Position numbers and translations under genes: made by a program
NCBI GenBank assembly: GCA_020629755.1
Contig: JAHDCS010000008.1
Location: 1 to 52,351, forward strand
Direction: 5' to 3'
Length of the DNA: 52,351 nt
Origin: Flavobacteriales bacterium
GTDB taxonomy: Bacteria > Bacteroidota > Bacteroidia > Flavobacteriales_G > JALEGO01
The notes under the pieces: model-generated
Told to the model about the DNA's origin: nothing
The model's input: only the letters and a program-made list of their open reading frames with translations
Databases searched by the model: none
Shown here: positions 1 to 52,351 of the stretch, in pieces
Position numbering within the stretch: position 1 is the first letter of the stretch
Layout: each line of letters opens with the position of its first letter

Positions 1-436
1 GTTTGGTATTTGAACGTAGTTTATGCCACATGACGTCATTAAAATGCTCTAATCCCCACTTCTCAATTTGATTCAAGCTTTTTTTCTCGCCATAAAACGC
101 GCAATCTTTCTGATCAAAAAAGTTAGCCTTTTCTTTAACAGACCCCAGCGGATACGCTTCTACAATTTTATGCATGACAAACAAATTGTACGCATTGATA
201 AAAAACGCTTTTTCTTGATCCATCCCCTTTACATCATTGGCTCTCACTGCTTGTGCTTTCTCAACAAGCGCTTGGATCATGTTATCCGCTTTTAAGGCCT
301 GATAATCTACGCGGCCATCAAGCACATACTTTTTTAAGAGCTCTCCATACCCTTTCTGAAACTCCTCAACAGACTGTGCAGAATAATTAGACGTCATCAA
401 TACCAACACCATCCCCAACAATCTATATGCTTTCAT
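1..436 (-). CDS. DUF547 family secreted protein, truncated by the window edge
   Basis: Reading the minus strand from the ATG at 436 gives 145 codons with no stop, so the C-terminal part lies beyond the window. The N-terminus is a Sec-type signal peptide ending near Ser-Ala-Gln (residues 19-21). The body resembles DUF547: residues such as FFINAYNLFVMHKIV match the LAFWINTYNAF segment of the complete DUF547 gene at 36986-37723, and a GEKKSLNQIE stretch matches its GGKTYSLNDIE. The biochemical role of the family is not established. The gene is divergent from the glycosyltransferase at 525, with 88 bases between them. Family assignment is fairly secure; function is unknown. Confidence 0.8.
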   Translation of the reverse strand, partial: MKAYRLLGMVLVLMTSNYSAQSVEEFQKGYGELLKKYVLDGRVDYQALKADNMIQALVEKAQAVRANDVKGMDQEKAFFINAYNLFVMHKIVEAYPLGSVKEKANFFDQKDCAFYGEKKSLNQIEKWGLEHFNDVMWHKLRSNTK

Positions 437-491
437 AACCAATACTTTAAAAAGTTCTATAAATACAGAAACGAAATAAGGCATTTAACCT

Positions 492-499
492 TACTTTTG
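492..499 (+). promoter_or_regulatory. Candidate -7 element upstream of glycosyltransferase
   Basis: TACTTTTG fits the Bacteroidota -7 consensus TAnnTTTG and ends 25 bases before the proposed TTG start at 525. No clear TTTG -33 element lies 19-21 bases upstream, so the call is tentative. Confidence 0.3.
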
Positions 500-524
500 C
501 TAAAATTTTCCGCAAGTTACAAAT

Positions 525-2006
525 TTGCTAATCCTTATCAAACATATAGACGTATTTGCTTCAATTATATTCACCACTTATTTGATTATTATTGGACTTA
601 TCACCCTTTATTGTTTTTATTTATTTTCATTATTTAAAGGCGCACGCCGTCAAACATATATCCCCCCAAAAAAACAATTTTCAGAGCTCCCTCACATTAC
701 AATTCAATTGCCTATTTACAATGAAGCGTATGTGATTAAAAAACTTTTGTCTTCTATAAATAAGCTAGACTATCCGAAAGAAAAACTTGAGATTCAAATT
801 CTTGACGACAGCACTGATCACACCAGCACTTTAATTAAAGAATTCATCAAAAACACACCGCTTGCGTTTCAGTTTAAACACCTACAAAGAGCGTCAAGAG
901 AAGGATACAAAGCTGGGGCTTTGGATTACGGACTAGGTCTATCTAAAGGAGAATTCGTAGCTATTTTTGATGCTGATTTTGAGCCTCCTTCAGATTTTTT
1001 GATCAAGGCCATCGCCTATTTTTCAGATCCAAACATCGCTCTTGTTCAATGCAAATGGGGGCATAAAAACAGAAATGATTCTTTTTTAACCAAAGCACAA
1101 GCCATGGCTTTAGATGTGCATTTTAGCGTTGAACATATGGGCCGAAAACACAACAAAGTGTTTATTAACTTTAACGGCACAGCAGGCATTTGGCGAAAAC
1201 AAGCAATTCGTGATGCGGGGGGATGGTCTGCAGATACCCTAACAGAAGACTTAGACTTAAGTTATAGAGCGCAAATCAAAGGATGGACTTGCGCCTATAT
1301 AGAAACCATTGAATGCCCTGCTGAACTTCCGAGTTTTTTCAGCTCATTAAGAACCCAACAATTTAGATGGATGAAAGGAGGCGCCGAAGTCGTCAAAAAA
1401 ATGTTCTCTAATATTCTACAACACAAAAACCTCTCTTTGAAGGTTAAACGCCATGCGGCAGGCCATCTTTTCAGCTCTAGCATTTTCATTCTTATTTTTT
1501 TAAATGCCGTTCTCTCACTGCCTCTATTGTGGATCAAACATCAGGTCGACTATATTGATAACGTCTTCCCTTTTTTATCTCTATTCTTGATAAATATCAT
1601 TCTTATTGCCGTCATCTATCACTATCCCTTTAAAAAACATCAACACAAAGCATTCTATTATTTCATAGCAGAATTTATTATCTTTTTAGCCTTATCGATG
1701 GCTTTATCTTTGCACAATAGCATCGCTGTTATAGAAGGCTATTTAGGCATCAAATCGCCCTTTGTACGCACCCCTAAATACGACATGCAAAAAAACTGGA
1801 ACCTCAGCGCATACACTAAAAATTCGTTTGGACTCATCCATATTCTTGAGTGCTTTATGGGGCTTTATTTTTGCTTTGGTATAGTCTTAGGGCTTCAACT
1901 TGGCGAATTTGGCCTTATGCCCATGCACTTGATTTTAGCGCTAGGTTTTTTTACCTTAGGCTTAAGTCCAATTGTAGATATATTCTTATATAAAAAACAT
2001 GCGTAG
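525..2006 (+). CDS. Membrane glycosyltransferase, family 2 (cellulose/mannan synthase-like)
   Basis: This is a 493-residue processive-type GT2 enzyme expected to polymerise or transfer sugars from nucleotide-sugar donors at the cytoplasmic membrane. Visible motifs, in order, are an N-terminal membrane helix (about 10-35), DD at 94-95, DAD at 149-151, the catalytic TED at 240-242 and QQFRW at 278-282 (the Q-x-x-R-W signature). At least four C-terminal membrane helices follow (about 310-490). The start is TTG; no ATG precedes the GT core, so TTG is the best available choice. Its last 8 bases overlap the rhodanese gene. Sugar and product cannot be read from the sequence. Confidence 0.88.
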   Translation: MLILIKHIDVFASIIFTTYLIIIGLITLYCFYLFSLFKGARRQTYIPPKKQFSELPHITIQLPIYNEAYVIKKLLSSINKLDYPKEKLEIQILDDSTDHTSTLIKEFIKNTPLAFQFKHLQRASREGYKAGALDYGLGLSKGEFVAIFDADFEPPSDFLIKAIAYFSDPNIALVQCKWGHKNRNDSFLTKAQAMALDVHFSVEHMGRKHNKVFINFNGTAGIWRKQAIRDAGGWSADTLTEDLDLSYRAQIKGWTCAYIETIECPAELPSFFSSLRTQQFRWMKGGAEVVKKMFSNILQHKNLSLKVKRHAAGHLFSSSIFILIFLNAVLSLPLLWIKHQVDYIDNVFPFLSLFLINIILIAVIYHYPFKKHQHKAFYYFIAEFIIFLALSMALSLHNSIAVIEGYLGIKSPFVRTPKYDMQKNWNLSAYTKNSFGLIHILECFMGLYFCFGIVLGLQLGEFGLMPMHLILALGFFTLGLSPIVDIFLYKKHA

Positions 2007-2487
2007 ATTTTTTTTGTTTTTACTTGTATTATTTGGGGGGATAAGCACTCAGGCTCAAAATGCCTTTGAAAACATGGTAGACAACTTACTGTCGCATACT
2101 GTCAATGAAATCACTGTTGATTCGCTTTTAAAAACTCAACAAGAGGTTATTTTACTTGATGCGCGAGAAAAAAAAGAATACAATGTGAGCCACATTGAGA
2201 ACGCCATCTATGTGGGCTATAGTATATTTGAGAAAAAAAACATAAAAAACATTGAGAAACACAGCCCTATTGTTGTGTACTGCTCAGTTGGATATAGAAG
2301 TGAGAAAATCACAGAAAAGCTTATGAGAATGGGCTATACTAATGTTTCTAATTTACGGGGAGGGATATTTGATTGGACCAACAAAGGGTGCAAAGTCGTC
2401 AACAACAAAGGCGCAACTCAAAACATCCATCCTTTTGATGACAACTGGGGAAAGTGGCTTACAAAAGGCCATAAAACCTACCGATAA
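1999..2487 (+). CDS. Secreted rhodanese-like sulfurtransferase
   Basis: The 162-residue protein has a signal peptide (about 1-20, ending Ala-Gln) and one rhodanese domain. The active-site loop is CSVGYRS with Cys95 as the predicted persulfide-forming residue, and a LLDAREKKEY segment (52-61) is the usual N-terminal rhodanese motif. It probably acts in the periplasm in sulfur or thiol chemistry. The ATG overlaps the end of the glycosyltransferase gene by 8 bases, so the two are co-transcribed; whether they are functionally linked is not evident. Confidence 0.85.
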   Translation: MRRFFLFLLVLFGGISTQAQNAFENMVDNLLSHTVNEITVDSLLKTQQEVILLDAREKKEYNVSHIENAIYVGYSIFEKKNIKNIEKHSPIVVYCSVGYRSEKITEKLMRMGYTNVSNLRGGIFDWTNKGCKVVNNKGATQNIHPFDDNWGKWLTKGHKTYR

Positions 2488-2506
2488 CACATCACCTTAG
2501 ATAGAG

Positions 2507-2531
2507 TTGTTAACAGTTTTTTTGTTAACAA
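2507..2531. repeat. Inverted repeat in the rhodanese-parA gap
   Basis: Perfect 9-base arms TTGTTAACA (2507-2515) and TGTTAACAA (2523-2531) flank a T-rich 7-base loop. A degenerate third copy (ATGTTAAAAC) follows at about 2533. Each arm contains the GTTAAC palindrome. It could be a weak terminator for the rhodanese gene, or an operator upstream of parA. Confidence 0.5.
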
Positions 2532-2581
2532 TATGTTAAAACAATCATCCACCCTAAAAATAAAACAGGCAGAATTATCGC

Positions 2582-2589
2582 TAACTTTG
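2582..2589 (+). promoter_or_regulatory. Candidate -7 element of parA
   Basis: TAACTTTG is an exact TAnnTTTG match and ends 5 bases before the parA ATG. If it is used, transcription would begin at or very near the start codon, giving a leaderless or almost leaderless message. No good -33 element is visible. Confidence 0.35.
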
Positions 2590-2594
2590 AAAGT

Positions 2595-3395
2595 ATGGGA
2601 AAGGTTATAGCTATCGCAAATCAAAAAGGAGGTGTAGGTAAAACGACCACTGCTATTAACCTAGGTGCGTGTTTAGGTGCTCTTGAATTTAAAACATTAA
2701 TCATTGATGCCGATCCGCAAGCCAACTCAACCTCAGGCGTTGGATTTGACCCAAAAAACATCAAAGCAAGCGTTTACGAATGTTTAGTTGATGATAAACA
2801 CCCAAGAGATATCATCATTCAGACAGACAATCCAAATCTCGACCTTTTACCCGCGCACATTGACTTAGTTGGGGCCGAAATTGAAATGATCAACCTACCC
2901 AATAGAGAGCTAAGACTTAAAAAGTCCATTGAACAACTGCGGGCTGTATATGATTTTATCTTGATTGATTGCTCACCTTCTCTTGGATTAATCACTGTCA
3001 ATAGTCTTTGTGCTTCAGATTCTGTGATAATCCCCATTCAGTGCGAGTACTTCGCCTTAGAAGGCCTTGGCAAACTTTTGAACACCATTAAAATAGTGCA
3101 AAACAAACTTAATCCTGATTTGGGCGTTGAGGGAATGCTTTTGACCATGTACGATCAAAGGTTGAGACTTGCTAACCAAGTGGTTGAAGAAGTGAAAACC
3201 CACTTTCAAGAAATGGTCTTTGATACCATTATTAGCCGCAATACTAAATTAAGCGAAGCCCCCGGACACGGACAAACTATTATTATGTACGATGCTACAT
3301 GTTCTGGCGCTACAAACTACTTAAACCTTGCCCGTGAGATTCTTCAAAAAAATGAACTCACCAAAATTTCTAAAGAAGAAAAAATTCTAAACTGA
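2595..3395 (+). CDS. parA: ParA/Soj chromosome-partitioning ATPase
   Basis: The 266-residue length is typical of chromosomal ParA. The deviant Walker A motif KGGVGKTT occupies residues 11-18, LIIDADPQANST provides the switch region, and FILIDCSPSLG is Walker B. It forms ATP-dependent dimers on nucleoid DNA and works with ParB to segregate the origin region. Unlike the usual arrangement in related genomes, parB is not next to it: about 4.4 kb of opposite-strand genes intervene. The gene ends 21 bases from the convergent AraC-type regulator. Confidence 0.95.
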   Translation: MGKVIAIANQKGGVGKTTTAINLGACLGALEFKTLIIDADPQANSTSGVGFDPKNIKASVYECLVDDKHPRDIIIQTDNPNLDLLPAHIDLVGAEIEMINLPNRELRLKKSIEQLRAVYDFILIDCSPSLGLITVNSLCASDSVIIPIQCEYFALEGLGKLLNTIKIVQNKLNPDLGVEGMLLTMYDQRLRLANQVVEEVKTHFQEMVFDTIISRNTKLSEAPGHGQTIIMYDATCSGATNYLNLAREILQKNELTKISKEEKILN

Positions 3396-3416
3396 TTTAG
3401 ACACTGTTTAAGTTTC

Positions 3417-4256
3417 TTAGACCTTTTGCGCTTCTTTAAATTTTTTAGGCGACATACCTTGTTTGTTTTCAAAGAACTTAGTGAAATGAGCCGCGTCAAA
3501 AAAACCAAGGGTAAACGCAATTTCTTTTACACTCATCTCACTAAACAAGAGCAGCTTACAAGCCGCATCAAACAATCTTATTTGAATAATCTCTTTAGGA
3601 GAGAGCCCTATGGTTTCAGTCGTTTTTTTAGTTAACTGTGTAGGGCTTATATGCAATAGCTGAGCGTAAAAAACAGCCTTATGTTCAGTTGTATAATGCT
3701 GTTCTAACAGATATAAGAATGATTTAACTACCGGATCATTAATGCTTGTTTCATTTTTAAACACAGACATCAGCTTAGACAAAATAATGGTTAAATACGC
3801 ATTGGTAATAGCATTAATTTTGTTTTTAGTGCGTATAATTTCTTTCTCTAAGAGCTTTTGAAGCGCCCAAATTTCATTGAATAACCCAGGTTCTATATCC
3901 AACACATGATTGGCATTTAAAAAATGAAAAAATGGATACTCTAAAGAAAAATCTTTATCTGGGCTAATAAATTTTTCAAAAATAATAACCACACCTTCTG
4001 TATCGCTTCCTTGGTTTAAGAGATGGATGTGCTGTGGTGAAATAATATGTGCAGAACACTCTGAAACAACGTATTTCTTTTGGTTTATCACATGAGAACC
4101 ACTGCCTGTTTTAAAAAGCATAATCTCAAAATAATTATGCCGATGCGGTCTTCTACTTTCATATCGATCTGGCGCATGAATAGACTCAACATATATCGAC
4201 GCCTGATCTTTAGGATAGGCATACGAGGGCACTTCTATTTTTTTATTTACAGACAA
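3417..4256 (-). CDS. AraC-family transcriptional regulator
   Basis: The 279-residue protein has an N-terminal cupin-like sensing half (HRHNYFEIMLF at about 38-48, with a HIISPQHIHLL stretch downstream). Its C-terminal half is a pair of helix-turn-helix units (about 180-275) containing SVKEIAFTLGFFDAAHFTKFF, the characteristic AraC second helix-turn-helix. It is expected to bind a small effector and regulate nearby genes. It overlaps the upstream lipoprotein gene by 10 bases and so probably belongs to the intradiol-dioxygenase operon, which makes that operon its most likely target. The effector is unknown. Confidence 0.88.
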   Translation of the reverse strand: MSVNKKIEVPSYAYPKDQASIYVESIHAPDRYESRRPHRHNYFEIMLFKTGSGSHVINQKKYVVSECSAHIISPQHIHLLNQGSDTEGVVIIFEKFISPDKDFSLEYPFFHFLNANHVLDIEPGLFNEIWALQKLLEKEIIRTKNKINAITNAYLTIILSKLMSVFKNETSINDPVVKSFLYLLEQHYTTEHKAVFYAQLLHISPTQLTKKTTETIGLSPKEIIQIRLFDAACKLLLFSEMSVKEIAFTLGFFDAAHFTKFFENKQGMSPKKFKEAQKV

Positions 4257-4675
4257 ACTAACGCTTTTAAAAGGAATGTATCAACCGGATACGTCCCCCA
4301 TGTGTTATTTCTATATACAATCTTAGGTCTTGTCATTAAACTCTCCAATGTATTTGCTGAAATATCATAAAACGAGAACCATTCTGAATTTTGACCTAAA
4401 TTTAAAACAACGCCATACCTTTGAGACGTAGTGAGAAGACCATTTTGTTGATCATACAATTCTACAACAGGGTATTGCCCGTTATATACCTCTATACTTG
4501 AAAGGATTTCAAAATTCACTTGTGCCCCTATAGAATCTGGATTGTTATAATTATTATTTGGACTGATTTGCCAATTTACAATACATATATCAGATGAAGA
4601 ATTGCCTGAATCACATGCAGAAAATCCTAATAGGAAATAGACTAAAGCACCTAAAAAAAGGGTATATACTTTCAT
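4247..4675 (-). CDS. Small hypothetical lipoprotein
   Basis: This 142-residue protein has a signal peptide and lipobox ending LGFSAC, with Cys21 the predicted lipidated residue. The mature part is polar and low in charge and probably beta-rich. I recognise no domain. It lies between the dioxygenase-like gene (14-base gap) and the AraC regulator (10-base overlap), so the three genes appear to form one transcript. Lipoprotein status is well supported; function is not. Confidence 0.65.
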   Translation of the reverse strand: MKVYTLFLGALVYFLLGFSACDSGNSSSDICIVNWQISPNNNYNNPDSIGAQVNFEILSSIEVYNGQYPVVELYDQQNGLLTTSQRYGVVLNLGQNSEWFSFYDISANTLESLMTRPKIVYRNNTWGTYPVDTFLLKALVCL

Positions 4676-4689
4676 ACTTATAATTTTAA

Positions 4690-5649
4690 TTATTTAATAA
4701 CCAGCTTTAAATGATGAACCTGCACATCATTAAGTTGAAAAGAGAGGTAATAATGCCCTGGACTATATTGTCTTTTACTCTTACACTCGTGTTTGTATTT
4801 TCCTTTATCCTGGGTTTTATCAAGTAATGTTTCAATCAAGTTTGCCTGACTATCGTATAAATTTAACATCACCCTTCCTTTTTGATATACCCCATATTGT
4901 ATCTGAAAAGTTTGGTGGTTTGTTATTGGATTTGGGCTTACCCCATAAATCATGCCTTTGTTTTGGTAGATAGAGTGTTTCCCCATGGGTTCAGCCCCAT
5001 CCCCTTCTATAATAATATCCCAGTTCCCAATTTGATGGCCTTGATTATTTGTGATAAGATCAATGGTGCGATGGGTAGCATCATAATTACCAGACTCTAT
5101 AGAAGCAGCCGGGTCTGTAGCAATGCTTGAGTCTCCTGAAAAATACAACTGTGTAATTAAGGTCGGATACCCAGGGACTGTGATTCTAAAATGTATATGT
5201 GCAGGCCTATGCGTATTTCCATTTAAATACTTTCCAGGCATAATGGTTTCAAACATATAATTGCCTTGTGCATCAGAATAGGTTTTACCTCTTAAATGAT
5301 ATCCCCCCGAATTATCATAATCACCATTTTCATTGGCATGCCAAATGTCAATTTCTGCCCCAGAAATCACCTGACTACAGTCTAAGGTTTTCACTTGCCC
5401 ACTTAATATAAGTCTTGTACCAGGTTCATTTACATTTGCCAATTGACCATCTATAATATCTGGCGGATTAGGCGTGTAAAAAGGGCCTTGTCCGTAATAA
5501 TCTTCGGTTGTTGCCGGACAGTTTGGATCAGTCGTTTTTTTCTTTGACTTACATCCAGCTGCAATTAATGCTGGTGCCGTGCCAATAGAGGCCGCCGTAA
5601 GTGAAATCTTTTTTAAAAACTTTCGTCTATTGTTTTTAGTGTGATTCAT
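4690..5649 (-). CDS. Exported intradiol ring-cleavage dioxygenase-like protein with C-terminal sorting-like tail
   Basis: The core resembles protocatechuate/catechol intradiol dioxygenases, non-haem iron(III) enzymes that open catecholic rings. Counting from the ATG at 5649 (319 residues), the four iron ligands are present: Tyr111 (GDYD), Tyr141 (PGKY), His151 and His153 (RPAHIHF). The N-terminus has a twin-arginine pair (NNRRKFLKK, Arg8-Arg9) and a possible lipobox with Cys33. The last 80 or so residues, starting near GVSPNPITNHQTF, resemble a T9SS sorting tail. I prefer ATG 5649 to the in-frame TTG at 5676 because that TTG lies within a candidate -7 box. The substrate is unknown. Confidence 0.8.
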   Translation of the reverse strand: MNHTKNNRRKFLKKISLTAASIGTAPALIAAGCKSKKKTTDPNCPATTEDYYGQGPFYTPNPPDIIDGQLANVNEPGTRLILSGQVKTLDCSQVISGAEIDIWHANENGDYDNSGGYHLRGKTYSDAQGNYMFETIMPGKYLNGNTHRPAHIHFRITVPGYPTLITQLYFSGDSSIATDPAASIESGNYDATHRTIDLITNNQGHQIGNWDIIIEGDGAEPMGKHSIYQNKGMIYGVSPNPITNHQTFQIQYGVYQKGRVMLNLYDSQANLIETLLDKTQDKGKYKHECKSKRQYSPGHYYLSFQLNDVQVHHLKLVIK

Positions 5650-5670
5650 CTTGCTATTGATTTTATCTTT

Positions 5671-5678
5671 TATCAAAA
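5671..5678 (-). promoter_or_regulatory. Candidate -7 element of the dioxygenase operon
   Basis: Read on the minus strand this is TACTTTTG, an exact TAnnTTTG match, 21 bases before the ATG at 5649. It overlaps the alternative upstream TTG codon and so argues for the downstream ATG start. Confidence 0.4.
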
Positions 5679-5727
5679 GTACAGACTATAGAATAGTAAA
5701 AATTGTAAAAACACGAATATTACAAGT

Positions 5728-5761
5728 AAAAAAAGGGTATAAACAGAATTGCTTATACCCC
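5728..5761 (-). terminator. Intrinsic terminator of the T9SS protein gene
   Basis: On the minus strand a perfect 8-bp stem (GGGTATAA and TTATACCC, plus-strand arms 5735-5742 and 5753-5760) with a 10-base loop is followed at once by seven T residues. It sits about 20 bases beyond the stop codon of the gene at 5782-7674. Confidence 0.85.
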
Positions 5762-5781
5762 TTCAAATAAATACAAAAAAA

Positions 5782-7674
5782 CTATAATTTCACAAAACGA
5801 ACCGGAGTTGATTCATTAACGCTTAGTAAATAAACACCTTTCGAAAGATGCTCAATAGAAATTTGATTCTTATAAAGAATCCCTTTTTTAATTATTTTAC
5901 CCTCTAAATCCATAATTGAATATTCAGAATTTAAAACATTACTGCTATTAAGATGTAAATATTGCTGACTTGGATTAGGGAAAACAGTAAGTTCTGCTTG
6001 CATTTCATTTTTTATACTATTCGGTGATAACTCATATTTAGCGATATAATTTAAGCTATCTGATGAAAAACCATTCATATTAAATTCACCACCAATATAT
6101 AAATCATTGCCTTGCTGTTTTATTGAATTTACTTTGCCGTTTAAAACAGCAAGCGCTCCAATAGTATTATATATTGGGTCATAGAAACCAAAATCATCTC
6201 CAAAAGTTCCTATGCCGAAAGGTTCTATATGAAAATACCCTCCTACATAAATATTTGCATTAGCGCTTTCAAGCGCTGAAATCTCAAATTCTTCTGGTGA
6301 AGCAGAAAACGATTGATGATCTAAAAGTTCTTGTACTTGATTTGATGTACTTAATCTTGAAAGACATAGATTATAAGGAGCTGCATTAGAACATTTACTC
6401 CCTAAATATAAAAATCCACCATGTACTTCTGATGCCATAATTTCAATACCTACTTGGTCTAATGGAAAACTCCAAGATCCACTATAATCTTCAATAGCCA
6501 AATTATTCGCTAAATGCGTAGTAGACAAACCGTTTTGATCAAACACTTTTACACTATCAAACACACCTCCATATACTATTTTTACGTCATAATCTGATAT
6601 AGTATTTACCCTTCCTCCAAAAAATTGCGCACGCAGTCTAAAGGAATCTGCATTAAAAATCCAAAGATCATCTCTTAAAATATTTGACGTTTGATCTCTA
6701 GTTACAATGCTTAAAACAGGGCTTGACGAACCTGAAAGTCTTGCTGGCCCCATTAATACCGCTGGGTTTTGATTAAACCCGCCATTAATTCCAGGGATTT
6801 TATAATAATTCCAGGTCCAAGCTGCTGTATTTTCTAAAGCAAGTTCACTACCAATAAAATCATTAAATGAGCCACACAAGTAATGACCAAGATTAGAACC
6901 ATAAGAAATATACCTAGCATCTCTTATTATACCACCATCAATAAAATAAGGGTAACACTGTATCTGGTTATTTCCGTTTAAAAACCCAATATTACTGGTG
7001 CAATTTTGATCATTTACCTGCGAAAAATCACCACAAAATATCATGTCAGACCCCATTTTAATAAATTTCTTTACAGATCCATTTGTGCCATTACCTACGG
7101 CATAAATATTATTATCTGGCTGATATCCAGGCTGAATTAAAGCCAATTCATTTAATGTAAATCCATGTGTTTTTGCCCATTGAGCTACTCCTGGTGTTTT
7201 AATCTCTGAGAGGTAAGCATAATTTTCATTTTCGCTTATCTTTTTAGCTAAATTTTCATACCCAGATACTTTCATCAAATAACCAACAGCACAGTGAACC
7301 CCTTTATGATCAATGAAATAAGGTTGGCGTTTTGAATGATAAATATTTACAGGGAATATTTTTTTTTGAGCATATCTCTTTAATTGATCAAGTAGTTCAA
7401 TGCGTTTTACTATTGTCTTATCATCAAAACACGAATGTTCAATATCTCTTAACATCCCTATAGTTTGATGAAGATGAAATGAAATTCTATCAATATCATT
7501 TTCAAAATGAATAGTCGATTGAGCATCCTTTAAATATTTTTGAAAGTTGTCCCAATTTTTATTCACCTCTTTAAGATGGTCTAATTTTAAGTGGTGCATA
7601 TCAGAATGAATGTGGGCATAAACGTGAGACACAAATAAAAATGATGCAAAAATTGTTGAATAAATTATTTTCAT
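5782..7674 (-). CDS. T9SS-sorted secreted protein with conserved His/Cys N-terminal domain
   Basis: The 630-residue protein begins with a signal peptide (about 1-20, ending VYA). Residues about 115-190 form a distinctive block containing FIDHKGVHCAVGYLM, then a GVAQWAKTHGFT stretch and ELALIQPGY. I recall this block from other Bacteroidota secreted proteins but cannot assign it a function. A long repetitive, probably beta-propeller-like region follows. The C-terminus (about 560-630) has FPNPSQQYLHL and ends KGVYLLSVNE...RFVKL, a type A T9SS sorting domain, so the protein is probably exported through T9SS and anchored at the surface or released. It ends in a strong terminator and is divergent from parB. 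Confidence 0.8.
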   Translation of the reverse strand: MKIIYSTIFASFLFVSHVYAHIHSDMHHLKLDHLKEVNKNWDNFQKYLKDAQSTIHFENDIDRISFHLHQTIGMLRDIEHSCFDDKTIVKRIELLDQLKRYAQKKIFPVNIYHSKRQPYFIDHKGVHCAVGYLMKVSGYENLAKKISENENYAYLSEIKTPGVAQWAKTHGFTLNELALIQPGYQPDNNIYAVGNGTNGSVKKFIKMGSDMIFCGDFSQVNDQNCTSNIGFLNGNNQIQCYPYFIDGGIIRDARYISYGSNLGHYLCGSFNDFIGSELALENTAAWTWNYYKIPGINGGFNQNPAVLMGPARLSGSSSPVLSIVTRDQTSNILRDDLWIFNADSFRLRAQFFGGRVNTISDYDVKIVYGGVFDSVKVFDQNGLSTTHLANNLAIEDYSGSWSFPLDQVGIEIMASEVHGGFLYLGSKCSNAAPYNLCLSRLSTSNQVQELLDHQSFSASPEEFEISALESANANIYVGGYFHIEPFGIGTFGDDFGFYDPIYNTIGALAVLNGKVNSIKQQGNDLYIGGEFNMNGFSSDSLNYIAKYELSPNSIKNEMQAELTVFPNPSQQYLHLNSSNVLNSEYSIMDLEGKIIKKGILYKNQISIEHLSKGVYLLSVNESTPVRFVKL

Positions 7675-7791
7675 ATTGATAAAATTAAAAGTTTTATGTC
7701 AGAATAACGCATAAGAAAAAAAGGGTTGCCTGTCAAAAATACTTTTTTTTGAACACTTCATCTCCATGCCTACAAACTGCTTAATATTCAT

Positions 7792-7799
7792 TAAATTTG
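7792..7799 (+). promoter_or_regulatory. Candidate -7 element of parB
   Basis: TAAATTTG is an exact TAnnTTTG match ending 6 bases before the parB ATG at 7806, the same geometry as at parA. It also overlaps an in-frame upstream TTG at 7797, which makes that codon an unlikely start. Confidence 0.4.
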
Positions 7800-7805
7800 T
7801 GCCTT

Positions 7806-8693
7806 ATGACCAAGAAGAAGCCCGCATTAGGTAGAGGTTTAAGCGCATTATTAAAAAATGCAGAAACAGATGTCACCACCTCAAAAACCGATAGTAGCAC
7901 ACAAACTACCGCCGAAAGTATTTCAAAAGTCCTGATCTCTTCTATTGAAGTAAACCCGTTTCAGCCTCGAACAGAGTTTATTAAACAAGAGTTAGAAGAA
8001 CTTGCTGAATCCATAAAAATTCACGGAATTATTCAGCCTATAACCGTCAGAAAAATGGGCTACGACAAATACCAGCTTATTTCTGGCGAACGTCGATTTA
8101 GAGCCTCTAAATTAGCGGGGCTAACAGAAATACCTGCTTACATTAGAATTGCTGACGATCAAGCCATGCTTGAAATGGCCTTAATTGAAAACATTCAACG
8201 TAGCGAATTAGATGCTATGGAAGTGGCTTTTTCTCTACAAAGACTAAAAGAAGAATGTGGCATAACCCAAGAGGCTTTAGCCGATAGAGTAAGTAAAAAC
8301 AGAAGTACGGTTACGAATTATTTACGTTTATTAAAACTGCCTTCAGAAGTGCAAATTGCCATTCGCAAACGCTTAATCTCAATGGGGCATGCAAGAGCTA
8401 TTGCAGGCAGTAATGATGTGAATGAGCAATTGCAAATTCTAGAAAAAACCATCAAAGAAAAACTCTCAGTAAGAGCCGTTGAAAAATTAGTTAATACACA
8501 AGGTAAATCAGCCACTAATGAAACAAATAAAAAACAAGCCACTTGGCATTTATTTGCTGCCGACAAACTCTCTGATAAATTACAGACCAATGTAACTATT
8601 CAGTCGTCTTTAAAGGGCAAGGGCAAGTTGTCTATTCCGTTTAAAGACAAGGCTGATTTTCTTCGTATCTCAAAACTTTTAGGCATCAAATAA
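7806..8693 (+). CDS. parB: ParB/Spo0J chromosome-partitioning protein
   Basis: Counting from ATG 7806 the protein is 295 residues and begins MTKKKPALGRGLSALL, the usual ParB opening. The CTP-binding ParB/Srx fold includes GIIQPITVR (74-82), GERRFRAS (94-101) and ENIQRS (128-133). A helix-turn-helix (about 150-180) recognises parS, and a C-terminal dimerisation region follows. It loads and spreads around parS to position the origin with ParA. It heads a plus-strand run with DUF5683 (7-base gap), dapB and lepB, a gene order frequent in Bacteroidota. No parS palindrome was found in the window. Confidence 0.95.
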   Translation: MTKKKPALGRGLSALLKNAETDVTTSKTDSSTQTTAESISKVLISSIEVNPFQPRTEFIKQELEELAESIKIHGIIQPITVRKMGYDKYQLISGERRFRASKLAGLTEIPAYIRIADDQAMLEMALIENIQRSELDAMEVAFSLQRLKEECGITQEALADRVSKNRSTVTNYLRLLKLPSEVQIAIRKRLISMGHARAIAGSNDVNEQLQILEKTIKEKLSVRAVEKLVNTQGKSATNETNKKQATWHLFAADKLSDKLQTNVTIQSSLKGKGKLSIPFKDKADFLRISKLLGIK

Positions 8694-8700
8694 AAATCTA

Positions 8701-9297
8701 TTGCGCCTAGTATGTACCATAGCTCTTTTATTAAGTTATTATTCAATAGCTTTTTCTCAGACAGATAGTGTAAACACGCTTGTTATTGACTCTACAAGAA
8801 GCCAATCTATAGAGTCAGACAGCAGCAGTACTGCCCAAAAAAAACATTCTCCTTTTTTAGCAAGTATCCTTTCGACCGTAACCCCTGGACTAGGGCAAGT
8901 TTACAATAAAAAATATTGGAAAGTGCCCATTATATATGCTGGTTTAGGTGTAGGGTTTTATTTTGCCAATAAGAGTCGGAAAAAATACATCATGTATAGA
9001 GATGCGTATGTGTCTAGATTCAATGAACAAGAAGATTTGTTGCCCGAGTATAACCCACAAGCTCTTGATGACCTTCAGCAAACTGAGCGCGATAAAATGG
9101 AGCGTTTTTTCATCATTACCGGACTTTTTTACATCCTTAACATCATCGATGCCTCAGTAGATGCCCATTTATTTCACTTTGATGTTTCTGATGATTTAAG
9201 CTTTGATATTTCTCCAGGACAACCTACGCTTGATCTTAGTTCAAAAAGCATGCAAGCTCAGGATTTTTCATTCATGACTTTAAAAATTTCATTTTGA
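8701..9297 (+). CDS. DUF5683 membrane protein
   Basis: The 198-residue protein starts at TTG, 7 bases after parB. It has a signal peptide (ending AFSQ at about 20) and a serine/threonine-rich linker. The DUF5683 core contains ATVTPGLGQVYNKKYWK-like residues (the actual start of this piece is STVTPGLGQVY), a hydrophobic segment (about 78-92) and a second one (about 140-155). The family sits between parB and dapB in many Bacteroidota; its role is unknown. The last four bases overlap the dapB start. Confidence 0.82.
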   Translation: MRLVCTIALLLSYYSIAFSQTDSVNTLVIDSTRSQSIESDSSSTAQKKHSPFLASILSTVTPGLGQVYNKKYWKVPIIYAGLGVGFYFANKSRKKYIMYRDAYVSRFNEQEDLLPEYNPQALDDLQQTERDKMERFFIITGLFYILNIIDASVDAHLFHFDVSDDLSFDISPGQPTLDLSSKSMQAQDFSFMTLKISF

Positions 9298-10004
9298 AGG
9301 TTGCGCTAGTCGGATACGGAAAAATGGGCAAAGCGATTGAAGCAATTGCAGATCCTAAGCAATTTGATTTTAACTTAAAGATTACCTCTCAAAACATTGA
9401 TGAGTTTAAAAACTGTATACACTCTGATGTTGTGATTGACTTTTCTACGCCTGATGTCATTTTAAAACACATTGATTTTTATATTCAAAACAACCTGAAA
9501 GCTGTAATTGGCACCACTGGCTGGCATGATTCGATCAACCAAATCAAAGATCAGGTAAGTGCCTCAAAGTCTGGTTTAGTTTATGCTTCAAATTTTAGCA
9601 TTGGTGTTACTCTCTTTTTTGCTATTGCTGACTATGCCTCTAAAATAATAAATCAAAAACCATACGATGTTTCTATCCATGAAACCCACCACACTGAAAA
9701 GCTCGATGCGCCTAGTGGCACTGCCATCACCTTAGCTGAAAAGATTGTGAAAAATGATTCTACTAAACACACCTGGGCATTAGCCGAGCAAAATAATAGC
9801 AAAGAGATTCTTAACATTTTTTCACACCGAAAAGAAAATGTTGTTGGCCAACATATCGTTACATTTGAAAACCAAATTGATGAAATCCACCTTACCCACA
9901 ATGCTAAAAACAGAGAAGGCTTTGCAAAAGGCGCCCTGTTGGCCGCAGAATGGATTCAAAACAAAAATGGGTTTTATCAAATGAAAGATGTTTTAAATTT
10001 ATAA
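9294..10004 (+). CDS. dapB: 4-hydroxy-tetrahydrodipicolinate reductase
   Basis: The 236-residue enzyme reduces the DapA product with NAD(P)H in the diaminopimelate/lysine pathway, supplying peptidoglycan and lysine. The nucleotide-binding GYGKMGKAI (7-15), DFSTPD (49-54), GTTGW (73-77) and the signature HETHHTEKLDAPSGTA (129-144) are all present. Lys135 in that signature is the expected catalytic residue. The start is TTG at 9294, overlapping the previous stop as TTGA, which supports translational coupling. It precedes lepB by 3 bases. Confidence 0.95.
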   Translation: MKVALVGYGKMGKAIEAIADPKQFDFNLKITSQNIDEFKNCIHSDVVIDFSTPDVILKHIDFYIQNNLKAVIGTTGWHDSINQIKDQVSASKSGLVYASNFSIGVTLFFAIADYASKIINQKPYDVSIHETHHTEKLDAPSGTAITLAEKIVKNDSTKHTWALAEQNNSKEILNIFSHRKENVVGQHIVTFENQIDEIHLTHNAKNREGFAKGALLAAEWIQNKNGFYQMKDVLNL

Positions 10005-10007
10005 GCC

Positions 10008-11894
10008 ATGTATACAACTGTCATTATTTGTTATTTAATTGTTATCGCTTTTTACTGTGTAGTGCTTCCTGGGATTTTTGAAAAAGCAGACATTGAAAAA
10101 TCCAAAGGCTTTATTCCTCTCTATAATTTCTATGTGTTAATCACTAAAATGCTAGGCGAACCTTGGTATTGGACTTTGGTTTTGATCTTTCCAGGCATCA
10201 ACTTAATTATGCTGGCCTCGCTCAACGTAATGATTGGCAGGCGTTTTAATCTTTACACTCTTTCAGATACTATAAAACACATTTATTTGCCTTTTATTCA
10301 ATTGCCTACTTTTGCATTCACAGACAAACACCCTTACAAAGGCCCCATGGATTGGTCAGATGCTCAGATGCGTGAAAACCGAAAAGCAGGCGATCATTGG
10401 GTTTTATTTAATGCTGCGCCCATTCTAGGACATCTATTTTATTATGTTTTGGGGGGATCTAAACAAAAAAACAAAAAAAACACTACTCCGGTGTTTGAAT
10501 GGGGTGGCGCGCTCATTTTCGCGATTATTGCCGCTAGTATTATAAGAGGATATGCCTTAGAAGCCTTTACCATACCTACTTCATCTATGGAGAAAGATAT
10601 GCTTCGGGGGGATTTTTTATTTGTCTCTAAACTGCACTATGGGCTCAGACTGCCTGAAACCCCTTTATCGGTTCCGTTTATGCACAATACTTTACCGGGC
10701 ACAATTCCTTTTTTGGGCATAGATCTTCCTTGGAAGTACAAACCCTCTTATGTAAGAAAAGCATCTATCCCTTACACGCGATTGCCAAAACTATTTGACA
10801 TCAAGCGCTTTGACCGTGTGGTGTTTTATTTTCCGACTGGCGACACGGCACTTTTAGGCTATACTCCTCAAACAAGCGAATTACAAGGACATAATTATTA
10901 CTCTTTTTTGAGAAATCAAGCAAATATCCTTTACCAAATAGACTGTAGTCAACAAGCTAAAACGCCAACAGTAAATGAATACATTAATAAAAAAGGAATG
11001 TATGAAAATAAGGCTAGAACAATGCTTTTAGAAAACAACAACATGTTTGTAGATGGTGGCAGGAATGGTTTACAGAATTTAGACACTTACGGATATGCGG
11101 TAAGGCCCACAGATAAAAAAGAAAACTACATCAAACGATGTGTGGCCATCCCGGGCGATGTATTAGAGTTTAGAAATGGTGTATTGCATATCGATGGACA
11201 AAAAAATGAGGTGATGGGCACCCAACATTTTTATCAATGTACATTTAACAGAGCTTTATACAAAAAAGAACGGGCATTGCTTAAAGAACATTATGATATT
11301 ACTTCTGAAGATATTCGCGAAACAGCTCAACAATCCATCTATTTCATCAACATGAGCGATCAGATTCACAATGAATTGACCGGCTATTTTAAGCTATCTA
11401 ATTCTAAAAATACAACGCAACTTCAGCTCATTTCCTCTGAGATTACCAACGATCAAAAAGATTCTACCCTCACATTAAACAATATGGCCTTTGATATTTA
11501 TCCTAACGATCCGGCTTTTAACTGGACCAAAGACAATTTTGGCCCACTTTGGATGCCTAAACAAGGCGAAAGCATCGCATTAAACGATTCAACTTACATT
11601 CTATATAAAAGATGTATTCAAACATACGAAGGCAACACATTAGAGAAAAAAGCTGATGGCTTTTATATCAATGGCCAGAAAACAGACCGCTATACCTTCA
11701 AACAAGGCTATTACTTTTTAGTGGGTGACAACCGTCATAATTCGGCAGATTCGCGCTATTGGGGCTTTGTGCCTCACGACCATGTTGTGGGCAAGGCTGT
11801 GTTTCGCTGGATTTCTATTGATCCGGATTTGCCTTGGTCAAAGTTCATGGATAAAATGAGATGGAGCCGCTTTTTAAAAGTCGTGCATGACTAA
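10008..11894 (+). CDS. lepB: Signal peptidase I, long form
   Basis: This membrane serine protease (628 residues) removes signal peptides from Sec and T9SS cargo. It has N-terminal membrane segments (about 1-22 and 55-75) and a DUF5684-like front part. Another helix (about 165-183) precedes the catalytic serine in IPTSSMEKDM (Ser193). The catalytic lysine lies in YIKRCVAIPGD (Lys376), and GDNRHNSADSR lies near the end. The Ser-Lys spacing of about 180 residues is far longer than in E. coli LepB, although long forms are usual in this phylum. It overlaps the second signal peptidase gene by 8 bases. Confidence 0.93.
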   Translation: MYTTVIICYLIVIAFYCVVLPGIFEKADIEKSKGFIPLYNFYVLITKMLGEPWYWTLVLIFPGINLIMLASLNVMIGRRFNLYTLSDTIKHIYLPFIQLPTFAFTDKHPYKGPMDWSDAQMRENRKAGDHWVLFNAAPILGHLFYYVLGGSKQKNKKNTTPVFEWGGALIFAIIAASIIRGYALEAFTIPTSSMEKDMLRGDFLFVSKLHYGLRLPETPLSVPFMHNTLPGTIPFLGIDLPWKYKPSYVRKASIPYTRLPKLFDIKRFDRVVFYFPTGDTALLGYTPQTSELQGHNYYSFLRNQANILYQIDCSQQAKTPTVNEYINKKGMYENKARTMLLENNNMFVDGGRNGLQNLDTYGYAVRPTDKKENYIKRCVAIPGDVLEFRNGVLHIDGQKNEVMGTQHFYQCTFNRALYKKERALLKEHYDITSEDIRETAQQSIYFINMSDQIHNELTGYFKLSNSKNTTQLQLISSEITNDQKDSTLTLNNMAFDIYPNDPAFNWTKDNFGPLWMPKQGESIALNDSTYILYKRCIQTYEGNTLEKKADGFYINGQKTDRYTFKQGYYFLVGDNRHNSADSRYWGFVPHDHVVGKAVFRWISIDPDLPWSKFMDKMRWSRFLKVVHD

Positions 11895-12549
11895 AGCCCT
11901 TTCTTTCTTTTTTTTTCTTTTTATTCTTGCCCTTCTCTTTTATATAAAGCTTTTTTACTTTGACCTTTATTGGGTGGATGCCCACTCAATGGCACCCACT
12001 CTTTTAGATAAAGACCTTGTGGTTGTTCAAAAAAATATCAGCCCTCTTCAAAAACAGGATATTGTTCTTTCTTACCATCCTTATAAACCGTTAAAATTAA
12101 TAAAACGCATCGCCGCACTGCCCAAAAACACTCTAAACATTAACGATTTATATTACACTAAAAACGATAGTTTTTTAATCTATCAATACCGCATACACTT
12201 TTCTAAAAGCATGCACTGGCATGATTTTGAGCCTTTAAAAATATCTTCTGGAGGCAAACTAAATGCCTCGGGCAAAGATTGGCTTTTACCTTTGACACTT
12301 TCTCAAAAAAATAAAATTACCCAATGGCCATTTTATGAACATATTACCTTAGAAAAACTCAAAAATATCAACTTAGACAGTACTATTCACATTCCCGACA
12401 ATCATTACTTTATAATGGGCGACAACAGACCTCAGTCTAAAGACTCCAGACATTTCGGGAGCGTTCCCAGAACGTCCATCATCGGCAAGGCCATTTATAA
12501 AATTGATCTTCAGGCTAAAAAATTTGATTTAATTTTACAAAAAATTTAA
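11887..12549 (+). CDS. Second, short signal peptidase I
   Basis: The 220-residue S26 protease has one N-terminal membrane helix (about 5-27). The catalytic pair is conserved: Ser34 in DAHSMAPTLL and Lys73 in LIKRIAALP. The substrate-binding GDNRPQSKDSRHFGSVP is also present. It is translationally coupled to the long LepB by an 8-base overlap and may process a subset of exported proteins. Both copies look catalytically intact, so this is probably a functional paralogue rather than a decaying duplicate. Confidence 0.9.
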   Translation: MTKALSFFFFLFILALLFYIKLFYFDLYWVDAHSMAPTLLDKDLVVVQKNISPLQKQDIVLSYHPYKPLKLIKRIAALPKNTLNINDLYYTKNDSFLIYQYRIHFSKSMHWHDFEPLKISSGGKLNASGKDWLLPLTLSQKNKITQWPFYEHITLEKLKNINLDSTIHIPDNHYFIMGDNRPQSKDSRHFGSVPRTSIIGKAIYKIDLQAKKFDLILQKI

Positions 12550-12553
12550 CCGC

Positions 12554-13144
12554 TTGCTCTTAACTCCTTTATATCTTGGCCCTGTTAGTTATTATTCGGC
12601 CATTTTAAGCCATCATAATACTCCTGTTTTTGATGTGCATCAACACTACCAAAAACAATCTTACGTTAACCGAACCACTATTTATGGAGCCAATGGGGCC
12701 TTAAACTTAATCATCCCCATTCAACATGTGGGTCAAAAATTTTCTTTAAAAGAAGCAAAAATAGCACACGACTACCCCTGGAGAAAGCAACATGTAAAAT
12801 CTTTTATCTCAGCATACAGAACCTCGGCTTATTTCGAGTTTTTTGAGGATGATTTCATCCCATTAATCCAAAAAAAAGAAACCTTCTTGCTTGACTACAC
12901 CTATGCGTTACACCATTTCATTATGGGTATTATAAGCGCAGAACCAATCCCCCCAAAAAAAGAGAGCACAACGTATCTAAAAGAAACAAAAGACGATTAT
13001 AGAAATGTGTTTCATCCGAAGCAGAAACAAAATACCTCTACCCCTTATCCACAAGTATTTGAAAACAAACACGGCTTTATTAGTGATTTAAGTATTGTAG
13101 ATCTGATTTTTAACCTCGGAAATAAAACCAGTGCATACCTATGA
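12554..13144 (+). CDS. WbqC family protein
   Basis: The 196-residue protein starts at TTG, 4 bases after the second signal peptidase gene. It opens LLTPLYLGPVSYYSAI and contains HDYPWRKQHVKSFISAYR, typical of the WbqC family, which occurs beside lepB in many Bacteroidota and is elsewhere linked to polysaccharide or glycolipid assembly. The catalytic role is uncertain. Its end overlaps the next gene by 4 bases. Confidence 0.85.
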   Translation: MLLTPLYLGPVSYYSAILSHHNTPVFDVHQHYQKQSYVNRTTIYGANGALNLIIPIQHVGQKFSLKEAKIAHDYPWRKQHVKSFISAYRTSAYFEFFEDDFIPLIQKKETFLLDYTYALHHFIMGIISAEPIPPKKESTTYLKETKDDYRNVFHPKQKQNTSTPYPQVFENKHGFISDLSIVDLIFNLGNKTSAYL

Positions 13145-13881
13145 GATGGTCTTTTATCGTTCTGCTTTTTGCTTGTGCGGGCTGTCATAGCCATCAAATT
13201 AAATCAAAGGCTTATGCCAAAACCGGACGCATTCCGCTTTCAGACACTACCCTGATAGATGGTTCAATGCACAGCTTAATTAGCCCCTACAAAAGTCGTT
13301 TAGACGATCAAATGAATCGGGTGGTTTGCACCTCAAAAGTCGCGATGCCTCGCGTAAAAACAGAACCTGAGTCTTTATTAGGAAATTTTGTGAGTGACTT
13401 GTGCTACAATAGGTTAAAAAAAGAGCATGCTCATATTGATTTTTGTCTTTTAAATTTTGGGGGATTGCGAAACGCTTTGCCTAAAGGAGAAGTTAGCATC
13501 AGAGACATTTATCAGCTCATGCCTTTTGAAAACCAAATGGTTATTGTCTCTATTTCTTATGATAGCCTACAAAGCTTAACGCATTATCTCGCTGCAAAAC
13601 AAGGGCAACCTATTTCTGGTGCGACCATTCGCATAAAAAACCAACTCCCTGATTCTTTTACTATCAATGGAGCCGCTTTAACCGCCTCAAATAAAAAAAG
13701 GATTTTTCATGTTCTTACCTCTGATTACCTGGCAAAAGCAGGCGATCAAATGACTTTTTTTTCATCCCCCAAGAAACTGACGCCTTTAAATATTAAACTC
13801 CGAGATCTTATTATTGAGCATTGTAAAGATCAAAAATACATTAATAGTCAATTAGATAAGCGGGTAGAAATTTTAAAATGA
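13141..13881 (+). CDS. 5'-nucleotidase C-terminal domain lipoprotein
   Basis: The 246-residue protein has a lipoprotein signal (CAGC, lipidated Cys about 15). The remainder matches the substrate-binding C-terminal domain of UshA-type 5'-nucleotidases (LLGNFVSDL, NFGGLRNALPKGEVSIRDI, MPFENQMVIVSI). It lacks the metallophosphatase half, which is the next gene, so the two products probably assemble into one periplasmic nucleotidase. The order C-domain then N-domain excludes a simple frameshift of an ushA gene. The two genes overlap by ATGA. Confidence 0.88.
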   Translation: MRWSFIVLLFACAGCHSHQIKSKAYAKTGRIPLSDTTLIDGSMHSLISPYKSRLDDQMNRVVCTSKVAMPRVKTEPESLLGNFVSDLCYNRLKKEHAHIDFCLLNFGGLRNALPKGEVSIRDIYQLMPFENQMVIVSISYDSLQSLTHYLAAKQGQPISGATIRIKNQLPDSFTINGAALTASNKKRIFHVLTSDYLAKAGDQMTFFSSPKKLTPLNIKLRDLIIEHCKDQKYINSQLDKRVEILK

Positions 13882-14798
13882 AACGACGATCTTTTATTCA
13901 AAAAAGTGCTTTAGCAACTGCTGGATGGATGGCCACAAGCGGTTTTATCTCTTCTTCTAAATACACTAAAATCACGGTGCTTCATACCAATGACATGCAC
14001 AGTAATATACACCCTTTTTCTGTTAAGCATCCAAAATATCCTGGGTTAGGAGGGATAGAAAGACGAGGTGCCTTAATCAAAAAGATAAGGTCTGAAGAAA
14101 CGCATGTGTTATTACTAGATGCAGGTGATGTTTTTCAAGGCACACCTTACTTTAATTATTTTAAAGGCGAAATAGAATTTAAGGCCATGAGCATGATGGG
14201 CTATGATGCTGTTACAATGGGCAATCATGATTTTGACATTGGTCTAAATGGGTTTAAACAGGCTTTACCGCATGCCTCATTCTCTTTTTTATGTTCTAAT
14301 TATGATTTTTCTAATACTTTGCTAGAAGGTCTAACTGAGCCTTACAAAATTTTTAGGCGGGGGGATGTGAGAATTGGTCTATTTGGTTTAGGCGTTGAAT
14401 TAAAAGGTTTGGTTGATCCTGAACTTTATAAAGAAACTAAATATTTAAACCCCATTGAAATAGCAAATGATACTGCTTTATTCTTAAAGCAAGAAAAGCA
14501 ATGTGATGTTGTGATTTGCCTCTCTCATTTAGGCTATGCGTATAACACCAAAAAAATAAGTGACCTTTCTTTAGCTAGTCAAAGCGCTAATATTGATCTT
14601 ATTATTGGAGGACACACGCATACCTTTTTAGAAAAACCAACAAAAGTGAAAAATAAGGTGCATAAACCCGTTTTCATTAATCAAGTTGGATGGGCAGGAT
14701 TGCATCTGGGTAGGATTGAAATTTTTGTTGCTAAATCAACAATTAAAAATAATGAACAAAAAGTTCACTTTTTTCACAAAAAAAACACCCTGGTTTAA
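13878..14798 (+). CDS. Metallophosphatase, N-terminal half of a split 5'-nucleotidase
   Basis: The 306-residue protein has an N-terminus with RR (KRRSFIQKS) and a hydrophobic stretch, suggesting Tat or Sec export. Dimetal ligands of the calcineurin-like fold are visible: LHTNDMHSNIHP (35-46), DAGDVFQGTP (81-90), MGNHDFD (114-120) and GGHTHTFL further on. It should hydrolyse nucleotides or related phosphate esters in the periplasm, with the preceding gene providing the substrate-binding domain. Confidence 0.9.
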   Translation: MKRRSFIQKSALATAGWMATSGFISSSKYTKITVLHTNDMHSNIHPFSVKHPKYPGLGGIERRGALIKKIRSEETHVLLLDAGDVFQGTPYFNYFKGEIEFKAMSMMGYDAVTMGNHDFDIGLNGFKQALPHASFSFLCSNYDFSNTLLEGLTEPYKIFRRGDVRIGLFGLGVELKGLVDPELYKETKYLNPIEIANDTALFLKQEKQCDVVICLSHLGYAYNTKKISDLSLASQSANIDLIIGGHTHTFLEKPTKVKNKVHKPVFINQVGWAGLHLGRIEIFVAKSTIKNNEQKVHFFHKKNTLV

Positions 14799-14850
14799 AG
14801 GTAGTTATACTTTTTACAAAAAAAACAAGGGTGGTGTAGTTTTTTTTTTA
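14781..14850 (+). terminator. Candidate terminator after the 5'-nucleotidase genes
   Basis: A CACCCT arm (about 14786-14791) can pair with AGGGTG (about 14828-14833), and A/T tracts extend the helix into a run of ten T residues from about 14840. The loop is long (about 36 bases), so the call is moderate. The rest of the 149-base gap to dnaA shows no clear DnaA-box cluster. Confidence 0.4.
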
Positions 14851-14947
14851 CTTTTTTTTCTTCAATATTTGTGGTCGATTAGCCGATAAGCCAATAATGA
14901 CAATGCATTTGGCTTAAGTAGGTGTATTTTGAAAAAACGTATTTAAT

Positions 14948-16378
14948 ATGAAGAAACCGCACGAAAAATTGTGGGAAAACTGTCTGGATTTTATCAAAGA
15001 CAATGTCAGTATCCAAAGTTACAAAACCTGGTTTGAGCCCATTACTCCTTTAAAGCTCAAAGACAAAACCCTCACAATTCAAGTGCCCAGCCAGTTTTTT
15101 TATGAATGGCTTGAAGAACACTACATTGTTCTACTTAAAAAGACCATCAAAAAACAATTAGGGCAAGAAGGTAAATTGGAGTATAGCATTGTGATGGAAA
15201 ATTCTGCTAACAATAAAAAACCATATACCGTAAAGTTCCCAACATCTAATAGGAATGTGGTTAAAAATCAACCCTTATCTATGCCTATAGATGTAGATAA
15301 AAAGGTCATAAAAAATCCGTTCATTGTTCCTGGGCTTAAAAAAATAACCGTTGATTCAAGACTAAACCCAAATTACTCTTTTGAAAACTTCATTGAAGGA
15401 GACTTCAATAGACTAGCTAGGTCTGCAGGCTTTGCAGTTGCTAAAAAACCTGGCGGCACTGCATTTAACCCTTTGTTGCTCTACGGAGGTGTAGGGCTTG
15501 GAAAAACCCACTTAGCACACTCTATAGGGATTGAAATTAAGAAAAACAACCCTTCTAAAACTGTTTTATACGTTTCGTCTGAAAAATTCACGCATCAGTT
15601 TATTGAAGCTGTAAGAAATAACAACCAAAACGACTTCATCCATTTTTATCAACTCATGGATGTGCTTATTATTGACGATGTTCAGTTTTTCGCAGGCAAA
15701 GAAAAAACGCAAGATGTTTTCTTTCATATCTTTAACCACTTACACCAAAGTGGCAAACAACTTATTTTGACTTCTGACAAAGCGCCTGTAGAACTACAGG
15801 GCATGGAACAGCGCTTACTCTCTCGGTTTAAATGGGGGCTATCTGCTGATTTACAATCGCCTGATCTTGAATCTAGAATCGCTATACTAAATAAAAAAAT
15901 GTATAACGAAGGTATTGAACTCCCTAAAGATGTCATTGAATACATCGCCTATAGCATTACCGCTAACATAAGAGAATTAGAGGGCGCGTTAATCTCTATT
16001 ATTGCTCAGGCATCCTTAAACAAAAAAGCCGTTACGTTAGACCTCACAAAGCAAATGATTGACAAGTTTGTCAAAAATACCGCGCGTGAAGTCTCTATAG
16101 ATTATATTCAAAAAGTAGTCTGTGACTATTTTGATTTATCTGTTGAAGTGATGAAATCAAAAACACGAAAACGTGAGATTGTACAAGCCAGACAAATCTC
16201 TATGTATTTCGCCAAACAATTAACCAAATCTTCTTTGGCTAATATTGGCGCACATTGCGGCGGAAAAGACCACGCTACAGTTCTGCATGCGTTTAAAACC
16301 GTCAATAACCTTATAGAAACAGATAAGCGCTTCAAAGGCTATGTTAGCGACATTGAAAAAAGAATTGTCATTCAATAA
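14948..16378 (+). CDS. dnaA: Chromosomal replication initiator DnaA
   Basis: The 476-residue length is typical. Domain I covers about 1-80 and is followed by a variable linker. The AAA+ ATPase has Walker A GGVGLGKT (180-187) and Walker B LIIDDVQFF. The C-terminal DNA-binding domain carries the signature GGKDHATVLHAF. It binds DnaA boxes and opens the replication origin. It is followed after 11 bases by the low-molecular-weight phosphatase gene. No DnaA-box cluster is visible next to it, so the origin may lie elsewhere. Confidence 0.97.
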   Translation: MKKPHEKLWENCLDFIKDNVSIQSYKTWFEPITPLKLKDKTLTIQVPSQFFYEWLEEHYIVLLKKTIKKQLGQEGKLEYSIVMENSANNKKPYTVKFPTSNRNVVKNQPLSMPIDVDKKVIKNPFIVPGLKKITVDSRLNPNYSFENFIEGDFNRLARSAGFAVAKKPGGTAFNPLLLYGGVGLGKTHLAHSIGIEIKKNNPSKTVLYVSSEKFTHQFIEAVRNNNQNDFIHFYQLMDVLIIDDVQFFAGKEKTQDVFFHIFNHLHQSGKQLILTSDKAPVELQGMEQRLLSRFKWGLSADLQSPDLESRIAILNKKMYNEGIELPKDVIEYIAYSITANIRELEGALISIIAQASLNKKAVTLDLTKQMIDKFVKNTAREVSIDYIQKVVCDYFDLSVEVMKSKTRKREIVQARQISMYFAKQLTKSSLANIGAHCGGKDHATVLHAFKTVNNLIETDKRFKGYVSDIEKRIVIQ

Positions 16379-16389
16379 TTCACCATTCA

Positions 16390-16860
16390 ATGTCTAAGGT
16401 AAATGTATTAATGGTTTGTCTTGGCAATATCTGCCGCTCGCCTTTAGCAGAAGGCATCCTTAGGCATAAGGCTCAGGCACTTAATTTAGATATTCACGTA
16501 GATTCAGCCGGCACTTCAAACAACCATTCTGGTGAACAACCTGATAAACGATCTATTTTAATCGCTCAAAAAAACGGCATTGACATCAGCCATCAAAGAG
16601 CAAGACAAATAACTACTAATGATTTAGACTTCTTTGATTACATTCTTGTTATGGACAACATGAATCTAAGAAATGTATTGAATCTATCTCAAGGTTCTCA
16701 CCACTCTTCTAAAGTAAGCCTAGCATCATCCTTTTGTGAGCAAACAGATCTACAGGCTGAAGTGCCTGACCCATACTATGGCGGTGTGGATGGGTTTTCT
16801 GATGTGTTTAAACAACTTAGCCATTCTATAGACGCGTTTATAAGCCGTGAACTCGCTTAA
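16390..16860 (+). CDS. Low-molecular-weight protein-tyrosine phosphatase
   Basis: The 156-residue protein has the P-loop CLGNICRS (Cys10 to Ser17, the C-x5-R catalytic loop) and the general acid loop VPDPYY (Asp127), both complete. It removes phosphate from phosphotyrosine or related substrates, often in exopolysaccharide control or arginine-phosphate turnover. It lies directly behind dnaA and overlaps the following methyltransferase gene by 14 bases, an arrangement common in Flavobacteriia. Confidence 0.93.
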   Translation: MSKVNVLMVCLGNICRSPLAEGILRHKAQALNLDIHVDSAGTSNNHSGEQPDKRSILIAQKNGIDISHQRARQITTNDLDFFDYILVMDNMNLRNVLNLSQGSHHSSKVSLASSFCEQTDLQAEVPDPYYGGVDGFSDVFKQLSHSIDAFISRELA

Positions 16861-17563
16861 CTCAAACACGGTGTATATTCTACCGATGGCTTTGTCTGAT
16901 AAGCCAGAAGCATTCTTACACTTACCTGTAAACCTATCAGACTATATTACTTTAATTGATCACTACTTTGTAGAAAATATTCGAACGGCTCGTCGTTATA
17001 TCAAAAAAATAAATCCCCTCAAAAATATAGATCACATTACATTTCACTTAATAGACAAACACTTAGACCATCAAGATTTCAAACCCCTTCTAAAGGCCCA
17101 ATACCCAATGGGCATACTTTCTGAATCGGGCAATGCATGCATTGCAGATCCTGGTTATAAGGTTGTTTTTCAGGCGCAGCAATTAGAAAAAAATATTTAC
17201 CCAATATCAGGGCCATCTTCACTACTAATGGCCTTATCAGCTTCAGGACTAAACGGTCAAAAGTTTAGTTTTGAAGGGTATTTTGCTATTGATCAACAAG
17301 AGCGCTTAAAAACACTAAAAAATATTGAGCGTAATAAAGCAAATAATAGCTTTATTTTTATTGAAACACCTTATCGAAATACTAAATTATTCGATTTTTT
17401 AATTGAAAATTGCAAAACTCAAACAACTCTATCCTTGTCTTGTAATCTAACAGAAATAGGTGCTTTTACCTCTACCAAAAGCATTAAGGAATGGAAACAT
17501 CAAACAAAAAAAACAAAAGAAATAATTCACAAAAACCCTTGTGTATTTATTCTTAGCGCTTAA
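16847..17563 (+). CDS. Tetrapyrrole methylase-family SAM-dependent methyltransferase
   Basis: The 238-residue protein resembles the RsmI branch of the TP-methylase family: NIRTARRYIK (about 44-53), ESGNACIADPGY (about 92-103), ISGPSSLLMALSASGL (about 119-134), SFEGYF and FIETPYRNTKL. RsmI methylates the 2'-hydroxyl of C1402 in 16S rRNA. This shorter form lacks the C-terminal extension and has ESGNACIADPG in place of the canonical SDAGTPGISDPG, so its exact substrate is uncertain. It ends 20 bases before the convergent siaC-like gene. Confidence 0.85.
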   Translation: MNSLNSNTVYILPMALSDKPEAFLHLPVNLSDYITLIDHYFVENIRTARRYIKKINPLKNIDHITFHLIDKHLDHQDFKPLLKAQYPMGILSESGNACIADPGYKVVFQAQQLEKNIYPISGPSSLLMALSASGLNGQKFSFEGYFAIDQQERLKTLKNIERNKANNSFIFIETPYRNTKLFDFLIENCKTQTTLSLSCNLTEIGAFTSTKSIKEWKHQTKKTKEIIHKNPCVFILSA

Positions 17564-17583
17564 GAATTGCTATAAGAGATCTT

Positions 17584-17979
17584 TTAAGACGGGATAGGAA
17601 TAAACTTGAACGGAATATCAGTAATGCTCTGAAATTCTTCTCCGGCTTCTAAAATATCTTCATCCATCTCTTCGTAATGCCAGCAAATTTGAATTTTAAT
17701 GCCTGCATTTTCAGATTGAATATCATCTATTTTAGACATAATATCCATAATATATTTTGCTGACGATGAATTGAAATATTCAAAATTAAAATTGAATTGA
17801 ATCTCTTTAGATTGTCCACTTAATGAGGCTCCAAAATTATGTATCCACTCTAATACTGGTTCATAAAACTTACGCACGTCTTCTGGTCTTGACTCTCCAG
17901 ATATTTCAAAGAAATTTTCAGACGGATCAAATGTAATTTTAGGTGAACTTTCTGTGGCTTCAATCCTTAAGGCTTCCAT
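17584..17979 (-). CDS. SiaC-like regulatory phosphoprotein (DUF1987)
   Basis: The 131-residue protein matches the SiaC/DUF1987 family. In Pseudomonas aeruginosa, SiaC is phosphorylated by SiaB and dephosphorylated by SiaA, and in its unphosphorylated form activates the diguanylate cyclase SiaD. The conserved start is ITFDPSENFFEISGES (15-30). The serine cluster after FEYFN (Ser71-Ser73) corresponds to the phospho-acceptor region. It is the last gene of a five-gene operon, 12 bases after siaB-like. No GGDEF gene lies nearby, so its partner here is unknown. Confidence 0.87.
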   Translation of the reverse strand: MEALRIEATESSPKITFDPSENFFEISGESRPEDVRKFYEPVLEWIHNFGASLSGQSKEIQFNFNFEYFNSSSAKYIMDIMSKIDDIQSENAGIKIQICWHYEEMDEDILEAGEEFQSITDIPFKFIPIPS

Positions 17980-17991
17980 TGTTTGCGTTGT

Positions 17992-18561
17992 TTATGTATT
18001 AGAAATTGTTGTTTGTAACCCAAAAAATACTAAATTATCGCAATAATCACTAAAAAAACAATCAATTTTATTCTTAGATTTCATCGCAATTTCAATAATG
18101 CCTAAACCTGCCCCACCTTTTGTGGAGATTTCACCTTCTAAAAGTCTCTCTAAATGTGCTTTTTTAAGGGCTTCTTGATCAAGGCTATTCACATAACTAA
18201 TCTTCTTTTCTAAGATTTCTTGCTCTTCTTTTTTGATCAAATTACCTACCATAATCTTTATGGTTGTTTGGTCTGTAGAAAGCACTACAATACCATCTTT
18301 TTGTATTTCTGTAGTAGTAACCGTGTGTTTTAAAATATTTTCAAGGCATTCCACTAAAATGCTGTAGGTCTTTTTAAATACTCTTCTCTCTATGTTTCTT
18401 TTCTGCATATCAAGCCTAGCCTGACGAAGAAGCATATTGATCACCGCCTGATTAAATCCACCATGATAAGCCGCTAAAATACCTTTGCTTTCCATGTGCT
18501 TATACACTGGATACACAATGTCTCTTAGATTGGGGTATTCCTTTTTAAACTCAATATCCAC
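17992..18561 (-). CDS. SiaB-like GHKL-type protein kinase
   Basis: The 189-residue protein resembles SiaB-family kinases (DUF6272). The ATP-binding N-box is ECLEN (Glu71 to Asn75), and the glycine box is GGAGLG (149-154). It probably phosphorylates the SiaC-like protein encoded 12 bases downstream, opposing the phosphatase encoded 10 bases upstream. It lacks the phospho-acceptor histidine domain of a classical sensor kinase, which fits a partner-switching role analogous to an anti-sigma-factor kinase. Confidence 0.85.
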   Translation of the reverse strand: MDIEFKKEYPNLRDIVYPVYKHMESKGILAAYHGGFNQAVINMLLRQARLDMQKRNIERRVFKKTYSILVECLENILKHTVTTTEIQKDGIVVLSTDQTTIKIMVGNLIKKEEQEILEKKISYVNSLDQEALKKAHLERLLEGEISTKGGAGLGIIEIAMKSKNKIDCFFSDYCDNLVFFGLQTTISNT

Positions 18562-18571
18562 TTCTAGGCTC

Positions 18572-21500
18572 TTATACTTTTACACCAAAAATTAACATAT
18601 CATCGTATTGCTCATGATCTCCTTTCCATTTATCAATGGTCTGTTCTAACTTTATTTTTTGATTAGAAAGTGGCAAAGTGTAAATATCACATAAGAGTTT
18701 TCTAAATGGTGGATAGAAGAATTTTTTATTTTTTGGCCCACCTTTTTGATCTGCAAACCCATCTGAAAATAGATAAATCATATCGCCCTTTTGAATCTCA
18801 ATTTTCTTATTGGTAAACTTTTTTCCTGATTCAAAGCCTTTTTTACCAATCGCTAATTTATCGCTTTTTGTTTCTTGAATCTCGCCCTCTCTAACAATGT
18901 AAAGCGGATTATATGCGCCAGCAAACTCTAATATTTCACCTGTTGAATCAATAGAACATACCGATAAATCCATGCCATCTTTAACCGCATCAGAGCTTGT
19001 ATCTTGTCTTAAGGTTTTGGTGATTTCTTCAGAGAGTAAATCTAAAATTTTTGCTGGATTATACTCTTTGTGTTCTTTTACTACTTTATCTAAAAGATTG
19101 TGCCCAATAATTGACATGAAGGCACCAGGCACACCATGCCCTGTACAATCTACTGCAGCAAACAACACTTTTTTATTCGACTGATGTACCCAATAAAAGT
19201 CACCACTTACAATATCTTTTGGCTTATATAAAATGAAAGATTGGGGCAAGGCTTTTTGCACTTCCGCCAGCGGCGGAAGAATAGCCTGTTGAATTTTTTT
19301 AGCATAGCTTATACTCTCCTTAATGTTTTTGTTTTGCTTCTCGACAATTTCTTTTTCTTTTTGCAATTCTAAGGTACGTTTATCAACTTCTTTTTCAAGA
19401 AATTCTTGACGTTCTTTTAAACTCTTTTCTCTATAGCGGATATATAAAATAATAAGAGCTAAAAGCGCTAAGGCACAAAGTGCATAAAACCACAATGTTT
19501 TCCAAAAAGGAGGCTTAATGGTAAAGGCAAACTGAGTCGGTTGTGAATTTTCAATCCCACTATTATTATAGGCTTTTACATTAAAAATATAATCTCCTGG
19601 TTCTAAATTAGAATAGGTGATTGAGGTTTTTGACGATAAAGGCGACCATTCGCGATCAAATCCTTCTAAAAGGTAGGCATACTTAACCTCTTTGGGATTA
19701 GTTAAACTTAAACCCACTACATTAAACGTTAAGTAATTTTCTTTGTAGGTTAGACTTGAGCCCTCTTGTAAGGTGGTATCTTTAAAAAAGATCTTTACGC
19801 CATCTACATAGGTTTGAGGCTCAACTTTATTAACCTTGTCTTTGTGTGGTGAGAATTTTATAGCGCCCCGTAAAGTACCAAACCAAATATTGCCTTGATC
19901 ATCAGTAAATACTGCATTTTCATTGGTTTCTAAGCCTGAAAATCCTTGTTGTTTCCCAAAGAGAGTAAAACTCTCATCTTTTGGATTAAACCGCTCGATC
20001 CCTAGACTTTGTCCAATCCAAATATTAGAGGATTTGTCAACCGTGATAAAATGTGTCGAGTTAGAACTTAACCCATCTGCCGCCGTATATTTTTTAAAGG
20101 TATTTCGATCATACTTCACCACACCATCCCCATAAGTGCCTAACCATAAATTATTGTTGTTATCTTCAGCAATACTCAAAATAAATTTTTCTGAAATCCC
20201 ATCGCCTTCTTCATATGTTTTAAATGTTTTACCATTATAACGCGTTAACGATCCCCCCAAAATACCAAACCATAAAAACCCCTGAGAATCTTTAAATATT
20301 TTATATACTTTATCGCCACCTAACCCATTTTCTGACGTATAGGTTTGAATATTAAAATTCTGATCAATTTTACACACTCCATTGCGCGTTCCTACCCAAA
20401 TGTTTTGATTATTGTCTTCACAAAGTGTAAATATTTTATTATCAGGCAAGCCATTAGATGTTGATAGTTTTTTGACAATTTTACCCTCCGAATTCAGAAT
20501 GTTAATGCCTGTATTCTCCGTTCCGGCCCATATGCGCTTAGACGCATCTTCGCACAAGGAGATTATTATATTTTCACTTAGCCCATTTGCCGTTGAAATA
20601 TTTTGAACCACTGGGCTATTGTATTGTTTTCGATCGGCAATTTTTGGAAAAGAAAAAATTGAAATCCCGCTTGTTGTTCCAAACCAAATTCGCCCATCGC
20701 TATCCTGGGTCACACTCCAAACTAAATTGTTGGCAAGGCCATCATTATGATTGTATACCCTAAAGACCTCTCCCATGTATTTATTCAGACCTATTTCTGT
20801 TCCGATCCAAATATTGCCTTCTCTATCTTCTGCAAAGGTATTGGCGTGATAATACTTCATTTCAAATTTATTGCTGAAAATATTTAGCTCTCCTTTTGAA
20901 AACTGCCCTTTTTCAAATACGCCTGTGATGTATTGCACCACCCCTTTGTCTTTTAAACCAATCCAGATGTTTTTATTATGATCTTTAAATAATGATTTAA
21001 CATTATTAGAGGGCAATCCAGAGGATGTGTTGATTTTCTCTAATTCAACAGCATAAGAGGCGTCATATTTAACTTTATATACACCGTTTACACTGCTTGA
21101 CACCCACATCTCGCCGTTAAACGGATGAATCATGTCGGTGGTGTACACTAAATTACTTGACAAAAGCCCTTTACGCATCTGAGGCTTATTTGCATTTGAC
21201 ACATCTAGTACGGAAACCGTTAAATCAGAGGCTACCCACAAATTATTATGTCCATCAAAAATAATTTTAGCAATTTTTTCGCTTTCAAGTTCAATTTGAG
21301 GTCTGAAAGCTGTTTTCTCTTTTGTCTTATAACAAAACACCCCGGCATTATCTGTACTAAACCATATATCGCCATCCGCAGACTCATCCATTGAGGTTAT
21401 CTTCTTAAACTTACTGAATTGCTCTAATTCTAAATCAACAATAGAATCGCCCTGAATATAAAGTACACTTACACCTCCCCCCCAATGACCAAGCCAAATA

Positions 21501-21778
21501 TTGCCTTTAGAATCTTTCATAGAACAGGTGACCCAATCTTCAGCCAACCCGTCTTTTTTGGTGTAATTCTTGAATGAATAGCCATCGTACTTTGAGAGGC
21601 CTGCAATAGTCCCAACCCATAAAAACCCTCTATCGTCTTGAATAACTGTTTCTATTTGTGAGGTGATTAACCCATCTTCTAAACCATAATTCACGAAATT
21701 GCCTGTTTGTGCATAAGAGCACACAACCACAAAAAAGGCACATAATATGCAAAACAAGCGCTTAAAACTATTCTTCAT
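18572..21778 (-). CDS. Propeller-sensor SpoIIE/PP2C phosphatase (SiaA-like)
   Basis: The 1068-residue sensor has a signal peptide (about 1-23, ending SYAQ). Roughly 14 two-component-regulator propeller repeats follow (about 30-660; recurrent phrases such as GNIWIGT and GLPSNNV). Next come a Y_Y_Y domain (about 680-755), one membrane helix (about 762-781) and a coiled coil (about 785-835). The cytoplasmic SpoIIE phosphatase spans about 850-1068. Metal ligands look complete: SGD 858-860, DCTGHG 877-882, SDG 1005-1007, DD 1059-1060. It is inferred to dephosphorylate the SiaC-like protein when an extracellular or periplasmic signal is sensed. The gene overlaps the upstream lipoprotein gene by 11 bases. 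Confidence 0.9.
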   Translation of the reverse strand: MKNSFKRLFCILCAFFVVVCSYAQTGNFVNYGLEDGLITSQIETVIQDDRGFLWVGTIAGLSKYDGYSFKNYTKKDGLAEDWVTCSMKDSKGNIWLGHWGGGVSVLYIQGDSIVDLELEQFSKFKKITSMDESADGDIWFSTDNAGVFCYKTKEKTAFRPQIELESEKIAKIIFDGHNNLWVASDLTVSVLDVSNANKPQMRKGLLSSNLVYTTDMIHPFNGEMWVSSSVNGVYKVKYDASYAVELEKINTSSGLPSNNVKSLFKDHNKNIWIGLKDKGVVQYITGVFEKGQFSKGELNIFSNKFEMKYYHANTFAEDREGNIWIGTEIGLNKYMGEVFRVYNHNDGLANNLVWSVTQDSDGRIWFGTTSGISIFSFPKIADRKQYNSPVVQNISTANGLSENIIISLCEDASKRIWAGTENTGINILNSEGKIVKKLSTSNGLPDNKIFTLCEDNNQNIWVGTRNGVCKIDQNFNIQTYTSENGLGGDKVYKIFKDSQGFLWFGILGGSLTRYNGKTFKTYEEGDGISEKFILSIAEDNNNNLWLGTYGDGVVKYDRNTFKKYTAADGLSSNSTHFITVDKSSNIWIGQSLGIERFNPKDESFTLFGKQQGFSGLETNENAVFTDDQGNIWFGTLRGAIKFSPHKDKVNKVEPQTYVDGVKIFFKDTTLQEGSSLTYKENYLTFNVVGLSLTNPKEVKYAYLLEGFDREWSPLSSKTSITYSNLEPGDYIFNVKAYNNSGIENSQPTQFAFTIKPPFWKTLWFYALCALALLALIILYIRYREKSLKERQEFLEKEVDKRTLELQKEKEIVEKQNKNIKESISYAKKIQQAILPPLAEVQKALPQSFILYKPKDIVSGDFYWVHQSNKKVLFAAVDCTGHGVPGAFMSIIGHNLLDKVVKEHKEYNPAKILDLLSEEITKTLRQDTSSDAVKDGMDLSVCSIDSTGEILEFAGAYNPLYIVREGEIQETKSDKLAIGKKGFESGKKFTNKKIEIQKGDMIYLFSDGFADQKGGPKNKKFFYPPFRKLLCDIYTLPLSNQKIKLEQTIDKWKGDHEQYDDMLIFGVKV

Positions 21779-22643
21779 TTGAGTGCTGATAATTTCTTTC
21801 TTTAATTTTTATACTTTTCTCAGTTTCTGCTATCTCTTCAATGAGCTTTCTTTTCTTTTTTGAAGAGAGAAGCTTGGCGTCTAATTCAAGCTCTTTTTGT
21901 TCTAACAAGTTAATATATAATTTTTGATAGGCTTCTTTTTTTTGCAAAATTCTTTGCTGTATTTGCTCAGATAAAACATCTAATTTTCGACTCAAATACC
22001 GATCTTCTTTAGAATACGTGTAATAATCTTCCGTAAGCCCTCGTTGGGAGGCGCTTTTTTTATTTTGGTCTTTCAAATCTTTTATTTTTTTTAATTCTTC
22101 GTAAGTATACATTAGAGTTTGAAGCGTATCTTCTTGGGTTTGTTGTTCTTCAGGTGATTTATTGGAGGGATTGTTATTTGTTGCCACAGAAGATTGTGTA
22201 GGTATCAAAATAGGTTCACCTACATTTTTATGATCAAATCGACTCAATAAACTGTCGTAACTAATCAGTGAATGAATTAAAATCTGAGGCAAAGAATCTG
22301 GTCTTAATTTAGTCTTTATATACACCGGCCATAATTTTCTATTGGTGTCTGCCTCAAAGGTGTTCACATCTATATTTTCAGGAAAATAACCGGTCTTAGA
22401 AATCTGCAATTCTAGCTCTTTATTTAGGGGGATAGAAAATTCATATCGGCTTTGGCTTTTTTTAAGCTGAATCTGTTTTAACACTTGATTCTTCTCATAT
22501 AAAGTAACGACTACAGAATCTAAATCAGAAGGCGAAAACACCTCTACTTCACCTTTTACCTTGAGGGATTTTTGAGCAAAACAAACACTCTGACATCCCC
22601 CCAAAAACAAACAGATTAAAAAAAGTCTTATTACACCCTTCAT
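21768..22643 (-). CDS. Lipoprotein with carboxypeptidase-regulatory-like domain and coiled coil
   Basis: The 291-residue protein has a signal peptide with either a lipobox at FLGGC (Cys17) or a signal-peptidase I site at FAQ (about 24). Residues about 27-100 look like a beta-sandwich carboxypeptidase-regulatory domain (a KVKGEVEVF start, then ELQISKTGYFPENIDV). The C-terminal 100 residues are charged and probably coiled coil. I recognise no specific family. It lies between the CHU_C protein (7-base gap) and the propeller phosphatase (11-base overlap), so it may act in the same signalling or surface complex. Confidence 0.65.
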   Translation of the reverse strand: MKGVIRLFLICLFLGGCQSVCFAQKSLKVKGEVEVFSPSDLDSVVVTLYEKNQVLKQIQLKKSQSRYEFSIPLNKELELQISKTGYFPENIDVNTFEADTNRKLWPVYIKTKLRPDSLPQILIHSLISYDSLLSRFDHKNVGEPILIPTQSSVATNNNPSNKSPEEQQTQEDTLQTLMYTYEELKKIKDLKDQNKKSASQRGLTEDYYTYSKEDRYLSRKLDVLSEQIQQRILQKKEAYQKLYINLLEQKELELDAKLLSSKKKRKLIEEIAETEKSIKIKERNYQHSNEE

Positions 22644-22650
22644 AGATGAT

Positions 22651-24939
22651 TTAACGTATCAAAAAGAACATACCATGTTTAGACTTCTGTTCATCTTTGC
22701 CATTGGTGTATTCAATTCTATAGATGTACATGCCCTGAGGATATTCTTTACCATCATCGGTAAACCCAGAGAATTTTTCATTTTTTTTATTGGTAAACCA
22801 AATTTCTTGCCCCCACCGATCGGTCACCGTAAACTGATAATCTTTTTTATCTACAAAGGACAATACAGGGCCAATACTATCGTTTTGTTGATCGCCATCT
22901 GGGGTAAAGGCACTAGGCATCCAAATAATTTCTTTGATGGGCAAACAAACCTCATTTGAATTGCAGGTATCATGCAAGCCAAAGGCATTGGTGCCCGTAG
23001 TTTCAATGGCTTGCAGGTAATAGCATATTTTACCATCGATGTCAAGTAAGTCATAAAAATCGTCTTTGAATGTAAATTCGTTTGAAAAAAACGAATAAAA
23101 CAATTCATATTCTCTCTCATTGCCTATAGTTCTGTATAAATCATAATAATCTGTACCACTTGAAGCGTAATTAAAGCCTTCATAGCGGTTCCACAAAAGG
23201 GTGTTTAAAAATTCGAAATCGTTAATCTTTCCAGATAATAAAATGGTGCTAACCGTATCTGAATAGGCATAAGAAGAGTCGCAACTCTCTAAGGCCTCTA
23301 CAGTATAATAATGCACTTGTGTACCCGTCTTAACATTTTGATCTACAAATAAATAATCTGTTTCAAAATCTTTACCCTCTAAAACACCCACTGATTCAAA
23401 GCCCTGATCAGGAAATTCTGATCGTTTAATTCTATACCCTTGAGCCGCATTGTTTAAACTAGGCGCCGAGGGCACATTAAATCTTACAGCGACTCTCCCG
23501 TCTTCTATCACAGATACACAGTTGATGTAAATATGGGTAGGGGGCGTTATAATTTCGGATTGTATCTCTGACACATTTGAATTAATCTCATAGCCATCCG
23601 AACTGCGCACATGCGCGATGTAAAACCTAAAATTGGTATTGGGCGCAACACCTTCATACAAAAACCAAGTACTATCGGCGTCTACAATGGCTATCTCTTC
23701 AAATACGCCCGATTGGTTTAAATCTAGATAAATCTTATGTTCATAAATACTTTCGTTATCCGGGAGGCCTTCAAGAGGCGTCCATGTCAATTTGTATTTT
23801 TTCTCGCAACCCAAATCTTCTATTTCTAAGTAAGACGTTACAAACTCATTGCCTGGGGTCGACGACACATCTCCTGTAATATTTAGCGCAGAACATGGGT
23901 TAATTCCATTTCCTGGGCAAAACCCAACCGACTCAATATCATACAACACTGGGCCAGCCTTAGGGTCTGTACTCGGGTTGTTGCCATGCACAAAGGTTTG
24001 AAGGTTATTTGCAATGTTAGGCTCAAACCCAGCACATGGAAATGTAATATCTCCCGGACTGCCATGTATAATGTAATACCCTTGAATTTCAGTAGCGTCT
24101 CCATTAGGGTCGGGGGCGTACTCTAAAATAACTTCATTGGTTATCGGATCTACTGAAGCTGATAAAATAATCGGACTTAAAGGTGGGATTTCGTCGATTA
24201 CATTCACTGAAGCTATACTTGACTCATTCATGCAACCATTTCTTGTTTCAATACGGACCTGGTAAGAGTTAAAGTCATTACATAAATTATTTGGCGGACT
24301 AAACAAAGGGCCTTTTGTTTTATCTTCATAAAACTCAGATCCTGTAATTGTATTACCGAACGGAATAATCGGAAACACAGGATTAGGACCACTCACCGAA
24401 TAGTAATCACGATATAAATCGTAAGGGTTTGAAAGTAGACTTAAGTCTGAATTTGGCGAATTCCAGTTTAGATCTGCGAAGCCTGTTTGCGAGCCATCTT
24501 CTAGAATTGGATTAGCGAGCAATAATATTGTTTTGAGTACCTGACCTGGAGAGGTTAAACAAGTTCCTCCTCCTAAAGGGCAAGTCGAACCTGCACCTGT
24601 GTAATTGTATTCAGCAATCACATGATAGAAATAAACCTGTTGATTAGCATTAATAGAGGCATCCGTAAACGTAAACACGCCAGGAGCCTGAATGCCAACC
24701 TGGGTGCCTTGGGATATTAAACCATCAACGGAGCGAATAATACGGTATCCTCGAGGTACTATGTTTGGATTTAATCCTACATCCCATTGATTCCATTCTA
24801 CAATAACCGATCCATCTAACTGAACCTTCAAACACTCTACATCTACTGGGGGGGCGTACTGTGCAAATAAATGCTTACCCACAAAGCAAAGCAAGCCAAA
24901 GACAAACCAAACACGACGCAAAACTCTTGTAGATGACAT
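22651..24939 (-). CDS. Large secreted protein with gliding-type (CHU_C) C-terminal domain
   Basis: The 762-residue protein has a signal peptide (about 1-26), then several fibronectin type III-like modules (for example PPVDVECLKVQLDGSVIVEW and later TPPTHIYINCVSV). The C-terminal block starts WMPSAFTPDGDQQND and includes VTDRWGQEIW and YPQGMYIYRIEY, the type B T9SS/CHU_C domain. It is probably exported by T9SS and displayed at the surface, perhaps in adhesion or motility. It is the first gene of the operon that also encodes the SiaABC-like switch. Confidence 0.85.
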   Translation of the reverse strand: MSSTRVLRRVWFVFGLLCFVGKHLFAQYAPPVDVECLKVQLDGSVIVEWNQWDVGLNPNIVPRGYRIIRSVDGLISQGTQVGIQAPGVFTFTDASINANQQVYFYHVIAEYNYTGAGSTCPLGGGTCLTSPGQVLKTILLLANPILEDGSQTGFADLNWNSPNSDLSLLSNPYDLYRDYYSVSGPNPVFPIIPFGNTITGSEFYEDKTKGPLFSPPNNLCNDFNSYQVRIETRNGCMNESSIASVNVIDEIPPLSPIILSASVDPITNEVILEYAPDPNGDATEIQGYYIIHGSPGDITFPCAGFEPNIANNLQTFVHGNNPSTDPKAGPVLYDIESVGFCPGNGINPCSALNITGDVSSTPGNEFVTSYLEIEDLGCEKKYKLTWTPLEGLPDNESIYEHKIYLDLNQSGVFEEIAIVDADSTWFLYEGVAPNTNFRFYIAHVRSSDGYEINSNVSEIQSEIITPPTHIYINCVSVIEDGRVAVRFNVPSAPSLNNAAQGYRIKRSEFPDQGFESVGVLEGKDFETDYLFVDQNVKTGTQVHYYTVEALESCDSSYAYSDTVSTILLSGKINDFEFLNTLLWNRYEGFNYASSGTDYYDLYRTIGNEREYELFYSFFSNEFTFKDDFYDLLDIDGKICYYLQAIETTGTNAFGLHDTCNSNEVCLPIKEIIWMPSAFTPDGDQQNDSIGPVLSFVDKKDYQFTVTDRWGQEIWFTNKKNEKFSGFTDDGKEYPQGMYIYRIEYTNGKDEQKSKHGMFFLIR

Positions 24940-24941
24940 AA

Positions 24942-24982
24942 TTATCTTTTAAAAAGATAACGCTTTCTTAAGACATAGCGTT
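24942..24982 (-). terminator. Tandem hairpins between the M16 genes and the CHU_C gene
   Basis: On the minus strand, AACGCT and AGCGTT (plus arms 24959-24964 and 24977-24982) form a hairpin after the M16 stop. A second palindrome, TTATCTTTT/AAAAGATAA (24942-24950 and 24952-24960), follows just before the CHU_C ATG. The T-rich half of the second palindrome could act as a terminator tail; an operator role is also possible. Confidence 0.4.
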
Positions 24983-24999
24983 GCCCTTTTTTTGTTTTT

Positions 25000-26280
25000 T
25001 TATGCCTCTCCTACAATTATCTGGGTTACCTTATCTGCTTTTAAATAGGCCTGACTTGTTTCTAATACATCTTCTGAGGTCATGTTTTTAAAGGCATCAT
25101 ACATCTGCGCATAATAAGAAAATTCTTGCTGTATCACCGTGCATTTCTTATACATTTCGGCATGTAAAAACACCCCGTCAAAATTACGCACCAATTGGCC
25201 TAAATAATAATTTTTAACCCTATGTAATTCTTCTTGAGAAACCGCTATTTGAGTTAACTTTTCTATTTCATAAAAAATCTCTTTACATGTATCCCTGGTG
25301 TGTCTAATACCGACCTCTGTTGAGATTGATACATACGATTGCTGCGTTAAGCTTTTCACAAAAGCCCCTATACCATAGGTATAGCCTTTATCTTCTCTGA
25401 TGTTGGCCATTAAACGCGACCCAAAATATCCCCCCAACACCATCACTGCAAATTTTAATTTAAAAAAATCTTGATGGTGGCTATCAATGCATGGCAAAAC
25501 CAATCGAATGCTGGATTGAATGGCCTCTTTTTTTCTTATAAAAATCTCATTGGGCTTTTGCAACAACACCTTTTTAAGTGGCTCACTTTGTTTAAAAGCA
25601 CGAGATGATACCGCCTTAAAAAATCGATCTTGAATATTTTTTATTTGCTCTAAATTAACATCTCCAGCCAAAATAACATCGGCCTCATATAGGTTGTATT
25701 GAGTAGAAAAAAACGCCTGTACATCTTCTCTTTTTAAAGCATCAAAATCATCTACACTTAGTTTGCTGTAATACAAACTTTCGGGCTCAAATAAATGTGC
25801 TTTAACTGCCAAAGCCGATAAATAGCTGTTCTTTTGGGTCTGAACCAAAAAATGATTGCGCTCCACATCAATTTCTCTTTCAAAGGCTTTTTGTTCAAAT
25901 ACAGGCTCTGTTAACACCGAAAAAAACACCTCTAATAACTCGTTAAGGTTTTGTTTTAGTGCATACAGTGCCACAGAAGTAGTATCTTCTGTAGAGCCGC
26001 ATACAAGATAGCCTCCGTGTAAATCAGTGGTGTAATTTACCCCCTGATCTGGAAATGACACGGTACCCTCTTTAAGTAATTTTTGAGTAAAAAAGGCTTG
26101 AAGACTCTTAGCCTGTCTTGCGCTACCTGCTTTAAACACCACTTCTATCTTAAGGGTTTCACAATCTGGTTTTTCAAATAAAACGGCTGGTTTACTTAAG
26201 CCTACATCAATTTCTTTATACGTGGGCAATGTAAAAACTGGTCGATGACTTTTAGGCGGTTTAGATCTTTGAAGCATCAT
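25000..26280 (-). CDS. M16 peptidase family protein, non-catalytic subunit
   Basis: The 426-residue protein has the M16 fold but no HxxEH zinc motif near its N-terminus. It keeps the later NIREDKGYTYGIGAF segment (the R/Y pair region seen in regulatory M16 subunits). It therefore probably pairs with the catalytic M16 protein encoded just upstream, as in heterodimeric PqqL/YmxG-type enzymes. The two genes overlap by 4 bases. The absence of the zinc motif is a family feature and not a sign of decay. Confidence 0.88.
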   Translation of the reverse strand: MMLQRSKPPKSHRPVFTLPTYKEIDVGLSKPAVLFEKPDCETLKIEVVFKAGSARQAKSLQAFFTQKLLKEGTVSFPDQGVNYTTDLHGGYLVCGSTEDTTSVALYALKQNLNELLEVFFSVLTEPVFEQKAFEREIDVERNHFLVQTQKNSYLSALAVKAHLFEPESLYYSKLSVDDFDALKREDVQAFFSTQYNLYEADVILAGDVNLEQIKNIQDRFFKAVSSRAFKQSEPLKKVLLQKPNEIFIRKKEAIQSSIRLVLPCIDSHHQDFFKLKFAVMVLGGYFGSRLMANIREDKGYTYGIGAFVKSLTQQSYVSISTEVGIRHTRDTCKEIFYEIEKLTQIAVSQEELHRVKNYYLGQLVRNFDGVFLHAEMYKKCTVIQQEFSYYAQMYDAFKNMTSEDVLETSQAYLKADKVTQIIVGEA

Positions 26281-27521
26281 TGTTTTTTATTTTTAGCATA
26301 ATACAACACAGATGAATTCTCATCTCTAAATAATTCTTGAGCAACGCGGCTGATGTCTTCGATCTGTACGGCTGCATATTTTTCTAGCTCTAGATTTAGA
26401 TTTTGTGCATCTCCTAAATGTTCAAACAAAGCTAAATTCATGGCTCTGTTTAAAAGTTCAAGCGAAGAAAACGCAAAACTCGATTGAGCTTTATTTTTAA
26501 CGCGCTTAAGTTCATTTGGGTGGATGTGTTTTGTCTTTAATTGATCCAACTCTTTATCGATCGCTTCTTCGGCCTTTTCAAAGGAAACGCCAGGCTGCAG
26601 TTTTCCAGAAACAACAAACAAACCCGGATCATCAGAGCCTAAAATATAGGCATCAATAGATGAAAATAGCCCTTGTTCACGAATTAAAGAGGCCTGAAAT
26701 CTTGAAGACTTACCCAAAGACAACACATCAGACACAAAGTCTGTAGCATGATAATCTTTGTGTGTACGACTGCACATATGAAACACTTTATAAATAGCAT
26801 TTAAAGGCACATCTGCTGAATGGTGTAATACTCTTTTTTCTGTTTGTTTAGGTTCTGGGGGGATGGATTTTGATTGAGGCACACCTGAAGGGATGTCACT
26901 ATACCATTTCTCAACAAGATCAATTGTTTTTGCAATATCAATGTTTCCAGCTATGGATAAAATGGCATTATTAGGCCTGTAATAAGTATAAAAAAAGGCT
27001 TCTACATCTTTTAATTCAGCATCTGAGATATGTTGTATTTCTTTGCCTATGGTGGGCCATCTGTAAGGGTGTATTTTATAAGCCAAGGGTCTTAATTTCA
27101 ACCATACATCTCCATAGGGCTGATTTAAATAGCGTTGTTTGAATTCTTCGATAACCACATTTTTTTGCACCTCAAGGCTTTTTTGAGAAAAGTCAAGCTC
27201 TAACATCCGATCAGACTCTAACCAGAGGGCAATTTCTAAATTTTCTTTCGGAAGGGTGATGTAATAATTGGTTATATCGTTATTTGTAAAGGCATTGTTT
27301 TCACCACTTGCCATTTGCAAAGGCGCATCAAATTGGGCAATATGTTTAGATCCACCAAACATTAAATGTTCAAATAAATGCGCAAAGCCAGTTCTTTTTA
27401 CTTCTTCATCTTTAGCCCCTACCCGATAGAGCGTATTAACCGCCACAAGGGGAGTAGATAGATCTTGATGCAAAATAAGCCGCAATCCATTGCTAAGGGT
27501 ATGAGTTTGAAAGTTAATCAT
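26277..27521 (-). CDS. M16 zinc metallopeptidase, catalytic subunit
   Basis: The 414-residue protein has the inverted zinc motif HLFEH (His48, Glu51, His52) and a downstream LEIALWLESDRM segment that supplies the third ligand. No signal peptide is visible, so it is probably cytoplasmic or exported without a classical signal. It likely degrades peptides together with the non-catalytic partner encoded downstream. It overlaps both neighbours by 4 bases, forming a three-gene operon with the NPD-family oxidoreductase. Confidence 0.92.
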   Translation of the reverse strand: MINFQTHTLSNGLRLILHQDLSTPLVAVNTLYRVGAKDEEVKRTGFAHLFEHLMFGGSKHIAQFDAPLQMASGENNAFTNNDITNYYITLPKENLEIALWLESDRMLELDFSQKSLEVQKNVVIEEFKQRYLNQPYGDVWLKLRPLAYKIHPYRWPTIGKEIQHISDAELKDVEAFFYTYYRPNNAILSIAGNIDIAKTIDLVEKWYSDIPSGVPQSKSIPPEPKQTEKRVLHHSADVPLNAIYKVFHMCSRTHKDYHATDFVSDVLSLGKSSRFQASLIREQGLFSSIDAYILGSDDPGLFVVSGKLQPGVSFEKAEEAIDKELDQLKTKHIHPNELKRVKNKAQSSFAFSSLELLNRAMNLALFEHLGDAQNLNLELEKYAAVQIEDISRVAQELFRDENSSVLYYAKNKKQ

Positions 27522-28474
27522 GTGCTTTTAATCTTATCTAAAGATGAAAAATACTCTTTTAATAGCATTTGCAAAATATCTTTAGCAGGCTTTACTTCAT
27601 TAATAACAGATGCAATCTGACCAATTTCTAATTCGCCTTCTGTGAGATCTCCTAAGAACATGCCTTTTTTAGCTCGCCCTTTCCCTAATAACTCTTTAAG
27701 CTGGTCTTGTGTTGCACACTCTTCATAGGCCTTCTGAACCTTATTGTAAAAAGCGTTTTTAAGCAATCTTACAGGCGTAATTTCTTTAAGAGTGAGACGT
27801 GTATCTCCTTCATTTGCTTGCAGTACTTTTTCTTTAAAATTCATGTGTGCTGAAGATTCTTCTGAAGCCACAAATAAACTCCCTATTTGCACAGCCTGTG
27901 CGCCTAATACCATTGCAGAAAGCATGGCGCGCCCAGACCCAATCCCCCCAGCAGCAATAACAGGTATTTGAATTTTACCAAAAAGAGTTTCAAGTAAACA
28001 AAGTGTGGTGGTTTCATCCTTGCCATTATGCCCACCAGCTTCAAAACCTTCAGCTACAATAGCATCTACCCCAGCTTCTTGGGCTTTTAGCGCGAATTTC
28101 AGACTAGAGACCACGTGAATCACTTTAATCTTATGCTTTTTAAAAAACGATGTATAAGTCTTTGGATTACCCGCGGAAGTAATCACTATCGGCACTTTAT
28201 GCTTGAGAATTAATTCTAAATGATCGTCTATTTGAGGGTAAAGCAAAGGTAAATTCACCGCAAAAGGTTTTGAAGTCGCTTGGCTAATCTTAGAAAGGTG
28301 CTCATCTAACACATCTGGATACATAGACCCAGCTCCTATAGTGCCTAATGCTCCAAATTCAGATACAGCATGGGCTAATCTCCAAGGCGAGCACCAAACC
28401 ATTCCGGCCTGAAAAATCGGAAAATCAATACTTAAAAGCTGACAAACTAGGTTGTTTTTAAAATGGCTTTTCAT
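27518..28474 (-). CDS. NPD family flavin oxidoreductase (nitronate monooxygenase/FabK-like)
   Basis: The 318-residue TIM-barrel flavoprotein has FPIFQAGMVWCSPWRLAHAV (about 18-37) for flavin binding. It also has an AEGFEAGGHNG loop and IPVIAAGGIGSGRAM (about 171-185), the phosphate-binding loop. The family includes nitronate monooxygenases and the FMN-dependent enoyl-ACP reductase FabK, which the sequence alone does not separate. It is the first gene of the M16 operon; the ATG at 28474 is preceded by TAATTTTA, close to a -7 element. Confidence 0.85.
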   Translation of the reverse strand: MKSHFKNNLVCQLLSIDFPIFQAGMVWCSPWRLAHAVSEFGALGTIGAGSMYPDVLDEHLSKISQATSKPFAVNLPLLYPQIDDHLELILKHKVPIVITSAGNPKTYTSFFKKHKIKVIHVVSSLKFALKAQEAGVDAIVAEGFEAGGHNGKDETTTLCLLETLFGKIQIPVIAAGGIGSGRAMLSAMVLGAQAVQIGSLFVASEESSAHMNFKEKVLQANEGDTRLTLKEITPVRLLKNAFYNKVQKAYEECATQDQLKELLGKGRAKKGMFLGDLTEGELEIGQIASVINEVKPAKDILQMLLKEYFSSLDKIKST

Positions 28475-28527
28475 TTTTTTATTCCATAAAATTAATCTAA
28501 TATTGCCTAGATAAAGACCTAAAAACT

Positions 28528-29466
28528 GTGTTTTTTAAATCGATCAAAAATTATCTTTTATTTCTGGCTGTTTTATGCAGCTTATTGAATTCTCAAAAAG
28601 CAGTTGCTCAATACGACAAAGACTACGGTTTCACTGTTGGTGCTGTTTCTTATTTAGGCGATATTGGTGGTAAAGAAGATGAGGCTCGTCCATGGCTTTT
28701 AGATTTAAAACTTGAATCGACCCGTTGGAATTTAGGAGTGTATGGCAGAAAACGCCTTTCTGGTGATTTATACGGCCGTTTTGATTTAGGTTATGTTCGT
28801 TTAGAAGGCGCTGATAGTTTGTCTCAAAACCCGGCGCGCGTTGGTCGTAATCTAAGCTTTAGAAACGATATTTTTGGCGCTAGTATAAGAGGTGAATATG
28901 TCTTTTACAGCGATTTTGATGTGGGTAACTCTGGGTCATATGAAACAAATTTATCTCTATACGCAGGAGCTGGAGTTGGTGTTTTCTATCACAATCCTAA
29001 AGCCAAATATCAAGGAAAATGGCATGCCCTACAGCCTCTACAATTAGAAGGCCAAGAATACAAAAAAATACAAGCTAGTATGCCTATTTCTTTGGGCTTG
29101 CATTACACCATTAGAAAAGAATATAGAGTAGGTTTTGAAGTTGGATATGTCTTTACATTTACCGATTATCTAGACGATGTCAGTGGCAGCTATATAGATA
29201 CGCTTGGCATGTCTGACATTCAAAAAGCGCTTATTTCTAGACCTGTTGAAGACGATATTAACGGCTCCTTGCCTTTACAACAAAATTACGAATATCCCTC
29301 ACCCAGAGGAGATCACACGGATGACGACGGATACTTTTTTGCCACAGTTACTATCGGAAAAGTAATCAAGGGTAAGTACAAAAACAAAAAGTTCAACCCA
29401 CACAAAAGAAGATATAAATACATTTCTTCTAAGCGTAAGAAAAAAAGAACCAAAGCGAAGTTTTAA
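28528..29466 (+). CDS. DUF6089 outer-membrane beta-barrel protein
   Basis: The 312-residue protein starts at GTG (no earlier ATG in frame), followed by a signal peptide ending AVAQ (about 27). The DUF6089 core begins YDKDYGFTVGAVSYLGDIGG and has repeated amphipathic strands, consistent with an outer-membrane barrel. The C-terminus is extremely lysine-rich (about 285-312), which is unusual for a barrel and is probably exposed or periplasmic. It precedes mtaB by 2 bases. Confidence 0.8.
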   Translation: MFFKSIKNYLLFLAVLCSLLNSQKAVAQYDKDYGFTVGAVSYLGDIGGKEDEARPWLLDLKLESTRWNLGVYGRKRLSGDLYGRFDLGYVRLEGADSLSQNPARVGRNLSFRNDIFGASIRGEYVFYSDFDVGNSGSYETNLSLYAGAGVGVFYHNPKAKYQGKWHALQPLQLEGQEYKKIQASMPISLGLHYTIRKEYRVGFEVGYVFTFTDYLDDVSGSYIDTLGMSDIQKALISRPVEDDINGSLPLQQNYEYPSPRGDHTDDDGYFFATVTIGKVIKGKYKNKKFNPHKRRYKYISSKRKKKRTKAKF

Positions 29467-29468
29467 CA

Positions 29469-30746
29469 ATGACACCGAATCAAACGGTGGCCTTTCATAC
29501 CTTTGGCTGCAAGCTTAATTTTTCTGAAACCTCTACCATTTCAAGACAATTTGAAAGTGCAGGGTACGGTGTTGTATCGTTTAATCAGCCCGCTGCGTAT
29601 TATGTGATTAACACCTGTTCTGTGACAGAAAAGGCCGACAAAAAATGTCAACAATTGGTACGGTCTATAAAACGGCAAAACCCTAGTTCTAAAGTGATTA
29701 TAACAGGGTGTTACGCTCAATTAAAGCCTGAAGAAATATTAAATCTAAAAGGTGTTGATTTAGTAGTAGGGGCTCAAGACAAATTTTCAATCTTAGAGCA
29801 TATTGAAAAGTCAAACACCTCTCTTAATACTAAGATTAAAGACGTAAAATCTTTCAAACCTGCATATTCACTTGGTGATCGTACACGCTCTTTTTTTAAA
29901 GTACAAGACGGATGCGATTATTTTTGTTCTTTCTGTACTATTCCATTAGCAAGAGGCACTTCAAGAAACGCTTCCATTAAAGAGACTGTTAAAGTAGCCA
30001 AAGAAATTGCTAAGCACCCAATAAAAGAAGTCGTATTAACAGGCGTTAATATTGGTGATTTTGGCAAATCAACCAATGAAAATTTTTTAGATCTGATTAC
30101 AGCACTTGATACCATTTCTGGTATTGAACGCTTTCGTATTTCGTCTATTGAGCCTAATTTATTGTCTAATAACATTATAGATTTTGTAGCCAACTCAAAA
30201 AAATTTGTACCTCACTTTCATATTCCTTTACAATCTGGTGATAATGAAATATTAAAGTCTATGCGTCGGCGCTATAATAAAGAACTTTATACTGAACGTA
30301 TTCAGTATATTCGCGAAAAATTACCCGATGCTTGTATTGGTGTAGATGTCATTGTGGGTTTTCCGGGTGAAACTCAAGAAAGTTTTGAAAGTACTCATTC
30401 ATATCTAAATCTGTTAGAAGTAAGCTATTTGCACGTGTTTCCGTATTCTGAAAGAATGAATACCACAGCCAAACGAATGCAAAGCAATAGAGTAGATATT
30501 GGTGTGCGAAAACAAAGAAGTCAGCAACTTCAGTTGTTATCTAAGAAAAAACAAACACTTTTTTACCAAAAGCACATTGGAAAAAAAAGAAATGTATTAT
30601 TTGAAAATGAAAATAAAGACGGATTTATGTATGGCTTTACTGATAACTATTTAAAAGTTAAAAAAGCGTTTGACCCTTCTTTAAAAAACACTATTTTTCC
30701 GGTAATGTTAAACAAACTTGAGGGTTTTGAATTTTTAACCTATTAA
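29469..30746 (+). CDS. mtaB: tRNA t6A37 methylthiotransferase MtaB
   Basis: The 425-residue radical-SAM enzyme converts t6A37 to ms2t6A in tRNAs decoding ANN codons. The N-terminal MTTase cysteines are Cys14, Cys50 and Cys81, and the radical-SAM cluster is CDYFCSFC (Cys149, Cys153, Cys156). A C-terminal TRAM-like region follows. It reads as a complete enzyme. It lies between the DUF6089 protein (2-base gap) and lgt (11-base gap), so it is probably co-transcribed with both. Confidence 0.95.
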   Translation: MTPNQTVAFHTFGCKLNFSETSTISRQFESAGYGVVSFNQPAAYYVINTCSVTEKADKKCQQLVRSIKRQNPSSKVIITGCYAQLKPEEILNLKGVDLVVGAQDKFSILEHIEKSNTSLNTKIKDVKSFKPAYSLGDRTRSFFKVQDGCDYFCSFCTIPLARGTSRNASIKETVKVAKEIAKHPIKEVVLTGVNIGDFGKSTNENFLDLITALDTISGIERFRISSIEPNLLSNNIIDFVANSKKFVPHFHIPLQSGDNEILKSMRRRYNKELYTERIQYIREKLPDACIGVDVIVGFPGETQESFESTHSYLNLLEVSYLHVFPYSERMNTTAKRMQSNRVDIGVRKQRSQQLQLLSKKKQTLFYQKHIGKKRNVLFENENKDGFMYGFTDNYLKVKKAFDPSLKNTIFPVMLNKLEGFEFLTY

Positions 30747-30757
30747 ACACCTTACTT

Positions 30758-31933
30758 ATGTACCCCACGATTTATCATTTTATTAAAGATCTTTTAGGTA
30801 TAGAAATTTGTTTTGCAAAGGCCTTACAAACCTTTGGTTTTTTCGTTGTAATGGCTTTTGTGTCTGCCTTTTGGTTTGTGGTTTCAGAATTTAAACGAAA
30901 AGAAAAGCAGGGCATTTTTAAAGCGCTTCAGGTTAAATCTCCTGCATTAAATACCTCTATAGACTATATTGGGATTCTAATTTGGTTTTTCTTTGGCTAT
31001 AAATTCGGTGCGCTTATAGTAGACACAACATGCACACTTGCCGACGATATTCGCGGCTTTTTATTTTCAGCACAAGGCAATATCATAACCGGAATCTTGG
31101 GCGCTTTTTTAGGCTTTTATTTTTCGTGGCGCGAAGTACAAAAAAACAAAACCCTCACCCCAAAACAAACACATACCGAACATCCTTTTGAGTGGGTAGG
31201 TACTGGTTTTTTTATAGCTGCCGGCTTTGGTATTTTAGGAGCTAAAATATTTCATTTACTTGAAAATCCGGATGAAATAGCGGGTATGTTTAGCTCTATA
31301 GACTCATTTTTTAGTGGCCTAACCATGTACGGTGGCCTAGTGATTGGTGGCGCAGCCGTACTTATTTATTTTAAAAAGAAAAACATTCCGCTTCTTGATC
31401 TTTGCGATGCTTCTATGCCTCAATTGCTCTTAGGCTATGGGGTAGGTAGGCTGGGCTGTCAATTCTCAGGAGATGGGGATTGGGGTATTGTAAATACATT
31501 GCCTAAACCTGAGAGTTTATCCTTTTTACCAGACTGGGCTTGGTCTTTTCAATACCCCCATAACGTGATTAATGCGGGCGAGCGTATTGCGGGATGTGTT
31601 GGTGATTTTTGCCATCAATTGCCACAAGCCGTATATCCCACGCCATTGTATGAATCTGTGTTTTCAATTGTAGCCTTTTTCGTTTTATGGTCGTTTAGAA
31701 AAAAAATAAAACTCACAGGAGTTATGACTTGTCTCTATCTTATGGTAAATGGTTTTGAACGGTTTTGGATTGAAAAAATTAGAGTCAATACAGAGTATCC
31801 TATTTTAGGAGGGATTACCCAGGCCGAGATCATATCAACTTTACTTTTTTTGGGGGGATTAATTGGGTTGATTTATATTTTAAGACACAAGGAAAAGTTC
31901 AGACAACCAGAGCTCTCTACTGCATCTAATTAA
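30758..31933 (+). CDS. lgt: Prolipoprotein diacylglyceryl transferase
   Basis: The 391-residue polytopic membrane enzyme transfers diacylglycerol to the lipobox cysteine of prolipoproteins. The signature GRLGCQFSGDGDWG lies at about 228-241, and a TMYGGLVIGG segment precedes it. Several membrane helices are evident across the length. It is longer than E. coli Lgt, as is common in Bacteroidota, because of an extended middle loop (about 245-295). It serves the many lipoproteins in this window. Confidence 0.93.
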   Translation: MYPTIYHFIKDLLGIEICFAKALQTFGFFVVMAFVSAFWFVVSEFKRKEKQGIFKALQVKSPALNTSIDYIGILIWFFFGYKFGALIVDTTCTLADDIRGFLFSAQGNIITGILGAFLGFYFSWREVQKNKTLTPKQTHTEHPFEWVGTGFFIAAGFGILGAKIFHLLENPDEIAGMFSSIDSFFSGLTMYGGLVIGGAAVLIYFKKKNIPLLDLCDASMPQLLLGYGVGRLGCQFSGDGDWGIVNTLPKPESLSFLPDWAWSFQYPHNVINAGERIAGCVGDFCHQLPQAVYPTPLYESVFSIVAFFVLWSFRKKIKLTGVMTCLYLMVNGFERFWIEKIRVNTEYPILGGITQAEIISTLLFLGGLIGLIYILRHKEKFRQPELSTASN

Positions 31934-31941
31934 CCTAACTT

Positions 31942-32514
31942 ATGTGCGCTTCTATGGATTTTTCTGAAAATTATCTGTCTAGCGTTAAAAAACAGTTTTT
32001 GTATTACAAATCTTTAGGCGATAAAACCTTGAATCAACTCAATGAAGAAGAGCTGTTTTATTCTTCTGATGAGTCTAACAACTCGATTGCGATTATTATT
32101 AAACATCTATGGGGAAATATGATGTCTCGTTGGACTAACTTTATGACTGAAGACGGCGAAAAAGCATGGCGCAAAAGAGATGAAGAATTTATACTTCACA
32201 ATGAATCAAAACAGACTATCTTAGAAAAATGGGAAAACGGATGGCAAACACTATTTAACGCCTTAGACAGCATTAATGCTCAAAATTTCTCAACTGCCAT
32301 TTATATTAGAAACATGGGACACTCCATCCCTGAGGCCATTAATAGACAATTGTGCCATTACGCCTACCATGTCGGACAGATGGTTTTGATTGCAAAAACA
32401 CTCAAAAAAGAACAATGGCAATCTTTATCTATTGCCAAAGGTGCCTCTAAAGACTACAACAAAGAAAAATTTTCTAAAGAAAAACGCAACATCCACTTTA
32501 CGGATGATTTATAA
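31942..32514 (+). CDS. DinB-like protein (DUF1572)
   Basis: The 190-residue helical protein matches the DUF1572/DinB-like fold. Candidate metal-binding histidines lie in IIIKHLWGNMMSRW (about 51-64) and HYAYHVGQMV (about 134-143). Some relatives act as thiol-dependent enzymes; no substrate can be named. Either the ATG at 31942 or the one at 31954 (Met5) could be the start. It ends 66 bases before the convergent DUF4197 gene, across a bidirectional terminator. Confidence 0.8.
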   Translation: MCASMDFSENYLSSVKKQFLYYKSLGDKTLNQLNEEELFYSSDESNNSIAIIIKHLWGNMMSRWTNFMTEDGEKAWRKRDEEFILHNESKQTILEKWENGWQTLFNALDSINAQNFSTAIYIRNMGHSIPEAINRQLCHYAYHVGQMVLIAKTLKKEQWQSLSIAKGASKDYNKEKFSKEKRNIHFTDDL

Positions 32515-32559
32515 AAAAAGCCTTTTCTTTTCAAGAAAAGGCTTGGTGCTGATTTTTTT
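32513..32559. terminator. Bidirectional intrinsic terminator
   Basis: A perfect 12-bp stem, AAGCCTTTTCTT (32518-32529) with AAGAAAAGGCTT (32533-32544), has a 3-base loop. On the minus strand it is followed directly by T residues, giving a strong terminator for the DUF4197 gene. On the plus strand an eight-T run follows after 7 bases, so it probably ends the DinB-like transcript as well. Confidence 0.85.
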
Positions 32560-32580
32560 TAATCTTTTGTAAAATGCCCG

Positions 32581-33309
32581 CTAAGAATCTACACTTCCAA
32601 ATACTTTTTTAAGAAGCTCTGTAGTTCTGGCTGCTGGATTATCTCTTATTTTTTTCTCTTCTCCGGCAAGGGTAGTAAATAAACCATCTAATGCTTTTTG
32701 AGTCACATATTTTGAAAGATCTGTTTCTACTTTTTTGTTTGTTAATGGGATCGCGTTATAAGTCGATGTAATGTCCGTCCAATACTTAGTCGTATTATTT
32801 TTATCGAGTGAATTTTTAATCTTTGGAGAAAAGGCGCCTACCAATTGCTGCATGGTTTTTCCTTTAAAATAATTAGTAGCAGCGTTATCCCCTCCTTTTA
32901 AAATACCCATAGCATCTTGAAAACTCATTGAGGTAATGGCATTTAAAAAAATAGGTTTTGCTTCTACCGCAGCACCTTCTGCTGCTGTATTCATAGATTT
33001 AGTAAAATTATTCACAAGATTACCCATGCCAATTTGGTTAAGCTTATCAGACACAAACTTTGCCTCTGGCGGAAATATAATTTTTAACAGCTGATTATTT
33101 AAATATCCGCCTGGTTTGCTGAGCGTACTTACCGCATTGCCTGTCCCGTTTTGAAGCGCTTGTTTTAAGCCGCTTGCTACTTCAGAAACAGATAAGCCTC
33201 CTGATGCTGTTGAAGACAACACCTCTGATCCGATTTGCTGGAGCTGATCGCACCCAGTCGATAACCCTAAAATAATACCTGTTGATAATACAATGATTGA
33301 TTTTTTCAT
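32581..33309 (-). CDS. DUF4197 lipoprotein
   Basis: The 242-residue protein has a lipobox LSTGC (Cys20) followed by a DUF4197 body (SVSEVASGLKQALQNGTGNA, then FLNAITSMSFQDAMGIL and a KTMQQL stretch). The family is predicted to be periplasmic and helical, with no known function. It is divergent from the AlkD-like gene and ends in the strong terminator at 32513-32559. Confidence 0.85.
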   Translation of the reverse strand: MKKSIIVLSTGIILGLSTGCDQLQQIGSEVLSSTASGGLSVSEVASGLKQALQNGTGNAVSTLSKPGGYLNNQLLKIIFPPEAKFVSDKLNQIGMGNLVNNFTKSMNTAAEGAAVEAKPIFLNAITSMSFQDAMGILKGGDNAATNYFKGKTMQQLVGAFSPKIKNSLDKNNTTKYWTDITSTYNAIPLTNKKVETDLSKYVTQKALDGLFTTLAGEEKKIRDNPAARTTELLKKVFGSVDS

Positions 33310-33321
33310 AGCCTATATTTA

Positions 33322-33329
33322 TAAGTTTG
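33322..33329 (+). promoter_or_regulatory. Candidate -7 element of the AlkD-like gene
   Basis: TAAGTTTG is an exact TAnnTTTG match 32 bases before the ATG at 33362. An ATTG at 33296-33299 is a possible -33 element with slightly long spacing (22 bases). Confidence 0.4.
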
Positions 33330-33361
33330 TAGTTACATTAACCGTGCCAAAAATACAAATT

Positions 33362-34183
33362 ATGAAAATTCCACAGCATATTTTAGAGCGAAAAGGCGCC
33401 AGAAAAACCGCTGATGTCCCTAAAGAGGTTGTGAATCTTATTGAAAAAGGCACGATTGAAACCAAAAACTTAATGGAGCTTTTAGTTGTAGAGCATTCTA
33501 AATTAATCGAAACGGTTTTTCCTCAACTAAATCTTTCGTCTCACATCCCTCCAATTCAAAAAATTATTAAGACAGCATCTGATAAAAGCAGTTGGCAACA
33601 TATTGGGCTAATTGGCACCTATTTATCAAAACAGTTTAGCTCTAAAACCTTTGAGAAATCTTTTTCTTTGTTAAGCACACACACTTCAGACATCATAAGA
33701 AACTACGCCTGTTTTATGCTGGGCAAAGCTACACATCTGTCTTTTGAGAAAAAATTAAACCTCATTCTTCCACTGGCCGATGATGATAATTCTGGGGTCA
33801 AAGAAACAGCTTGGCTGTCATTGAGAGAGCCACTCATAGATCATTTAGAACAAGGGCTTGTGCTTTTAGCGCCTTTATCTAAAAGCAAAAAAGCCAACCT
33901 AAGGCGTTTTGCCTCCGAAATCACCCGCCCTAGAGGCGTGTGGTGCAGACATATTTCTGCTCTAAAACAAAATCCAAACTTGGCTATAGATCTTTTAGAA
34001 CCGTTAAAAGCAGATCCAGAAAAATACGTGCAAGACAGCGTTGCAAACTGGCTAAACGATGCCAGTAAAACCACCCCAGAGTTTACCAAACAGGTCTGTA
34101 AAAGATGGCTAAACATATCAAAAAGCCCATCCACCCAAAGAATTGTTAGACGCGCCTTAAGAACTCTCAATAAAACCGCTTAA
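33362..34183 (+). CDS. DNA alkylation repair (AlkD-like HEAT-repeat) protein
   Basis: The preferred start is ATG 33362 (273 residues, MKIPQHILERKGARK); an in-frame ATG at 33293 would put the promoter and an unconserved 23-residue extension inside the protein. The body is helical with HEAT-like repeats and contains RNYACFMLGKA, a VKETAWLSLREPL segment, RRFASEITRPRGVWC and VQDSVANWLNDASK, features of the AlkC/AlkD-type alkylation-repair superfamily. It probably binds damaged DNA and removes alkylated bases, but catalytic residues cannot be confirmed here. It precedes the EVE gene by 10 bases. Confidence 0.83.
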   Translation: MKIPQHILERKGARKTADVPKEVVNLIEKGTIETKNLMELLVVEHSKLIETVFPQLNLSSHIPPIQKIIKTASDKSSWQHIGLIGTYLSKQFSSKTFEKSFSLLSTHTSDIIRNYACFMLGKATHLSFEKKLNLILPLADDDNSGVKETAWLSLREPLIDHLEQGLVLLAPLSKSKKANLRRFASEITRPRGVWCRHISALKQNPNLAIDLLEPLKADPEKYVQDSVANWLNDASKTTPEFTKQVCKRWLNISKSPSTQRIVRRALRTLNKTA

Positions 34184-34193
34184 TTTTACACTC

Positions 34194-34604
34194 ATGAATT
34201 ATTGGCTTATAAAATCAGAACCGTATAAATACTCGTGGGATGATCTACAAAAAGACGGCTGGACCTTCTGGGATGGCGTAAAAAATTATCAGGCGCGCAA
34301 CAATCTGAAAGCCATGAAAGTAGGCGATAAAGCCTTGTACTATCACAGTAACGAAGGCAAAGAAATTGTAGGAGTAGCTGAGATTATAAAAGAACACTAC
34401 CAAGATCCTACGACCGACGACACCCGCTGGGTAGCAGTCGATGTTAAGCCTTTAGAAACACTTAACAAACCCGTAACACTCAAAGAAATTAAGGCTGATC
34501 CTAACTTAACAGAGATGGTTTTAATCAAGCAAATGCGTTTGTCTGTTGCGCCTGTTGAGAAAAAACATTACGACTATATTCTTAAAATGGGTGAAGGTAA
34601 ATAG
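34194..34604 (+). CDS. EVE domain protein
   Basis: The 136-residue single-domain protein has the EVE/PUA-like sequence MNYWLIKSEPYKYSWDDL, with GWTFWDGVKNYQARNNL (about 22-38) and GDKALYYHS (about 44-52). EVE domains bind modified bases in DNA or RNA. It follows the AlkD-like gene by 10 bases, suggesting a link to nucleic-acid damage or modification. Confidence 0.9.
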   Translation: MNYWLIKSEPYKYSWDDLQKDGWTFWDGVKNYQARNNLKAMKVGDKALYYHSNEGKEIVGVAEIIKEHYQDPTTDDTRWVAVDVKPLETLNKPVTLKEIKADPNLTEMVLIKQMRLSVAPVEKKHYDYILKMGEGK

Positions 34605-34607
34605 CCT

Positions 34608-34615
34608 TATATTTG
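34608..34615 (+). promoter_or_regulatory. Candidate -7 element of the TonB receptor gene
   Basis: TATATTTG is an exact TAnnTTTG match located 7 bases before the ATG at 34623, close to the parA and parB geometry. It straddles the stop region of the EVE gene. Confidence 0.35.
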
Positions 34616-34622
34616 CAGTGGT

Positions 34623-36932
34623 ATGAAACAACTATTTTTATTTATTCTGTGTGTATTTGGGGGGATAACATATGCCCAAAAAGGGAGTGTGCGTGGCTTT
34701 GTCTATGACCAAGAGTCAGGTGAGCCCGTTATTTTTACAACCGTTTATCTAAAAGGGACCCAACTTGGTGCAGCCACTGATGTCAACGGTTTTTTCACCA
34801 TTACAGATGTACCGCCGGGGGCTCAGACCATCATGATTACCTCAATTGGCTACGATAGCTTACAAAAACAAATCAATGTGCCACAGGGAGGCATTGTCAA
34901 TGAAAAGCTTTATATCAAGCAGGCCACCTTTGAGCTAGATGTGGTGGAAATTTCAGGCGAATCACAAGTAGCTAAAACCTCTGTTCAAATGTCGGTCAAT
35001 CAGATTACCCCACAGCAAATTCAACAAATGCCTAGCGTAGGCGGTGAGGCCGATATTGCGCAGTATATGCAAGTTCTTCCGGGTGTTGTATTTACAGGCG
35101 ATCAAGGCGGGCAACTCTACATTAGAGGAGGATCTCCTATTCAAAATAAAGTACTTTTAGACGGAATGATTGTATACAATCCGTTTCATTCTATTGGCCT
35201 ATTCTCTGTATTTGAAACCGATATTATAAGAAATGCAGATATTTATACGGGAGGATTTAATGCTGAATATGGCGGAAGGATTTCTTCTATTATGGATATT
35301 ACCACAAGAGATGGTAACAAAAAACACATGGCGGGCAAAATTGGCTTAAACACCTTTGGCGCCAAAGCTGTTCTAGAAGGACCTATAAAAAAAGAAGACA
35401 AACCTGGTGGAGGATCGGCTTCTTATATTATAGCAGGTAAAACTTCGTATTTAGATCAGACTTCTAAACTATTGTACGCTTATGCCGATACAGCCGGACT
35501 GCCTTTTACCTTTACCGATCTATACGCTAAACTATCATTCAATGGAGAAAACGGCAGCAAATTCAACTTATTTGGCTTTAACTACACCGATCAGGTATCT
35601 TATGGCGCCGTATCTGACTTAAGATGGAATACTTTTGGGATTGGATCAAACTTTGTACTGATTCCGTCTAGCAGTACAACGCTAATTGATGGTAATTTTG
35701 CTTATTCTAATTATGATGTGTCATTAAAAGAGCTCAACACCAATGAACACAAAAGTAAAATCGGAAGTTTTAATCTCGATTTAAACTTCACCTCATTTCA
35801 AGGGGACAACACCTTGAAATATGGGTTTCAAATCTTAGGATTTGAAACCGATTTCACCTTTTTTAATTTCTTGAATAGAAAAATTACACAGCAAGATTTC
35901 ACCACTGAGCTTTCTGGGTATTTAAATTACACGCTCAATACCGGAAAGTTTGTTATTGATCCGGGAGTGCGTATACAATACTATGCCTCTTTAACCACTT
36001 TTTCATTTGAACCTCGATTGGGTATAAAATATAATGCTTCTGATCGGCTACGTCTTAAGCTAGCAACAGGTGTGTATTCACAAAATTTAATCAGCTCTAA
36101 CTCAGATAGAGACGTGGTGAATTTATTCAATGGGTTTTTATCTGGACCAGATAATTTGCCCGACAGCATTTATTACAGTGACGGAAGTTCAAAAGCACGT
36201 ACACACGAACTTCAAAAAGCCAATCATTTTATTGGCGGCTTTGAATATGACATCAGCAAAAGAATTAACCTAAATTTTGAAGGCTATTTAAAAGACTTCA
36301 CACAGCTCTCAAACTTAAATAGAAATAAACTCTTTGAAGACAATGCCGATAATGCCTCTAGACCTGATCTTCTCAAAAAAGATTTTGTAGTTGAAACAGG
36401 CCGCGCCTACGGATTCGACATGGTCTTAAAATACGATTACAAGCGCTTAAACTTTTGGGCAGTCTATTCTTGGTCTAAATCAGACCGTTATGATGGCATA
36501 ATTGAGTACCGGCCTATTTTTGATCGTAGACATAATGTGAATTTAGTGACCAACTATACCTTCGGAAAAGATTTAAACTGGGAGTTTAGTGTGCGATGGA
36601 ATTTTGGATCTGGTTTTCCATTTACGCAAACCCAGGGTTTTTATGAAAATATTGATTTTAGCGATGGCATTAACACAGATTACACCTCAGCCAATGGCAA
36701 CCTTGGCATCTATTATGCCGATATAAACGGGGGGCGCTTACCTGATTATCACCGTTTAGATCTTAATCTTAAACATAAGATCTACTTTGGTAAAAATTCT
36801 ATTCTAGAGGCGAATCTTGGCTTAACCAATGCCTATAACCGCTCTAATATTTTTTATTTTGACCGCATTAAATTTGAACGTGTAAATCAACTGCCTATTT
36901 TACCCTCTGCAGGGATAAGCATTACATTTTAA
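34623..36932 (+). CDS. TonB-dependent outer-membrane receptor
   Basis: The 769-residue protein has a signal peptide (1-19, ending YAQ), a carboxypeptidase-regulatory-like domain (about 22-105), a plug (about 115-220; LYIRGGSPIQNKVLLDGM) and a 22-strand-type barrel ending in aromatic Phe. It has the usual size for this class, lacks a SusD partner next to it, and so is more likely a metal-, siderophore- or small-molecule transporter than a SusC-type glycan importer. The substrate is unknown. Confidence 0.9.
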   Translation: MKQLFLFILCVFGGITYAQKGSVRGFVYDQESGEPVIFTTVYLKGTQLGAATDVNGFFTITDVPPGAQTIMITSIGYDSLQKQINVPQGGIVNEKLYIKQATFELDVVEISGESQVAKTSVQMSVNQITPQQIQQMPSVGGEADIAQYMQVLPGVVFTGDQGGQLYIRGGSPIQNKVLLDGMIVYNPFHSIGLFSVFETDIIRNADIYTGGFNAEYGGRISSIMDITTRDGNKKHMAGKIGLNTFGAKAVLEGPIKKEDKPGGGSASYIIAGKTSYLDQTSKLLYAYADTAGLPFTFTDLYAKLSFNGENGSKFNLFGFNYTDQVSYGAVSDLRWNTFGIGSNFVLIPSSSTTLIDGNFAYSNYDVSLKELNTNEHKSKIGSFNLDLNFTSFQGDNTLKYGFQILGFETDFTFFNFLNRKITQQDFTTELSGYLNYTLNTGKFVIDPGVRIQYYASLTTFSFEPRLGIKYNASDRLRLKLATGVYSQNLISSNSDRDVVNLFNGFLSGPDNLPDSIYYSDGSSKARTHELQKANHFIGGFEYDISKRINLNFEGYLKDFTQLSNLNRNKLFEDNADNASRPDLLKKDFVVETGRAYGFDMVLKYDYKRLNFWAVYSWSKSDRYDGIIEYRPIFDRRHNVNLVTNYTFGKDLNWEFSVRWNFGSGFPFTQTQGFYENIDFSDGINTDYTSANGNLGIYYADINGGRLPDYHRLDLNLKHKIYFGKNSILEANLGLTNAYNRSNIFYFDRIKFERVNQLPILPSAGISITF

Positions 36933-36985
36933 TCTGTTTTGTAAGGCCTTTTATTTGATTTCGTTATTCTTTTAAACCCTTATAT

Positions 36986-37723
36986 ATGAAATTCTCTATC
37001 ACTTTACTCTCAGCAGCACTAAGCCTTGTCTTTTGTTCTTTTGTCACAAATCCAGGTAGCGGAAACACGAACATCCATGCCTCATTTGATTTGTTGTTAA
37101 AAAAACATGTGAGTGCTTCAGGAAAAGTAAATTATTCTGGGTTAAAATTAGACAAAACCAAACTGAACAACTATATAGAAACCCTTCAGAACAATCTCCC
37201 TACATCTAATTGGAGACGATCTAAAACACTTGCTTTTTGGATTAACACCTACAATGCTTTTACGCTTCAATTAATGATCTCTCACTGGCCAGTTAAAAGT
37301 ATAAAAGAGATTAAAAAAGAGGGCAAAGGCCCTTGGGATATACGCTTTATTAAAATAGGGGGAAAAACCTACAGCCTTAATGATATTGAGCATAATATCA
37401 TCCGTGCAAAATTTAATGAACCACGCATTCATTTTGCTGTTAATTGCGCCTCAAAAGGTTGTCCTGTATTATTAAACCGGGCGTATACTGCTTCTAACCT
37501 TGAGTCTTTATTGCATGCACAAACCAAAAAATTCATTAACGATCCTTCCAAAAATAAACTCTCTACAGGGGCTATTCAAATATCAAAACTCTTTGACTGG
37601 TATAAATCTGACTTTACTAAAAAGGGCGATCTTATTGATTTTATAAACCAATACACCTCTTTAAAAATTAGTAAAACCGCTAAAATTTCATACATGCCGT
37701 ACAGCTGGGCTGTCAATAACTAG
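36986..37723 (+). CDS. DUF547 family secreted protein
   Basis: The 245-residue protein has a signal peptide (about 1-20). The DUF547 body has LAFWINTYNAFTLQLM, GGKTYSLNDIEHNIIR, HFAVNCASKGCPVL (with a conserved Cys pair) and a C-terminal FDWYKSDF. The HFAVNCAS segment resembles cysteine-containing active sites, but a reaction is not established. It is a paralogue of the truncated gene at 1-436. Confidence 0.87.
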   Translation: MKFSITLLSAALSLVFCSFVTNPGSGNTNIHASFDLLLKKHVSASGKVNYSGLKLDKTKLNNYIETLQNNLPTSNWRRSKTLAFWINTYNAFTLQLMISHWPVKSIKEIKKEGKGPWDIRFIKIGGKTYSLNDIEHNIIRAKFNEPRIHFAVNCASKGCPVLLNRAYTASNLESLLHAQTKKFINDPSKNKLSTGAIQISKLFDWYKSDFTKKGDLIDFINQYTSLKISKTAKISYMPYSWAVNN

Positions 37724-37759
37724 ATTGTTTATTTATGCATTAAGCCTCTATTGACTTTA

Positions 37760-37798
37760 AACAGATTAAGCTCTATTTTTATGGTTCTTTAATCTGTT
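37760..37798 (+). promoter_or_regulatory. Hairpin abutting the mgtE start codon
   Basis: Arms AACAGATTAA (37760-37769) and TTAATCTGTT (37789-37798) are perfectly complementary with a 19-base loop, and the second arm ends exactly at the base before the ATG. It could terminate the DUF547 transcript, bind a regulator, or restrict translation of mgtE. Confidence 0.5.
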
Positions 37799-39154
37799 AT
37801 GGCCTTTACGTTAACCAAAGAGTATGTTGAAAAAATAAAGCTTCTTATAGAAGCCCAGGATACTAATGAGGTTAAAGTACTGACTGAAGAGTTGCACCAA
37901 GCCGATATCGCTGAGCTTTTTAAAGAACTTGACGTCAATCAAGCAAAATTTATTTTTAGCTCACTCTCTACCAGATTAGCTGCAAATGTTTTGGTAGAAT
38001 TACAAGAAGATCAGACTGAAAAATTACTCGCCCTCTATTCAGCAAAAGAAATTGCAAACGACTTGATGGACTCTCTTGAGTCAGATGATGCCGCTTATAT
38101 TTTATCAAATCTAGATGGCGAAAAAAAAGCCGCCGTCTTAGCCCAAATCAAAGATCTTGAACAAGCCAGTGATATTGTAGACATCTTAAACTACCAAGAA
38201 GGGACTGCGGGCGCGCTAATGGCCAAGGAACTCATTGTGGTCAAAGACACCTGGACAGTGGCCGAATGCACCAAAGAAATCAAAAAAAAAGCACAAGAAA
38301 TAGACCAGATTCTAAAGGTGTATGTGACCTCTAGTCAAGATCAGCTCGTAGGCACCTTATCTTTAAAAGCAGTTTTGGTTTCAAACCCAAAAACACTTAT
38401 CAAAAGAAAGTTTAATAAAAACTTTATCTCCGTAAGTGCCAATCAACAACTTGAAGAAGTCGCCAACTTAATGGACAAGTACGACCTAGTCGTAGTGCCT
38501 GTAGTCAATGAATTAGGGCAGCTTTTAGGGCGAATTACCATAGATGATGTGATCGACTTTATTAAAGACGAGGCCGACAAAGATTACCAAATTGCATCGG
38601 GTTACTCTCAAATGGTTGAAAGTTCTGACTCTGTGTTCACCATTACACGCTCTAGATTGCCTTGGCTTTTGATTGGTTTATTTGGGGGGATTTTAGGTTC
38701 GCGTGTTATTGCCCAATATGAAGACCAGATTCAATTGCATCCTGAAATGGCTTATTTCATACCCTTAATTGCAGCCATGGCTGGCAATGCTGGCGTTCAA
38801 TCATCGGCCATTGTGGTGCAGTCATTGGCCAACAAAACCATGGGGCTTGGCGGATTTAAAAGAAAGCTCTTAAAAGAAATTTACGTGTCCTTACTCAATG
38901 GCACGGCTTGTTCGATCGTTATTTTTGTTTATACGCTTATCGTGGGCAGCTCTCTTTCTCTGGGGCTCACAATTAGTAGTGCTCTTTTTTCAGTCATTAT
39001 ATTTGCGACTCTATTTGGCGCCATCACTCCGCTTGTACTTAACCGTTATAAAATTGACCCAGCCATTGCTACAGGCCCCTTTATTACGACCATCAATGAT
39101 ATTTTAGGATTAATTATATACTTTTTAATCGGAAAAGTCATGTATGGTGGTTAA
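37799..39154 (+). CDS. mgtE: Magnesium transporter MgtE
   Basis: The 451-residue length matches the family. The N-terminal superhelical domain covers about 5-130 and includes LHQADIAELFKEL (28-40). A CBS pair follows (about 135-255; EGTAGALM, then LGRITIDDVIDF). Five C-terminal membrane helices (about 285-450) include PLIAAMAGNAGVQSSAIVVQ. MgtE imports Mg2+ and is gated by cytosolic Mg2+ sensed by the N and CBS domains. Regulation may involve the hairpin abutting its start. Confidence 0.95.
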   Translation: MAFTLTKEYVEKIKLLIEAQDTNEVKVLTEELHQADIAELFKELDVNQAKFIFSSLSTRLAANVLVELQEDQTEKLLALYSAKEIANDLMDSLESDDAAYILSNLDGEKKAAVLAQIKDLEQASDIVDILNYQEGTAGALMAKELIVVKDTWTVAECTKEIKKKAQEIDQILKVYVTSSQDQLVGTLSLKAVLVSNPKTLIKRKFNKNFISVSANQQLEEVANLMDKYDLVVVPVVNELGQLLGRITIDDVIDFIKDEADKDYQIASGYSQMVESSDSVFTITRSRLPWLLIGLFGGILGSRVIAQYEDQIQLHPEMAYFIPLIAAMAGNAGVQSSAIVVQSLANKTMGLGGFKRKLLKEIYVSLLNGTACSIVIFVYTLIVGSSLSLGLTISSALFSVIIFATLFGAITPLVLNRYKIDPAIATGPFITTINDILGLIIYFLIGKVMYGG

Positions 39155-39177
39155 ATGCCCTTATGGCATAGATGGCT

Positions 39178-40014
39178 TTACCATAAATGAACTTTAGAAT
39201 AGGCATTTCCGCTTACTCTGATGTAAAACAGAGCATTTACATCCTTTTTAGAAAATAAATCATTAACAGCAAAGCTATTTTTATCTGGGTTGATTCTTAC
39301 GCGTTTCTTGCCAATCAGCCTGTATGAAGCGTCTAATAGATCAATATCAAAATGCGTATCCGTAGGGCTAAATATTAAAATATTTGACTCCTCAGCTGTT
39401 TTTTCAATAAAAGAAGAGCTTTTAGACACTCTACACGCTTTAGACGATATGATTTGAGAAGTAAGTAATTTTCCGTTTTGATTTTTTTGCACTATTCTGT
39501 AGGTGTTTTTTTGGGGGGATAGCTCAGCGTAAAGCGCTGATGGGCACAATGTATTTTCTTTACAGATCGGCTCAAATGAACTGCCATCGTGGCTTTTTTC
39601 AATCCAAAAAGAAGAATGTGGTTTTGCCTCTATGATATCTACTTGCAGAAGGCCTTTGGCTTGTTCACAAGTAAGTTTAGGGGTCGATAAGACAGATGAA
39701 AATTGATCTTCTTCAATGCCTACAGAAAATCTTTCTTGTTCTGAAAAATGCCCATAAATCGCATTGAGCAGCATGGGTTTTTTTTCTAGGGGCAAAGAAA
39801 AATCACGAAAAGCATGTTCTGTTGTAACTGTAGTATGTGCATCAAAAGTGGCATATACATCTGCTAAAAAATCTTCATTATTCTGGTACAGACTTATGCC
39901 TTTAGATTTTTCAGAAGCAAAATTTAAAAAGGTAAATGAATTTTGTGTGTTTTGCGCAGCACACATCCCCCCTGAACACAAAAAAGTAAATATGGTATAG
40001 ATTAAATTGCGCAT
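39178..40014 (-). CDS. Hypothetical secreted protein with degenerate sorting-like C-terminus
   Basis: Starting from the ATG at 40014 (278 residues) gives a clean signal peptide ending CAAQ (about 21); an in-frame upstream ATG at 40050 would place 12 polar residues in front of it. No domain is recognised. The C-terminal region (about 210-278) has the spacing of a T9SS tail (ILIFSPTDTHFDIDL, then FYIRVSGNAYSKVHLW) but lacks the usual NP motif. It follows the beta-helical T9SS protein at 40082-41659 on the same strand and may work with it. Confidence 0.6.
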   Translation of the reverse strand: MRNLIYTIFTFLCSGGMCAAQNTQNSFTFLNFASEKSKGISLYQNNEDFLADVYATFDAHTTVTTEHAFRDFSLPLEKKPMLLNAIYGHFSEQERFSVGIEEDQFSSVLSTPKLTCEQAKGLLQVDIIEAKPHSSFWIEKSHDGSSFEPICKENTLCPSALYAELSPQKNTYRIVQKNQNGKLLTSQIISSKACRVSKSSSFIEKTAEESNILIFSPTDTHFDIDLLDASYRLIGKKRVRINPDKNSFAVNDLFSKKDVNALFYIRVSGNAYSKVHLW

Positions 40015-40081
40015 AAGTGTCTTAACGGTAGAATTAGAAATTGGTTTCAAAAAAACGACCCTAAAAGTGTGTCAGTTAATC

Positions 40082-41659
40082 TTAACGAATAAATAAGACT
40101 TTAGAATGGACTTCTTTCTCGTTAAATAGCTTCACTAAATAGGTGCCCGTCGCAAGCCCTCTAGTAGGCATTTCTATATTATTTAACCCTTTCTGAACGC
40201 TAATGCTCTGAGGGTTTTGAATCTGCTTGCCTTCAATACTAAAGAGCTGGTAAGTATATGCCCCTGAAAATTGAGATTGAATACTCAGTAAAATCCTTTG
40301 ATTATCAAAACTAGTAATTTGCACATGGTTTTTATCGATTATACAGGTAGAGGCAAAAATAATATCACTCAGATTCTGCGTGCCATTTAAATCGACCTGG
40401 TTTAAGCGATAATATCCCTCTTTATTAGGAATTTCATAGGTATACTCATTCAAGACATTACTGTTTGGGCTTTCAGGAAAAACAGTCCCTATAGATTCGA
40501 AGTTTGAGGCATCACTACTATGTTCTATAATATAATGACTGTTGTTTGTTTCAGAAGCTGTCGTCCAAGACAATACAGGGCTTTCGTCGGTACAGTTGCG
40601 TTGAAACCGCACTAGTTCGACTGGCAATACAAATGGACTCCTGCCAATGGTAAAACGCGAAAACCCATCAAAACTGCCTTTGCTCGCTACTCCGCCTGCA
40701 ACAGTTCTACCCGTAGTCGACGCAGCGGGTAAATCTGTGGTGCTTTCAAAAGTGTCAAAATCTGCAAAATCAGTAGACGCATCTGGTCTTTTAATCACTG
40801 TAAAGGTATTATCCGTGAGCCCAGAAGTAAGATCGTTTAAAGAGAGGTCTATATTATAATCTCCTGATGTTAAGGCTACATCTGGTGTAATGAGCCATTC
40901 TACATACTCTCCATCTGAATTCTGTAACACAGATGTTAATTGTGTACCTAACTCTGTGATGTTGGCTGAAAAAAGCTGAGCATCTGTATTATTGCCTGAA
41001 AATGTATTTTCAAATACGCTGACATCTACCCTAGATGGCCCTGTAAATGTAGCTCCAGATGTTACGGTTGCTTTGTGATAATTCTTAGCCAATAAGCCAT
41101 CGCCAACCGGAAAATCATATACTGTAGAGGTTGTTGTATTTCGTCGCAGCTCTCCGTTTACAAAACTTGTAGTTGCACCTCCGCTTACAGCTCCAGCAAC
41201 ATTATCTAAACAATGCATGTATTTACCTGATGCTGTAGTAAAAAATCCAGCAGTTAAAGTAAGTACGCCTTCAACTGAAGCCGACTGATTCACATTAATG
41301 TTTTGTGCTGATCTATTAATCTGAATATTTTCAAATGTGGTTTCTTTTGTGCCGCCTATAATTAAATTGTTGTTCGCCCCAATAAACTGCGTTAAGCCTG
41401 TTTTGTCTAAATTAGAAAACCCGGTTGAAGTTGCATTATTATTAATAAAGTCTCCTTCTAAAATAATCGTTCCGTCTTGATCAATTTCTCCGTCTGAAGA
41501 AGTCACATAATCGCCTTTTGTATCCCCATCAATATAGATATACGTTCCTGAAGATATGACAATATCTGCCCCTTGATTTATCACCCCACCATCAGGGGTT
41601 TGGGCCAGCACAGGCAAACACATCAAATATAAGTAAACAAGAGGCAATAGGTTTTTCAT
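40082..41659 (-). CDS. Secreted beta-rich protein with T9SS type A sorting domain
   Basis: The 525-residue protein has a signal peptide (1-19, ending VLAQ) and a repetitive region rich in Thr, Ser and Asn (about 25-320; TIILEGDFINNNA, FENIQINRSA) typical of beta-helical surface proteins. A SWTTASETNNSHYIIEHS block (about 365-382) follows. The final tail (about 450-525) ends GTYLVKLFNEKEVHSKVLF, a T9SS type A sorting domain. It is probably surface-displayed; the ligand is unknown. Confidence 0.78.
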   Translation of the reverse strand: MKNLLPLVYLYLMCLPVLAQTPDGGVINQGADIVISSGTYIYIDGDTKGDYVTSSDGEIDQDGTIILEGDFINNNATSTGFSNLDKTGLTQFIGANNNLIIGGTKETTFENIQINRSAQNINVNQSASVEGVLTLTAGFFTTASGKYMHCLDNVAGAVSGGATTSFVNGELRRNTTTSTVYDFPVGDGLLAKNYHKATVTSGATFTGPSRVDVSVFENTFSGNNTDAQLFSANITELGTQLTSVLQNSDGEYVEWLITPDVALTSGDYNIDLSLNDLTSGLTDNTFTVIKRPDASTDFADFDTFESTTDLPAASTTGRTVAGGVASKGSFDGFSRFTIGRSPFVLPVELVRFQRNCTDESPVLSWTTASETNNSHYIIEHSSDASNFESIGTVFPESPNSNVLNEYTYEIPNKEGYYRLNQVDLNGTQNLSDIIFASTCIIDKNHVQITSFDNQRILLSIQSQFSGAYTYQLFSIEGKQIQNPQSISVQKGLNNIEMPTRGLATGTYLVKLFNEKEVHSKVLFIR

Positions 41660-41725
41660 GTTATGCAGGTATACGGTTCATCTTAGTATTAAGTTACATT
41701 TTTTTAATCCTTTTAAGGTATTTTT

Positions 41726-42992
41726 TTATTGAAATTCGTATCCGATGTCTTTTCTGTAAAATTTATAATCAAATCGTATCTGTTCACAGTCTTTGTAAAT
41801 CTTATCAAATACACCTTTACAGGTAGCCTGTTTTGCTTGCAAGGCCAACACACGCCCAGACGATGTATAGTAGCGCTCGTCTTTTTGCCAGATGCCTGCA
41901 AAAACAGCTTTGCTCTCTTGAAGTTTATCTAAACCTGTAATTTCAAGGTTCTTTTCATAGTGTCCTGGATATCCACCCGAAACCAACACCACGCACCCAG
42001 AATAATCTGATGAAACAGTAAAAGCATCAGATTTTTGTTCTATATACAAAGACCTGATTTTCTCTAAGAAATCATCTTCTATCCTAGGCAGTACCACTTG
42101 AGTTTCAGGATCACCCATTCGCACATTGTACTCAATAACATACGGATTGCCCTTTACATTTATCAGCCCGAAAAACAAAAAACCAGAATAGTCAACATCA
42201 TCAGCTTTTAAACCCTTTAAAGTAGGGATAATAATCTGTTGCTGCACCTTTTCTTTAAAGGCATCATCGACAAATCCGACAGGCGAAATCGCCCCCATCC
42301 CTCCAGTATTGGCTCCAGTATCGCCCTCACCAATGCGTTTATAATCTTTAGCTTCTGGCAATAAATAGTATTGATTCTTGTGTGTAAGAATAAAGAAAGA
42401 GACTTCAATCCCTTCTAAGAATTCTTCGATCACGACTGTTTTACCCGATGCACCTAGAGCATTATCATATAACAGCGCTTTGAGTTTATCTTTTGCTTCT
42501 AGTATATCGTGTAAAATAAAAACGCCTTTACCCGCTGCTAATCCATCTGCTTTTAACACATAAGGCGCTGACAAAGAGTCTAAAAATGCATAGCCCTCTT
42601 TGATGCTTCCGGGGGTTACCTTTACATATTTTGCGGTCGGAATACTATGCTTTAGCATAAATTCCTTTGCAAACGCTTTACTGCTTTCAAGTTTTGCGGC
42701 CCGCCCATTAGGCCCCACAATAATAAGTTCTGATAAGGCCGTCTGTTCATTTAAATAATCTACAAGGCCATCTGCTAGAGGTTTCTCGGGGCCAATGATT
42801 AAGAGATTAATCTTGTTTTTTTTAATGATCTGTGCAATGCCTTCAAAATCAGTAAGGGCACAGTCAAGGTTAGTTCCTAAAAGGTCTGTGCCTGGATTAC
42901 CGGGAGCAACAAACAAATGATTTAAACTTGGGCTTTGTGAAATCTTTAAGGCAAAGGCATGTTCACGACCCCCGCTCCCCAAAATAAGTACG

Positions 42993-43003
<11 letters not shown>
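41726..43003 (-). CDS. purD: Phosphoribosylamine--glycine ligase
   Basis: The 425-residue ATP-grasp enzyme catalyses the second step of purine synthesis (formation of glycinamide ribonucleotide). The start chosen is ATG 43003, giving MKNNVLILGSGGREHAFA with the N-terminal glycine loop; an ATG at 43033 would add ten unconserved residues. EYNVRMGDPETQVVLPRI and GGMGAISPVG are clear. It overlaps the MORN lipoprotein gene by 11 bases and is the last gene of the ligA operon. Confidence 0.95.
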
Positions 43004-46013
<3,010 letters not shown>

Positions 46014-46033
46014 TCAAATTTAAACAGTTTCTC

Positions 46034-46043
46034 TGATCAACTA
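46034..46043. repeat. Left target-site duplication of the MITE-like element
   Basis: TGATCAACTA, a perfect copy of the sequence at 46353-46362. The two copies directly flank the terminal inverted repeats, as expected after transposition. Confidence 0.85.
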
Positions 46044-46352
46044 TTGGAGTTACCCCTTTTTTCATTACCGGATCTTTCATAAATCTTATTATCATTGAAT
46101 TTTAGAGATTTCACAAGTGAAAAAGAAAATTTTCATAGTGCGCTCAAAAGTGCGCTGGCCTGCCAAGAATGGCGGGCGTGGGTTGAAGGTGAATAGAAAA
46201 TGTGGCTTTGCAGGGCTGGCCTTGTGGGCTACATTTTCTAGAGGTGGGTAGATAGCTTCATTCTTGGCTTGAATTTTCGTTCTTTTCTTCAAGGAAAAGG
46301 ACAAAAAATAAGGATAGAAGAAAATAACTTAAAAAAGACCGGGTAACTCCAA
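46044..46352. mobile_element. MITE-like non-autonomous element, 309 bp
   Basis: Perfect 12-bp terminal inverted repeats, TTGGAGTTACCC (46044-46055) and GGGTAACTCCAA (46341-46352), are bounded by a 10-bp target duplication. Inside are two further perfect inverted repeats nested around the middle: GCCAAGAATG/CATTCTTGGC (46162-46171, 46259-46268) and TAGAAAATGT/ACATTTTCTA (46194-46203, 46231-46240). The centre is noticeably more GC-rich than the flanks. It has no transposase gene; a short minus-strand reading frame (46092-46304) looks non-coding. Removing the element and one target copy leaves an intergenic gap of only 67 bases between the divergent barrel gene and M23 gene. The 386-base gap 46014-46399 holds nothing else recognisable apart from a possible promoter element. 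Confidence 0.82.
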
Positions 46353-46362
46353 TGATCAACTA
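46353..46362. repeat. Right target-site duplication of the MITE-like element
   Basis: TGATCAACTA, identical to 46034-46043 and in the same orientation. Confidence 0.85.
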
Positions 46363-46399
46363 AATTTTACTTGCGTTAATTAATCTTGTAATTTTAAGG

Positions 46400-47284
46400 G
46401 TGGCTTTATTTAAAAATAAGAGCAATGATGATGCACAGAGCGAAATTGTAGAACGCTTAAGAAGTAAATTTCGTTTAGTTGTAATAAATGATGAGACCTT
46501 CGAAGAACGATTTTCACTCAAGTTAACCCCTTTGAATTTATTTGTTTGGGGGGGAGTTAGTTTGTTTGTACTGATCTTATTGATCTACTCTCTTATTGCT
46601 TTTACCTCGCTTAGAGAATATATTCCGGGTTATGCAGATATTTCGACTCGAAAAAATGCTATTTATGCGACTATAAAAACAGATTCGCTACATCAGGTTA
46701 TCTTAAATCAGCAACTCTATATTGACAACATTAGAGCGGTCATTAACGGAAAGCCCATTGAGCGAATAGACCAATTAGATTCTACTCAAGCGGTTGTAAC
46801 AGAAATAAATGACCAAGAACTCAAAGCCGATTCTATGCTTAAAAAGATTGTAGAACTAGAAGATAGTTATAACATTAGTACAGACAGCCTCTCTGAATAC
46901 GAAGTAAATTTATCTAATATTTATTTTTATCCGCCTTTAAAAGGAAGTATCTCAAACCGTTTTGATGTAGATAAAAATCATTTGGGTATTGATATTGTGG
47001 CGCCAAAAAATGAAGCCGTTAAAACCGTAATGGATGGCACTGTTATTTTTGCCTCATGGACGCCTGAAACAGGTCATGTCATTCATGTTCAACATCCATT
47101 AAACATCATTTCTATATACAAACACAACTCACGACTTCTCAAAATCGAGGGCGAACGGGTAAAAGCGGGTGAAGCCATTGCTATAATCGGAAACACTGGA
47201 GAATTAAGCACGGGGCCCCATGTACATTTTGAACTCTGGCACCAAGGTAAAGCTGTAAACCCCGAAAAATTCATTGTGTTTTAG
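46400..47284 (+). CDS. M23 (LytM-type) peptidase, membrane-anchored
   Basis: The 294-residue protein has a cytoplasmic N-terminus, one membrane helix (about 48-69) and a periplasmic coiled region (about 90-170). The C-terminal peptidase domain has zinc ligands His194 and Asp198 in HLGIDI and a GPHVHFELW motif (His274, His276). It looks catalytically intact and probably cleaves peptidoglycan cross-links. The start is GTG at 46400; a near -7 element TAATCTTG lies at 46381-46388. The end overlaps a stable hairpin. Confidence 0.9.
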   Translation: MALFKNKSNDDAQSEIVERLRSKFRLVVINDETFEERFSLKLTPLNLFVWGGVSLFVLILLIYSLIAFTSLREYIPGYADISTRKNAIYATIKTDSLHQVILNQQLYIDNIRAVINGKPIERIDQLDSTQAVVTEINDQELKADSMLKKIVELEDSYNISTDSLSEYEVNLSNIYFYPPLKGSISNRFDVDKNHLGIDIVAPKNEAVKTVMDGTVIFASWTPETGHVIHVQHPLNIISIYKHNSRLLKIEGERVKAGEAIAIIGNTGELSTGPHVHFELWHQGKAVNPEKFIVF

Positions 47285-47307
47285 CGTTCTTATGAATGCT
47301 AAAACAC
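47276..47307. terminator. Stable hairpin overlapping the M23 stop codon
   Basis: A 14-bp stem with one G-T wobble (GTGTTTTAGCGTTC, 47276-47289; GAATGCTAAAACAC, 47294-47307) has a 4-base loop. It lies between the convergent M23 and ECF genes. No T tract follows on either strand, so it may act as a transcript 3'-end stabiliser rather than a classical terminator. Confidence 0.5.
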
Positions 47308-47330
47308 GATTTACCTTATTATAAATTGCT

Positions 47331-47936
47331 TTAGCTCAATGAGAAATCTAAATTTTCTTGTTTAATTATCTTTCTAAGATTAATAACCGCATAACGCATA
47401 CGCCCCAAAGCAGTATTGATACTGATATCTGTTTCTTCGGCAATCTCTTTAAAAGAAAGCCCTCTAAATAGGCGCATTTTAATAATGTTTTTCTGATCTA
47501 ATGGCAAGCGATCCAGCATTTCAATGAGCGTTTGATTGCGCCCATCTAAAATTGTTTTTTCTTGCCAATTCAAAGAAGGTTCTGCAATAAACGAAAAACT
47601 ATCTAATATACCTTGTGAATGTTGGGCAATGGCTGCTTTTTTGCGTTTTCGTAAAAAATCAATGGCTAAATTATGTGCAATACGCATAATCCAAGAGCCA
47701 AACTTGCCTTCTTCATTGTACTTACCCTCTTTAATGTAATGAATCCCCTTTATAAAGGTGTCTTGAAACACATCATTTGCTGTGTCGTAATCATTTACGA
47801 TTTTATAAATGTGCCCAAATAATTTGTTTTTGTGTCTGTCAATAAGTGTCTCAAGTGCTTTATCATCACCCTTTTTAAAACGACAAACTAGATCCGTATC
47901 AGAAATCTGAACTGAAGTTAAACGCATACCTTTCAT
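47331..47936 (-). CDS. ECF-type RNA polymerase sigma factor
   Basis: The 201-residue protein has sigma region 2 (about 20-95: LIDRHKNKLFGHIYKIV, DVFQDTFIKGI, SWIMRIAHNLAIDFLR) and region 4 (about 140-190: LPLDQKNIIKMRLFRGLSFKEIAE). It should direct RNA polymerase to a stress or envelope regulon. No anti-sigma gene is adjacent, which is unusual for many ECF groups, so control may act elsewhere. It is divergent from uvrA. Confidence 0.9.
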   Translation of the reverse strand: MKGMRLTSVQISDTDLVCRFKKGDDKALETLIDRHKNKLFGHIYKIVNDYDTANDVFQDTFIKGIHYIKEGKYNEEGKFGSWIMRIAHNLAIDFLRKRKKAAIAQHSQGILDSFSFIAEPSLNWQEKTILDGRNQTLIEMLDRLPLDQKNIIKMRLFRGLSFKEIAEETDISINTALGRMRYAVINLRKIIKQENLDFSLS

Positions 47937-47995
47937 GTTTTAGTTTTAGAAAAAAAGGTAAACGTCTTGCTATAGAATAAAAGATTTAAATTTTA

Positions 47996-48044
47996 CTTAG
48001 ATAACTTCAGATAAGCACATTTTATTGTGTTACCTTTATCTAAG
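47996..48044. repeat. Nested inverted repeat in the sigma factor/uvrA gap
   Basis: Outer arms CTTAGATAA (47996-48004) and TTATCTAAG (48036-48044) are perfectly complementary, with an inner CACA/TGTG pair around 48017-48030. Its position in the 142-base divergent gap is consistent with an operator or an mRNA leader structure of uvrA. Confidence 0.45.
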
Positions 48045-48078
48045 GTATAAAAAAAAGTACAACTATCCAAACATAAGC

Positions 48079-50928
48079 ATGCCTCAGACTCCTCATAAAC
48101 AAGTAGATACAAAAAAAGTAATCGCTATTAAAGGAGCAAAGATGTACAATCTAAAAAATGTAGATGTCCAAATAAAAAAGAACTCTTTCACCGTGATAAC
48201 TGGCGTTAGTGGTTCAGGTAAATCCTCTTTAGCGATTGACACCTTATATGCCGAAGGGCAACGCCGCTATGTAGAAAGCCTATCTGCTTATGTACGGCAA
48301 TTTATGGGCAAGCTTAAAAAGCCAGATGTTTATGCCATCCACGGCATTACGCCGGCCATTGCAATTCGTCAAAAGGTATCCTCTAAAAACCCTAGATCAA
48401 CCGTTGGTACCGTTACAGAAATCATTGATTATTTAAAATTGCTCTTCACTAGAATCGGCGATACTTTCTCTCCTATTTCAGGCGAAATTGTTAAAAAAGA
48501 TACTCCTGAAACTGTTCTTGCGCACCTATCATCTTCTTTCAATGAAGGTGATAAATTCTCGGTCTTATCCCCCCTACCCATACACCGATTTAATAATATA
48601 AAAGAGTGTCTAGAATTTCATCAAAAAGAAGGTTTTACCCGAATTGAAGTAAACAAAGAAATCATCACTATTGACACCTATTTAGATCAAATTTCTAATA
48701 AAGAGCCTAATCCGAAGGCTACTATACATCTTTTAATAGATAGATGTGTGTATCATACAGAAAAAGAGACTATTTCTAGACTATTTGATTCTGTTAGCCA
48801 GGCCTTTAGTGCTTCAGGTGGGCAATGTATTTTGTTAAAAAATAAAGATCAATCTTATGCTTATTTTACAACTAAATTTGAGAAAGATGGCATTGAATTT
48901 ACTGAGCCATCGATCCATTTTTTTAGCTTCAACAATCCCCTTGGAGCTTGCGATACTTGTCAAGGCTTTGGCAATGTGATTGATGTAGATCCGGCCCGTG
49001 TTATCCTTAACCCAGAGCTTTCGTTGGTAGACGATGTGATTGAATGTTGGAAAGGCGAAAAACTTAAAGCCTATAAACACAAAATGGTCGAGTGGGGCAA
49101 AGCAAACAACTTTCCTGTTTTTAGATCATACAACGAACTTACTGATAAAGAAAAAGATATTCTTTGGAATGGTAATGCTCAAATAGAAGGCATTCATGCT
49201 TTTTTTGATATGGTAAAAGCGAATACCTACAAAATTCAATACCGCGTTTTACTCTCTAGGTTTAGAGGAAAAACCATTTGCCCAACTTGCAAAGGCGGAA
49301 GGTTAAAAGAACAAACCAATTATGTAAAAGTGGGCGAAAAATCTATCAACGAACTTAGCACACTTTCTATCAAGAACCTACACACTTTTTTCAAAGACCT
49401 ATCTTTAGATGCTTACAAAGAAAAAGTCGCCAAAAAAATCATCTTTGAAATCACTTCAAGACTTGGTTTTATTGCCGATGTTGGGCTTGATTATCTGACC
49501 TTAGACAGGCTGTCTTCGTCTCTTTCAGGCGGAGAGTCGCAACGCATCAATCTTGCCAGTTCAATTGGCAGTAGCCTGGTTGGAAGTACCTATATTTTAG
49601 ATGAACCCAGCATTGGCCTACATTCTAAAGACAGTGCGCGTTTAATCAATGTGTTGCAAGCGCTTAAAAACCAAGGCAACACCCTACTGGTGGTTGAACA
49701 CGACGAAGATATTATGCGTGCTGCAGATGACATCATTGACATGGGCCCTTTGGCGGGCATACATGGCGGAGAAGTCGTTGCTCAGGGTACGGCCAAAGAG
49801 ATTTGCCAGATAAAAAAGAGCCTTACTGGGCAGTACCTAAACGAAATCCAATCTATAGAAACCCCTAGTTCTCGTAGAAAAGCAAAAAGTAAAATTGTTT
49901 TTAAGGGTTGTAGAGAACACAATTTAAAAAACATTGACCTTACGTTGCATAGTGGTATTATCAATGCAATTTCAGGTGTTAGCGGATCTGGAAAAAGCAC
50001 CTTAGTGAGAGAAATTATATATCCGGCTTTAAAACGCGCTTTAAATGATCCTTCTGGAAAAGTTGGTGCTTTTGGCAAAATCGAAGGGGATATTCAAATA
50101 CAACAGGTTGAGTTTATCGATCAAAATCCTATCGGTAAATCCTCACGCTCTAATCCGGCTACCTACGTGAAAGCCTATGACGATATTCGAACGCTTTTCT
50201 CTTTATTGCCAGACTCTAAATACAAAGGGTTTAAATCTTCCTTTTTTTCATTCAATACAGACGGCGGCAGGTGTGACGCTTGCAAAGGCGAAGGCGTAAA
50301 TACCATTGAAATGCAATTTATGGCCGATGTGACGTTGCCTTGTGAAAACTGTAACGGCAAACGCTTTAAAGAAGAGGTACTCGATGTTCATTTTCATGGT
50401 AAAAATATTGCCCATATTTTAGAAACCCCTATTGATCAGGCTATTGCTTTTTTTAAATCTACTCAAGGAAAATCGCCTGATACGAAAATAAAAAATGCCT
50501 TAAAAAAAATCATTCACAAACTAGAACCTTTAGATAAGGTCGGATTAGGCTATGTGGCGCTGGGGCAATCTTCAAGTACTTTAAGTGGCGGCGAGGCTCA
50601 GCGTGTTAAATTGGCCTCTTTTTTAACAGGTACAGACAAAAAGAAAGACAAGCACACTCTTTTTATTTTTGATGAGCCAACTACCGGATTGCATTTTCAC
50701 GATATTAAAAAACTTTTAGTGGCCTTTAACGAGCTTATTGAAAAGGGGCATACCTTGCTTTTAATTGAACACCATCTAGATGTGCTAAAATGTGCAGATT
50801 ACATTACCGATTTAGGGCCTTATGGCGGCGATAAAGGGGGCGAAATTGTTTGTGAAGGCACGCCAGAAGAGATCGTGAAATCTAAGGAAAGTTTTACGGC
50901 ACAATATTTAAGAGATAAGATTCAGTAA
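48079..50928 (+). CDS. uvrA: UvrA excinuclease ABC ATPase
   Basis: The 949-residue length is typical; the preferred start is the ATG at 48079, because an upstream ATG at 48025 lies inside the outer inverted repeat. Two ABC modules are seen: Walker A GVSGSGKSS (42-50) and a second GVSGSGKST; signatures LSGGESQRI and LSGGEAQRV. The second zinc module is intact (CDACKGEG, then CENCNGK). In the first zinc module the pair CDTC (291, 294) remains but the upstream CxxC is replaced (FTTKFEKDGIEF). UvrA scans DNA for bulky damage with UvrB. Confidence 0.93.
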   Translation: MPQTPHKQVDTKKVIAIKGAKMYNLKNVDVQIKKNSFTVITGVSGSGKSSLAIDTLYAEGQRRYVESLSAYVRQFMGKLKKPDVYAIHGITPAIAIRQKVSSKNPRSTVGTVTEIIDYLKLLFTRIGDTFSPISGEIVKKDTPETVLAHLSSSFNEGDKFSVLSPLPIHRFNNIKECLEFHQKEGFTRIEVNKEIITIDTYLDQISNKEPNPKATIHLLIDRCVYHTEKETISRLFDSVSQAFSASGGQCILLKNKDQSYAYFTTKFEKDGIEFTEPSIHFFSFNNPLGACDTCQGFGNVIDVDPARVILNPELSLVDDVIECWKGEKLKAYKHKMVEWGKANNFPVFRSYNELTDKEKDILWNGNAQIEGIHAFFDMVKANTYKIQYRVLLSRFRGKTICPTCKGGRLKEQTNYVKVGEKSINELSTLSIKNLHTFFKDLSLDAYKEKVAKKIIFEITSRLGFIADVGLDYLTLDRLSSSLSGGESQRINLASSIGSSLVGSTYILDEPSIGLHSKDSARLINVLQALKNQGNTLLVVEHDEDIMRAADDIIDMGPLAGIHGGEVVAQGTAKEICQIKKSLTGQYLNEIQSIETPSSRRKAKSKIVFKGCREHNLKNIDLTLHSGIINAISGVSGSGKSTLVREIIYPALKRALNDPSGKVGAFGKIEGDIQIQQVEFIDQNPIGKSSRSNPATYVKAYDDIRTLFSLLPDSKYKGFKSSFFSFNTDGGRCDACKGEGVNTIEMQFMADVTLPCENCNGKRFKEEVLDVHFHGKNIAHILETPIDQAIAFFKSTQGKSPDTKIKNALKKIIHKLEPLDKVGLGYVALGQSSSTLSGGEAQRVKLASFLTGTDKKKDKHTLFIFDEPTTGLHFHDIKKLLVAFNELIEKGHTLLLIEHHLDVLKCADYITDLGPYGGDKGGEIVCEGTPEEIVKSKESFTAQYLRDKIQ

Positions 50929-50936
50929 AATACTCA

Positions 50937-50968
50937 TTTTGAGGTAACGAGTAGGTGAAATAATTTTT
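50937..50968 (+). promoter_or_regulatory. Candidate promoter of the repetitive secreted protein
   Basis: TTTTG (50937-50941) is followed after 19 bases by TAATTTTT (50961-50968), matching the Bacteroidota TTTG-N19-TAnnTTTG pattern with one mismatch. The expected transcription start lies about 30 bases before the ATG at 51004. Confidence 0.5.
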
Positions 50969-51003
50969 TTACCTTTCAAGATAAGAGCTTTAAACGTTTA
51001 TCT

Positions 51004-52351
51004 ATGCGCTGGTTAGTCCCTAAAAACCTCTATTCTTCCTTCATTTATTTGTGTGTTATTTTTTCGGGTGGATGGCAATCTACTTCTTATGCACAGTCTC
51101 CTGGATATATTTACTACCAAGCTGCTGCAAGAAACGCCTCTGGAGTAATTTTAGCAGACAGTGCATTAGGTAGTGTGAGTATTTCCTTATGCACAGACAC
51201 CACTAACCCTATAAGTTCAACTGTTTTCACTGAAACGCACTCAGGTGTTCAAACCAATGCGTATGGCTTATTTAATATTTTGATTGGATCAGGTACTTTA
51301 AGCTCTGGAACGGCCTTAGAAAATTTATCTTGGGCGGATGGATTGTTTTATTTTTCAATAGATATTGATGGCAATCAAATTGGCGGATATCAACGGTTAG
51401 TCACCGTGCCCTATAGTTTTTACAGTGATAAAGCAGGTAGAGCCGCTATTGCTGATTCTGTCTTAGGGATTAGCGCACTAAGTGTTCAGAACATTCAAAA
51501 TCAAATCACCAACATACAAGACTCTATTGTGGTGGTACAGAACATCATCAATACTATTGACACGAGCGGTAGTGGTCAAAATTATCAGATTGACACCATG
51601 TTTTTTAATCAAAACACTGGTTTTTTGACTCTCATTCAAAACAGTGGGTTTATGGATAGTGTGCAAATAAATGTATCTAATACGCCTACAACAGTTCAAT
51701 GGTCTGATATAGCAGGAGTGCCAGCGTACGTAAATGACTCTATTGATGATGTACAAGATGGAGATTTTGATGACCAAAATGAGATTCAAGTGTTGAGTTA
51801 TGATGCTTCTGCAAATCAAATTACACTAACACCAAGTGGTGGTACAATAACGCTTAATCCTAGCACGGGCACTGACAATCAGAATATTGATTCATTATAC
51901 ATTACCGGAAATTCTTTAATCGTAAGTATTGAAAACGGCAACGCAGATACAGTTGATATCACCTCATTATTATCAGACACCGTGCTCACAGCAGCTGAAG
52001 TAAATGCTATTGTAAGTGCAAATAATTACTTAACAGCAGAAATTGACGCAGATACAACCAACGAAATTCAAAATTTAAGCATCACAAACGACACAATCAG
52101 TCTTTCTAATAGCATTACAACTATTGACCTAAAGCCTTATTTAGACAACACAGACAACCAACAGCTCGACAGTCTTACACTTAATGGCAATATTTTAGAA
52201 GTATTTTTAGAAAACGGAGGTTCTAAAAGTGTTAACCTTTCTGCATTTTCAAACCCTGGAACCGACAATCAAAATATAGACTCCTTATACATTTCAGGAA
52301 ATTCTTTAATCGTAAGTATTGAAAACGGCAACGCAGATACAGTTGATATCA
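51004..52351 (+). CDS. Repetitive secreted protein, truncated by the window edge
   Basis: The frame starts MRWLVPKNLYSSF, has a signal peptide ending SYAQ (about 31), and is open to the edge (449 codons). The first part (about 34-145) includes GYIYYQAAARNASGVIL, resembling the N-terminus of long Bacteroidota proteins that carry repeats ahead of a tail-fibre or endosialidase-chaperone-type end. Repeats follow with recurrent TDNQNIDSLYI, GNSLIVSIENGNADTVDI and DTVLTAAEV phrases. A long beta-rich fibrous surface protein is likely; the C-terminal type cannot be seen. Confidence 0.75.
   Translation, partial: MRWLVPKNLYSSFIYLCVIFSGGWQSTSYAQSPGYIYYQAAARNASGVILADSALGSVSISLCTDTTNPISSTVFTETHSGVQTNAYGLFNILIGSGTLSSGTALENLSWADGLFYFSIDIDGNQIGGYQRLVTVPYSFYSDKAGRAAIADSVLGISALSVQNIQNQITNIQDSIVVVQNIINTIDTSGSGQNYQIDTMFFNQNTGFLTLIQNSGFMDSVQINVSNTPTTVQWSDIAGVPAYVNDSIDDVQDGDFDDQNEIQVLSYDASANQITLTPSGGTITLNPSTGTDNQNIDSLYITGNSLIVSIENGNADTVDITSLLSDTVLTAAEVNAIVSANNYLTAEIDADTTNEIQNLSITNDTISLSNSITTIDLKPYLDNTDNQQLDSLTLNGNILEVFLENGGSKSVNLSAFSNPGTDNQNIDSLYISGNSLIVSIENGNADTVDI
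51874..51961 (+). repeat. Coding repeat, copy 1
   Basis: This 88-base stretch recurs at 52264-52351, exactly 390 bases (130 codons) away. The final 55 bases (51907-51961 and 52297-52351) are identical; the first part differs at a few positions. Confidence 0.85.
52264..52351 (+). repeat. Coding repeat, copy 2
   Basis: Second copy of the 51874-51961 repeat. It is cut by the window edge, so the identity may extend further. Confidence 0.85.

Follow-up and report, generated by a model that had tools for sequence, protein, structure and literature searches.

The window analysed here is a stretch of 52,351 nucleotides from a Flavobacteriales bacterium (assembly GCA_020629755.1, contig JAHDCS010000008.1). 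Five minus-strand ORFs were confirmed at positions 17584-24939, with intergenic gaps of 7, -11, 10 and 12 nt. The features of the locus are as follows.

17584..17979, minus strand: SiaC-type phosphoprotein, 131 aa, STAS-like (Pfam SiaC, 129 bits)
17992..18561, minus strand: SiaB-family kinase, 189 aa, GTG start (NCBIfam NF038262, 123.6 bits)
18572..21778, minus strand: SiaA-type transmembrane phosphatase, 1068 aa (Pfam Reg_prop, Y_Y_Y, SpoIIE)
21768..22643, minus strand: gene 2, secreted protein, 291 aa; signal peptide, beta-sandwich 26-147, helical tail 171-290
22651..24939, minus strand: CHU_C (T9SS type B sorted) surface protein, 762 aa, FN3-like repeats
24951..24990, minus strand: hairpin between M16b and the CHU_C gene (fold -10.6 kcal/mol, z -2.2)
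25000..28474, minus strand: M16b, M16a and NMO genes (Pfam for M16b and NMO); in other genomes the block occurs in the absence of Sia genes

A preliminary description had proposed an operon of five tightly spaced genes. The ORFs and their spacing (-11 to +12 nt) are real, but the same strand carries NMO, M16a and M16b immediately upstream, and the colinear run therefore comprises eight genes. The moderately stable hairpin, a possible terminator or attenuator, falls within the 60 nt that separate M16b from the CHU_C gene. A promoter scan did no better than on shuffled sequence.

The SiaA-type protein consists of a signal peptide, a Reg_prop propeller, a Y_Y_Y domain (residues 693-755), a single transmembrane segment (residues ~762-780 by hydropathy), a coiled linker and a SpoIIE/PP2C domain (868-1067). 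Its Reg_prop, Y_Y_Y and SpoIIE matches all exceed the Pfam gathering threshold, which bears out the proposed propeller-Y_Y_Y-membrane-SpoIIE phosphatase. The PP2C domain matches the SiaA-PP2C structure 6k4e (E 5.4e-38 over residues 791-1065), and the metal-site motifs GDF (859), DCTGHG (877), SDGF (1005) and DD (1058) are present. Moreover, the propeller matches the hybrid two-component sensor structures 4a2l and 3v9f, as expected from the preliminary view that sensors of this type normally belong to Bacteroidota hybrid two-component systems. Those systems (4a2l, 3v9f, 3ott) share with the window protein periplasmic Reg_prop propellers, Y_Y_Y and one transmembrane segment. However, the output in the window is SpoIIE/PP2C; in the Pfam search this was the sole output domain, with no histidine kinase or receiver domain behind the propeller. 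Window-type propeller-SpoIIE proteins form a separate clade.

STAS partner switches of the RsbU-RsbT-RsbS type employ a PP2C phosphatase and a HATPase-like kinase that act on a small STAS-like protein, an arrangement resembling that of the window. SiaC nevertheless belongs to a distinct family (DUF1987), and the output of the window module is neither a sigma factor nor a known cyclase. HsbA and BgrV are examples of STAS partner switches cited in PMC8457831. Another counterpart is SiaABCD of Pseudomonas aeruginosa (PMC7647112, PMC8457831), in which, as in the window, PP2C phosphatase, SiaB kinase and SiaC are encoded in one operon in the same order, with catalytic and acceptor positions conserved. 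The window module differs in having no SiaD/GGDEF, in carrying a propeller/Y_Y_Y sensor on the phosphatase, in a Ser rather than Thr acceptor, and in that most peripheral SiaD contacts are not conserved.

The SiaB-like kinase and SiaC-like phosphoprotein named in the preliminary description are both upheld. The NF038262 score of SiaB clears the cut-off of 85 bits, and the protein aligns with PDB 6kko_A such that Glu71 is equivalent to E61 of P. aeruginosa SiaB, the predicted catalytic residue (PMC7647112). This Glu is kept in 60/60 homologues, among which N75, H79 and a glycine-rich loop (GGAGLG) are near-invariant. SiaC aligns with the P. aeruginosa SiaC structures 6kko/6k4f (E 2.4e-14), and the position of T68 is occupied by Ser71 within the motif YFNSSS. 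All 71 SiaC homologues from relatives, window included, have Ser or Thr here (60 T, 11 S), and Ser71 is the predicted phospho-acceptor. The NCBIfam equivalog cut-offs are missed by all three proteins (SiaA 206/700, SiaB 64/225, SiaC 82.8/150 bits). Because the structures match, the catalytic and acceptor positions are kept and a transmembrane segment lies between sensor and phosphatase, the trio is SiaA/B/C-like and apparently biochemically competent. Kinase-substrate pairing is further supported by SiaB-SiaC gene fusions in G010, L179, L182 and L190. Taken together, family, structure and residue matches favour the proposed SiaABC-like phosphatase/kinase/phosphoprotein switch with a propeller sensor.

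In the SiaC-SiaD structure, SiaD is contacted by Y65, N67, T68, S69, I71, M75 and D79 of SiaC, and further by R103, L107, E110, D114, Q10, D29 and Y31 (PMC8457831). Window SiaC retains the binding-tip residues Y65/N67/T68/S69 (T as S), plus M75 and E110. Most peripheral contacts are altered (I71A, D79S, R103D, L107A, D114I, Y31R); Q10 is also changed and D29 is replaced by Glu. A conserved tip with a largely changed periphery would suit a SiaC that binds in much the same way but to another partner.

A candidate for such a partner emerged from the neighbourhoods of SiaB-SiaC in relatives. This is a transporter of ~1030 aa with an ABC ATPase, an ABC2 membrane domain and, in several members, a TerB match; its closest PDB structure is ABCG1. 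It adjoins SiaB-SiaC in three arrangements, namely convergent behind SiaC, on the same strand behind SiaC, and, in Bacteroidales, divergent before SiaB. The transporter lies within 1.2 kb of SiaBC in 20 of the 64 genomes having both genes, compared with ~0.6 expected from a simple uniform-placement estimate that ignores shared ancestry. The three orientations argue against simple inheritance of the adjacency. Same-strand operons reading SpoIIE-SiaB-SiaC-TerB-ABCG are present in G066, G055, G015, G076, G054 and G003, the last belonging to the window's own family and interrupted by a contig end. Some transporter operons continue with the lipoprotein-like x299 and the small secreted protein x150. 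Transporter and SiaC also co-occur, both across 100 genomes (64/6/10/20, p 6e-9) and when families are counted (31/4/1/16, p 7e-9).

The preliminary description had suggested a search for SiaC fusions. Besides those with SiaB, there is a fusion to the transporter. In G081 a 374-aa protein joins the N-terminal module of the transporter (residues 5-223) to SiaC (255-368), the former part matching the profile of the transporter N-terminal region with an E of 4e-21. The fusion gene sits between SiaB-SiaC and the transporter. A second such fusion, 62% identical and flanked by the same genes, occurs in G153, a member of that genus; a search of 395 genomes turned up no further case. Linkage in three arrangements, the operons and the fusion together make this transporter the strongest candidate for the output in the lineage. 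From adjacency and fusion one can predict a functional connection with the transporter, but not direct binding. The general SiaC output in Bacteroidia is thus most likely, from this comparison of genes, the TerB-ABCG transporter together with small partner proteins.

The window copy stands apart from this pattern. TerB-ABCG is adjacent to SiaB-SiaC in at least 20 relatives, yet it is not adjacent to the window copy, and none of the four family genomes with a window-type module has a transporter gene next to it. The genome has two transporters on other contigs, C72 (with x150 and x299) and C34 (with x299), neither having adjacent Sia genes. It also contains five SiaC, five SiaB-family and nine SpoIIE genes, and partners may therefore be mixed; a SiaB query against the genome contigs gave no match. 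In trees of SiaB+SiaC, the window copy joins those of G002 and G003 in a clade specific to the family (support 99/98) and branches outside both transporter-linked SiaBC clades. The window module is a diverged, family-specific paralogue. Another copy of the same genome, C52:5734, groups with the SiaBC copies that are spread across the class. At these class-wide loci the gene order is often propeller-SpoIIE, 272-aa lipoprotein, SiaB, SiaC; the lipoprotein, with an invariant lipobox Cys, lies close to SiaB at 11 of the loci in the class.

Other neighbours were also seen. A ZIP transporter and an S46 peptidase lie beside SiaBC in many genomes, and FtsE is found behind the C52 SiaC pair in same-family genomes only. 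A methyltransferase, likewise beside SiaBC in many genomes, was rejected as a partner: it is nearly always upstream on the opposite strand, and plain synteny therefore accounts for its adjacency.

Window SiaC may accordingly have a target of its own that is encoded elsewhere, for instance a coiled-coil histidine kinase, an anti-sigma factor or a T9SS regulator, rather than the TerB-ABCG transporters. The separate clade and the lack of a transporter in cis in four family genomes favour this, as do the many paralogues, which make insulation likely. However, the core binding tip is near-identical to that of other SiaCs, and the genome offers two transporters that have no Sia genes beside them. 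We regard a dedicated target as a serious possibility with somewhat less than an even chance. The leading named candidate for the target of the window copy is a TerB-ABCG transporter, that of C72 or C34, acting in trans, an assignment we make only tentatively.

We next consider the two genes upstream of SiaA. The CHU_C protein (domain match 47.5 bits, Pfam) belongs to a family of ~700 aa that is spread across the class, with FN3 matches in 14/21 members. In many genomes its homologues follow NMO, M16a and M16b, or part of these, without nearby Sia genes. The order M16-CHU_C-gene2-SiaA-SiaB(-SiaC) is confined to G000, G001 and G002, all of one family, the G001 copy being split over two contigs. 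In G003, of the same family, SiaA (54%)-SiaB-SiaC stands beside a TPR/PD40 gene and the CHU_C homologue sits in its own M16 block, apart from SiaABC; the loci L185 and L195 are one contig. Hence the five-gene order, and with it the conservation of the two upstream genes, holds in three of four sampled family members and was seen nowhere else. The conserved unit is SiaA-SiaB-SiaC, since one same-family genome retains the trio without gene 2 and the CHU_C gene. The latter is part of an NMO-M16-M16-CHU_C block older than the Sia association, and is a facultative neighbour.

Gene 2 and the SiaA gene share 11 nt. Orthologues of gene 2 turned up in G001 and G002 alone, in each case ahead of SiaA. 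Gene 2 had been described as a lipoprotein, a reading that does not survive comparison: neither orthologue has the candidate lipobox Cys, both retain an '(A/S)Q|' type I signal end, and gene 2 is therefore probably not a lipoprotein. It has no family match in Pfam and NCBIfam searches. A moderately reliable model built from three sequences (pTM 0.42) predicts the beta-sandwich and long helix given above, the sandwich being similar to small beta domains, for instance the SusC N-terminal extension 9hfj. The class-wide 272-aa lipoprotein was rejected as a homologue, with no similarity and no confident fold match.

Gene 2 and the CHU_C protein could be inputs, with surface status relayed via periplasmic gene 2 to the SiaA propeller. 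A parallel exists in Porphyromonas gingivalis, where the CTD protein PorA feeds PorXY (PMC7712824). PorA-PorXY-SigP resembles the window in that a T9SS C-terminal-domain protein is linked to signalling, but it is a histidine kinase/ECF sigma pathway whose enzymes are unrelated. The overlap with the SiaA gene and the restriction of orthologues to positions preceding SiaA are in keeping with an input role, as is the unrelated lipoprotein near SiaB at the 11 class loci, several times between propeller-SpoIIE and SiaB. However, a relative that lacks gene 2 still conserves SiaA over its whole length, and we consider this relay unlikely. At most, gene 2, possibly with the CHU_C protein, would be a lineage-specific input accessory.

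The preliminary description had instead suggested that the co-encoded surface protein might be involved in the SiaC output. The co-directional five-gene order in three genomes is the observation that speaks for this. Against it, CHU_C is a cargo of the T9SS type whereas SiaC lacks an export signal, the CHU_C gene belongs to the older NMO-M16-M16 block, and a same-family genome has SiaABC without it. Synteny thus speaks against the surface protein as target, and an output role for it is highly improbable.

Lastly, we turn to cyclic-di-GMP, the signal made through SiaD in Pseudomonas. No siaD-type GGDEF gene is encoded with siaABC, and the absence of a nearby diguanylate cyclase noted before extends to the whole genome (2.36 Mb, 98.3% complete), in which searches that detected both families in control genomes found neither GGDEF nor PilZ. 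Among 100 relatives, this genome included, SiaC is present in 71 and GGDEF in 2. A SiaD-type output is therefore very unlikely and, as none was found in the genome, the output is not a diguanylate cyclase. Homology of the module to siaABCD would allow c-di-GMP to be the output, made by a cyclase that is degenerate or has escaped recognition, but with GGDEF and PilZ absent from a 98%-complete genome and 98 of 100 relatives lacking GGDEF, this is ruled out for practical purposes and we give it a negligible chance.

We therefore favour a c-di-GMP-free SiaABC switch with the TerB-ABCG transporter as lineage-level output, with a probability of roughly 0.7. In such a switch, the propeller/Y_Y_Y sensor would read an outside signal and set the activity of the cytoplasmic PP2C domain of SiaA. 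By analogy with the chemistry of P. aeruginosa, SiaB would phosphorylate SiaC on Ser71 and SiaA would remove the phosphate; if polarity is also shared, unphosphorylated SiaC would bind and activate the target. The transporter would take the place that SiaD has in siaABCD, as suggested by operons, rearranged adjacency, co-occurrence and fusion. The window copy, with no transporter in cis, would act in trans. A fuller form of this model, to which we give even odds, is that SiaABC of Bacteroidia is a c-di-GMP-independent controller of a TerB-ABCG exporter, in which SiaC binds the N-terminal cytoplasmic module of the transporter much as it does the SiaD stalk in Pseudomonas, and that propeller-sensor copies, including that of the window, couple outside signals to this or paralogous targets.

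In the literature found, which takes in few subscription journals, SiaC function is shown only for Pseudomonas, as a diguanylate cyclase activator, and no relevant Bacteroidota counterpart was met (propeller-SpoIIE, Bacteroidetes SpoIIE partner switching, TerB with SpoIIE). New here is the link of Bacteroidia SiaB-SiaC to the TerB-ABCG transporter, including operons and a two-genome fusion. SiaC/DUF1987 is widespread, and the switch is common in a class almost without GGDEF, where it is tied to a transporter down to the level of gene fusion. On the output hypothesis put forward here, the role of SiaC without c-di-GMP becomes a directly testable question for the whole class.

Further SiaB-family kinase and SiaC-family phosphoprotein genes lie on other contigs of the window's own genome. 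On contig C52 (L081 4073-6724) they are arranged in tandem as SiaB-SiaC-SiaB-SiaC and are succeeded by an FtsE-like ATPase, which scores 231 bits, below the equivalog cut-off of 264.85, and then, in this genome, by a family-2 glycosyltransferase. Loci L093 and L094 likewise have the tandem with the ATPase behind it, and three genomes of the window's family keep the tandem. A strongly diverged SiaB-SiaC pair on contig C56 (L082 2223-5601) is convergent with a CarboxypepD_reg/TonB-plug protein. On contig C25 (L084 8754-12042), an orphan SiaB-family gene, with no adjacent SiaC at the locus, adjoins a large SprB-repeat/PKD/CHU_C surface protein.

SiaB proteins of ~360–380 aa occur at L197, L153 and L188. 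DUF6272 is present twice in the one at L197, which may thus be a kinase dimer fused into one chain. In several Flavobacteriales MAGs (L158, L159, L161, L163) a gene of ~275 aa precedes SiaB-SiaC; the L158 copy encodes a tandem universal stress protein. A class-wide lipoprotein of ~272 aa was found at L096 (6801-7619) and 10 other loci, at several of which it sits between the propeller-SpoIIE phosphatase and SiaB. It belongs to no Pfam family, and its AF2 model (pLDDT 84) is beta-rich with no confident match in the PDB.

The NMO-M16-M16-CHU_C block (window 25000-28474) is kept in many genomes across the class, often adjoining a divergent gene related to window 28528-29466. Its CHU_C member is ~700 aa with conserved cysteines. 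Lastly, the TerB-ABCG transporter has two unnamed companion genes in different families (L201 9180-10519, L205 4500-5823) and in the window's genome as well: x299, whose product is lipoprotein-like, and x150, whose product is secreted.
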